Shown here: piece by piece, positions 1-64,000 of the stretch | How positions within the stretch are numbered: the first letter of the stretch is position 1 | Layout of the letters: each line of letters opens with the position of its first letter | Program-made: the position numbers and the translations under genes | The notes under the pieces: model-generated | Databases searched by the model: none | What the model was told of the DNA's origin: nothing | What the model saw: the letters and a program-made list of their open reading frames with translations, nothing else | DNA from: Pegea sp. RAD2-039 | Taxonomy: Eukaryota; Chordata; Thaliacea; Salpida; Salpidae | Length of the DNA: 64,000 bases | Direction of reading: 5' to 3' | Assembly (NCBI GenBank): GCA_034620365.1 | Contig: JAQGEQ010000003.1 | Span: forward strand, 496,001-560,000

Positions 1-3000
1 GATTGTATCAAATGTTTCCAAGTAAAAATAAAAGTAAAACATTTGTATCGTTAATTTCTTTTTTAAATCAAATTTCGATCCAGCAAAATTAATAGATAAT
101 TTCATAACAAAATTGTAGAAGTTAAATTTAATTCTTGTGAGTAATCTGACTATATACAAGGATTTTTTTGACGTAAAACTGATTAATTATTTAATAGAAA
201 CTCAAAATCATAAAAGCATTTGATTAAAAGATATTATGTACAAGAAAGCCTCAAGGTGATTTACTACTTATTTTTTACAAGACTTTTGTTACTAATATAA
301 ATCAAAAAATCAAATTTAAATGCTAACGTAAAATACTTAATAAATTTTTTGATCTAACCTTTAGCCTCATTTTTTTTAATATATTCTCAATTTGCTGCCT
401 AAATAAAAAAAATAGTAAACTATTAATAATTTATTTGTTGTATTAATTTAAAAAGGCTTCTAAAATAGAACTAAGTGTTTTGTGTTTAAAAATGTTATCA
501 TTAAAATTATAAATGAGATAAAACCTTGACTTGCATTAGTTTTTAATTACTTAACATTTTTTTCCTTTTTTCTTAAAACTATGTACTTCGTATAACTTTG
601 ACTGAAAATAGATATTTGCTGTTTTCATTTCTTAAAAAAAAGTAACAAATACTAAAAGCTGTTTTTTAAGTAGATTATGTAATTAGGCATTACATAAAAA
701 TCCCAATCGCCTAAGCTTCAATTCAGTAAAAAAAGAGTCTTAATTGAGTTTCTGTCGAATTTACTTTTTTACTTTACCGAAGCAAGAGTTGTTTAATTGA
801 CCTAAAAATTTTAATTAAGCGATTCTTGTTTATACTTCAGAATTTTTGTGACTAAAAATTTTGATTGGTAAATTTTAATCATACAAATTTTCAAGAAATA
901 GAATGATGGCAAAATTTAATACTTTTTATGATACTTGAATCAGTTTAAAACCTTTTTTGCAAGAATACTAATCTATAAGATGTATGAAACTTCTTGAAAA
1001 AATTTCTTAAAAATTTCTTAAAATGCTTTTTAGAATATAAAGTTTTTGAATTAAATCTTATTACAAAATGTAATTACAAACTTTTTTAGCATTGACAATA
1101 ATTTGTAGTCATATGCTTATACCAAGATGTCAGTTGGCTTTCTGTTTATTAAACTTTAATCAGTGAACAAAAACGTTTGAAAACTAAATATTTGTGAAAA
1201 CAAAAAAATAAAAGTTGCAAAAACTAGCTGGTAGTGAATCATAAAAGTAAAAAAAAATAATAAATTTAAAGATATTAATCAGCTTATTTAGATTATATTT
1301 AGTAATATTTATAGTAGCAAAAATTTCAAATTAATTTTAGTTTTTACGAAAATCAATAAAGCTTTTGAAAAAAATAAACTCTAACTGGCTTAAAAAAATC
1401 TTTATTTTACCTCTATGATCTTTCCTTCAATTTAATTTTGTCATTTATGATTTGATATAACGAATCTGACAAAATATGGAGTTAGAAGCATCAAAAAGCA
1501 TAACCACCGTGTGACAACTTTCAATCAAAAATCGATATCTTCCAAACAACCACACTAACATCATATTTAAGACCTGACAAAGCTAGACTACTAGATGACA
1601 ACATCTATAAACGAAGTAATCACTTGACATTTGAATGCCCTAAACCTTATTTGAAAACAGCCAAGTTTGTTTATTTTGGTCGCAAATAATTCTAAAAGTA
1701 GAATTCTTCAAAATTTTTACAAATAATTTCTTTGAAATGGTATCTAACTAATCAGATAATATTCAAAATAAATTTATTTTTTCTCTCTGCAACATATGAA
1801 CCTTTTATAAACAACAAGTTTTGAAAAGATTTACAAAACCAAATAAAACTAGTTCTTAAAATTACCTTTTAACTTATTAATTAGAGCAACATAAAAATAT
1901 TTGCTCAATTTCAAAACCTTTGTTTTAATAATTCAAAGATAAATGATATTTTATAGTGAAAAGTCTAACAACATATAATTTAAAACTTCACAATTTTATT
2001 CTTATTTTGTTGTTGATTCCAATTTTCCTTTTTAATTTTAAATGTCTTCAAAAACTTAAAGAATTTTCTTTACTACTCTTTATTCTAACTAATATGCATT
2101 ATTAAACTATCAACTTCAATGAATTTACTTGAAACTCAGCAAAAAAAGACTTTCTTTTATATTTTAAATAGTGTTTTTTATCTACAATTTTCAGATAAAA
2201 TTTAAGAAAATAACTTTAAAAACCTTTATATAAACGCAAAGTTGTCCTTAAGGCAACTAGCTTTGAAAACTCATTAGATTGGTAAAAATAAATGAAATGA
2301 CATCATAAAAAAATACAGTTACAGTAAAAAGATTGAAGCGTTATCATGATTGATATAGAATTTAATTGAAGTACAAGTTAAAAGTTTATTCACTTGGACA
2401 TGTTTCTAGTATCATGACCTGTAGATATTTATATACAAATGTTTTTTAGTTATGCAATAATTATTCAATTCAAACGTTTAATTTGTATACAACTCGCGAA
2501 AGAAAACTGAAATAATTATTAGGATTTTTGTTACTTTTTTATTTGCTGAAAATAGATTTTTAAAAGTAACAAAATAAATTTCATAAAATTCAAATTTTAT
2601 TTGTTTTTTAGAAATGTTATACAAATAATTTTGTTTATAAAAACTATTTTTATTGACGCAGAGATTTCTATCGGATAAAAAACTAAAAGTTACTTACATG
2701 GAAAGTTTCATAATACTTTTATTTCTTAAACTATTTTTGATGAAAGCAAATTGTCCTTTTCAAACTAAAAGAATAATAAATGAATATATGCTTTGAAAGA
2801 TTAATTATTCGGTTATTATTTGAAATAATTTATGCCACTTTTGCATCAGAATTATATAAAATTTAAAAATCTCTAAAGTTTAAAGACATTTGAATTTTCA
2901 GGTGGGCTTTTTTGCGAATGAATCGATTTTACAATCAAATTAAAAATCTATTTAAATGTATATTTTGTAGAAAATATAAACAAGTAGTAAAAAAACAATC

Positions 3001-6000
3001 GTAATAATAACTTGAAACTCAAATCATATTTGTTGGGTTTCACAACATATAAATCAATTTTATCAAAGTAAACATTATTTTTATTACCAACATTTTAGAT
3101 TAAAGTTTTTCAAACTAATTTTTTGTAAATTCTTATTACTGTCATTTTAATCATATATTGACCTCTGTATTACCTGAAACCATAGCAATGTTTCACTAAA
3201 AATCGATTATAAAGAAAAAATCCTGGTTCTTATACAGTAGAAAGGTATAAGAAAAATAGAACCTGAAATATTTTACTGATGTTATTAATTTCTTTTATTT
3301 ATATTGTGTTTAAATATTTATAGCTTTTATCAAGATAAATTTCTTTTAAAAGTTTTTTAATATGACGATTCTAAATTTTTTTGTTGCAATATTACTTTTT
3401 AATAAGTTTTATTTCAATATTTTTGTTTATATTTAATTACGAGGAAACATTGAATTTAATGTCTGTAAAATAATAATTCTTTTTCAAAAAAATAATCAGT
3501 CCTATATTATATTACAGTGAAATTAATCACTAGCATTATAAACCAATTAAATATTTTCCAATATTCTGATTTTCTTACCCATAGATTTAATAGTTTGTGT
3601 AAAAATATAACTTCAGTCATTTAAAATCTTATATAAATTTATGCATATGTTAATTACACTAAAAAAATCTCTACAGAAATATCAAAAAATTCTAGCCTTA
3701 CGACAGTATAAAGCTCTTTATAAAACTTATTGTAGAAAATCTATTTGAATTTACGTGTATCAAATTAAAAAAGGTTTGGTTTAGGATTGAAAAATATTGA
3801 TTTTAATAGATATTTCATTTTTGAAATAAAGAGTTAACTATTTAGCCTAATCACTGTTTAAGATGAATTTATTTTTGTAAGATGTATGTTTTGGGTAAAA
3901 TGACAGAAATGTATTTACAATAAATGTTAGTAATTTGCATAATTATACGATAAAGTATGTATAATATACATATATAGATTCTCATGATTATTTAATAATA
4001 ATATAAATAATAATCAATTTGAAATATTTATAATTATTATCTTGTACTAATATAGAAACAAGTTTTGTTGATATAACGTTTAAAACATTTTCTTGTATAT
4101 ATTAATAATAATTACCTCTATAAACCTTTTTCAATCTGAAATTGTTTTAGGTAGAATATAGATTAAAAAAATTGATGTAAAATTTTTAACTTTCTTAAAA
4201 ACTTTGGTATTTATTTTGAAAATAGAATATTGGTATTTAAGAGCTCTAGTATTTTGAGTAGCTATTTTAATGAAGGGAAGAGTTTTTAAATCTCTGCTGT
4301 ATTTTGTGACTTTTAGAAAAAAAATTAATACCAAATTTCAAAAGAGAACCCTTACATTATTTCATTACAACTATTAGTCACATTAAAACTTGTTCATAGT
4401 TTATTTCGATTGTACTCTATTTAAGTAAAGATATCATATGGCAATAAAGTTTAAATATTTGAATATCTATATACTTTAAAAGTTTTCAAATGCAAAGTTA
4501 AAAGACTACAAAGAATTCGTCTAACAATTTTAGGAACAAAATTATTATAAAACCAATAAAAGAGTAACTTAACCATCTTTTTAATTGCTTCAAATATCCT
4601 AAAATTTATCGCAGCAAGCTAATTTAACAGTTAAAACTCTTTAACAAAATATATTTTTAGTTGCCTAAAGTTACTACTGCAATTAGGTTGAAAGCCATTA
4701 TAACCCTTGCCTGCGTAACTTTAATAAAATCAAAAATGATTCAGTTGAACTTCAAAGTAGAAAACGACAGTAAACAACTTTAAAACAATTTAATTCTAAA
4801 CCGCAAATTACATGACGATATTGATTTCAAACACTAAGAAAAAATCAATTCTACTAACAGCAACTAAAAGTAGTTTTCCTTAAAAGTTTACAAACTATTA
4901 AAATCTACTAAATAAATTTGTTAAAAGACCTTTTGAAGCTCAATTAATTTTAATGTTGTTACAACTTCAGAAAATTCAAAGAAAAGATTTTTGTGTTGTT
5001 TGCACTAAGTAATCTGTCACCCAAACTAAAGAAAGTACAAATTAAAAAAAATTATATAAATAAGATTTTTGACGACAACTAAAAATATCTTCAGCTTTAA
5101 GTTTTTGGAGTTATTTTTAATTTTGTTTAGAAATTAAAATAATATTTACTAAAATATTGGCAGTTTTGTTTTTAAAATTTCTACTTTTAATATTCACGCT
5201 TATCTCAGTTTCGTTTTTAAAGCAGTTTCACTGCAATTAAAATTTCAAGATAATATTCCAAACAATCGTTTCTAACTAAAGCAATAAATTATCATTAAAA
5301 TAACTTGTTCATTTGTCCTTCATTTGTAAGAATAAGATTTAAAACTAAATCTTTCCACAAGTATTTGATTACTAGCTTAGCATCAAATGCATGTTGAAAC
5401 AGCTTATTATAAATACTAACACCACAAGTTACGTGGCTTACAACGCTATCGAATTTAATTGCTACTTATGAAGAGTTTATAAGATGAAAAAATCAGTTTT
5501 TAATTTCTAAGGACAACTTTAATTTATGCTGAAACATTTTCAGGTTGTATATAAACCTTGTTTACAGTTTATTTATTTTGCAAATAATTCTTTCGTCAGA
5601 CGCTGAAGTAGTTTTTGTAAAAAAATTTGTAAAAATTAACTTGTTAAAGTCCAAAACTTTTTTATTTTAGATTATTATGGTCAACAACAATTATAATGAA
5701 TTTTAGAAATCATTTTTCTGTACAAACATTTTTATAAAGCAGATTTATTGTAATTTTTGAATTTTATAACTATTGACTCATCTAAATCATGCTTAATCAA
5801 TAGAATATCTTAATATAGGAGTACTTATAAAATTTTTGATCGTAAAAAACTTAATAAAATTTATATTTGTATTATAATATGTCCTATTTGTTGAAAATAT
5901 TTCTATGTGAGTTGTAAAAGCAAATTAAGCAAAAATTTGTAAAGTTTTGACTCTAAAATGGCTTGCGCAGAAAATGAAATCTATAATAATTTTGTTTACT

Positions 6001-7689
6001 TTCTACCTTAACTCTTTCTATACTAGTTTGAGTCAGGTTTACTTTATAATTTTTTTTCTTTTTTTAAGCGCTAGTATTTAACTATAAACCTTAATTTGTC
6101 ATTGAAATTATTTTTCCAATAATTTTAATTTTTTTCTCGTTTACATAAAGTATTTACTTAGAATTGTAAATGATGAATAAAATTGAAATAACTGTTGGTG
6201 TTTTTAATACATTTTTACATAAATATATTTTAATAAATATTTTTTGATTTGTTCTTAGAGGTGAATCGTTTGTTTAAAATTTATTTATGTTATTTTTAGA
6301 ATGGTTTTGTATAAACAATATCAATTAATCTCTCGTATAACTCTTTATATAATGTAACAAATTATTTTGTTTGTCAGTTTTTAGTTGTAATAATTGATAG
6401 AATATGTAGATAGTATAAATTGATTGTTTCACTTAAATTGTAGACTTTTGAACTATATTAGATTTTAATGTTTTAAAACTAGAAGTAACAAAGCTTAACA
6501 ATTGTTAGAATTGAAGTTATTTTGATTTTTAGATAATAATTATAGTTTCTGCAAATATTTATATAAAGTTAAACAAATTTAGTTTCATTAATATAAAACT
6601 GCTCATGATATAAATGTGTTTTTTATCACTTATTTCTTAATAGTTTGTAAATGCAAATTGAATATATTAAAATTAACATTTTCTATATTTCTTCGCTTTA
6701 TTGTTCCAAATAACTTAGTGTATTTTATAAAAATATGTTTTAATTAAGTCTGAAATTTTCCCTTAAATATAAATAAATAAATAAATTTTACTTTTTGGTA
6801 GTGTAAAGATATTTTTAGAATTTATTTTTTAAGATTGTTGAACAATTGTCATCATTATATGATTATTATAATTGTTTAGTTAATAAGTATCATAATTACT
6901 GATTAATTTTTTTAAATAATAACATATTATGTGTTTGATATTTTTTTAGTAACTAAAAATATATGATAGATTTAATTTTTTCTTGTTAAAAATGTATTTT
7001 CAGGTATAATAAAACAATATAATTCTTTATTATTTTGCATCACAAAAACATAAACAAATAAAAACTATTTTTGAAAAAGATTTATTAATAAATAAATAGT
7101 TAATAAAGATATATTAATAAATTTCATATCAAAGGGTTATAAAGTCTAATAAATTTAATTTATATTTTTTGTATTATTCTAAATATGAATTTAATTTTCT
7201 TTAAACAGTATTAGTTAGGTATTTTTATTAATTTAATTACTTTATTTTTAAATATAGATGCAAATAAAACTATGATCTAAGATAGGCGCCATATATTTGT
7301 TTTAAAACGGATTATTAAGAAACTTATTTTTCTCTAAAAGTTGTTATTATAGTAAAGTTATATTTGTGAATGATAATATTTATTTAAATTGTTGTTTTTG
7401 AATATGTTTCATTATCAATATGTGACTATTTACTTGTAACAGTTACACATAGATTTTTTTATGAAATGTTTTGTGGGTAACTTAGTTTAATATAATTTCG
7501 ACCAAAATAATTGTTTAATAAATAACTTTTGATATTTTTGATTAATACTATCTTTAATTTTATCATTTTTATGTCATAATTAAGTTATATTCACATTTAT
7601 GTGAGTAGTTTATGTGATAAAAACGTCACAATTTTGTCATTAATATTACAAAATATCTAAAGTTTCAATAAATTTCATAATTTTTCAAG
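1..7689. other. AT-rich region, no gene found
   Basis: Very A+T-rich sequence with stops in all frames and no open frame showing recognisable protein similarity. No tRNA, tandem array or repeat of note was seen by eye. The end of it, just before 7697, should hold the promoter and outron or 5' leader of the PIX gene, but no TATA box or CRE-like site stands out. Confidence 0.6.
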
Positions 7690-7696
7690 TTTAACT

Positions 7697-10600
7697 ATGG
7701 GGGAGTATGTTTTACCAAAAGTAAAGGCAAGATATAAATATACAAGACAGAATGAAGATGAATTACAATTTGACAAAGGGGCAGTTATTCAAGTGATTTT
7801 TTTTATATTTAAAATGATCTTATGAAACAGAGTCTTTGAAACTTGTTATTTGTGTTTTTATGATCAAAACTTGAGATGAAATCTTGTTTTTTATTACAGT
7901 TGATTACAAAGGATGATGGTGGATGGTATGAAGGTAAATATAATGGGCAGACTGGTTGGTTTCCTAGCAACTACGTCAGAGAAATCAGACCAAAAAAAAA
8001 TGCAACCAGTTAGTTTATAATTTGTTTAAAATAATTATTTTAGTTTTTAAAGTTTGAGGATTCAATTTAAATTTTTTGGTTTCGTTATTTGGTTACTTCT
8101 TTTTTAAATTTGATTATTTTATAAAACTCTAAACTTTTTTTCAAATTGTCTTTTATCTTTGACTAGGAAATAAAAGTTGTTTTGAATTCCTCATAATTTA
8201 GTTATAAAAAACTCCCCTTGGTATTTCAAAGAAATTTATTTTATAGAAGAAGGTTTGAATGAGAAGCAATCTATGAAAGAAAACGAACAAAGTCGTGAAA
8301 TTCAGGAAGAATTTTATCACAAAGTCATCGACAATTTGGTTAAAACTGAACTGACACACACTAAACAACTTCAATTGTTAATCACATCATACTTAAATCC
8401 AATCAAGCAAAACGCCATAATCTCTCAAGCTAACTGCCATGTCCTTATGGGAAACTTGGAAGAAATTTTGGAGTTTCAAACTAATGTCTACAAAGAATTA
8501 GAAGAAACATCAAAGTATGAAATAGAAATCTTCCAACAAATTTCAATTTTCAAACACCCAACAGATTACCAGAAACTCAACAGAAAGTTGGACAAATCTT
8601 TCTGAAGTCTTCAGATATTTTCGAAGAACTTTTTACAACTTTTTGTAGTAATCATCACAAAGCTGTTCAAGTAATTCTTGCGAATAAAGAAGTTCTACAA
8701 AAGTAACAGATCTCTCTTCTTCCTCTTCAAAGACCTTTTCCTACTTCTCATTTGCAGATTTCTTGATTCAAATTCAAGTGGTGATAATGTAGGATTGCTG
8801 ACCAGTGGTTTGTCCAAACTATTTCGTCGTCTGGATCATTATCCTGCTTTGCTCCGAGAGGTCTTACGTCACATTAAAGATCAGCATCCAGACCACGTCT
8901 ACCTCAACAAAGCGATCGCATCTTTCGAGAAAATCTCAGTGAGTTGATGACATCACTTCTGATGATGACGTCATTGTTTCTCGATTTTTTACAGTTTATC
9001 TGTCAAGAGCTTCGCAAACGGAAAGAATCGGAGCATCACGTGCTTTCTAGCGCTATTAGCGATTGGGAAGGTGAACCTATTGGCTCGCTCGGTCATGTGA
9101 TCTATTCATCATCAGCTTTTTGTCTGATCGGGAACGATGTGAGAATTCAGCGGGCTTTTAGTGCTTCACACTCGGCTGTATATTAAATAAACTCTCGATA
9201 TACAGGAACAAAAATCGCGGTACTTGCTTCTGTTTCCCAATGTTCTACTGATGCTTAGTACTTCGTCACGCATGAGTAGTTTCAAGTACGAAGGCAAGAT
9301 TCCTATAACAGCGCTTTTTGTTAAAAAATTAGACGATTGCGTCACCTACCAACATGCCTTTGAAATCAGTGGTTAGTTGATATTAAGCTGACTTCAAACC
9401 GAACCGCTTTCTGATTGGTTGTTTCAGGCGCAATGCTAGAAAACTTCACCGTCATCACAAAGTCAGCAGAAGAGCAACGTTTGTGGGTTCATTATCTTAC
9501 TACTCAGTGTGAAGTGACTCATATTAAACCAACTCGTGTCACGGAAAAAGTTCCTATCACTCAAATTCCTCCGCCGCCAAGAGTCAGTCATCATGTATGA
9601 CGTCATTAATAGTGACGTCATTAATGTCTATCTACAGCACGCTTCACCACCTAACTTGCTGACCGCTACAATTCCAGTCAAACCCAGATCTGCTTCGTCG
9701 CCTTATATCAAAGGTGATGACGTCATAGTTTGATGACGTCAAGTGCTAATGACGTATGTGCTAGCAGATAGTAACAGCTTCTTAGAAGCTAGTTGTAGCA
9801 GTATCAAGGACAAGGTTTGGTCACAATGGTGTTTGCGGCCCTCTCTATTGTGTCGTCATATTCCATTTACCAATGGTTCGAAAGATCATGCCACACTGGT
9901 CAGTTGCTAGGTGTTTGTTGGTCGCTAGGTGTTTGTTAGTTACTAGGTGTTGGTTGGTTGCTAGGTGTTTGTTGGTTACTAGGTGTTGGTTGGTTACTAG
10001 GTGTTTGTTGGTTGCTAGGTGTTGGTTGGTTGCTAGGTGTTGGTTGGTTGCTAGGTGTTGGTTGGTTGCTAGGTGTTTGTTGGTTGCTAGGTGTTTGTTG
10101 GTTACTAGGTGTTTGTTGGTTGCTAGGTGTTGGTTGGTTGCTAGGTGTTGGTTGGTTACTAGGTGTTTGTTGGTTGCTAGGTGTTTGTTGGTTGCTAGGT
10201 GTTTGTTGGTTGCTAGGTGTTTGTTGGTTACTAGATGTTGGTTAGTTACTAGGTGTTGGTTGGTTGCTAGGTGTTTGTTAGTTACTAGGTGTTGGTTGGT
10301 TGCTAGGTGTTTGTTAGTTACTAGGTGTTGGTTGGTTGCTAGGTGTTTGTTGGTTGCTAGGTGTTTGTTGGTTGCTAGGCGTTTGTTGGTTGCTAGGTGT
10401 TGGTTGGTTGCTAGGTGTTGGTTGCTAGGTGTTTGTTGGTTGCTAGGTGTTGGTTGGTTACTAGGTGTTTGTTGGTTGCTAGGTGTTGGTTGGTTGCTAG
10501 GTGTTGGTTGGTTGCTAGGTGTTGGTTGGTTGCTAGGTGTTTGTTGGTTGCTAGGTGTTTGTTGGTTGCTAGGTGTTTGTTGGTTGCTAGGTGTTTGTTG

Positions 10601-13600
10601 GTTACTAGATGTTGGTTAGTTACTAGGTGTTGGTTGGTTGCTAGGTGTTTGTTAGTTACTAGGTGTTGGTTGGTTGCTAGGTGTTTGTTAGTTACTAGGT
10701 GTTAGTTGGTTACTAGGTGTTTGTTGGTTGCTAGGTGTTTGTTGGTTACTAGGTGTTGGTTGGTTACTAGGTGTTTGTTGGTTGCTAGGTGTTGGTTGGT
10801 TGCTAGGTGTTGGTTGGTTGCTAGGTGTTGGTTGGTTGCTAGGTGTTTGTTGGTTGCTAGGTGTTTGTTGGTTGCTAGGTGTTTGTTGGTTGCTAGGTGT
10901 TTGTTGTTTACTAGATGTTGGTTGGTTGCTAGGTGTTTGTTGGTTGCTTGGTGTTGGTTGGTTGCTAGGTGTTGGTTGGTTGCTAGGTGTTTGTTGGTTG
11001 CTAGGTGTTTGTTGGTTGCTAGGTGTTTAATGGTTACTAGATGTTGGTTGGTTGCTAGGTGTTTGTTGGTTACTAGGTGTTTGTTGGTTGCTAGGTGTTT
11101 GTTGGTTACTAGATGTTGGTTGGTTGCTAGGTGTTGGTTGGTTGCTAGGTGTTGGTTGGTTGCTAGGTGTTTGTTGGTTGCTAGGTGTTTAATGGTTACT
11201 AGATGTTGGTTAGTTGCTAGGTGTTTAATGGTTACTAGATGTTGGTTGGTTGCTAGGTGTTTGTTGGTTACTAGGTCTTTGTTGGTTGCTAGGTGTTGGT
11301 TGGTTGCTAGGTGTTTGGTTGGTTGCTAGGTGTTTGTTGGTTGCTAGGTGTTTGTTGGTTGCTAGGTGTTTGTTGGTTGCTAGGTGTTTGTTGGTTGCTA
11401 GGTGTTTGTTGGTTGCTACTAGGTGTTTGTTGGTTGCTAGGTGTTGGTTGGTTGCTAGGTGTTGGTTGGTTGCTAGGTGTTGGTTGGTTGCTAGGTGTTG
11501 GTTGGTTGCTAGGTGTTGGTTGGTTGCTAGGTGTTTGTTGGTTACTAGGTGTTTGTTGGTTGCTAGGTGTTTGTTGGTTGCTAGGTGTTTGTTGGTTGCT
11601 AGTTGTTTGTTGGTTGCTAGGTGTTTGTTGGTTACTAGGTGTTTGTTGGTTACTAGGTGTTTGTTGGTTGCTAGGTGTTGGTTGGTTACTAGGTGTTTGT
11701 TGGTTGCTAGGTGTTGGTTGGTTGCTAGGTGTTGGTTGGTTGCTAGGTGTTTGTTGGTTGCTAGGTGTTGGTTGGTTGCTAGGTGTTGGTTGGTTGCTAG
11801 GTGTTTGTTGGTTGCTAGGTGTTGGTTGGTTGCTAGGTGTTGGTTGGTTGCTAGGTGTTTGTTGGTTTGGTGTTTGTTGGTTGCTAGGTGTTTGTTGGTT
11901 GCTAGGTGTTGGTTGGTTGCTAGGTGTTGGTTGGTTGCTAGGTGTTGGTTGGTTGCTAGGTGTTTGTTGGTTACTAGGTGTTTGTTGGTTGCTAGGTGTT
12001 TGTTGGTTGCTGGGTGTTTAATGGTTACTAGATGTTGGTTGGTTGCTAGGTGTTTGTTGGTTGCTAGGTGTTTGTTCTAGGTGTACTAGGTGTTTGTTGG
12101 TTACTAGGTGTTTGTTGGTTGCTAGGTGTTTGTTGGTTGCTAGGTGTTTGTTGGTTGCTAGGTAGTTGCCTTAGTCGCTTGCTTACTTGGCAACTTTTAG
12201 TATAATTGAACAACTCGATTAATTACAGGAACGAAGTAGAAGTCCAAAACATATGAGTCGAAAAAAGAAGAAAACTTCGAAATATGAAAGGAAGCCTCAA
12301 GACACAGAAGAATTTGTTCACATTGATAAACAATTACCTGATCCTGGTGAGTTTATTCAGTTTCAACTCTTTTTAAACTGATAACAACAAATTTGTAGCA
12401 AGAACAGAAGAAGAACGGCAACTATTGATGGTAATTGATATGTATAGCGGTCTTTCCAACAATAAAAGGCAATATGCTGGACATTGTAAGTTGAAATATC
12501 CTTAATCTTCAAATATCTTCTAGAAATTTGCACAATAAGTTTGAAAGCAACAAATTGCATGCCTTCAGAAAGAGAACATAATTGTTGATTTCTACTTTCG
12601 TTGTTCTGCAACTTTTCTTGTTAAATATTTTCAGTTTATTTGCATGTCTTTTATCATTTGTCAAATTATCTTCAGTTTTGTGAAATTCAGTTCACTTTTC
12701 TAATAATCCAAATTTACAATTGTTGCAGTGATTCCATTGTAATTGGTTGATATTTGTAACCAATCAAATAATCGATTTATTCTAAATCTGTACCAGATAA
12801 ACCAAGAAATTGAAATTTACAAACCACAATTTGGTCAATAAAAACCAAATTTGTCAAAGCAGAAATCTTTCCATAAATTTTTCATTTCTTATCTCAAAAT
12901 CGTTCTCTCTATCGCCGCTAGTGGCGACAGAACGCGCGATGAGCAAAACAGCTGTCTATTAAACAGATTTTCATTTGTTGTAGACACTAACAGACCTAGT
13001 AAGACCCTTTCCTCGTTGTTTTATATTGCTATCTCATTTCAAATTGGATAAAAACTTAAATGTCTTTTATCAACCTTTGAAACAGAAATGTGATTTGTTT
13101 GTAGATTACTTGCCAGTTATCTCGTGGCCTTGTATGTTTAAAGCAATAAAAATTTATAAACTGACTTTACATTGCTTACGACTTTGACTTGAGACAGTTT
13201 TGTAGAAAGAGACTGACTAGTAGTAAGACAGCTAGCTAGATGATTACTCTCTCTTCGTTTGAAAGTGATAATTTGTCGGCCCTTTCAGATATGCCATCAA
13301 GAAATCATCATCATTCGATCCTTGACGAGAAGTTAATAGTGGAAGATGCAGACAACGGCACCTTGATAGCTGAGAAGTAATTTAAACTTTTTTTTTTATC
13401 ATTTTATTAATTTTTTTTATCTTTTAGGAGTTTGATTGATACAGTTTATGAACTTAAAGATCAGATGAATCAACTTTTACAGGTAATTTCTATTTTTATT
13501 CCACTTTTTCCCCAACTTAATCTTCTTTTAGGAGCACAAGAAGCTACGTAAGCAGGTGGAAGAAGAAAGCAAAGCTCGTTTACATCTAGAAGCTATTATT

Positions 13601-13636
13601 AGAAGGTTGGATCCAGTTCCACAGGCTACATCATAA
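7697..13636 (+). CDS. ARHGEF7: PIX-type Rho guanine nucleotide exchange factor (ARHGEF6/7-like)
   Basis: Fifteen exons: 7697-7792, 7900-8008, 8247-8514, 8565-8702, 8758-8938, 8995-9138, 9206-9371, 9428-9594, 9638-9713, 9768-9898, 12229-12346, 12399-12485, 13289-13376, 13428-13482, 13532-13636. They sum to 1929 nt (642 aa), close to mammalian beta-PIX. An SH3 domain lies near residues 7-64 ([25 protein letters not shown]). A DH domain follows at about 85-270 ([27 protein letters not shown]) and a PH domain at about 285-395 ([25 protein letters not shown]). Next come WSQWCLRPS, a basic stretch and a C-terminal coiled coil ([18 protein letters not shown]). The family activates Rac/Cdc42 and binds PAK through SH3 and GIT through the C-terminal region. 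No CH domain precedes the SH3, as in short beta-PIX. The apparent stop after 8514 is removed by a 50-nt intron (8515-8564). The start is the first ATG after an acceptor at 7688-7689. An alternative last exon lies at 14426. Confidence 0.95.
9899..12172 (+). repeat. Intronic 18-bp minisatellite in PIX intron 10
   Basis: About 125 tandem copies of an 18-bp unit (GGTTGGTTGCTAGGTGTT and variants with TGTTGG, TTACTAGG or TTACTAGAT). The array fills most of the intron 9899-12228 and begins directly at the donor (CTG|GTCAGTTGCTAGGTG). Some units are shortened to 14 bp. A higher-order period of about 374 bp is visible: the variant CTAGATGTTGGTTAGTTACT occurs at 10231 and again at 10605. Because 18 is a multiple of 3 and the unit lacks stops in two frames, long spurious open frames (VARCLL or LGVCWL repeats) run through it. 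Confidence 0.95.
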
Positions 13637-13923
13637 AATTCTAATCAAAAGCATGAACATCATACCTAGAGTGATTCACTTCTTAAACCGAGTTTTTTTT
13701 TGATATTTTTTCAACTGAATCATCTATCATGTTGTGATATATCATAAATCTTGATATTTTATTTCAACCAATTATGTTAATAGAAACCATATTTTTAAAA
13801 ACTACATTTTATTTCAACAATTTAATTTCTTTTTAAAATATTTTTGAGGTGCTAACCAATTTTATTTAGAAACAAGTTTTTGTTACCGTGTGCCTAACAA
13901 TTCAGATTTTTGTTTGCGTAGCC

Positions 13924-13929
13924 AATAAA
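13924..13929 (+). terminator. Poly(A) signal for short PIX transcript
   Basis: AATAAA (in GCCAATAAAGC) about 290 nt after the stop at 13634-13636. It could end transcripts that read through exon 15 without using the alternative last exon. Confidence 0.5.
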
Positions 13930-14425
13930 GCTGCTATACGATTTGTGTTTCATCAAGTATTTGAAAGCATGGCTTGTTTATTGCATGCAGTTATCAGTTT
14001 TCATATCTTCATCTCATTATCATCTTCAAAATCATCTTATAAATCTGATAATTAAATAACTTTTATTAAACTTAAAAAGTTTTACTAAATATAATAAAAT
14101 AGAATCAGCTTAGAAATTGTAAAAACAATTTTTTAGTCAATCAACAACTCCAAGCTGAAATAATTAATAACAACTAGTTGAACTGAATTAATTAAATTTT
14201 GAACCTTGTAAAAACAACACCAAAACTTGTGCCACAAACAAATGTACTTGTTGGTGGTTTAGGGCGCTTAGAAAGCATACTTGCGGGTAGCAAAGTTGCG
14301 GTAACATGTACTAAAAAGTTAATAAAATAGTGTTGATAAGAAATTTTGAATGAAATAGAGAATAAAAAACTTCTGAATAGTGAAAGATAATAAATATTTG
14401 AATCTGCAATGATCTGTATTGACAG

Positions 14426-14498
14426 GGCAGCACGTGGAACACCAGAAGTTGGTTTAAAGAAGTCTTCTGGCTCATTATCCAGAAAACTTACATACTAG
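14426..14498 (+). CDS. ARHGEF7: Alternative last exon of the PIX gene
   Basis: Exon 15 contains an internal donor-like site, AGAAG|GTTGGA, at 13606. Splicing from 13605 to the acceptor ATTGACAG at 14425 keeps the frame (phase 2) and replaces the tail [10 protein letters not shown] with RAARGTPEVGLKKSSG followed by SLSRKLTY and a stop at 14496-14498. GTTGG-type donors are used repeatedly elsewhere in the window (38911, 42144, 61763), which makes this site credible. A second AATAAA follows at 14624. PIX genes in vertebrates have alternative C-termini, and this tail ends L-T-Y, which would fit a class II PDZ ligand. Which isoform dominates cannot be told from sequence. Confidence 0.55.
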
Positions 14499-14623
14499 TG
14501 AAGTCATCTCATTTGGCAGTTATATCCAGGATCCAGTTTGCTTTTAGTATTTCAAAGTTGTGGTAGCATCGTATTTAAGCAGCATACAAATTATCTTCAA
14601 CTGAAAACTGTTTAGCCAGTTTC

Positions 14624-14629
14624 AATAAA
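14624..14629 (+). terminator. Poly(A) signal for long PIX transcript
   Basis: AATAAA in TTCAATAAAAAATC, about 125 nt after the stop of the alternative last exon. Confidence 0.5.
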
Positions 14630-17600
14630 AAATCAACAAGATCTCTGTAATCTCATCTTTTTCTTATTTTTTTCCTTTTTTTTTTTGATACAAGTTTTTC
14701 ACCTCAAATATTTTATTGCATGCTTACCACTTAGCGAAAAAATAAAAATATTTTTTTTTGAGCTCAATTATTCAACTTAGATTTGATTAGATAGAACTTT
14801 GAAATTGAATTCATAACTAGTAGTTTAATAAATATTAACAGATTTCTATCTCAAAGTATTGATTATTTAAAAGAGAGTTTTCCTATTTTCTTCATATCAA
14901 TCTCATAACCTTTAATTTTTAATATTAGTTTGAATCTCATTTAGAGCAGCTTAATCCTTGTCTTTCAAGAAGGCAGATCTTTCAGGCAATTCTTAAGTAA
15001 TCCAAGGCTCCTGAGATTTCCAGTAAACGTAGTAACTACAAGAATATTTGTGTTTACTCTGACATTAGATAAACAGCTTATAAAAGTTCACAGGTTATGA
15101 TTTCCTACTGATTTCCTTGAACTTTCTCTTCAATATGTGAATTGTAAACAAAATTATTTAGCTAGAAGGAAGTGAAGTTTTTCTAGCCACAAAATACTTA
15201 TATAAAATTATGTTGAATGTATCACTTCTACAACTTTTTCAATCGAATTCACTTTAGCAGTTTTTAATGATTACATCCAAATTTTTCAGTTTATTTTCAT
15301 TTAAATTCAAAAATTCTTTTTGAAAACATATCAGCCAAACTTATCATTCAAATTTTGATAATTTTGCAGTTAAAATAATTTGTTTCAATTTTTAAATTAA
15401 ATCAAATTACTTTCATCAGATCAACTTTTATATTATTATGATCTTACTTAATATTTCAATTTTAATTCGATTTAAATATGAGTTAATTAAAGAATAATTT
15501 TTAACAAAATTTTATTTTCTATAGCGGTCGCCAAAGAGTTTAGAATATAAATAATTTTCTTTAAATTTGAAATGAACTAAACCTTAATAATTAGATTTTT
15601 CTTAACTGTATTTGAATCTAATATAAATTAAGATGAAAAGTTTTATCTAAAAATTAGTTTCAAAAAGATAAATGATAGATTGATTTTACTCTTTTTAAAG
15701 TAGGTAATCAAATAAAGTATCATCTATTCTGATCTTTTAGTTAATGATTTGAAAATTTAAAACCGGTAAAAAAAACAATTTAATTTTGTTGTAATCTTAA
15801 CTCAAAGTTTTAATTTTCAAATTTGTTTTTAAAGTAGTGCTTTGCTTCATCTATTTAACAAATTATTTGTTATTCAACTTTTAATCAAGTTAGTTTTTGG
15901 GTATTACTTATCATCTTGTCAAAACAAACTTTACTTTTACTTTTTTGCTTTAACTAAATTACTCATTTTAAATCTTTGCAAAAACATTTAAAATTTATTT
16001 TGATATAATTCGTTCTTTAAACGAAAACTGCACCTTTTGTTAAAAACTATTTTTGTTTAGTTTTTTTAACAGCTCAAAACCTAATAAAACCTTTTATTAA
16101 ACTTGGATAGTTTGTTTTTATACTTAAGTAAAATCTAACTTTTAAAGCATTTTGTTAAAATCTTTTTACAATTCTTATAGTAATGATCTAAAATAACTCT
16201 TCCTAAACATATAAAGATTGTTTGATGTTTGTTAATCTCTCAAGGACCTACCAAAACTTTAACAAATTAATTAATTAACTAAAAACTTACTTTCTGTAAA
16301 AAGGTAATTCTTTAGACGTTTAAAACGTGGTTAGGAATAATAGAAAATATTGTTCTTTTGAAAAATAATTTTTAAAACTACAAAGTAAAAATAAATCTAC
16401 AAAGTAAATTTCTCGAAATGAAAGCTCAACAAATATATATTTGTTAAAAATTCTTGAAATATTATGATTCCATCAAAAGTTAGTCATCCTCCTATAAACA
16501 ATAAGGTTATTTGATATGAAAAAAGTAAATACAAAAAGGTTTTTGTTTATGAAATATAGAACTGAAAAATTTCTTAAAAAAAACTAAAATAGAAATTTAA
16601 AAAAATGCAATATTCTTTATTAACCAAGCATATCATTTTACCTCAATCAAGATTGCTTCTAACTTTAAAATCAAACTTAAATGACAAACCTAAACTTTAT
16701 TGCTTAGATAAACAAAGTGATCAATTCAAATACAGAAGTTTATAAAATCTCAAATTAAAAAGTGATCTGTTTGTCTAAGCTCAATTTCTTGAATAATTTA
16801 TTTTTTTATTTTACGATTCTATTCACGTTCTTTCAGTAAATTAGACCAAAACATGAATTCAAATGTTAAATCATCATCTCGTGCTTGGAGCAATCTTTTT
16901 GTTTGCTTAAATATCGATTGCTATCACAGTTAATAAAGTGATTTTAGAGAAGAAACTCTCAACATGAATAATTTCATTCATTTTCTGACATTTAATTTCA
17001 TGAAAAGTTAAAAAGAATCGAAAACTTTTTGAAGCGAATTTGCTTTTTTTTTCAATTTCAAACCGATGTACCTTTCCACCTTTGATTGTAAAACTGACAA
17101 AAGACTCTTTATTAGCTTATATTAAATAAAAACTCTCATAAAGATTTTTCAAATTCTTTTTTCAGATTTTTTTATTCTTATCAGACAATAAGTCACGGAA
17201 ACAAAAGATACAAATTAAAGTAATCTGATAAAACAATCTTTAATAGAGTAACGAGGGTTTGGAATTCCCTTCATTACATCTAGATCTATTACACCTTTTA
17301 AAGTTTTGTTTGAAAAACAGTTTCTTTAACAAAGTGATATGTAACATTACCAGTTCCCTCACTTTCTTCTTCTATTTTGTCATATCAAATTTTTTTTATT
17401 CATAATTTACGATTTTTCTATATTTCTTTGGCTATTCTTTCTGTATTCATCTTAAATTATAATACCAAAGAATTTTCAATTACTTCTTTGCTCGTAATAT
17501 TTGGTTTTGTTTGCTATAAAAGCTGTTGAATTTGTAACTCGCAGCCACGCGTTAAATAAATACATATTTTTTAAAAAGTTATCTATCTTAAAGAGTTTAT

Positions 17601-20600
17601 CTTAGAATAAATCAATATGCTTTAAGAAGCATTAAAGTTGTAGAATGAATGTACTACTAAAATATTTACCATTTACTTACTCATTTACTTAGCAATCAAT
17701 ATTTTGAACTCATTCTATTAAGTAAGATTGAAAACGTTTTATACTTTAACTAATTATATATATTTTAAATGATTACACCTATAGGTAAGTAATAAGAGTT
17801 ATACATAGACACATTAGGAAAGATTAATTGTTTTAAATGTATCTAAATTATGAAAGATCTAAGTACAAATATTTTCAAAATTAAATATGAACTTTCATAG
17901 ACTGAAAATTTATTATTTTTTTCTTCCATTTTTTCCTTCTTTTATTTATCAGTTAGCAAAAAACTTTTTCATCTTTGATCTTGGCTATAAATTCTTTAAT
18001 GCTTAGATCAGTTTTGCGTAGACTCCAGCTCGATAAAACTCATGAAAACTTTTTTATTGAACTCATAGAATGTCTAAAGAAAGTTTATTATATAATCTTG
18101 AATTAATAAAGTTTGATTTATTATCAGAAATTAAATTTTATTTATTTTGCTTCTCGAATATTGAAATTAGATATTTTTTAACCAAAAACCTACCCAGTGA
18201 CTTTCAACCTTTTCGGCATCAATAATTTTCTCCCTCTGCAAAACTCAACAAGAACAATAAGATATATAATAGTAGTACCATGATATGAGCCGACTGCGGT
18301 TGCAAGGATGACGTCATACAAGTCTATTGGGTTAGAAATCTCTGACCAATACTGACGTAGCTGCTGAATACTTCAGAAAAACTTTTATTAATTAGATTGA
18401 AAGTTATGTCAACACAAAGTAGTCACCCTGAAATATGTGTTTATTTTTTGTAAACTGCAATATTTCCACAAAATTCTACTCACTTTCATCTGAAAGAGTT
18501 TAGTTATTTTTTTATAAGTGGCCTTCTTTTCCAATAACTTCTGCATTTGTAAATAGGCTGTGTCTATAAACCTTGCATAAAGTTTGTGATGGAAGAGTTG
18601 AAAACAAACGCTTTAATCCCTTATAGTAGCAAAATAAGTCATTTATTTAAAAGAATTTGTTTGTTATTGTAAAATTTTAAGATGAAATAATTTGGGTCAG
18701 TTTAACAGTTTGAATATATTCAGATAAGAACAAGTTTTAGTTATAAATAACTTTTCAATCAGAGAATTGATAAAATTTCCAACAACTTTCTGATTACTGA
18801 TAAATATGTTGAAAAATTTGAAAAATGATATTCTGTGAATTGATTTATCATTTTGAAAAATTAATTAGAGGTAAATATCAAATTTAATTAAAGATTGATC
18901 TTGAAAGCAATCAAATTTATCAAATTTTGCTTTAATTTTTAGTTGAAAATTTAAGTTTGCTGGCTTTTAATTTGCATATATTCCAGTTTTGACATTAAAA
19001 AAGATCTTTTCAAATAATCAGCTTCTATTCGTGACTATTTTCAGTTGATAGAAAATTCACCTTAAAAGTTGGCGAGCTACCAACTTACACAAATTTAATT
19101 TTCAGAAATGCCATTAAATAATAAATGAAAATGTTAAGAGTTAAAATAAAAATTTTCAGATTTCTATTTGTATGAAAAATATGTTGTCAAACTCAATTGC
19201 TTTTAAATAGAACATTTTGAATTATCATCTTCAGGTAAATACAATAAAAACTAATTGATTCAAAATATATAAATCATAATTAGTTCAAAAAATATTTTTC
19301 TAACTTTTTTCTGATTTTTAAATTCGCTCAATTTTTTTATTTATAAAAATAAATGAATGAAAAAGTCATTTGATCAATTCAAGATGTAATAATTTTTTTC
19401 TTAATTTTTTAGATAATTTCACTTTCTAACTTTTAAACGATTTTTCGTCAGTAACTAAATTTAGAAATTTTATTCAGACTATAGAGAAGCGCTGAATACT
19501 AAATTTAAATATTAGTTTTATATTAATTAGTTTAAACATATTGGAGCAAGACATTTAGTATTCGAACTATATAGCCAATATCAAATAACCTAAATATTAT
19601 AAATAATTGGAAATTTAACTTAAAAGTTATTTTATGATTATTATTAATTTTTAATTGCTTGATTAAAACTTGAGTTAATACTGAAATATTTTTATCTAAT
19701 TTTGAACTATTTGTAGAGATGGTCAGATAAACAACGTTCCCATAATAGTTTAATTTCAATCTAAATAAATAGATTTCTATAATTAGATGGTTTTGAAAAT
19801 ACAAAATTTTCTTATCTACAAATAAGAACGAAATTTTCAATTTGAAAACGAACCATAATTATCGAGTGTTTTGGCATAATCAGTACAATTATTTCCAGAC
19901 ATCCGATCAGAAGAAATTCACTTTTAAAACTGAAAACAAGACAAAATTTTAGTTGTTGGAAGTAACAGCTTCAATTAAACAATTCTAAATCAACATTCCG
20001 TTGAACCGTAGTTGTAAAGAACTAAACCACGTACTAACCTATCCTATTTGCTTACATGTCTACAATTCGAAGTTAAGACTGAATTTGCTATTGTAATGTA
20101 ACTTTGACGCAAGCTAGATTTTATTTGAATAATTGATGAGTGCCTGATGACATGTTAATAAGTAACTCGTTTTTAAGATGCGTTTTACTAGAAATAAAAA
20201 AAATACTTGATAATTAGTTTACTCAGTTCAGTACTCAAAACTTGCCTAGCTTTGGTAGGATTGTTTGTAGTAGGAAGATAATCCGATGTAAGTCTCATAA
20301 ATTCTAATTTATTAATTACAACTCAGCAAATATTTAGGTAGTTGATGAAGTCTTTCAAAAATGTCAAGATCTTTTATAAATTATTATAAGAAAATCTTGC
20401 AAAGCTGGTATGGATTTTAAAGGATTAAATAATAAATTCAAAATTGTGTTTTAATGTTTTATTGGAAATAATTATAAAGAAATATTCTTTAAAATTGTTT
20501 ATGTTCAAATATTTATACTCAGAAAACTCCCTTTAGAAACTGTTTTATTTAAGTTTAAAAAAAAAGGATATAAACAAGATTTAATCTTTAGAATAAAGTT

Positions 20601-23600
20601 GGTTATATTTAAACTAATATCTAACTTACTGATCTAATTGATAAATCACAGAAAATGGGTATTTTATAATTTGACTTCAGTTATTTTCGAATTAAAGGTT
20701 AAGTCATGTTTGTAAATCAAACGAAAGAAAGTTTTTATCAAATGACTTTTTAAAACTAGAAGAGTTTATAAACATAAAAGTTTAGATGTCTTACAAACTT
20801 ACTTTACATATTTGTTTTTTGAAAAAGATTAAAAACTAAAAAAAATTTGAGTAAAACGATAAGTGACAAACATTTAAACTTGCATCGACCATGTTCATAA
20901 CTCTTGTCAGCGAAGTAACCATCTTACTAATTGTTTAACAATTTATTCTAATCACAAAACATTTCAGCAATAATTTTGTTGTGTAATCACAAAATATCTT
21001 GTTTTTCAAAACAAAACCTGATATCAAGCTATCTGGAAATTTATTTTTAACTCTTACATCTGATTGAAATATCGACTGTAAGCTTGTATTTAGTTTATTT
21101 TACTTTTATTTACATTGTTACATAAGGTTTGTAAATAAAATAAATAAGGTTTGTTTTTACAGTTTTCCAAATAGTTTTCGGTTGAGAAATTTATAAATTT
21201 TGTAAATTGTCATAAAATTCCATATTTTGTCTGACATCAAACAGAACTGTTTACAATTTGTAAAAAAGTTTTGTAATGAAGAATAAATTAGAAAATGAGA
21301 TTTTAATTTAACTTTTCATTAACACCTGAATTGTGAAATGACTTTTGAAAATTGTCATTAACAACTTCAAAACATTAATTTTAAACGCTAAAAACGTTAA
21401 ACAAACTGTTCGTCATAAAAGTATTCTCGTTGAACTAAGCATCTAAGGAATGTGAATCATATAAATAAGTTCTTTGTTAGAAGATTCGGTAGTAAACTCC
21501 GAGTAGTATAGCTTGAACACCATTAAAAGTGGTGATAGATTAATAATAACATATTTTAACTTCAACATTTTATTAAAAATATTTTAATGGCTTTCGAAAT
21601 TGATTTATAAAAGTTGATATTTAATTGAAGGGTTTATTTATTGTTTATCATGTATTTTTATGGTTTGCTTAAACCATAAAACCAAATCATGAAATGTTTT
21701 ACTGGATTGAAATAACATTGAAAGCTTTCAGATTATAAAATTTTATTTGAATTGAAAACCATTTAAGCATTTCTTAACTTTTAAGTTTGTCTAAAGATTT
21801 TATTGAAAAAGATTAAATAAAGATTTGACAGTTATTTAAACACATCTTTTTTACACATGAAAATTGCTTAGTGCAAAAAATGAAAAAAAAAACTTCTTCC
21901 TTAAAGTATTACATCAAAATTAAAACGTAAATAGGGTGCCTTGAATTTTAGAAACTTTTTGTTTAAAGTTGTATTTCGTGAAAAAATGCTTGTTTAAATT
22001 GACAGGTTTTATACTTGGTGATCAAAGGTGTTAAACAATCACCACCTTACGAATGTTTTTCTCGAAGCTACTTTAAAAATTTGAACAAAAATAGATTAAA
22101 AGCACAAAATTGTTGTATAAGAAAAATATAGAAGAATATCTTTTCAAACTTTCAATCTAAAAAGCTTAAAAATTTATCAAAATTCAAATGTTTTGATAAC
22201 TTAGATAACAAACTCATTTCAATGTTTTCTTTTAAACTAAATATTTGAAGACTTTATTTATACACATATTAAACAGATATTATCAGATATATTACAGATA
22301 TATATTATCAGCTTATTTAGTTTGAAAGCGTTCACAAAAACCAAGTTATTCTTGATTTTTTATCAAAAAAACATTGATTTTGTTATACTCTAGTTGTTAT
22401 TTTTTTTATCAAAGTAGATTTCGACATTTACATTAAGCAGAAGGTAGTTAGTAGAATTAGAAAGCCTTTAAGTAGTATTTGATGCAGTTGAACTATTTTA
22501 TTCTATAAATTTATAGTTTTTTGTTGATGAGAATTGATTCAAACTTCATTATGATTGAAAAGAAATATGTTCGATCCATTTAAAAGGGGTATATGTTTAC
22601 GTCAGTCTGGCTTAAAGTAAAACATTTAATTATTAATTGCTTGAAAACTGAAATCACTTTGTTGAGTAAACAAAGTTAACTATTTTTCAAGCTTTCTCAT
22701 AATGTATCATTATAAGATCTTAGACAAATTCAATAGCGTCATCAATTTGTTTTATTTAAAGGCACAACTTTTTTCTTCTTAAAATCATTCAAAGCTTTCA
22801 TCAACTTCATGATGTTTGATTCGTTTAAAAAGTTTTCTTCAAATAACTGTTTTGACGAATTTTAAGTAAAACGAAGAAAGCTTTCAAGATAAAATTTCAA
22901 GTAAAACTTGACACTGAGCGATTTCTAAGAAGGGTTTTTTCATCATTTATATTTAAACTTCAATCTCAAACTATAGAATATTTTAAAAGTGAGAAAAATT
23001 ATTGCTGTTTAAACTGTGCTGTTGTTAGCTAGATGGGTTACTAATTGATTCAGTAGTTGAATCAATCTTTGTTAAGATTTCAGTCAACAGCTTTTAATCT
23101 ACTAAAATTTTAAAATGTCAAGCGATAAAGCCATCAATAGTTTATCTTCAGTCGTACTTCAAACTTTAAATTCTGTTAAACCACAGATTCATCATCTGAA
23201 GTCAAACACCTGATTTCGATTATAAATAATAGCAAAGAGCTTTTGAAAACAGGTCACATAGTATATGGGAAGAATATTTGATACATAAAAAAAGAACAAG
23301 AGTTGAAGGCAATTTCAACCAGTAATGGTGAATAATTGCAGTACTTGAGTGTTTGATTTAGATATGTAATAGTCTTCCAAATAAAAGCTACTTGAATAAG
23401 AGGTCTCAATGTTAACTTTTTCAAGTAATTGAAACTTTTGGCAAAAAACTTGAATTTCAGAGATAATGTTTTTCAATTACTACATCATTTTTTCTTTTCT
23501 CTTCTCTCTTTTCCTTTTTTCTAATCAAATCTGTAGTAGCTCGTAGACCTACCAATATAACAGGACAATTTCATTAACTTATTTCTTAAGTTATTGTTGT

Positions 23601-24196
23601 TAAAGTTGCTTTACTTTACGAAAAAAACAAAATTGAGTTGATATGCGATGTTACAACAATAAGAAAAAGTTTTTTGACTGAAACAGCTTTACTGTTTATA
23701 ATCATCTTTCAGTTCAAATAGAGAAAAAGGAAGTTTGAAAATATGAGAAAGTTCATATTTGATTATTCCTTCCTTTTAAATATATATTTAGCTGAGAAAG
23801 CTGATAAGGATTTCAAAGTTGAAAGAAACCACAAAATTTGTTTATTTAATTTGTAAACTTTTGAAGTGACTTTATTAAAATAATCTCTTAATAAGGAAGT
23901 TGTATTCTAGCTTAAACTAAATTGGGAGTGTTAGGAAATGTAAATAGAGAGATGATTTATTACAAAGATTATTCATTTGATATATATAGATGCAAATTCC
24001 TTTTCGTTATTATATTACTCATATTTATGTAGCACGGAACCGTTTGTTGGTTAATTCCATTTATTAAACTATTTTTAATGAAAATAATAGATTTTAATTC
24101 AATTAGTAACACCTGGTTATGTTTTTGTAAACTTGTTTTCAATTCCGTTTTTTAATTTAACCTCTCGAGTTTTGTTGTTTAATTTTCATCTTTTTC
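14630..24196. other. AT-rich intergenic region, no gene found
   Basis: About 9.6 kb of very A+T-rich sequence. A 102-codon minus-strand open frame at 19532-19840 has AT-driven composition and no recognisable motif. One TGACGTCA palindrome sits at 18309 in a slightly less AT-rich patch (18.28-18.37 kb). I see no exon, RNA gene or element here. Confidence 0.55.
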
Positions 24197-24235
24197 AGGA
24201 ATTTTATTAAAAAATACTTTAAACTAAAGAATCTG

Positions 24236-27200
24236 ATGAAAAACTTTCAACTTCTGCTTCCCTTCATTTTCGTTTTTGGTGAGTTAGGTGATTTATGAAT
24301 GAATTAAAATTGAATTTTTTTTTGAAAAAAAGTCATTTTAGTCGTTTTTAATCCTAAAAATAAAAGGGAGAAAGCAAATGATGAAAGTCACGTGACTTGA
24401 AAACTGATAATTTTAACGTGCCCTTCTTAAAAGATTTCGGCCTAAATCTTTTGTTACTGGATTATCCCTAGGTCTTTCTTATGTGACGTCACTATTCTAT
24501 CTATGACGAATGAATATGTGACGTCACTAAAGCTCTTCACGATAAATCGTAAGAATGGAAATGGTCAGATTTGTAATTGGTCGAATTTTAAGCAAATGTT
24601 TCTGGTTATAGTAACAAGGTTAACGAGTTGTTGATTGGCCAATAGTAACGCGAATCTATGACGTATGTTATGTCGATATTTCAAAACTATTGAAAGTTAG
24701 TTTTTTTTGCTTTTTGCAAAAATATTTGACAATTAAATGACAAAGTTCAACGTTCGTTATTAAAAAAATAGCGTTGAAAACGCGACAGGGCCCCCAGATA
24801 GCCGAAAAATTAGTAAACTATTCTAATGATTCCATCTTACTCTCTAATAAATCATCTTCTGGTGTTTTAGGGTCATCGGGAACCTCCATTCAACAAAATT
24901 TTAACGACTCAATACTTCTGACTCGTTACGACAAATATAATGACGTCATCTACGCTGGTTCAGTCGACGCTTTGTACAAACTAAGCGCTAAAAACATCTC
25001 AAATGTTCTTGGGACGGTAATCACTTCAATTATTTTGTGTCAAACAACTTATTGGTCTGTTTTGATTATACTAAGAGCGGAACGAATATTCTATGAAATT
25101 TTTGTTGCTATGTAAGATATCGGTTGCTATGTGAGATGTCGGTTGCTATGTGATATATCGGTTGCTATGTGAGATGCAGGTTGCTATGTGAGATGTCGGA
25201 TGCTATGTGAGATGTCGGTTGCTATGTGAGATGTCGGATGCTATGTGAGATGTCGGTTGCTATGTGAGATATCGGTTGCTATGTGAGATGTCGGATGCTA
25301 TGTGAGATGTCGGTTGCTATATGAGATGTCGGTTGCTATGTGAGATATCGGTTGCTATGTGAGATGAGGGTCGCTATGTGAGATGTCGGTTGCTATGTGA
25401 GATGTAGGTTGCTATGTGAGATATCGGTTGCTATGTGAGATATCGGTTGCTATGTGAGATGAGGGTCGCTATGTGAGATGTCGGATGCTATGTGAGATAT
25501 CGGTTGCTATGTGAGATGTCGGTTGCTATGTGAGATATCGGTTGCTATGTGAGATGTCGGTTGCTATGTGAGATGTCGGATGCTATGTGAGATCGGTTGC
25601 TATAGATGTCGGTTGCTAGTGAGATATCGGTTGCTATGTAAGATGTCGGTTCGGTTTCAATTTCATGAAAGTTTTGACAAGAAAGTTGAGATCAATTTTG
25701 ATAATGTCTCAATCATTATTTTCAATTTGGAGTTCCTGTCACTTGCGTTGATTGACGTTTTCTCCTTAAAGTCAGAAGTTTGAATCAAACATAAGTTTCA
25801 GCTGTTCCTACAAATTAACAAATTTCAATTTGGCAACTCTTTATTCCGCAGATTAAATGGAACAGCAACGTAGAGATGGAAACAACTTGCAGAAACTTTC
25901 AGGATGACGTGAGTAATGACGTCACACGCAATAATGACATCACTAATATGATGATTTCAGTATCTATGTCGAAATCATGTAATCCTCATCAATCAGATCA
26001 ATTCATCCCAAATCAGAGCTTGCGGAACAGCATCTTTTAGTCCATATTGCTGCTTCATCGACACTGATGTTAGTTTGTGACGTCATCAGTGCATGTGACG
26101 TCATCAACGTTTTTTAGAGCTTTGAAATGGTGTCGTGTGCAAAAGCAATTTGGTCACTTCCGTTTCGACCATCAGCGAGCGTTTTCGCGGATATATCCGG
26201 GGACAAAGTAGCAACCTTGATGTACGCTGGTTTCTATGGTGACATGCCCTATGTTTCGGTGACCAGTGCCACCAATAACGTCTATTCAAATAGAATCAAA
26301 ACTGACGACGATTACGATTACTTCAACGGTTACCATGACAACATGACGTCATAATTCGCATGCTCATTGTTTGTTTGTAGAAGCGGGATTAGGTGGGATG
26401 TACATCCGGAAAACAAGATCGAGAAGACATGAGAAGGGATACTTCTTCTTCCATGAACGTGCGCGCGAATCATCTTCCTTCGCTTTGGGGATTTCCCCGT
26501 ATAAAGATGACTATGTCTTCCGCATCAGAGCTGCTTCCATTTGCTTGGTGAGACTTCTGCAGCGCGTGATGACGTCATCAAAGTAATTTGTGATGTAGAA
26601 TGACATCGGAGGGACTGGACGCGACTGGAAGCGACGCTTGACAAGTTTCGAAGCCGTTTCAATGATATGCGCGTCAAGAGAAGGCGGCTACATCCCACAT
26701 TACCAGCACTACAATCACATCAGTGAGTGATGACGTCATATAGCGGTGATGACGTCATCTGTATATTTTAGAACAAACTCATTTGATTGAGAATGAAGAA
26801 GATGAACAAAATCCGATGGTGGTCGGACTCTTCGCCAGGTGAGAGTTTTTATGACGTCATCACATACTGACGTCATCACATACAGTGAAGACGGAAAGTC
26901 ATCTGCGATCTGCGTGTATAACTTCCAGGACATTCAATGGAAATTGGACAGCCGTGAATACTGGAAACATCCGTCAGACCCTCAATCTGATAAGTTATAT
27001 ATGAGAGACAATTCACATGAAGATGAATGTCCGAATCACATGTTATCACAGAGCAGGTGAAAAGATCAGATCATTTCAATCAGATGATCTTATTTTATCC
27101 ATAGGATCGACTTCAAAGTTAATCACAAGATCAAGGCTGGATTTGTGAGATCATTGTTTGATCACGCGGTTTACCATGACAACCAGAAACTCTTCACAAG

Positions 27201-30200
27201 CTTTACTTTTCACCAGACTTCTGAGTTCGTTCATCTGTTACTTGCAAGTGGTGAGATGTGACGTCATTACTTCGCGTGTTTGTCCCTTGAAGCCAAAAAT
27301 ACAATGAAAAAGGCTTTTAAAAGCCGATCGATTGAAGTATTACAGACGAATTTCAAGATATTTCCCATTTTCTATTTTCGTTTTTAATATTTTGGTGTTA
27401 AAGTTGAATATTTGATATTTTGAAGAGTTTCTATCTTTATAATTTTCACTAAAAGTAGTTTTTATTTTGAATTAATTTGAAAATTTATCAAAAACTTTTT
27501 ACATTCTGTTGCAAGCTTCATCACTTTCAAATATTTTTCAAAACAAAATTTGATGTTTTTATCCAAAAACTAGAAATATTGATTGATAAAAACTTGGACA
27601 TTCAACTTCCAAAACTGCTATTCAACTTTTCAAGATCTAAAAACTGAAAACTCATAAATATTTCAACAAACGCAGAAAAGCTATTTCATTTTTTATGCTT
27701 AAGCGATTATCTCTGTCACCAAAACACAAACTCTCGCTATTTGAGTAATTCCATCAAAAGTTTGAAGTTTTATATTCAATCAATTTTGTTGACTTGACAG
27801 ACGACGGTCTGGTCAGAAGAGTCCTACTACACTCATCTAATTTGGCTCATGAACCAAGGGCTCCACTATATACAGTTCTTCCCGACTACATTCCTGTGAG
27901 TAATGATCTTCTACAAAACTTAATCATGTGACGATATCTGATATTAAAAGTTATATTTTAAGAGCCAAGATGCCAAGCCAGTTTTAAAAGGACTCTTACA
28001 ACTGGAATCAAGCTTTGTTGTGGGTGTTGGTTCGACTTTGTACCAGAGGTCCGAGCCTGGTTGTGATAATTATCAAAACTGTTCAATTTGTAACTCTGAT
28101 TATTGGTGCATTTGGTCAGAAAAGAAGGAAGTTTGTGAGATGGCAACTGAAAAGTAAATATTAAATTTTTTCACTTTACAATTCAGTTATTTCATTCTTG
28201 ATTTCTAGTATAGAGTTTAGTTTTCATTACTACATTTCCGTAAAATCATTGTTGAAATCAATCAAACTTTTATGGCGTTTGACATTATTGGCATGTAATT
28301 TATTCTGTTAAAAGCAATTAGCGAAGGGACAATACTTATCGCCAAAAAGAATCTGTTAACAAGCTAACTTCCTGATAACAATCTTTTTTTAGCAACTAAC
28401 TGTTTTTTGTTTTTTTATGTAGTTTCGAGGTAAAACCAACATGTACGACAAAGCCAGGTATTTTGTGTTGAATGATTTAAAAACTAGAAAATAAAAATAA
28501 ACTCTTATAAAACAATTCTGACAAATATATGAGTTTGGATGACTCAAGTACTTTTTAATATTGATTTTGTAATTGAATCTTTCAAAATGTTTACATCGAT
28601 TTTACTGCTTTATTTTTAGAACCTAAATAAGCTACAAATAGTTTGAATAAAAAGATCAATTCGTTACAATTTTTAAAGTTTTGCTTCAGTTACTTCAATT
28701 TCTTAAATCTTTTTTTTCTTTAATAGTTGAAGAAGTCAACACAACTGAATCATCGCATAATAGGTATGTATCCTTTATTGAGTTTTATACATGGTCATTA
28801 CGCTGACCACATCCTTTTTTATTGCTAAAAATGTAGAATTAGGTTTAAAAAATTGAGAAGAAATGAAAAACTCAGGTAGAGTGCATGACTGTCGAACAAA
28901 CGAAAAATGTTTATAGTAAATTGTTTCAAAACAGGGATTTTCCCTGCTGAATATCATTTAAATTATTTAGTTGCTTGAATTAATGTTGACTGTTCAACTG
29001 TTTGCATCCTTTTCAACCGGTTTTGTTTTTAAAATGTTTTTTTTTCACTCAAGCAACTCCTAATGGTTTGTTTATTATTTCAGAACTGACGAACTAAAAG
29101 AAGCCACCTCAAAGTCAAAACACTTTGAGCGTGATTTAGGATTATGTCGTCAGCAACTGAAACATATGAAAGGTTGGAGCGAAGGCGAGATTGTGAAGAT
29201 GAAATCAATCATCGATGAGAAGACCTTAGAGCTTGAAACGTGCTCCAATGAGAGTCTAGATCAATCAGAAGAATTTCGAAAAACTAAAATCGGTAAGTGA
29301 TGATGAAGTTCAAGAACTGTCTTTTGCATTTCATATTAGACAGAGACTTATAAATCATTAAAGTCGATTTTAGTCATGACATCATGTCTGCAAAAATTCC
29401 TCAGCTTCTAGTCACGTGGTTACGGTGTTGTTTAGTTATTTCCAGACGTTTAGAAGATTTGAAAAAAAAAGTTTTAAACTTGAAGTATTTTAGCTAAACA
29501 CAATTGGCTCATTGAGTTGAAGGGTTTCTTGAAAAGATGACGTAAACAAACACGAACAAAGATGTTTACAAGATTTGAAAATATTTTTTTTTGTGTTTTT
29601 AACAGATTTAGATGATAGATATGAAAGTGCTCAAGTAAAACTGGATTCCTTAAGAGAAGAAATCCTATCAATAAAATTAGGTTTCAAAGATAAACTAAAC
29701 AGTAAATGTTCCACAAACAATAATTATGAGAAGAATTTGACTTCAGTCTGCGGTAAGTATCAAAATTCATCATCAAACTCAGCACTTCACCGAAAATTGA
29801 TCAGATTGCCGAACTAACATCGTCAGTCGTGGCTTTGGATGGTTCTATGATCGTAGAAGTCAAAATAAATACTTTATTAGCGAGAAGATGGTGTCTTTTG
29901 ATGGAGGGAAACGATTTTGTGAACGATTGGGAACTCAAATGGCAAGCTTGATTGATAACAAAAAAGGGTAAGGTTGTGACGTCATGTTGTCATGGTTTCC
30001 AACAAACTTTGTGTGATAGATTTATCAAAAAGATGGTCAACTCAATCAAACCAAATTGGCGGATTTGGGTGGATTTCCGAACAAAAGTAACTAAAAAACA
30101 GGATGAGACAGACAAAGAAGATGTTGACAAATATACTGAACCGTCAGTCCTTAAAAAGCTGAAACTTATTTGAATTGTCAACAATCTTTTTTTTTGCAGA

Positions 30201-30421
30201 GCTTTTAAATGTTTGCAGTTAGCTAAGAATGGAAAATGGGACCTAACACATTGTCTGAAACCAGCTCATCCAATTTGCCGCAAAAGTAGGGACCCCCTCT
30301 TTGAGTTCGTCAATTATTCAAATTTCATTTTGCAGTCGGTAGACGATTCGCGGTAAAGAACGCCATTAAAGTGATTAAGAGGTCAATCCGAAGACAGAAA
30401 CTTGAACCTGACATAGACTAG
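24236..30421 (+). CDS. Secreted semaphorin with coiled-coil neck and C-type-lectin-like domain
   Basis: Twenty exons: 24236-24278, 24772-25016, 25852-25908, 25961-26068, 26118-26328, 26381-26547, 26599-26722, 26772-26838, 26886-27056, 27105-27250, 27801-27895, 27963-28153, 28423-28457, 28727-28763, 29084-29292, 29606-29752, 29805-29967, 30020-30142, 30200-30285, 30336-30421. Total 2511 nt, 836 aa, phases consistent throughout. A signal peptide (MKNFQLLLPFIFVF) precedes a sema domain at about 60-480 (VIYAGSVDALYKLSA; CGTASFSPYC; GYFFFHERARE; NDIGGTGRDWKRRLTSFEAV; SSAICVYNFQDI). A PSI domain lies at about 511-540 (CDNYQNCSICNSDYWCIW). A charged heptad-like region (565-680) leads to a C-type-lectin-like domain at 685-808 (GFGWFYDRRSQNKYF; FCERLGTQMASLID; W at WRIWVDF; NGKWDLTHCLKPAHPICRK) and a basic tail. 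No EPN/QPD or WND calcium motif is clear. No transmembrane segment is seen. The family binds plexins; the lectin module is the odd part. Confidence 0.88.
25105..25655 (+). repeat. 19-bp minisatellite in semaphorin intron 2
   Basis: Roughly 28 tandem copies of GTTGCTATGTGAGATGTCG, with variants GATATCG, GATGAGG and GATGTCGGA, in the intron 25017-25851. This array starts about 90 nt after the donor rather than at it. Copies near the right end are truncated and degenerate. Confidence 0.93.
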
Positions 30422-30951
30422 ATCTTTCTAGATAGTTTCTAATGTTATTTCGTTGTTTTTATTCCGAACTCTTTTTACTTTGCTTCTAATTTCAAGCACA
30501 CAATTGAAAACCCGACAACAAAGCCGCCGTAAGCCCTGATCGATGCAATTGTGGTTTTATATGTTCCAGCTTCTCTTGTCTCTTGCCCTGTCTTGCACTG
30601 ACTGCTTCAAAAATCTTTAAAATCTTGAATTCTTAAACGCCGGATTTTGAAATATTGCTAATTAAGATTCAAAAACTGTTTCACAAAAATCTTTTCAGTT
30701 GAAGTTTGATACATCTTTAGTTTTTATAATATTCATTTCTAACATAAAAATTAGTAATTTCTGATTTACAACTATCAAACAATCATAAAAATAAAAAAAA
30801 TGACAAAAAAATCTTCCAACAAACTTTGCAGAAGGGAAATTTCAGATTTAAAACTGTGATTATATCTATATTGGATGAACCTTTTTATTTTTGTTTAAAT
30901 GTTTGTAAAGATTGTATTTGAAGTGAATGATTGTTTGATGTATTTACTTGA

Positions 30952-30957
30952 AATAAA
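30952..30957 (+). terminator. Poly(A) signal, semaphorin gene
   Basis: AATAAA in TTGAAATAAAATAG, about 530 nt after the stop at 30419-30421. No closer canonical signal was noticed. Confidence 0.5.
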
Positions 30958-33030
30958 ATAGAATGTGCATCTGGTAAAAAAAATTACAGGAACTTAGCTT
31001 AGGTTAGAAAATCAAACCAAACATTTGGTTAGTGATTCATTGTTAAGTTACTCAGTTATAATAATCTTTTACAAAATATAACTGACGTTCTAAGAGTCAC
31101 TCTTATTTGATAATGTCACTTTGTTTGCTTAAGAGTATATTTACAAAGCTAAAACGTTGCAATAAAAAGATGCAATAAAATTATAAAATAAGAAATTCTT
31201 GTTATCATTAATTGAAATAAGAAAATTCCAATTTATTGGTAATTTCATTTCTATAAAGGGTTTTTGTTTGTGTAAATTTTATATATCAATTACGTTTTAT
31301 GACCTTCAATTAATTGGGATTCTTTCTTTAGTGCTAAAACTTTCAAGTCTTCAATAATTAAAATGAAACTTTAATTTTAAAGGAAAATTATATCACCTTT
31401 AAACAAGAAGTGATAAAAATTACATGTTTTAAAGTTTATGATTCTTAACTACTGCTTGTTCAAACATCAGACCAAAATAAAGCTTTTAATCATTTTATTT
31501 GTAAAAATACTTTTAATAAATCAAATTATACAGCAAATATTACTTAAGTAAAATAACCTTCAAATTTTAAAATGAGTATTTTTTTATTTTATCATAAACT
31601 TATTTACACTGTTTGTAAGTTTCATTGTGATTTCAAAAAGTAAAATAATTAGTTTAGGTCTTGAACTTTCATTAAATTGATTTCTACTTTAGACATTATT
31701 TTTATTTCAGTCGTACCAGACAGAAGAACAATTCTGTTGACATAAGACTTTAAAAGGTTGGTTGTTATTACTTTTATCGATGTGTATTTCAAGTACACAT
31801 TTTCTAATGCTTTGGTAATGTGTTTGAATTAAGAAGAACTTGTGTTTCGGTCGAAATGATAAAAGTCAACACCTGCAGGTGTATTGATTATTTCGAAAAT
31901 TGATGTAAGTATGATTATAAAAAAGTTTTGTTGATATATTTTATTTTTTGTTTAAAAATCTCATTTGAAAACGTTTTTGTAAATAATGTTTGGAAATAAA
32001 ACCTTGTAATTGAGATACTAAAGGTGTCTAGATGAGAAATAAAGATCACTAAAATTAGAGAATTTATCAACTTGACTACAAAAGAAGAGAGTTTATTTTA
32101 GCGATAAATTTTGATAATCAAAGAACTTGGTAACAACCAACTGTGCAAAGCAGGGTACTTATCTTAAAGCTTATTTATCTTTAGCAAATATTTAAAACGA
32201 TTTTAATTTAAATAACTAAAACTTAACAGGGAGAAATTTAATTACAGTTTGTGATCCTCAAGCAAAATCTTCAACATTTTTGCCACTTTTTCTTATCAAC
32301 TAAACTTGTGATCATGAAATTCAAGGAATCAAATTAGTCCGTAAGTTTTGAACTGTTAGGTTTAGAAGCAAATACTTTTTTATGTTATTAGACGATCTTT
32401 ACATTATAAAAATATATAAAAATTAGATATCATAAAACTGCTATTAATGACTCTTTGATTCGCATAAATATCTAAGGTTTTGTGTCATATAAGATTGAGT
32501 AAATAGAATAATTAGTAGTGCAGTAGTTGTTGAGCTTTTAATAGCCCAATCTGAAATTGATACCCGAAGTAAGTGGTAAGTTTCTACCTTCATAAATAAA
32601 ATGATCAAACTTGCTTTTTATTCATCTTGAGTGGGAAAGATAAAATTAATTGATTACCTAGTTTAAAAGCCATCAAAGACACAAAACTTTATTTCTTCTT
32701 TTGCAGACAAGCAGCTTTTTTTATTTAAGGACTTGTACAGAATTAAACTATAACAGAACTGCAACTGCTAAGTTATCCATCTACTGCTGCATGATAATTG
32801 AATTGACAGATACAATAACCAAATTTTTAGTTTGAAGGCAGCAAAAAGGCTATATATAGGCTGAGAAGAGATCGTTTAAGTGAAATCAGTCGTTAAAATT
32901 AGTTCTAAAGTCATCTACTAAGTTTTGACGACATAATTACAAACATTAATTAAGGAAATTAATTAAAAATTTAAAATTATTTTGTAAACAATTGAAATCA
33001 AATCTATAACTTTTTTTGTGAAACAAATCA
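30958..33030. other. AT-rich intergenic region
   Basis: No coding exon recognised. It contains a perfect 12-bp palindrome CACCTGCAGGTG at 31870-31881, set in a longer imperfect inverted repeat (about 31847-31900). I see nothing else. Confidence 0.5.
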
Positions 33031-33099
33031 AGATAAAGAAAAATCGTAGAAGCAATCATAGATTGTAGCATTTATCAACTATTTTGTATTTCTTGTGAC

Positions 33100-33262
33100 C
33101 TGAAAAATTTATATTATTGAGGATGTGTATTAGCGGGAGGTGCTCTCTTCAGGCACCCTCCTTTGCATTTATTGAAGTAAATAACTATTACTAGATTCAA
33201 GTTACATCTAAAGTTAACTGCCGTGGAAATTAAAACTATTTCTATCTATCTATCTATCTATT
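33100..33262 (+). mobile_element. Dispersed repeat copy A (LINE/SINE 3' end-like) with (TCTA)n
   Basis: A block around 33119-33190 (TTAGCGGGAGGTGCTCTC, then TTCAGGCACCCTCCTTTGC and ATTTATTGAAGTAAATA) is matched in inverted orientation at 56884-56960. The core can form a short hairpin (GGTGC...GCACC) followed by an A/T-rich tail, a layout seen at the 3' ends of LINE or SINE elements. A (TCTA)5 microsatellite follows at about 33241-33262. The family is not identified. Confidence 0.5.
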
Positions 33263-34259
33263 ACTGCCTTGAATGAACAACGATAATAAAATTAAGTTTA
33301 TGCAGGACTCTACATCAATTCGTGCTTTACAAAGAGTATAGATACAAATAAATTAAAGTTACTTTTTGTTATACCTTTAATTGCCTGATTATAAATTTTT
33401 AAAAGTATAGTTTCAAAATTTGAAAATGTTGAACAAATTTCTAACTGCCTTTGCTTACAAAGAATACTTTAAAAACTGATATCTCAGTAATAGTTTAAAA
33501 ATTTTTAAATATAATTTCGAAAATGAATATAATTAGTTTACATTTAAAGGCAGACAAAATACTGACAAATATACATGCTGCTCTGACTGTGTTAATTGCA
33601 ACAGTTAAAACAACAAACTACCTGTTCTTGCCACTTCAAAATATATAAATATTAGACGAGTTTTATAGTAGAATGATACCGCTTAATAATACAATTAATA
33701 GTTTTAAATGCACGTGTATGTACTAGTCATTATCAAAACAATTTAGTTAGATTTTATTTATGATTTATAATTAATAATGAAGTAAGCTCTGAGTTTAATT
33801 CTCAAAACATGGTTAGATATAATAAATTTAAAGCTAATTAGTAATTGCTAAAAAGTACAATCATGTACTGATAAATTACACATTAGGGAATATTTTAAAT
33901 AGATTTTCTTTTATTTAAATATCGAATTGTTTTCTAGCAGTTGTTTTGATGCAATGATCCGGTTGGTATTGTTAGAATTGATATTCACATAGAACAACAT
34001 TAGTTAACAAGATTATTTTCAAGCAAATTATTTATAACAATGAAATATTAAGATATTTATCAAACTGAAGTTTTAACCTGAAGTAACTTTTTTGTAATTT
34101 TACACAACTAGTCGAAATTCAAACCTTTCGGAGATGCTAGAGATTTTTTTTTTAATTTTGACTTTAACAAAAAATTTTAATTAAATTTATTTACCTTGTT
34201 CAGTGTATGCATTGAAAAATAAGATGATATTTAAAATTACTTCAAATAGTTTCCATTTT

Positions 34260-34460
34260 GTCGAAATAGTACACGTCATGAAGCATCCGGGGCTTTTTGT
34301 TGACTTGGCATGGAATGACGTCATAGCAATGCTTATATCAGCTGATCAAAGTTGGCGTTTTGAACGTGGTGAAGCATAATTATAAAGTCTAGTGTCGTGG
34401 CGCACCGTTACTTGTGTGATGTGTTGTTTTCCGATAGCGCAATTCTATAGATATTTGTGC
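34260..34460 (+). promoter_or_regulatory. Candidate promoter / 5'UTR island upstream of the p180-like gene
   Basis: A patch clearly richer in G+C than its surroundings, with one CRE palindrome (ATGACGTCAT, 34315-34324) and several C/G-containing stretches (ATCCGGGGC; GTGTCGTGGCGCACCG). It lies about 1.8 kb upstream of the p180 start on the same strand. It could be a CRE-driven promoter with a noncoding first exon spliced to the acceptor at 36141-36142. This is inference from composition and position only. Confidence 0.3.
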
Positions 34461-36142
34461 TAAGATGTTTTTGTAATTTTATAATCACTCGTGATGTACT
34501 TAATTATTAAAAATAGTTTAACCTGTTTTTCTTTTCTGTTTTTTTTAAAGTAATATTCTGTTTGCTAGCTTGGTGGAATTTTTAAGGCTTTTAATTAAAA
34601 TTTCTTCAATTTACCATTCTTTTAAATTTCTAAAATTTTTTTTATTTTTCTTGTAGATTTTTGCTTTTTAAATAGTATTTTTTAATATCGCCTCTTATCA
34701 AATTTCAGTAAAAGTCTATTAAGAATTTTTTTATTTGATTTATTTATTGAAGTTTATCAAAAGAATCTTATAAAAACTAAATTTTCCGTTAAAAATTTAG
34801 TTGTAAAAATATCTTACAACAAATCTAAATAAGGATTTGTTTTAGTAAGATTTTATCTCATGTTCACATACATTTGTTTCATCAAAATTGTTTCTAGTTT
34901 TTGAACAGTTTTCTAGATATAAAATTAAAATAGGTGATTGTTCCCTATCTTTTATCAAAATATTTATATTAAAATTTAATTTTTTGATTATGTAACACTT
35001 TTTTTAGTTCTATTAATTCTGTTATTAAAAGGCTTAGGGTTTTGTTATACCCTAATCTTATATTTTTCGCATAAATGAAAAAAATAATTTGATAACTTTC
35101 TATTCATTTTTATGACAAAAATGAACTAATTATTAAAAATTATATAAAAACTTTATAAATTTCTAAGTACCTAGAGCACATAATATATGTATAATTGTAA
35201 ACAATTTTAAGGCTTAATATTTTATAAGCTTCTGAAATAAGTAGATAGTTTTTTAATTATATATATTTTAAGCTTTTTTTTAATTTAGGTAACTATCAAA
35301 ATATTTATAAAAGCTTCTGAAAATAACTAAATATAATTGCAAATAATTATAAATCTTTATCTAAGTGTTTTTGGGCTGAATATTTGAAGTAAACCATAAG
35401 AAATAGTAATTGCTATAAACTTATATCTAAATTAAAAGATAAAAATTTAAATATATAAATTTGTGTAATCCTTTAAGCTATAGTTGTTTAGATATTTACT
35501 TCTTTATAAATTTTTTTTTTATTAAAAATTCAGTTATACATTTTATATACTTAAATATTAGCATTATTTCAAGCTTTTTATAATATTATTTTGATTTTAT
35601 ATATAGCTGTTGGATTCTTTTTTAGAATTATATTCCATACTTTATGTTTTAAAATTTGGACCTTTCTGAAGTACTTTAATATATATATCTTAAATAGACA
35701 GTAGTAAAATTACTTATTAAAGTCATAAATTTTATAGTTTATTTTACTGTTGTGATATTCTGACGTGCTATATGTTAATAATTGAACTTTATATTAAATA
35801 TGTTATCTTCTTTTTTCTATGTTTATATTTATATAAAAAAAATTTTTTAATTTATATTTATACATTTTTTAAAACTTTTCTTCAATTTATAAATTAAGTT
35901 ATTCAATTATGTCATTCATTTTCAAACGGATATGTTTATTTACGTTTATAGATGAATTAAAACAATAATTTAAAAATAAAACTTAATTTCTATTAAAATA
36001 ATAAAACTTATTATATTTATAAACCATATTCTTCAAAATAAGTTTTAAGTTAATTATTTTTTAAGGCATTTCCTACTAACTAATGTCATTCTTGAATTAA
36101 ATTTTTATATAATTTTTTGAAAAAAAAATGTTTATTTTTTAG
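34461..36142. other. AT-rich region before the p180-like gene
   Basis: Extremely A+T-rich, no recognisable feature. If the 34.3 kb island is the promoter, this would be a 5'UTR intron; if the gene is trans-spliced, it would be outron and intergenic DNA. Confidence 0.4.
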
Positions 36143-36216
36143 TTAAAGTATGACTTGTTGATTTAATTAACTAATTTAAGAAGATTTTATTTAAGTTGAT
36201 AAGTAAAAATTGAAAT

Positions 36217-39200
36217 ATGGATCTTTTTGATGGACATAATATCTTATTTATCTTCGGATTTATAGCAACAACTTTAATGATTGTGGTTTTTTCAATTTTC
36301 AAGTAAACCAATTTAATCATCATTAAATTCTCATAAATTTAATATTTTTATTAAAACTTTTCAAATAAATATATAATCGAATTATCTGATGTTTATAATT
36401 TGTTTCAGCATGAAAGGAACCAAGTTTGAAGATGTTGTTGAAGCCCAGAGAAAGAAGCAACAAAAGGAAGAAAAAGAACGAAGTAAGGCTAATAAACAAA
36501 AGCGGGAACATTATAAGCAGAAACTGAACAAAAAGAAGAAGAATCAGACTGCTGGTTCGTATTTAAACGTTAGCATCAAATCAGAACATATCTTCAAGCA
36601 ACAAATTTTCAGATGGACAAAAGGCGGAAAATGGGAACAAGAAGAAGACAAAGGGAAAGAAACAGGAGGAAAAAATTGAGTTGGTTGTTGCTGAAGAAGT
36701 CGTTGAGAGTGTAGTGAGTTAAACTTGTAAACAAATATTCATTTGAGCTTGAAACTATTTCATCTGCAGCCTATCAAAGCGGAACCAGTTGTAGAAGTCC
36801 CTGTCGTTGAACCTCCAGTAGAGGCTGTTGCTGAAGAAGTTGTCGTTCCCGTTGTAGCTCCAGTGGAAATTAAAGAAGAAGTGAAAGAGGTTCCTGCTCC
36901 AGAAAAAGTAGTTGATCTTCCTGTTGAAGATACTCAAAAAAATAAGAAGAAGAAAGTGAAGAAAGTTGGTGAGTACCTCTTTGATGTTATTTGATCAAGT
37001 TGAAAAACATCCATCTACAGATGAACAGTCTCGGCTCTTATTTGATCTTGTGGAAACTACTGAGCTAACTCCTAAAGCTTATCTCTCTTTACTTCGGACT
37101 TTATCAGCAAAATCGAATAACTCTCAGTGGAAATCAGTGAGATACAAGCTTGGTTTTAAACATTTAACAACTAACCACTCTCTCTACAGAGCGATTTGTC
37201 TGTAGAAGATGCCAAAAAGCAAATAGAAGATGCAAATACGAAGATATCTGATTATGAGAAGCAGCTGAAAACCAATATGGAGTCAATTAAGGCATTTGAA
37301 CAACAAATAGTGGTTTTAAAGGAGGTTGGTTGGATGTTTAGTGATTAAAAAGATGTTTCTACTTCAACTTCTCAGGCTTCATCAGCTGATAAAGCTGAGC
37401 ATGACCGGCTCTCTCAGGCTCTTACCCTCTCTACTGCAGCTAATGATGATTTAAAGAAGAAAATGGAATTACTAATCGAAACAGAAAAGAATAAATTTGT
37501 TGTTTTGGAGGTAGATACCATTTACCAGCAACAATTAGTTACATGTAATGTTTCAGAACCAGCTGAAGAGCGCTGTTTTAAGTGAAGATAAGTTGAAGAA
37601 GCTTGAAGAGGAGAACGACATCTTTAAACAAACCATTCAAGCAAATGCGCGAGAGTCAGTTACATGTTGATGACGTTTCATCTCTTCATGTGCTTATCGT
37701 CACAGGGTTGGTGAGAAGCAGAAGTTGGCTGTTGAAGTCACATCTCTCAAGTCACAAGTGTCTTCTTTACAAAATAAAAACAACGAATTGCTTGCTAAAC
37801 TAAAAGACACTGAGGTAGATTTGAGAAGAAAAAAATTTTAATTTGTAAAAAAAAGTAGATTTTTGATGACATTTTCGATAACATCGATTTTGTCAATTCA
37901 TCTAAATTTCATCATTTTATTTTTTAACTTGGGCCATTTTGTTAATACGCCAAAAATGCCTCTTCAACTTTTTTAATATGTTGGTTTGGGGTTCAGGCGG
38001 CCGAGGAAGCAAATTATAACAAACGGATCGAAGAATTGACTGAAAAATTGAAAGAAGCTGAGACACAAAACAGTTCTCTAGAAAATGAGTTTCAGAAAGC
38101 TATAAATGATCTTCAGATTAAAGAGGTAGTTGATATTGGGGGTGAATTACAATCAACAGCAAGTTGCTACTCGCAGGAGGAGTCTAGCAAGTTGTTAGTT
38201 CAAATCACGTCACTCAGTGACGTCAATGAGTCTAGAGCAAATATTGAAAATGATATGATAAAACAAAACGAAGTGTTATCTTCACTTGAACAACGACTTG
38301 CAGAAATGGATGAGAATGAAGCAAGACGAAGTGAAGAATTGGCTGTGAGTACCTCTACTTGCTGCTGGTTCAACTCCCTCACACTAACTGCATGACCTTT
38401 CACTCTAACGCTTACTAATAATATTTCGGACATTTTTGTAAAACGCCAAATTACGACTGCATGCTCTTAATATAGTAAGTAAGCGAACGTGGCTTGGATT
38501 CCGCCAATCAGAAAGCAGTAAATTTTGAGTTAACTTTTAAAGATGATAAATTAGCATATAAGACCTCATTTGCATGTCGCTCATCACATCTTTCGCTTGC
38601 CATCGCTCGTTTTTAACCAGTGACGTCATCAGCCCCTTTCTCCTATAGAGCTTGCAAGTCAGCAAAGCGACCATGACGTCACAACTGGCAGCGTTAGAAG
38701 CAGAAAAAAGCAATTTGAAAAAAAGTTTAGAGGAAGCCGAAGCGAAGGTACTTGTTCGTCTCGCGCTGTAGCGGTGATGACGTCATAAACTGTATCGCGA
38801 CTCACCTGTTGTCATAACAGGCTTCAGCTGTTAAGGACCTAACAACGAAGCTAGAAACAGTGACGTCAGAACGCGATGAAGCACGATCAGAGGTGATGAA
38901 AGAAAAAAAGGTTGGTGATGATGTCATGAAGACTGACGTCATTTGTGGTAATGACGTGTTTGTAGAAATCAGAGACAGAAATGTTGAAGATGTCGACAAA
39001 GATCAATGAATTAAGATCGGATGCAGAGCGGATGACAAAAGAAGTTTTGACGGCGAAAGAGGTAAGATCTGATCTTTCATGATCTTCTTCTTTCATGATC
39101 TGATCTTTCATGATCTTCATCTTTCATGATCTGATCTTTCATGATCTTCATCTTTCATGATCTCATCTTTCATGATCTCATCTTTCATGATCTGATCTTT

Positions 39201-42200
39201 CATGATCTGATCTTTCATGATCTTCATCTTTCATGATCTTCATCTTTCATGATCTGATCTTTCATGATCTTCATCTTTCATGATCTTCATCTTTCATGAT
39301 CTTCATCTTTCATGATCTTCATCTTTCATGATCTGATCTTTCATGATCTGATCTTTCATGATCTCATCTTTCATGATCTTTATCTTTCATGATCTGATCT
39401 TTCATGATCTCATCTTTCATGATCTGATCTTTCATAATCTCATCTTTCATGATCTCATCTTTCATGATCTTCATCTAATTTCTCTTTTTCTAGAACACCG
39501 AAGACACGATCCCACTTCCCACTCACAACTTCATGTAAGTCGGTTGCTATTGGTTACTGACGCGAAATGACGTCACGATCCTTGAACAGGTTGAAAGAGA
39601 AAGAAGAAGAGATGGAAGATCTAAACAAGAAGATAACAAAATTATCATCTGAAGTTGAAGAGCTGAAATCAAAGAACAATGTAAGTTGGTTGGCTGGTTG
39701 CTTGGTGATGGTTGGTAGCTGGTTGTTGCTTCTAGAATCTTCGGGAGAAGAATTGGAAAGCGATGGATGCAGTCGCGGTAACTGAAGAGAACGCGCGATC
39801 CAAAATTACCCATCTTCAGGTCCTAATTAGCGCCAATTTGTAAAAGAACATTTTTGTTTCGACCACGTGACCAGCACCGCGCGTATCGTGCCGATGACGT
39901 TTTGATGACGTCATTCGATTACTTACAGGGCCAAGTGAGTGGTGTACAGTCGAGCGTTAAGTCGTCTTTGTCGCAAGCGTTCCCGGATGCGAGTAGCGAC
40001 GCTGAAGACTTCGATTTGTGGCTAAGCGCCTTTGTTTCGAGCGTTACAAGTTCGGTTACTTCCGGTCAGCAGTGCAAGGTGATTGTTTGTGACGTCATCG
40101 GCGCGATAGCTGATTTAACTTCTCAGGAGCTGGAAGAGAAGGAAGAAAAGATGAATGTTAAACTATCAGCGTTACAGACGTCGCTAGATAGCGCTCTCCA
40201 AAGAAGCAAAATTACTGAAGCTGAACTGGAAGAGTCTAAACGGACTAATGAAGCGAAAGATTCTGCTGTTAAAACATATAAAGCAATCTTGGAAGCGACT
40301 GTAAGTTGGTGGTTGGTTGTTGATGGTTGGTTGGTTGTAGTTTGCTGGTGATGGTTGGTTGTTGATGGTTGGTTGTTGATGGTTGGTTGTAGATGGTTGG
40401 TTGTAGATGGTTGGTTGTAGATGGTTGGTTGTTGATGGTTGGTTGTTGATGGTTGGTTGTAGATGGTTGGTTGTAGATGGTTGGTTGTTGATGGTTGGTT
40501 GTAGATGGTTGGTTGTTGATGGTTGGTTGTTGATGGTTGGTTGCTGATGGTTTGTTGTAGATGGTTGGTTGTAGATGGTTGGTTGTTGATGGTTGGTTGT
40601 TGATGGTTGGTTGTTGATGGATGGTTGTTGATGGTTAGTTGTTGATGGTTGGTTGTTGATGGATGGTTGTTGATGGTTAGTTGTTGATGGTTGGTTGTTG
40701 ATGGTTGGTTGCTGATGGTTTGTTGTAGATGGTTGGTTGTAGATGGTTGGTTGTTGATGGTTGGTTGTTGATGGTTGGTTGTTGATGGTTGGTTGTTGAT
40801 GGTTGGTTGCTGATGGTTTGTTGTAGATGGTTGGTTGTAGATGGTTGGTTGTTGATGGTTGGTTGTTGATGGTTAGTTGTTGATGGTTAGTTGTTGATGG
40901 TTGGTTGTAGATGGTTGGTTGTAGATGGTTGGTTGTTGATGGTTGGTTGCTGATGGTTTGTTGGTCATGGTTGGTAGTTAATAGTTTGCTGGTCATGGTT
41001 GGTTGCTGATGGTTTGTTGTAGATGGTTGGTTGTAGATGGTTGGTTGTTGATGGTTGGTTGTTGATGGTTGGTTGTTGATGGATGGTTGTTGATGGTTAG
41101 TTGTTGATGGTTGGTTGTTGATGGTTGGTTGTAGATGGTTGGTTGTTGATGGTTGGTTGTTGATGGTTGGTTGCTGATGGTTTGTTGTAGATGGTTGGTT
41201 GTAGATGGTTGGTTGTTGATGGTTGGTTGTTGATGGTTGGTTGTTGATGGATGGTTGTTGATGGTTAGTTGTTGATGGTTGGTTGTTGATGGATGGTTGT
41301 TGATGGTTAGTTGTTGATGGTTGGTTGTTGATGGTTGGTTGCTGATGGTTTGTTGTAGATGGTTGGTTGTAGATGGTTGGTTGTTGATGGTTGGTTGTAG
41401 ATGGTTGGTTGTTGATGGTTGGTTGTTGATGGTTGGTTGCTGATGGTTTGTTGTAGATGGTTGGTTGTAGATGGTTGGTTGTTGATGGTTGGTTGTTGAT
41501 GGTTAGTTGTTGATGGTTAGTTGTTGATGGTTGGTTGTAGATGGTTGGTTGTAGATGGTTGGTTGTTGATGGTTGGTTGCTGATGGTTTGTTGGTCATGG
41601 TTGGTAGTTAATAGTTTGCTGGTCATGGTTGGTTGCTGATGGTTTGCTGGTGATGGTTGGTTGTAGATAGTTGGCTGATGGTTGGTAGCTAATAGTTTGC
41701 TGGTCATGGTTGGTTGTTGATGGCTGCTGGTCATGGTTGGTTGTTGATAGTTTGCTGTTGATGGTTGGTTGTTGATGGCTATTTATTTGTTTAGGAGCTC
41801 ACCTTATCACAATTGCAATCGTCAGTTGAAAACGAAGAATCAAAATATCAAGAAAAGATGAAGAAAAGTTCAGAAGAGTTGGAAAGACTGCAGAAGGAAC
41901 TTGAAACCTCTGAAAAGGTGAAGATCACTTTGAAATAAAATCTTTCACTAGATATCACTTTTCTTGTCAGAAATTTGAGGTTCAATCTTCAGAAGTTTCT
42001 CAACTACAGGCTGATCGCGAACAACTTCTTCTCGAAAAAGATCAGGTGAGACGCGATTTCATGACGTCATAACCAATGACATCACAACTGAATTACAGAT
42101 GAAAGTACAACTGGAAGAACTAAGCAAGTCACATATTGCGCAGGTTGGTCAATTTGTGTGTTGATTGTTTCAAATAATTTATTTCAAATCACTGCCGCCG

Positions 42201-43070
42201 ACGACGAATAGAAGCGATGACGCGGCATGTGACGCGATTAATTGGTTTTTGTTGTCACAATCAAATTTCGCTTCTTTTTTTTCACTTTTTTCTTTCCACT
42301 TGGATCGATTACGTCACGATCGCATGTCACACTTCTACAGCCTGCTGATGACATTACACAGTCACGTGACTCCGCATCACCTGTCACCGTAGCAACCAAC
42401 GACACAATGTGTATATCGGAAGATGCATCGAGTGGTTTCGTAATGATCGATCATGCAAATGAAGACGAGAACATCGCGCAGGTGACTCTCTCTTCATTTG
42501 CATCTCATTTGCATATTGCATGATCTTTGCTTCGATATTTCTGATTATTTTTTTTTGGTTAAAACTTTTTTATTTGCTTTTTAACAAAAGAAATCGTCGA
42601 ATGGTGGCAACCAAGAGAGCGACGAGGAGCTAACCAGGTTAAAGGCAAGATCTTTTTCTTGATTTGTGTCCCTTATTAATCTGATTTAACTCCATGCATG
42701 ACCCACTTACGCCTTTTCCTCGTCTTATCTGCTTGCTAACTGCTAGGATCGATTGGAAAAAGAAAAAAATCTGACCAAGAACCTTGGCCTCGCTGCTAAC
42801 AAACTTCAAAATGTGTTGAAACAAACGCAAGAACAATTAAGCAAAGAAAGAGAGAAAAATCGTATGTTGAAGGTGGGTAGAACCCCCTTCCCCCCACCCC
42901 AACATCTTAAACTGCTATATTGTTTGCATGATTGCTGATTGGTTACTTGTTTGTCTTTTCAACCATTCACAGCACTTTTTTTCACTGCATGTTGACATCT
43001 TGTCACTGCTTGGAAACTAATTTCGATTTTCTGACAGGTAACTGAAGATACTCAGTCAGAGGTCGATTAA
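36217..43070 (+). CDS. RRBP1: Ribosome-binding protein 1 / kinectin-like ER membrane coiled-coil protein
   Basis: Twenty-six exons: 36217-36302, 36409-36554, 36613-36713, 36770-36968, 37021-37136, 37190-37324, 37376-37510, 37557-37654, 37706-37814, 37997-38125, 38177-38344, 38649-38747, 38821-38910, 38966-39061, 39494-39534, 39590-39680, 39736-39819, 39929-40078, 40127-40300, 41795-41917, 41971-42045, 42099-42143, 42341-42481, 42591-42644, 42747-42872, 43038-43070. Total 2844 nt, 947 aa. An N-terminal uncleaved membrane anchor (about residues 8-28) is followed by SIFNMKGTKFEDVVEAQRKK, matching the p180/kinectin start, then a Lys-rich segment, a Val/Pro/Glu-rich linker and a long coiled coil. 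NLREKNWKAMDAVA and EKNLTKNLGLAANKLQ near the end are family signatures. The p180 decapeptide array (NQGKKAEG-type) is absent. Mammalian p180 binds ribosomes and microtubules and kinectin binds kinesin; which role applies here is unknown. The last-but-one intron uses a GC donor. Confidence 0.93.
39062..39478 (+). repeat. 15-16 bp minisatellite in p180 intron 14
   Basis: Tandem copies of TTTCATGATCTGATC, TTTCATGATCTTCATC and TTTCATGATCTCATC fill the intron between exons 14 and 15 (39062-39493). The array starts at the donor itself (GAG|GTAAGATCTGATCTTTC), so the first unit overlaps the 5' splice site. Confidence 0.93.
40301..41785 (+). repeat. 14-bp minisatellite in p180 intron 19 with 630-bp duplication
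   Basis: About 105 copies of a 14-bp unit (GATGGTTGGTTGTT and GATGGTTGGTTGTA, with GCTGATGGTTTG variants) occupy the intron 40301-41794 from the donor onward (ACT|GTAAGTTGGTGGTTGG). A distinctive variant block with TTGGTCATGGTTGGTAGTTA occurs at 40961 and again at 41591, exactly 630 bp (45 units) apart, showing a recent block duplication. On the minus strand the array gives a 516-codon spurious open frame of TNHQQP-type repeats. Confidence 0.95.
42645..42746 (+). other. GC-AG intron in the p180-like gene
   Basis: The reading frame TRLK|DRLEKEKNLT is continuous only if the donor after AAG is GCAAGA (42645). The GT at 42638 would shift the frame. AG|GCAAG matches the usual consensus of GC-AG introns, and the joined protein matches the conserved family C-terminus. 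Confidence 0.8.
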
Positions 43071-46000
43071 ATCTCAACAACCAACCAACAACTACGCCTT
43101 TCATTTCTTTCAATTTCCCCTCTTCGATGACGTCACCGACGCTTTACTCGTCGTCATCTCAACCATTCCTTGTTACCGCTCTTTATCGCCGCCTAGTGAT
43201 AACTCTTACTTCCTGCATCCACATATATCCTTATTTTGTTTCCGTTTTATACTACAAAGTAACCACGTGGTTACCTGCGTTGTACCTAGCAACGAATTAG
43301 CCAATCACTATAGTGCAATTGTATCTTATATCTATTGCATCACAACAATCAGCTTATTGGGAGCGCTAGGAACTAGCTGTAGAGTTTTGGTGAATAGATA
43401 CAACAGCATAGAACCTGAAAATAGTGACTTTCTCCTGGCAGAACTTTTACATGCTGCTGGTCAATAACTTTTAGTTTATCTTCATTAATTATTTATATGT
43501 ACAAACTAAATTGCAAGTTGGTAGCTTTGAAGATCCAACAAAACTTGCCTCGCCTTTAAGTAATTAATTTGATGTTTATCTGGTTTTCATAGACTCGTTA
43601 TCATGATGAGAACTCTAATAACTCGCTCATTTCCTTCTACAATCTTTGCTTTTTATTTCTGCATTAGCTAACAAAGTTATCGTTCTAGTATAAACCGCAT
43701 ATTCAATAATATAACTGTATTTAGAAACTGTCATTGATTCATCAATCAACATTTAGTAGTTTCATAAGATTGTTTTTTTTTTAATCTTACAAATATTATT
43801 TTTCAAATAAGAATTTAATTAATACAAATTGATTTGAAAGTTCAACCACAATTTTTCAATAAGACCATATTAAACTAGATATTTAAAAAAGAGCTGGGCC
43901 TCTAGGAGAAAGTGAAAAGATAATCAGAATAAGCAAAGTGACTCTAGTTTGTTTTGAAGAATTAAATAATTCAAAAAAATTTGCAATTCAAGCTCAGAGT
44001 GATTTATTATTAATCCTCAATTAGAAAACTCTTAACATTTTTCTTGAAGATTATGGATTTAATTAAGCCTGCAGCTTAAAATTTTGTTTAATGTTGCAAC
44101 AAATAGACGAAGAGTATGATTCAGAATTTTCGAAACAACTGTTTCGTCAACGCTGTTTTTTTTAGTCAGCTTTTTTTGTTATTTAAAACCATGATATCAT
44201 CTTTTGAACGTAAGTATCTTCAAATTTATTTTTTTATAGTTCTAATAAAATCTCATCATAAATAGAAATATCAGATTTTGATAAAAACTTGAAATCTATC
44301 CAAGCCTTATAATTACATGATAGAATAAAATAATTATAGTCGAGTGGTGAAAGTTTAAAGATATTTTCTAACTTTATTCCACCCGAAAATTATCACGATG
44401 ACAAATTTGTTGTAAGCTAGTCAATATTTTAGCTATAAAAATATCGTAACAATTTTAATAGTCAGCAAATAAACTGTTTTTGATAAATTTCATTAAAATA
44501 TTCTGTTGAAAAGATGAAACAGGAAAAAACAGCTTATAAGAATAAGAAGACATTTCCGGAAAAAACATTGTGAACAGAAAAAAGTTTAAACTTACTTGAT
44601 TACTAGTTAAATCTAATAGAAAAATTTTTTGTTTTTAACCAATAAACTTTACATTGAATGAATATAATCAGTAATTTCTCATTTATTAATTTTTTTAAAA
44701 ATTGTTTGATATTTTTCAGTTCATATATCTACTTTAAAAGATGAGCAAATAAAATACTTTAGATATTTTAAGTTTAAATTAAAAACTTTTTAGTTGAAAA
44801 CACATTCAGAAATTTAAGTGTGATTCATCCAAGTATGCAAAAAAATGCAATTAATAAATTGACGCCATCAAAAATTTTTTGTGTCATCAAAGATCTTTAA
44901 TTTCTACATTCTTTCTTAATGAGGCCATCTCAAAGTCAGCTTAGAGTTTATTTTTCTTCTCAAAATTCAACAGAATCTTTTTACCGAATACATTTAATGC
45001 TTTTATTAATTTACATAAAATTTGTTTTGATGATTAATCATAATTAATCATCTTTTTAATTTGACCTTACATCAAAATTAAGCCTTTTTAAACCTCTAAT
45101 TCAGCTGTTAATTAGCAACTAAACCATGAACCAATTAAAGTTTAACTTTTAAGATTTTATTATATCATTGTAAAAACATTCATACAAGAACTAAAGCGAT
45201 GAACTTTACCCAGCATATGTACAAGCTGTTTGTAAACAAATGTTCTTTAATTTGTTGTACAAATAACGATATTTGTATAGAAATGTAGTTTCTTAAACAA
45301 ATTAGTTTTCTATTTTAGTATAAATCAGGAAAATGTGTTGCACTTCGGATGCAAAATGTTCCATTATTACTCGAATAAAGAAATAATGAATACCGTTGAT
45401 AAGCGGAAAACCTCAAGATTTTAATGATTTTAATGTTTATGAGTTCAAACTTTTTTAGAAGTATTTATAGATTTTTTGAATACCAAAAGTTTAATGAGCT
45501 AACAGCACCAGCTAGTGGTAAGTTATGACAAGGTTTTCAAAAGTTATTAAGAATAAAAACGAAATTTTCTAGAACTTAATCGAAATTTTTGACAAAAAAA
45601 TAAATATTTTTTATTCTTAGATTCATTGTATCAAGATGTAAAGATTTTAAAAGATCATGAAACAAAAAAAAGATCATATTCTTTTCAAACAAATTAACTA
45701 GATACCAAAAATGTAATAACGATCAGAGGTAAGAAAACTAAACTTGAAAACATATTTTCCGATTTTGCAAACTATTTGGTATTATAGAATATTTCATAAG
45801 AAACCACCAAGTATAATTTTTTATGGTAGCACGTAGCTATAAGCTAGTGAGTCTTTAGTACACTTGACTAGCGTAAGGTTTGTCTACAAATGTTGTTGAA
45901 CGGGAAGATTTCACAATTCAAGGTGCAATAAACCTAACTAGTTTATAAATCCAGCTTACCATACCCTTGCAAGATTTAAAATATATTAGTGTACAGATTA

Positions 46001-47590
46001 TTCAACTACAAAATGTGGAAAAAATGTATTAGTAAGCAGATAGAAGAATGATAACTTAGATTACTTTGTTTTATAGTAAACTTTTCTACTCATTTGACAG
46101 TATAAGCTTAATGGGAACATAAATGAGAGTAGGTAATTAAAGTTAAAATAGGAAAAAGTCGGGTCTAAAGCAAATTTTCATTAATGTTTCTTTATCTATC
46201 AAACATAAAAAGTGACTTTTGTTAGGTTATTTTGCTTTTAATTCTTACTTCAATCAGCATTACAAACAAACGAGTCACAAACTATTTATAATTTTAGAGA
46301 TTATTCAAACCACGCTGCTTTTAATTAGAGTAAAAAGATTGATAAAAAAGAACTTAAATAAATCTGAGCATCTAATTAAATGCTTCTAAAGAATTTCCTA
46401 CAACAATTTGTCATTATTTGCCAAAAATTTCACTAAAAATCGGGATAACTTTATAATTAAAATGATTCAATAAAACTGTGTTGCTTTCTATAAATTGCAA
46501 TGTGAAGGAATAACCTTAAAGTTTTTCGCTAAATCTAATATAACAGTGCTATTTTTTCATTTATTTTAATTTTACCAATTTACTTTTTGCATTCTATTTT
46601 GATTAAATATTATTATTTTTTACAAATAAATCTTAAATCTGTTGTGTTATCATTGAAAACTTTTGACTACGTTTAATCTAAAGTAAAATAATGAATAAAA
46701 TAAAAAGAGGTTATCAGAAAAAATAAAAAATTTTTTTTTAATAATCGTAAAAGATATATTCAAACCGGATAACCAATCAGCAGTATAAAAGATAGTTATT
46801 ATAAAGTCATATAACACGCTTTTCTAAATAAGCCTAATGCATTGGTGCATGTGTACTTAATAGAGCTCGTGGTTGGTGCTTTGTATTTAATTGAGTGGGA
46901 TGCTTTGTGTATAATACTGATGTGTAATTATATTAGTTATTACTTTAGAAATATCTTTATCAATCGCCTTTAAATTTAGGTGGTAAGGTTAACTCTTTGT
47001 CTAAAATGAAATTTGTATTTATGCAAAATTTCTCTCATTAAAAGAGCTTACTCACTAACAAATCGAGTTTATATAAAAGGCTTTGAATAGTTTTTAAATA
47101 CTTTATATTGGATTTTATTTCAGTAGCTTAATTCTTAGGATTATATTTTGCTTTCTTTCTTATATTATGCATTCATTATTGTTGGCTCTGAAAAAGTTTT
47201 GGTTTAAAACTTATTCTATTGTTCAATTTGTAAATCTTATGTTATATATTTGGCTTATGTATATATAGAACTTTTTCTTCACTAAGCTCTAATACCATTT
47301 CAATAAAGTTTTTTTAGTTTATAAGTAAGTTTTGTCCTTATTTTCAAACTATCTTTTATGTCTTTGAAAAAATTTCAATTTCAAACTTAATTTTTATGAA
47401 AATTAAACCTAAAACTTTAAAAATATATAAATATAAATTATATATAAACAATCATTTATTTACTATAGTTTTTATTTGTGATTCTATAAATGATTAGAAT
47501 TAATTTTTTCAATTATTTTAAGGTATATATAAAATAAAAATTTGTTTTTAAAGTTTATAACTTTTTATAAATTTATTTTTTATTTTTATA
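43071..47590. other. 3'UTR of p180-like gene and AT-rich intergenic region
   Basis: The first 400 nt are less AT-rich and probably 3'UTR, with a TGACGTCA at 43128 and a perfect 16-bp palindrome GTAACCACGTGGTTAC (43259-43274) containing a CACGTG E-box. A 66-codon open frame at 43267-43467 overlaps it and shows no recognisable protein. Beyond about 43.5 kb the sequence is AT-rich with no gene that I can support. Confidence 0.5.
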
Positions 47591-47629
47591 GAACTTGTAG
47601 CTAATACTAATACCAAGCAAAATATAATT

Positions 47630-47824
47630 ATGTATCTTCAGTACTTTGTTGATGATAACGGCAAACGGGTGTATACTTTGAAGAAGGTTTCTCCTGAAGA
47701 CAACCCAACAATCTCAGCTCATCCAGCACGTTTCTCTCCGGATGACAAGTTCTCTAGAGAACGGATTTTAGTGAAAAAGAGATTTGGAATTTTGTTGACT
47801 CAACAGCTAGCCAAATCGATGTGA
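47630..47824 (+). CDS. NOP10: NOP10, H/ACA small nucleolar ribonucleoprotein subunit
   Basis: Single coding exon of 64 codons plus stop, the usual length of eukaryotic NOP10. The N-terminus [19 protein letters not shown] and the motif [18 protein letters not shown] followed by KKRF and LTQQ are diagnostic. NOP10 is a small subunit of the H/ACA ribonucleoprotein with dyskerin, NHP2 and GAR1; it acts in the nucleolus and Cajal bodies in rRNA and snRNA pseudouridylation and in telomerase RNP assembly. The start is the only ATG in frame with the conserved N-terminus. A splice acceptor (TTTTTATAG) ends at 47591, leaving a 38-nt leader. The gene lies 202 nt before the ATG of the V-ATPase G gene on the same strand. 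Confidence 0.96.
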
Positions 47825-47887
47825 AAGAACCACTATAAGCTGCTAGAGTTATTCGAACAATTTGATGTTTTCTATTAACTTTTGATT

Positions 47888-47893
47888 AATAAA
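47888..47893 (+). terminator. Poly(A) signal, NOP10
   Basis: AATAAA in GATTAATAAAAACTTG, 64 nt past the stop codon and about 100 nt before the acceptor of the next gene. Confidence 0.6.
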
Positions 47894-48026
47894 AACTTGT
47901 TTTTTTTGCTTGATGATGAACTAATTTTGTAAAAAGAACTTTTATTTTTTCTTAAGCTTCTTATAGTAAATTGAAAAACGTTTGTTTGTAGAATTACAAT
48001 TAAGTTTTTGTGACAATTTCTTAAAT

Positions 48027-48587
48027 ATGAGAACTGATGGCTTTGGAATTCCTCAACTTTTAAAAGCTGAAAATATAGCTAAAGAAAAAATTGGTGAAGC
48101 TCGAAGAGGTAGCAATCAATTATTAGTATTCTCATAATTTAATCTAACTGAATTTTTTCTTAATTTAAGCCAAAGTTAAAAAATTAAAAGCTGCCAAGGA
48201 GGAGGCTAAGTATGAAATTGAACAACTTCTAAAAAATTCTGAACAAGCTTTCAAAGATAGAGAAAATAGTGTAAGTTTCATAAAAACTGTTTTATTACTA
48301 ATTATGCTCTAAAACATTAAATAGACAGCTTAGTATAAATGTAAATCAAACTTTGTCTAATTTAGCTTTATTTTATAATTTAATATTTCTAATTTATTCA
48401 TCAGTTTCTATTTGTATAGATCTTGGGTTCCAAGAATGATATGAAAGAACGTCAAAACCAACATGTGCAAAAAGAACAGGAAAAAATTTCTGCTCAAACT
48501 GAAGGTAACAAGGAGATGGTGATAGCGAGAGTTATCCAGCTGGTTTGCAACGTTGAACCAAAACTTCATATCAATTATTGCATCTAA
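48027..48587 (+). CDS. ATP6V1G: V-type proton ATPase subunit G
   Basis: Three exons (48027-48108, 48170-48270, 48420-48587; 351 nt, 116 aa), close to the 118 aa of vertebrate subunit G. The conserved N-terminus GIPQLLKAENIAKEKIGEAR is followed by the helical KAAKEEAKYEIEQLL region and the tail NVEPKLHINY, which corresponds to the family ending with IHxNY. Subunit G forms, with E, the peripheral stalk that holds the V1 head of the proton pump in acidic organelles and plasma membranes. An acceptor-like site (TTTGTTTGTAG, ending 47991) leaves a 35-nt leader. Its spacing behind NOP10 suggests possible co-transcription. A candidate poly(A) signal ATTAAA lies at 48666. Confidence 0.94.
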
Positions 48588-48699
48588 AATGTTTTTCAAA
48601 CTTTTAAAACTGTGTATCATGATTTTAACTTAATCGTTATTCTTCTATATTATTTCTTTTGTGACATTAAAGTTTTACTGAATATTATCATCTTGTTTT

Positions 48700-49655
48700 T
48701 TTGTGAGTAAATTTTATGACTTGCTTTAATCACATAAGCTGTTGTTGTGATTAATTATATTTTAACTTGTGGGTGGAAAGGGTGTTTAGGTTAAATCTGA
48801 ATCACTCATCTATTATGTTTTTACTTAAAAGTTATGACCTTGAGTTAAATACTTGTAAGATAAATCAATTTAAAAGTTATATAAACAAAAAAAGGTAAAT
48901 AAAAAATTCCAAATTTTAACGAGATAAACTTTACTGTAAAAATAAATTTAATAAAAACTTGCTAAAAGATAGTTGCAACACATGGCATTTCAGTAGTCTC
49001 TATAAGATATAAAAGTGGATAAATTATCAACAAATTTTTAATATAAAGTTTAAATGAGATGTCTAGTTGCAATTGTAAGCAGAATTTTGTGAGCTATCAT
49101 ATAAATGTTAATATCTCTCTAACAAGGCAACAACAAATTGAAAATATTCTTATATCAATCTTGCCATTTATATGTTTGAAGATCAAAACAGTCATAAATT
49201 TTATTGATGCAACATTTTTTAAACACAATCAAAACAATTTATATAAAAATTCTGAATTTTATTTTCTTCACAATCATCAAAAAATATTGTTTATCTTTAG
49301 GCCACATTTAAAAAAGTTCATTTTTGCTTCTTTCTAGAATACAATTTATTATCAATTCTAAATTAAAGATTTTTGTTTTAAAATTTGTTGATTTTTCAGG
49401 TCAGTAAACAAATTTGCAATTAGCGTTAGGGGCCTGTAGCAGTCTATTTCATGTCTCAGACTTGCAAGTCTGATGATTTTTTACCATTTCTTATATAAAT
49501 AAAACTTCTTATAAAATTTACGATACTTTTTGGAATAAACAAGAATTATAAGATTTAAAAAATCATTTAAATAACTATTTACACATTAAATAAAATTTTA
49601 TATTTTATCTATAATAAATTGAAATAATAATAACTTTAAGTACATCGCCTAATAT
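48700..49655. other. AT-rich region with repeat fragment and palindrome
   Basis: No gene recognised. ACATGGCATTTCAGTAGT at about 48980 is identical over 18 bases to a stretch at about 57007, so a fragment of the same dispersed repeat is likely. A perfect 16-bp palindrome CAGACTTGCAAGTCTG lies at 49457-49472, followed by ATGATTTTTT. The 92-codon frame at 49059-49337 looks like AT-rich noise. Confidence 0.45.
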
Positions 49656-49728
49656 GGCGCCATGGCTTAGTTGGTTAAAGCGCCTGTCTAGTAAACAGGA
49701 GATCCCGAGTTCGACTCTCGGTGGTGCC
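49656..49728 (+). tRNA. tRNA-Thr (anticodon AGT)
   Basis: A 73-nt cloverleaf. Acceptor arms GGCGCCA and TGGTGCC pair with one G-U. The D arm carries GGCTTAGTTGG (A box). The anticodon stem CCTGT/ACAGG encloses CTAGTAA with anticodon AGT at 49690-49692. The T arm is CCGAG-TTCGACT-CTCGG (B box). CCA is not encoded, as expected for a nuclear gene, and a run of T follows directly (Pol III terminator). No intron. Confidence 0.97.
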
Positions 49729-49734
49729 TTTTTT

Positions 49735-50838
49735 ATGTATCTTTTTTATTTTATCATTATTTTTGGATAAAATGAGCAAATTACTGAGCAAAAATATTTA
49801 CTTTATTTATTATAAGGCTTAGAATTCTTTTTTAGTTATAACTAAGTTCTTATTTTAATAGAACATTACAGTATCATAAATATCTATCAAAAACAATATC
49901 TTATATTTTGATTAAAAATTGTAATGAAAGGTTATTTTCTAAAAATGTTTAAGGGTTTTTCCCTATCTTTTCTATTTGATCGAAAACTGTTTTTTTTATG
50001 TGGTTACAATAACTTGAGTAACTGGTAATTCTAAATTATTTACTTCAAACATTTAATAGTTGAAAATATAAGTAGAATGTTAAAATTGTAAAAATGCTTG
50101 TTAAATCTGAACCTGTCGCTAATTTAAAAAAAAAACGAATTAGTTTTTGTTGCAGGTATTTATTTTTAAAGATATCAAACTGAAATTTCAAAATTTACAG
50201 AAAATAAATCAATTGTTTATCAGCAGCTCAGTTTAGCTAAAAAGAGAACTTACTAGAAATTATTTTCATAAGATCTCCTTAACAAAGAATTAATTACAAT
50301 GCAAATACACAAATACATTTTTATCAATATCATTATAAAGTTAAGCGACCCAAGCAAAAAAATATGAAATAAATTGTTTAATGATAACATTAATATTAAA
50401 TTAACTCTTTATAATGTCAAGCGCTCTTTCATTATATTCATGCAAGCATGCATTAAATGTGATATCTACAAGATGTGTCTACTAAACGTATAAAGGTTCG
50501 CGTTTTAAACATAAGTAGCCATATTTTCGAACTACCCGGCATTCCTGGTCCATGGGACACCTACAAATGTCAATTAGTCGTCTGCCTTTTCGTCCAATAC
50601 ATTGATCATAAAGGTTGCACTACATTAAAAAGTCAGTGTTTCAAAACAACATTTTGAAAGTTTTTGTCTGATCAATAATTAATCGAAATATTATGTTGGT
50701 AATTATCTATTTTGTTTAATAATAATCAACATGGAGAATTGTAAATAGTGAATAATTTATAAAGATGAATAAGTAAGAATCAAAGCTGTTAAAGAAAAAC
50801 CTTAAAAAAATGTCATACATAAAAATGTATATTTTAAG
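49735..50838. other. AT-rich intergenic region
   Basis: Nothing recognised with confidence. A patch at 50.41-50.66 kb is less AT-rich and carries a 60-codon open frame at 50475-50657 without any family motif; it could be part of an unrecognised element or noncoding RNA. Confidence 0.4.
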
Positions 50839-50848
50839 TTTATTAATT

Positions 50849-51822
50849 CTAGATTAGATTTTTATCTGAACTTAAATTATTCCGGTTGGCTACTAAGATT
50901 ATAGTTAGTGACGTCATTACTTCTTTTTGGTACAATGTAAGACGTTTGAAAACTGAAGGACCATCCGGTGTGTCCTCCGGGGAGTCATCTGAAAATAAAA
51001 TATCTTATTTTAGAAACTCCTTTAAAGGTTGTTTGTTTCATAGAAATTAAATTTACTGAAATAAATTTAGAAACACTGTAATTAGAGTTTTGTTTAATTT
51101 CAATTTCTGAAGGTCACTTGTTAATTTGTTTGGAATTCATTTATGCTCTAAAATCCAAAATATTAAAAAACCATTTTTGATTAAAATCGAATTAAATCTT
51201 ATTAGGCGGCAAATAACTACTTTCATATCTAAACATTCAATTAATTAGTTTTATAATTTAAGATAATTAAAAAACTTTTTACTAATTGCAATTCCGTTTT
51301 ACTCATATTTATAAACAATAATTTTTTTAGTTTTAATTGTAATTAAGCAAGTAACAAAAAATGTTTGATACTTTTAATGTTGGTTAATTTTATTTAAAAC
51401 TGAAGAAAATTGTTTCAAAATAATTTTCTGTTTATGCAAAAATAGTTTTTTTATTAAAAAAACCCAACAGTTCGATTTTTATTGATTTATTAAATTGAAA
51501 ATCAAATAAAAGAAAAATCAAATTAGCGATTTATTCTATTATTTTTTATTTATTTCTATAATAAGTGAACTTACAATAGAATCGATCCTGGCCTAGTGCA
51601 TGAGGGCTGATGGCGTCATCAGAAGTTAATTCCTAAACAAACCGTGTTGACTAAATTGAAATAATTTTAACTTGATGAAAAGACCTTATTGTTGGTGACG
51701 TCAGAGTTTAGGTTGCTTAGTAACGATAGAATATTTTTGTAGCTGTCATCTTCTTCCTCAGCTTTGATAGTGATAGAGTTAAGAAGGATTGAAAGTGAAA
51801 TCCAAAATATTATAAAGATCAT
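50849..51822 (-). CDS. Small secreted acidic protein, candidate peptide precursor
   Basis: Three minus-strand exons: 51822-51685, 51632-51575, 50988-50849 (336 nt, 111 aa), phases 0 and 1 consistent. The N-terminus MIFIIFWISLSILLNSITIK reads as a signal peptide, followed by an acidic start (AEEEDDSYKN). The mature part has YYDSPEDTPDGPSVF followed by a dibasic KR, then LTLYQKEVMTSLTIILVANR. One dibasic site and the small size suggest a processed peptide, but there is no GKR amidation site, no cysteine and no family I recognise. The first donor (AAG|GTCTTT) is weak; GAC|GTCACC 21 nt earlier is also in phase. An acceptor-like CTTTCAG at 51852-51846 leaves a 23-nt leader. A possible poly(A) signal (TTTATT on the plus strand, 50839-50844) lies just past the stop. 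The gene is convergent with V-ATPase G. Confidence 0.55.
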
Positions 51823-51849
51823 GATGCTGAGATGCAAGCTCCGAGCTGA

Positions 51850-52598
51850 AAGTTCTAAATTTTTGATTATTTTTAATTTTAAAACTGAATTTTTAAGTCA
51901 TGTTCATAACATAGAATATCTTAATATATAATCTTAACAATTAATTAATTGTTTGGAACTTAATAAAAGTATAAGACTTTGTTATTTAACAAATAAATAA
52001 ACTTCTAGTTTTTGATATATTAAATAGATAATAAAATCATCTAGCTCAGAATGATTTGAATAAATTCTGCTACACTCTTATATGTTTGAAAAACGTTCAA
52101 TTTTCTTTTTTCCTTTTCAAAATCATCTTTCAAATTACTTTTTCGAGTCTGCTTTGAGTCTATTGTTTTATTTTCTTTACTTATTATATTTGCAACAATT
52201 TTTTTCATTTTGAAATCAAAGAATTAGCGATTGATTATGAATTAAAGTAACAAGTAAAAGTATAATTAATAATCAAAAATTACGATGTACATTTTCAAGA
52301 TTAGGTTGATAAATTATATTACAAAAAAAATAGATTCTTTTGTGGTAGGCTTTTGATAAAATACAACTAACAAAATGTTTAGGAATAATTTATGTTAATA
52401 AATGTATAAATAAATCGATTCCACACCAATGTTTTTATCAAACAATTTCTAAAGCTGTTGCATAAAATCTATCAATTTTTTTAATATTCTGCAACTATAA
52501 TGACGTCATAATAGTCATAGTTTTTGTGAAAAATTACATCATGATCATTTACTGAGCTACAAATAATTCCATATTTGATTTGAACTTTGTTTTTATTA
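51850..52598. other. AT-rich divergent intergenic region
   Basis: Lies between the minus-strand small secreted gene and the plus-strand gene at 52.6 kb, so it should hold both promoters. One TGACGTCA at 52501, about 130 nt upstream of the plus-strand start codon, is the only regulatory-like site seen. Confidence 0.4.
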
Positions 52599-52628
52599 GT
52601 GAGGCAATTAAATAAAGGAATATTTTTA

Positions 52629-55617
52629 ATGACTTTTACATTGTACAGCTCAGATTTGAGTGAAAGTTTGTCTTATAAAGATCACAAGAAGAGACATCAT
52701 GATACTAAAAAATTTATAAAATATGAAAGATCACCTGTAACTATTTATTTTATATTTATTGAAACTATATAACTTACAACATTTCAATTTTAGATGCCGC
52801 ATTTAATTCAAAGTTCTACTGATTTTTCAAAAGCCTTAAAACAACATGGTGACTTTTTAGCAAAAAAAAAGTTCCCAAGTAGATACAAAGATCCAATATC
52901 TCTAGGATTAGGAGCTTTTTATCATATACCTCCTTTACAGTAAGTTGACATTTTCTAATCTCTACAACTTGTTTAAAGCAATTATTTCAAATCTGATAAA
53001 ATGATTTAACTGCTAATTGGCTTTAGTAAGTGGTTTAAAATCAAATTAAATAGATTTGAAAGCAAATCAAACTTTATTGAAATCCTAAAAATGAATTTTA
53101 AACTAATTAAATGTTTAATAGTGATGAAAAACCGATTGTAAGAAGCTCATGGCCAACTCAGCTTCGCCAAACTGGTGTCATAGACAAAAGTAATTTTATA
53201 AATGAATTATTATCTCAAATTTAATCGAAGAGTTTTTGTCAGACTTTTAATTTTATAAATTTTTGCTGCAAAAAACAGATTAGAAATTCGACTGTATGAC
53301 ATATTTACTAAAATGCAAAACATGAAAGTTTGTAACAAACATGTTGATTTTAAAACATTGATACTATAGGCAGCAACATGTTTTGCATGTACAATAAATG
53401 AAAATAGCGTGCGATGTAAAACTTTTGTTCCTACCTCGATTCTGATTAGAAAGGAATTGTTTAAAAAAACATAAAAACTATTTCTTTAACTTCAACCGGA
53501 AAATTATCCCGAAATTTCCGAAAGAATAAATTATTTGATAAAATATAAACAGTTTTCGTTTTACTTCAGAAGATGTCAAAATTGCTCCTGTAGATATAAT
53601 CAAGCAGTATAGATGGACATCAGAGACAAAACGCTCTCAAAAAGGAAATCAACTCTTACAATGTAATCATCCTATTCAACCTAATTTGAATAATGCTTCA
53701 AATGGGGGGGAGGTACTTTCAATTTCTTGGAAGTTTTCCAATTTTATGAAGTTTTTGAACATATGGTTATAGATTACCTATGCACCTCGAAGTCATGATG
53801 AAAAAGCTGAAGACTGGGATAAGTGGAAGACATTATGGTCGAAAATGAAACTGAAACCAGCAAAAGATATGTGGGTGGAAGATATATTTGGTCTTAATCC
53901 AATTGTAAGTTTTTATTTTTTTTAATAAATTCATTTAGATGGTTCTTGTTGAGTGAAAACTTTTATTTTCAATCCAAAATAACATTCAAATCAACAGTTG
54001 TTTTATCTGGAGATTAAAATCAATTATTTCAAAATTAGTTTAATTAAATTGTTCAATCTCTTTACAAGCTTAATTCAAAACTATTTTAGTGTAGCAACAC
54101 TCGATTTTCTTTTGTGAATTTCGTTAAAATTTAATTGAAATATTGAGTTCTTTTCGAATTTTTCTGCTTTTTGAAAATAGTAAACTCATTCATAAAATTT
54201 AATTTGTTTTCAAAGTTAATTCTTAATTGTATTAGTTTAATACTACAGACAAACACATGTTCAAACCTGAAAATTCTTTTAAAGATAATTTTGTTAAAAT
54301 GTTCTTAACAATGTGTTACTTTTTAAAAGGATCGATTTATAAATAGAAAGCCATTTTTATGGAGGCAAAAAGAAAAAGCATTAAAAGCCACAACAAAAAA
54401 TTCGATTGGAAACAAAGTTAATTACCAGTAAGTTCCATTTCTTACTTAGAAGCTCCACCTCGTCAATATCACCTAGTTTGTTATGGTCACTTTTCTACTG
54501 TTATAAATGTTTAAAACCATTTTTTTTCTTTGTTTTTTGATAAATGTTTTTAATAAATATTTCTATAAAAGTTTAATGAACACTTTTGTGATTAATATAG
54601 AATATCAGGTAGTTAATATTTTCAGCAAATAATTTTTACTTTTCATTTGATTTTATCTCTGTGACTTAATGTTAGATTCCAAAAACTGACAACATTAAAA
54701 GCTACAATTTCTCATAAAAGTTTTATTTTATAAATTTCAAATAGTTTGCTGGCATAAGTTTCATCAAAAAGCTGTTGATAAGTAAAATTACAACAAAAGT
54801 TTAGTGTGAAATAGAAGATATCATCTTCTCTCCTTTTGTTCAAGTCTGCTGGGAATAGCCATCAATTTCACTAAAAACTAATATTTCTGCTTCTGTTGTT
54901 CATAAAAAACAAGAGAAAGCTTTATTAAATCAATAAAATGACATTATAGACATGTCATAGTTAAAAAGCCTAATATTTGTTATATTCCCTTAAGTATTCT
55001 GTATTTATTTTTGCAATCGATTACATTTGCAGATTTCTGAAAAACTATTTTGCTTCAGATTAATAACTTGTAATTTGTTCACTGATTCTAAGACAAGTTT
55101 CTTTGCTGCAGATGCAGAAGCAACAATATGCCTGACTGGCAAGGTAATATTAAGATTTCACAAAAGGAACTCGACTACAATAGATCATTAGAAGATGGAC
55201 ATATGCATTCACAAAATCGAACTTATAGGTTTAAAACTATTCTTTTTACTCCATTTAAAAATTTATGTTCGAATTACAATTTAATCAATAAAATCTTATT
55301 AGTAGTAATTTTTAGTGAATATTCCTTTATTGTCATTTTGTTTATCTTATTACAAATTAGTTTCTTTATTTTTCTATCGATTTTATTATTAAAAAATAAG
55401 AAAATATGTCAATAAGTCAGCTGCTTAGTCAAAAAGTTTCTTAGAAATTATATTTTCTAGAACTTTCCCGATTGATATGGTAAACGACAGAAATTTCATG
55501 AGAAGTCAAATAATAGAACCTACTTCAAGAATTACAAAAATAGTTTATCCAAGTAACCCATTCAAAAGAGTTGAAAGAAAAGCTCTTACACAGCTAAATA
55601 TGCTCAAATACCCCTAA
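52629..55617 (+). CDS. Unrecognised 322-residue protein, possibly ciliary/microtubule-associated
   Basis: Eight exons: 52629-52736, 52794-52939, 53122-53189, 53570-53712, 53773-53904, 54330-54427, 55112-55228, 55461-55617 (969 nt, 322 aa). Phases agree at every junction and both splice sites of each intron are canonical, so the gene is well supported although I cannot name a family. The protein is basic, hydrophilic, rich in Trp, Tyr and Pro, without signal peptide, membrane segment or coiled coil. Short aromatic-proline segments are visible: LGLGAFYHIPPLQ, RSSWPTQLRQTGV, MPDWQGNIKIS, KIVYPSNPFKRVERK. MPDWQGNI is loosely like the PGYxGxI motif of some axonemal microtubule inner proteins, which is only a weak hint. 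The start follows an acceptor (TTTTATTAG, ending 52599) by 29 nt; the next ATG, 52794, is the alternative. Confidence 0.75.
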
Positions 55618-55753
55618 GTTAACTCCCATGTTCTACTATTAAGTTGATTCACTAAAAAGTGGTAAGCCTGTTAAAAAACTTATTAAAAATTGATTTAAAT
55701 TTTATCTATAAAAAGATTAACTTTCTATGCAGCAAATCTTAAATATTCTTAAA

Positions 55754-55759
55754 AATAAA
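55754..55759 (+). terminator. Poly(A) signal of the 52.6-55.6 kb gene
   Basis: AATAAA about 137 nt after the stop, with a second copy (TTGAATAAAG) some 15 nt further on. Confidence 0.5.
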
Positions 55760-55779
55760 GTATATATTGAATAAAGTTG

Positions 55780-56880
55780 TTTATTTTTTAAACAAATTTA
55801 TAAATTATGTAAGCGCAATTTTAAATCCAGTTGTGCAATTAAAAATTCAATAACTTTACTTAAGAATTACAAGAACTTTCATAAAAATTGCAAATGTTTG
55901 ATAAGCTTGTTGTAATTATTTAAAGTAAATTGTTTGTGTAAATAAATTATTCAGTAAATAATTTCTTCTTTAAAAGGATCAAAAGGTAAAATAAGCATTT
56001 TCACATTAAAATATTTAATGATAAAACATCAGTGAGATGATAAAGTAAAGGAAATAAAGAAAAGGTCTCTCTTATGTCAACTCAAATATTTTTCAGTAAA
56101 AATGTCAAAATATGCGTTAGCGTTTTATAATTTCAAAATTTGAAAAATATTTTGTTCATTAATTATCTAAAATTGAAATTTAATTAAAAAAACAGTTTAC
56201 TGTTTAAACAAATAATATTTTATAATAAGACTTTAAGAAACAGACTTTTCAGAATATTTATTGATTAGAGGTAAGTTATTAAAATTTAAATTCGCTATAA
56301 TAGTCACATGACTGCTCTCAAAGGAGTTAACAAAAGCTACTGAAAAGTTATTATACTAAAAGTTGAAAAAACCAATAGTCAAAACAAAAATTTCGTTGAC
56401 CATCAAAACTGTTTAATTAGAGTCATACTTAATTTTAAACAAAAAATTCTATAAAACTGATGATTATAGTTTTTAACTAGCAAAAAAAGTATACTACAAA
56501 TAATTGTTTTACTGAATAATCTATAAATATTTTTAATTGTAATGACTTTATTTACCAAAAAAAACTGAAAAAATCTCTTGTTATATTCCATGTTTGATTA
56601 TTTGCAAGAGTTCTTACATTTATTCAGAATTTTTATCATTACTATTAATTAAAATACAACTTAATGTTTTTATGACTCCAAATATAATATTTTCAACTCA
56701 AGTTAATACGAAATTCCTACCTTGAAAACGTTTGTAGTCAACAGTGTAATATTAATTGAAGAAGCTTATAGAATAAAGTTTTATTTAAACTCAGAACAAT
56801 AACGATTATTTTAGGCATCTTTTTAACCCCCTTTGTATCTGACAATTAACTTTGTTTAAAATTAGTTTTAATGTCCAAAA
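55780..56880. other. AT-rich intergenic region
   Basis: No exon, RNA gene or repeat recognised. The 62-codon minus frame at 56403-56591 has AT-driven composition. Confidence 0.45.
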
Positions 56881-56883
56881 TTA

Positions 56884-57215
56884 CATGTGCATTTATTTAT
56901 TTCAATAAATGCGAAGGAGGGTGCCTGAAGAGAGCACCTTCCGCTAACACACATTCTCACAAATAACATCTATTAAGTTAGAAATATAGAAAGAAAAAGA
57001 TGTAATACATGGCATTTCAGTAGTTCTCAAAGCATAAAACAATGAACAACTACATAGAATGTTAAAAATATAAGAAAGGGAAAAAATCACAGTTTAGAAA
57101 TGACAATGTTGGCAATGTTATAACGGTTCGACTTCTTCTTGAACAATGCGAGTGATTTTGACATGACAATGTCTGACGGCAACTGGCTCCAAATTATTAG
57201 AAATATCTCAATAAA
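56884..57215 (-). mobile_element. Dispersed repeat copy B (LINE/SINE 3' end-like)
   Basis: On the minus strand the sequence ends GTTAGCGGAAGGTGCTCTC, TTCAGGCACCCTCCTTCGC, ATTTATTGAAATAAATAAA. It matches copy A at 33119-33190 with few differences. The short hairpin plus (AAAT)n tail suggests a retroelement 3' end. Further upstream on the minus strand, about 57212-57140, a short open frame (EPVAVRHCHVKITRIVQEEV, then EPL and stop) may be the remnant of an element ORF. The family is unknown and the left boundary is not defined. Confidence 0.5.
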
Positions 57216-58760
57216 TGCGTTTATAATCTCATTGTGCTAGTAATTTAATTAGATGTTCTATTTAATAACCGTATTTCGCACAATTATTATGCAGCTATTA
57301 CAATTACATGCTGGCAGTTTTTAAGGTTTTATTGTTGGTAACATTAAAACTTAGATTACGTGTTTCAACTTGAATTGCTGTATCGGAAAAGGTAATTCAC
57401 CAGATTTTGATGTTTTGTCAAATATCTATTTTTTTATTTATTTATTATAAAATAGAGCTAAATGTTTAACTTTTATTAAGTGTTTACTGAAAGTATAATG
57501 AAGTAATAATTATTGCAAGTAACTTTAATAAAGTGTATTTTGTAAAACTTTAAAAAAAAGTATTTCAATAAATATATTTTCTACAGTTTTCTTAATTCAA
57601 TTTGCCTTCTATAAAAGTTAATATTTACTATATTTTTATAGAAAATAATCATTAAAAAAATCTTTTGAAATCATTCTTACAACTTTAATCTAGCAAAACA
57701 CAAATTTTAAAGATTTATTGATAAGATTTAGTTAGATATTTTTATTTTTTATCTTAATACATAGATAACTTTTATATCATATTGTATTTTTCTAATTTAG
57801 ATAATAATTGTTTTATATTTTATGTCTATTTAGTGCTATTTTTCAAGTATAGTAACACCTTCTATTCTAAATAACAAATTTTGAGTCTTATTTTACATTT
57901 TTACTTTGTTTTTAACACTTTAGTGTTAAATCATTATTGAATTATATTAAAATCATTTCATTATATAAAACTTTAAACATTTTTCTGATAGTTTAATGGC
58001 TGTAAAGTTTTACTTTTAAACCTTTTAGTTTATTTGAGTTTTTGCTATGACTTAACATATCTATGAATATCATTTTGCTGGCTTGTTGACAAAGCTCAAC
58101 TTTTAATATTTGTTTCTTTTAGTATATTTAATGTCATTTGATAAAAGTTAAATCTTCAAAATAATTTTACAAAAAACTTTATTATTTATCCCTAAGCATG
58201 TATTTTGTAACCATTAAGATAAAAAAATTAATAATAAAGTCAAATTAATAGGTGTCAGCCTCATATATTAAAATAGTTTTTAATAATAAAATATCTACCA
58301 GATAAGTTATTCATATACTTTTTTTAGTCTAAGTATTTGTAAACAATAGTAGCTTATTTATAATAGAAAATATTTTTACTTAATATTAAAAAGAAGGTTT
58401 TATTTGGTGAAACTATTTTTTTATATTTTAACTTTAATCATTCCCTTTTAATAAAACAAAGTTAGTTAAAAAATTGACTATTTTTACTAAATTTTATTTC
58501 TAAAACAAAATATCATAATTTTTGGTTTCCAAAATCGTAAATTATTTATTTACTCTATCAATACTTTTGTTTATTCATTTGTTTTTATTTGGTTTTTTAG
58601 ATAAATACATTTCTATTTATATGGATAAAAACAGATTTAATTGTTTAAAACATTTTTTAACAGAAAGTAATTATGATTTTATATATGTTTATATTTGTAT
58701 AGATAATGATATTACTTTTTCAGAATTGTGGTTACAAAAGTTTTTATTAAAATAATTGTA
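57216..58760. other. AT-rich region upstream of GM130 gene
   Basis: No gene recognised. The 77-codon frame at 58522-58755 is AT-biased and ends just before the acceptor that precedes the GM130 start; I treat it as noise. Confidence 0.45.
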
Positions 58761-58769
58761 GAGAATTAA

Positions 58770-61700
58770 ATGCCGAAAAAAAAAGGCTCAAAGGACCATG
58801 CTGCTAAATTAGCAGCTGCAAAAAAAAAGGTAAATCAATTTTCAGAACACTTTTTGAAAAAAATTAAAAAAAAATTACTTTTATTTTTAGCTTCGTCAAT
58901 TTAATCAAAATAAAAAGAAACAGAATGAAATAAAGGTAAACTTGTTATTGTTGATGTAAATACTTGTTACTTGAATTACTGTTTGTTATCAGGTAAAAGA
59001 TTCAAAGATTAAAAAAGCTGAATTTGATAAAGATAAGGATTTAGATGTTGTTGATGATAAGAAGAAAGATGTTGTAGAAAATACTCCTGTTGAAGCTGTT
59101 GTTAAGTTTATTGATGAACAAAATAATAGAAGTGAATGTACTGATGTAGTGTCTTCATTGATTCGAAATAATTTTGCTGAGATTTCACCAAAAGAAATCG
59201 AACAAGAAGAAAGTCGACAAGAAGAAAGTCAACAAGAAGAAAGTCAACAAGAAGAAAGTCAACAAGTAGAAAGTCAACAAGCAGAAAGTCAACAAGAAGA
59301 AAGTCAACAAGAAGAAAGTAAACAAGAAGAAAGTAAACAAGAAGAAAGTAAACAAGAAGAAAGTCAACAAGTAGAAAGTCAACAAGAAGAAAGTCAACAA
59401 GTAGAAAGTCAACAAGTAGAAAGTCAACAAGTAGAAAGTCAACAAGAAGAAAGTCAACAAGAAGAAAGTCAACCAGAAGAAAGTCAACAAGCAGAAAGTC
59501 AACAAGAAGAAAGTCAACAAGAAGAAAATCAGCAAGAAGAAAGTCAAGAAAAAGAGAAACTTTTAATGAATGGTTCACAATCTGTAAATGGAACAGAAGA
59601 AGTAATTGATAATTAGTTTCTTCATCTCAAATTACTTGTAGTACTTAAAGTCTTGTAAAAGTAACTAATAAACAAACCAATCTTTTATTTGTTCTATTTT
59701 ACAGATTGAAAAAGGATTTGGAATTGTTTCTCACATCAGGTAAGAATAAATTAAAATAAAAAGTTGCGATGAAAAATATTCTTTTCAGCACTTCATCAAC
59801 TACAGAAAATTTGATTCAAATTTCAACAAAACTGAATCATTTAGCCGAAGAAGCCAAATCAGTAACCTCACAAGAATCAATTCTGCTTGAAAATGATTTT
59901 ACCAAACAACTACAGGTAGATGTAGTTTGAAATAGTCGAGAAATTACTCATTAGTTTATATGAAGGAAAGAAACCAGGAATTGGCTGCAAATGTGACGAA
60001 ATTAAATGAAGAAAAACTACAATTGTCTAAACAAGTTGAAATTATTCAACAACAAACCTCTAATATACAAGCGTCTCTGCAACAAGTACATCAATTTTGT
60101 TGTTTATTTTATAATTTGAAATGTTTACTTTTAAAGGAAAAGCAACAATTATACACAAAAACTGCGAATGAACAAGCAGCATATCAGCAACAACTACAAG
60201 TACTTAGTCAGCAGTTTTGATTGTTACTTACAAACAACCTTCTTCAGGTACAAATGCATACAATCGGTTTGTTAGTTGCTGAAAAACAAGAACTCCAACA
60301 CCAGCTACATGAAAAGAGTCTGATTGCAAATCAGCATCAAATTGCGAAGCAAAGATCACAAGATGAGTTGAAAGACATAAAATTAAATTATCAAAGTCTA
60401 CAGCGGGATAATAAATCAAAAATTAATGAGATTGCTTCACTTGAAAAGGTTGTTGTTGTTGATGATGTTGTTGATGTTATTTGAATATTATTTGATCAGC
60501 TTCATCAAAATCTTCAAGAAGAGAAACGTTTTCTCATCTCAAAAGTTGACAAACTGCAAAATGAAGATCATGAAACCCGTTTACGATGCGGAGAATTAAA
60601 AGAACAACTTTCTGTGAAAGTAAAAGATGATTTTCAAATTAAAACTTTTATCTAAAAATGTAACTTGATATGGACTAGCAACTGCCAATAATCTTCTAAT
60701 AATTATTATTGATTAAGCTTCAGCGGTTGTTGAAGACATTGCTGCTGGCAACTTAGATTCCTTGAAAAGATTTTGACATCTTAATTAAGAATTGACAGAG
60801 ACATCAGACAAAACTCCATTTAGAAGAAGAAAGCTTTTTTGATTGAAGTATCTGCCAGGTCATGATCAATTCTAAATTTTGCAGGAACAAAAATGTGATC
60901 AGTTAACCAATCAGCTTGAAGATCTGAATGAAAAACTAGGAATGGCAGAAGTTCTTCTACAACAGGTTTTACATCAAATAAACAAACATGATTTTGATTT
61001 GTTGTTATTGTAGCTATCAACAAATGAGCAGGAAGCAGAATCAACTTCAAATCATTTATCTGAATTAGAACAACTCCGTGAAGAACGTCAACTGCTGAAT
61101 GCGAAGCTTGTAGAGGTTAAAGTCACATTAGATTTGGTATTAACTTGTTTCTATAGCAACCCAACTCAGCTTACTGACATGCATGAGTAACTGACAGGCA
61201 TGGGTAGTTCCCTAATCTGTTACTAACCATCTGAAAATCATTTTGATTAAATCAAATGATGTGATTGGACGGATGGATGTTCTTGGATACCCTAAAGTTG
61301 TTTGATATTTTAAAACAGACTTGAATTTGATGTTCTGTTTTTCTGCTGTATACTTGACATTAGTAAAATTTTGTTTTTAGTATCAGCAAGCTTTTGAGCA
61401 TCTTACTAATGAAAGAGAACAATTATCAAAGCAATACGAGGAAGTAAATGAACAGATGAAGAAGCAAGTCTCCCAACTTCTTCAAGAGGTCGAATACAAT
61501 TTTTAGTGGGCCAATTTCGTAAACGACCATTTTGTATGAAGGTTGAATTGCTGGAAAAAGAGCGAAATAATTTGATCAAAAATCAGAAAGAATTGAACAA
61601 AAAAATCAGTGAAATGGAAACGACAAAGTCATTGGTGATTGATGAAGATCAGAATGAAAGAAAAGAAGACCTCCAAAAAGAGGTGGATCAGTTAAAAGAA

Positions 61701-63565
61701 GAAAACTCAAATTTAAATCAAAAGTTGAAATCACAAACTGCTAACAACCAGCAGCTGGCAAGGTTGGTTGCTTCACAACCATCCCTGTGACGTCATCACC
61801 ATCACTGTGACGTCATCAATATGTAATCTTAGGTTGAATGAGCAACAAGAGAAAGAGATTAGTGAAGTTCAGGAACTTTTGAAGGAGCAATCTTTGAATA
61901 GCATGGAACACTCTAAACTTGTAGAACAGACACAAAATGATCGTTATGCTCTTTCGAGAGCTCTCATCCAGAATAAGAGATTGAAAGATCAAGTGGAAGA
62001 CTTACAGCGTGGATTTCAGACATCGGTGACTTCCTCTTCTTCATTTATTTTTTTCTTCAATTTTTTGTTTTAGATCGACGAGAAAAATGATTTGAAAGCT
62101 GATTTGGATGAAGTGAAGATCAAATTTCAGGAACTTCAGGTAAGATTCATCTGATCTTCATCTTTCAAGATCTTCCAATACTTAATGGGGTTTCTCAGAA
62201 TTCACCCAAAAAGTCAGATCCAGAAGTAGAAAAGATCACCAACAACCTCCGACAAGAGCTTCTTTCATCTGATGAAAGCATCTCCATTCTCAAGTAATCT
62301 TCCTCATCCTAAGGATCACCAAAAGATCTTCTTCTTATTTAGCGAGGAGAACCGAAATCTGAAAGCAAAGATTCTACAGCTCTATGACGTCATCGACAAA
62401 ACAAAGTCCGAGTCGACATCTGAAGAGTGTGAAGGACTCGACAATGATGTAATCATCAAATGACGTCATCAGCTCTAAAATGACTTCAGGGGTTATTACA
62501 GGATTCATTGAAAGCTGAAGAAGAAGAAGAAGAACTGAAATCTTCTGAAAAACTTCAAAAAGAAGATGAGTTGGAATCACTGAAGCGAGACATGTTGCTC
62601 TTACAAGTGAGTGACGTCATCATATAGCAGTGACATCATCATATACTACTGACGTCATTGTGTCAGGATAAATTTAGTGAAGTAATGAGAAGAAATGGAG
62701 AGGCTTCAGATCGAATAGATGAGCTGGAACATGTCAACGTCCAATTACAAAATGAGTGTAACACGATCGGTAAGTGCCCCTACAAATCCCACCCAAAAGT
62801 CTCCTGATCTTCAACTGTTGCTAGGTGAATATGTGTCTTTGTATCAAAATGCACGAAAAGCTCTTCAACAACGTCATCATGAAAAAGATGAATATATTTC
62901 TATGATGGCTCGTGAGAGAGAACAAATGCAGGTTAGATGGTTGCTAAGTGATGGAGGGTAGTTGCTAAGTGATAGAGGGTAGTTGCTAAGTGATAGAGGG
63001 TAGTTGCTAAGTGATAGAGGGTGGTTGCTAAGTGATAGAGGGTAGTTGCTAAGTGATAGAGGGTAGTTGCTAAGTGATAGAGGGTAGTTGCTAAGTGATA
63101 GAGGGTAGTTGCTAATTGATGATCGTTTTTTATCTGTAGGAGAAACTGGAAAAGTTGGAACATTTAGTTGAAGGTTTTTTGTCATCGGATCGTTCATCAA
63201 CAGATTTACTGCCACCTAGCGATGAAAATGAAGAAGAAGATAAAAATGATGAAAGATCAAATGATGATTCAGGTATTTGGCGGCATACCAACAGTTTGAG
63301 AATAAAAACTAAATAATTTTCTGTAGAAGATTCCAAAACAGATCTTGATAAGTCTTCTAAGCAACGTCCTGATCTTCTTCCTCCCGATCATGCTCCTCTA
63401 TCAGTTCCTGGGAAGTTGCGCAAGATTATTTCACCTCAAAAAGATACTGCTGGTGAAATTCTTCATCTCTTAGATGAGATGAAGACTCCTAAAGAACGCA
63501 AAGTCATCTCTCCTCCGCCAAAAGCATTTGGAATGAAGTACACAGGAAGATTTAGTTACATTTAA
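58770..63565 (+). CDS. GOLGA2: GM130 / golgin subfamily A member 2
   Basis: Twenty-two exons: 58770-58829, 58891-58935, 58993-59601, 59705-59739, 59789-59915, 59966-60085, 60137-60199, 60248-60448, 60500-60619, 60885-60965, 61014-61115, 61381-61488, 61542-61762, 61833-62025, 62074-62139, 62199-62293, 62343-62448, 62502-62606, 62667-62769, 62825-62931, 63140-63272, 63327-63565. Total 3039 nt, 1012 aa; human GM130 is about 1000. The basic N-terminus KLAAAKKKLRQFNQ corresponds to the p115-binding end. Coiled-coil signatures include MHTIGLLVAEKQELQ, EKLGMAEVLLQQ, QNDRYALSRALIQNKRLK and EYVSLYQNARKALQQRH. The C-terminus (LLDEMKTPKERK; GRFSYI-stop) ends hydrophobic, as needed for GRASP65 PDZ binding. 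GM130 tethers vesicles and organises the cis-Golgi. Exon 3 carries 23 QQEES repeats. A stop at 59614 is avoided by a donor at 59602. Two introns end in TATGAAG|G, a weak acceptor. Confidence 0.94.
59200..59544 (+). repeat. Coding 15-bp minisatellite, (QQEES)23, in GM130
   Basis: Twenty-three in-frame copies of a 15-bp unit (CAACAAGAAGAAAGT) coding QQEES, with variants QQVES, QQAES, KQEES and QPEES. All copies keep frame and no copy contains a stop. The region sits between the basic N-terminus and the first coiled coil and is not part of the conserved golgin. Confidence 0.95.
62932..63125 (+). repeat. 21-bp minisatellite in GM130 intron 20
   Basis: About nine copies of GTTGCTAAGTGATAGAGGGTA in the intron 62932-63139. 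It begins within 10 nt of the donor (CAG|GTTAGATGGTTGCTAAG), so the donor flank resembles the unit. Confidence 0.93.
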
Positions 63566-63627
63566 ATTATTTTCTTCTTCTTTTTATATTTTTCTTTTAT
63601 TTCTATTCAATTGTATCTCGGCTCCTC

Positions 63628-63633
63628 AATAAA
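63628..63633 (+). terminator. Poly(A) signal, GM130
   Basis: AATAAA in CCTCAATAAATAAATTC, 63 nt after the stop codon. Confidence 0.6.
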
Positions 63634-64000
63634 TAAATTCTAAACTCATTTGTCAAATGAATCATAGCAGCAGCAGCAGCTGATCTTCAAAATGTAATTT
63701 GATGTCTCAAAGAAGAAAATACTTTCTTCTAAATAATACAGCTTTTATAAAATACTTTCGTTGTATGCAACGAATTATATAATAAAAGAAGATACAAACA
63801 AAAAAGTTACAAAACTAAATTGAAAATTATAAAAACTCTTATAATGCAAGATTGTATTTAAGTTAGCTTTTTAACTCCATTTTTATCTACTAGAAAATCA
63901 TAAAAGAAATCTTTTAAATTTAATTTAACCAATTTTGATATTAGAATCAACTAAATGATTGAAAATTCGCTAACAAAAAAGATATTCGATTAAATTTGAG
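63634..64000. other. AT-rich downstream flank
   Basis: Short (AGC)5 run near 63667, otherwise AT-rich with nothing recognised up to the window edge. Confidence 0.5.

Follow-up and report, generated by a model that had tools for sequence, protein, structure and literature searches.

The locus on the forward strand of contig JAQGEQ010000003.1 of the salp Pegea sp. RAD2-039 raises the question of whether a semaphorin runs on, within one polypeptide, into a coiled-coil neck and a C-type-lectin-like domain (CTLD), or whether these parts belong to separate products. The window, meaning the whole stretch of 64,000 nucleotides that was analysed, holds this gene on its plus strand, where direct reading of the DNA gives a frame of 20 exons and 803 aa, from the ATG at 24236 to a TAG ending at 30421. 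All 19 introns show the GT/AG borders, and the spliced frame contains no internal stop. The original prediction of one continuous, phase-consistent frame is thus retained, but not its size, which had been put at 836 aa. On balance, the DNA points to a single gene that probably encodes a secreted, oligomeric semaphorin with a neck, a CTLD, and a basic tail.

Exon chain and domain content

Exon 1 (24236..24278) holds the start codon and a hydrophobic N-terminus, MKNFQLLLPFIFVFG, whose core reaches a Kyte-Doolittle value of 3.0, in agreement with the signal peptide that had been proposed; its donor scores 4.9. This and all other donor and acceptor scores come from a splice matrix and are relative only. 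Exons 2-12 (24871..28153, plus strand) encode the sema domain and most of the PSI domain, in the segments 24871-25016, 25852-25908, and 25961-26068 (exons 2-4), 26118-26328, 26381-26547, and 26599-26722 (exons 5-7), 26772-26838, 26886-27056, and 27105-27250 (exons 8-10), and 27801-27895 and 27963-28153 (exons 11-12). The acceptors of exon 7 (-6.1) and exon 12 (-8.2) are weak. Intron 2 consists largely, by eye, of a tandem repeat of about 19 bases of the GGTTGCTATGTGAGATGTC type (window 25100-25660), and introns 3-8 and 17, which are short, share a recurring palindrome, TGACGTCA.

By its sema domain, the predicted protein is a semaphorin. The full 803-aa query matches the Pfam Sema family at E 2.8e-9, with 37.6 bits against a cut-off of 23.7, as had been expected for this part of the chain. 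In a PDB search with the full protein, residues 25-503 are collinear with Sema4D (E 1.1e-13), Sema3A coming next, and the sema-PSI part used alone gives a best semaphorin E of 5.2e-14. This shorter query matches 12 distinct PDB sequences at E ≤0.01, ten of them named semaphorins and two carrying the clone names MIP07328p and IP13724p, which are taken here to be fly semaphorins. The Sema4D alignment shows matching cysteines and the stretch C-x-x-D-x-GG ... TSF ... IC. The call of a PSI domain, also made in the original prediction, rests on this collinear alignment and on the five PSI cysteines that align with those of Sema4D, while the Pfam PSI score in a fragment search (16.6 bits) falls below the cut-off of 23.1. 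With the full 803-aa query, neither PSI nor Lectin_C appeared among the matches up to E 1; both come up in fragment searches only. No Ig family was reported in Pfam scans of the full protein, the PSI region, the neck, and the C-terminal part.

Between the PSI domain and the neck, the model places two uncertain micro-exons. Exon 13 (28423..28457, 35 nt) is phase-consistent and possibly supplies the last PSI cysteine; its donor is the 4th best of the 55 GT sites in 28100-29100, and the exon itself ranks 7th of 9 candidate internal exons. Exon 14 (28727..28763, 37 nt), a putative linker, has the best of the 55 scored donors and ranks 2nd of the 9 candidates, so that the choice of this pair is not unique. 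Together they amount to 72 nt, and the frame is kept if both are used or both are skipped, either alone breaking it. Because the end of exon 12 and the start of exon 15 are both in phase 2, the fusion of the sema and CTLD parts is in frame with or without the two micro-exons. The distance from exon 12 to exon 15 is 930 bases, similar to the other long introns of the same gene, which measure 592, 835, and 550.

The neck is encoded by exon 15 (29084..29292) and exon 16 (29606..29752), the second having the strongest heptad pattern and a symmetric phase of 1-1. Its 117 residues include 21 K/R and 24 D/E, no proline, and cysteines that could cross-link chains. On a simple self-made heptad score, distinct from a published coiled-coil predictor, its best 28-residue value was reached by none of 500 shuffles of the neck. 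A 19-residue hydrophobicity scan of the whole protein found no segment resembling a membrane anchor after the signal peptide: the best mean is 1.23 in the signal peptide and 1.03 thereafter, a value reached within the sema domain, whereas downstream of PSI it is no higher than 0.35. The hydrophilic neck thus bears out the claim that no transmembrane segment separates the parts.

The CTLD is contained in exons 17-19 (29805-29967, 30020-30142, and 30200-30285), a total of 372 nt between phase 1 introns. The Pfam Lectin_C family (cut-off 22.6) matches the tail, searched as the last 270 aa or as fragments of 153 and 125 aa, with 26.8, 28.3, and 29.2 bits, covering profile positions 3-107 of 107 in each of the three fragments, and none of seven shuffled copies of the tail matches it. 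The lectin assignment therefore holds for the fragments and not for the full-length query, which is why the match is regarded as genuine but modest. As predicted, the translated frame has six cysteines in this region and the ending WDLTHC...ICRK, and by reading, the four inner cysteines lie in the expected places. Calcium-type C-type lectins carry an EPN or QPD motif together with WND. The translated sequence reads TEPA at the EPN place and KWDL at the WND place, in line with the earlier view that clear calcium motifs are absent (EPA for EPN, WDL for WND). In the absence of an intact calcium site, calcium-dependent sugar binding by this predicted domain is unlikely. A PDB search with the CTLD was set aside, as it returned weak and mixed matches only (a designed helical protein at E 0.001, antibody domains, and P-selectin at E 0.38).

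Exon 20 (30336..30421) adds the tail, which ends in the stop codon, contains an RSIR site, and is basic as had been claimed, with 9 K/R against 3 D/E. For the long form, a candidate poly(A) signal, AATAAA, lies at 30952..30957 on the plus strand, with another at 30790.

One transcript or two

We infer that the sema and CTLD exons lie on one transcript. The neighbouring genes are several kb away on reading of the DNA. The end of the upstream gene (window 12230-13640) is presumably of the SIKE/FGFR1OP2 family, judged by eye, and the next gene, starting at about 36218, reads by eye like a coiled-coil membrane protein of the kinectin/p180 type, with long simple tandem arrays in its introns at window 40300-41790 (TGGTTGGTTGTTGA type) and 39060-39480 (CTTTCATGAT type).

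The main alternative, which is improbable, consists of two genes: a short secreted Sema-PSI protein and a downstream CTLD gene, possibly read as a second cistron that is trans-spliced to a spliced leader. The original prediction had stated that neither a stop nor a poly(A) signal lies between the two parts. The spliced frame is indeed free of stops, but exon 12 reads directly into one (28154..28157, the stop ending at 28157), which would give a short Sema-PSI form if the exon 12 donor were not used, and exon 13 reads into another (28458..28501, the stop ending at 28471), with a product finishing in ...TTKPGILC. The absence of a poly(A) signal has to be given up, as three AATAAA hexamers lie on the plus strand of the 930-base gap, at 28490, 28496, and 28646. 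Both these hexamers and the stops would suit an upstream gene that ends here. The acceptor of exon 15 at 29084, the best of the 47 AG sites scored in 28100-29100, would likewise suit this alternative, as would the spliced leader of the Ciona type, which occurs in 272 exact copies in the genome, against none for the reversed control. Since the presence of a spliced leader makes operons possible in this organism, the operon alternative is retained. As an observation apart, the 16-mer of the leader forms a tandem array at C4:1135044-1142217 with a spacing of about 199 bases, with further copies on other contigs among the matches listed. A lectin gene in its own right would also fit the abundance of CTLD stretches elsewhere in the genome; of 30 such loci retrieved, 19 have a long CTLD frame within one exon.

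A lectin cistron beginning at exon 15, however, would lack a signal peptide and would meet an out-of-frame ATG at 29144 before the in-frame ATG at 29166, and the match of phase 2 to phase 2 across the gap would have to be a one-in-three coincidence. A separate signal-peptide exon was looked for with a rule calling for an ATG exon of ≥21 nt that splices directly and in frame to one of exons 13-17, with a donor of ≥-2.2 and a hydrophobic core of ≥2.0. This rule recovers the semaphorin's own exon 1 (donor 4.9, core 3.0), and finds no convincing exon for the lectin in 28154-29780, the single marginal candidate being MAFDIIGI (donor -0.8, core 2.1, joining exon 13). This negative result speaks for one protein. 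Applied to the entire gene, the same rule gives 19 rows, six of which use exon 1 itself. Weak signal-peptide-like exons within the semaphorin introns would again suit two genes: MKFLLLCKISVAI, which lies at 25093-25130 within the intron 2 tandem repeat (donor 0.8, core 2.2), could provide a signal peptide spliced to exon 15. Within exon 8, MVVGLFAS, which has a short core of 2.3 and uses the exon 8 donor (7.9), could join exon 13. The phase of exon 1 also fits exons 14, 16, and 17, so that a lectin-only splice form running from exon 1 to any of these could be made from the single gene.

Somewhat less probable again is a single gene that, through intronic polyadenylation or read-through, mainly yields the short Sema-PSI protein, with the CTLD form as a minor isoform. 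Such an outcome would be helped by the weak donor of exon 12 (-1.5, 10th of 55 in 28100-29100), a score comparable to those of three other donors of the model (between -0.9 and -2.1), and by the stops that read-through would meet, one at 28157 and another at 28471, about 19 bases 5' of an AATAAA. The hexamer is nevertheless expected about 1.5 times in the 930-base gap from base composition, against the three found; it is over-represented throughout the window (363 on both strands against 265 expected from shuffles), and exons 16 and 17 contain it as well. Being common in the window and within these exons, the signals in the gap are weak evidence for a short form.

It is very improbable that the fusion results from faulty assembly or exon prediction, or that the CTLD is a non-functional fragment in decay: the gene is a single copy seen in one assembly and its CTLD is divergent and matched in fragment searches only, but the six exons 15-20 are phase-consistent and free of stops, the four inner cysteines are kept, and the Lectin_C profile is matched end to end. 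The preferred reading, a single gene with one transcript, keeps from what had been claimed for the locus the domain parts, the in-frame fusion within a spliced frame, and the calcium site that is not intact; the statement on poly(A) signals is lost, and the single transcript is the part that is inferred.

Semaphorins, plexins, and lectin domains in the genome

The searched genome comprises 105.7 Mb in 387 contigs. A search with the whole protein returned no paralogue, with 15 of the 16 matches at this locus and one weak sema match on C259 (E 0.05), which was considered as a paralogue and turned out to be another semaphorin. Three stretches were found by a Sema family search, two of them on C1 and derived from one semaphorin, and one on C262. 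The latter probably belongs to a plexin itself, as exons of a plexin are found close by with the same orientation; plexin cytoplasmic-domain exons are present at three places in the genome, on C262, C17, and C48 (14 matches). The exon-by-exon Sema search missed both the CTLD-bearing semaphorin and the gene on C259, so more semaphorins may exist. When 10 kb of each of the C1 and C259 loci were read by eye, a hydrophobic membrane segment was seen downstream of sema and PSI in both, the C259 semaphorin having in addition an Ig-like stretch, and no CTLD was seen in either. Among the three semaphorins seen, only the CTLD-bearing one looks secreted.

Lectin_C stretches are far from rare, with at least 102 reaching E 0.001 or better among the 150 that were scored of 204 candidates. 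Clusters of CTLDs are found on C249, C250, C33, and C30, and on the first three of these the whole domain often lies in one exon, as opposed to the three-exon CTLD of the semaphorin. Shuffled modules are classically bracketed by phase 1 introns on both sides, as are the CTLD cassette of exons 17-19 and exon 16. The CTLD thus probably arose when a phase 1-1 cassette was brought in by exon shuffling, and the abundance of Lectin_C stretches offers a possible source. No close relative was recovered: a search for CTLD paralogues in the same genome found this locus only, phmmer with the semaphorin's CTLD matched none of 19 CTLD frames from the genome (those of the 30 loci L021-L050 that gave a usable long single-exon frame under the filter), and a profile seeded on the CTLD of L021 did not recover that of the semaphorin.

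Two further features of the genome were noted along the way. Two very similar single-exon PTEN-like frames of 411 aa, at C28:708384 (L057) and C75:227730 (L058), are candidates for a recent duplicate, a retrocopy, or an uncollapsed haplotype. There is also a GH6 stretch with 27.5 bits against a cut-off of 27; among animals, GH6 points to tunicates, and together with the spliced leader it was taken as a sign of an ascidian genome.

Proposed working and known counterparts

In the mechanism proposed for the single-gene product, the sema propeller would engage a plexin, while the neck and its cysteines would dimerise, trimerise, or otherwise oligomerise the chains, taking the role that the Ig domain and a tail cysteine have in class 3 semaphorins. 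Lacking an intact calcium site, the CTLD may bind a protein, be it a co-receptor, the matrix, or a microbial surface, and so fix where the cue acts. The basic tail would bind anionic matrix and may be trimmed by furin. Plexin binding, oligomerisation, and recognition of a second ligand are all putative activities of the predicted chain. A more specific version, in which plexin signalling occurs only where the CTLD has bound a particular surface (matrix, a self marker, or a microbe), or in which the CTLD regulates its own sema domain, is speculative and judged unlikely. If true, it would mean that, in an invertebrate chordate, the recognition of patterns or of self is directly coupled to signalling through plexin.

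Tunicates are the group closest to vertebrates, and a secreted tunicate semaphorin that brings its own recognition domain and an oligomerising neck would represent a different way of finding partners. According to a survey of semaphorin evolution, neuropilins are regarded as confined to vertebrates, and the secreted semaphorins of invertebrates may rely on different co-receptors (PMC6374515); the word "lectin" does not appear in the main text of this survey. The authors of a sponge study hypothesise a role of semaphorins in telling bacteria apart (PMC8242945). Within the partially covered literature on semaphorins, lectin domains, and tunicate semaphorins, no report of a semaphorin with a CTLD was found. 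Ciona has a gene named Sema3a, KH.C10.17 (PMC11728170).

Class 3 semaphorins are secreted and carry a basic tail with a furin-like R-x-x-R site. With Sema3A and its relatives, the salp protein shares the Sema domain and a putative PSI domain, the lack of a membrane segment, a basic C-terminal tail, and a furin-like R-x-x-R site, so that it has their secreted, basic-tailed form, provided that exon 20 is spliced in. It differs in what follows the PSI domain, where a coiled-coil neck and a CTLD are found instead of an Ig domain, and because no Ig domain was found, the predicted protein is not a class 3 semaphorin. Class 4 semaphorins provide the best PDB sequence match, Sema4D being collinear across sema and PSI; here, however, neither an Ig domain nor a membrane segment was found, and a CTLD is present.

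The beta-propeller of attractin is of the kelch type. This protein resembles the predicted salp semaphorin, with its putative PSI, in combining a beta-propeller, PSI, and a CTLD in a single chain, whereas the salp protein has a sema propeller and a coiled-coil neck, with neither CUB nor EGF reported by the Pfam scans. In a table row of PMC11788884, attractin and attractin-like 1 pair PSI with Lectin_C.

CD72, which also has a neck, is a CTLD protein already present in semaphorin biology. In PMC6175988, it is described as a CTLD receptor for which Sema4D/CD100 is a reported ligand. That the salp protein, joining cue and receptor in one chain, is a covalent counterpart of the Sema4D-CD72 pair is an analogy that would hold only with low probability. 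CD72 is a protein of its own, a type II membrane receptor, whereas the CTLD studied here is predicted to lie within the semaphorin chain.
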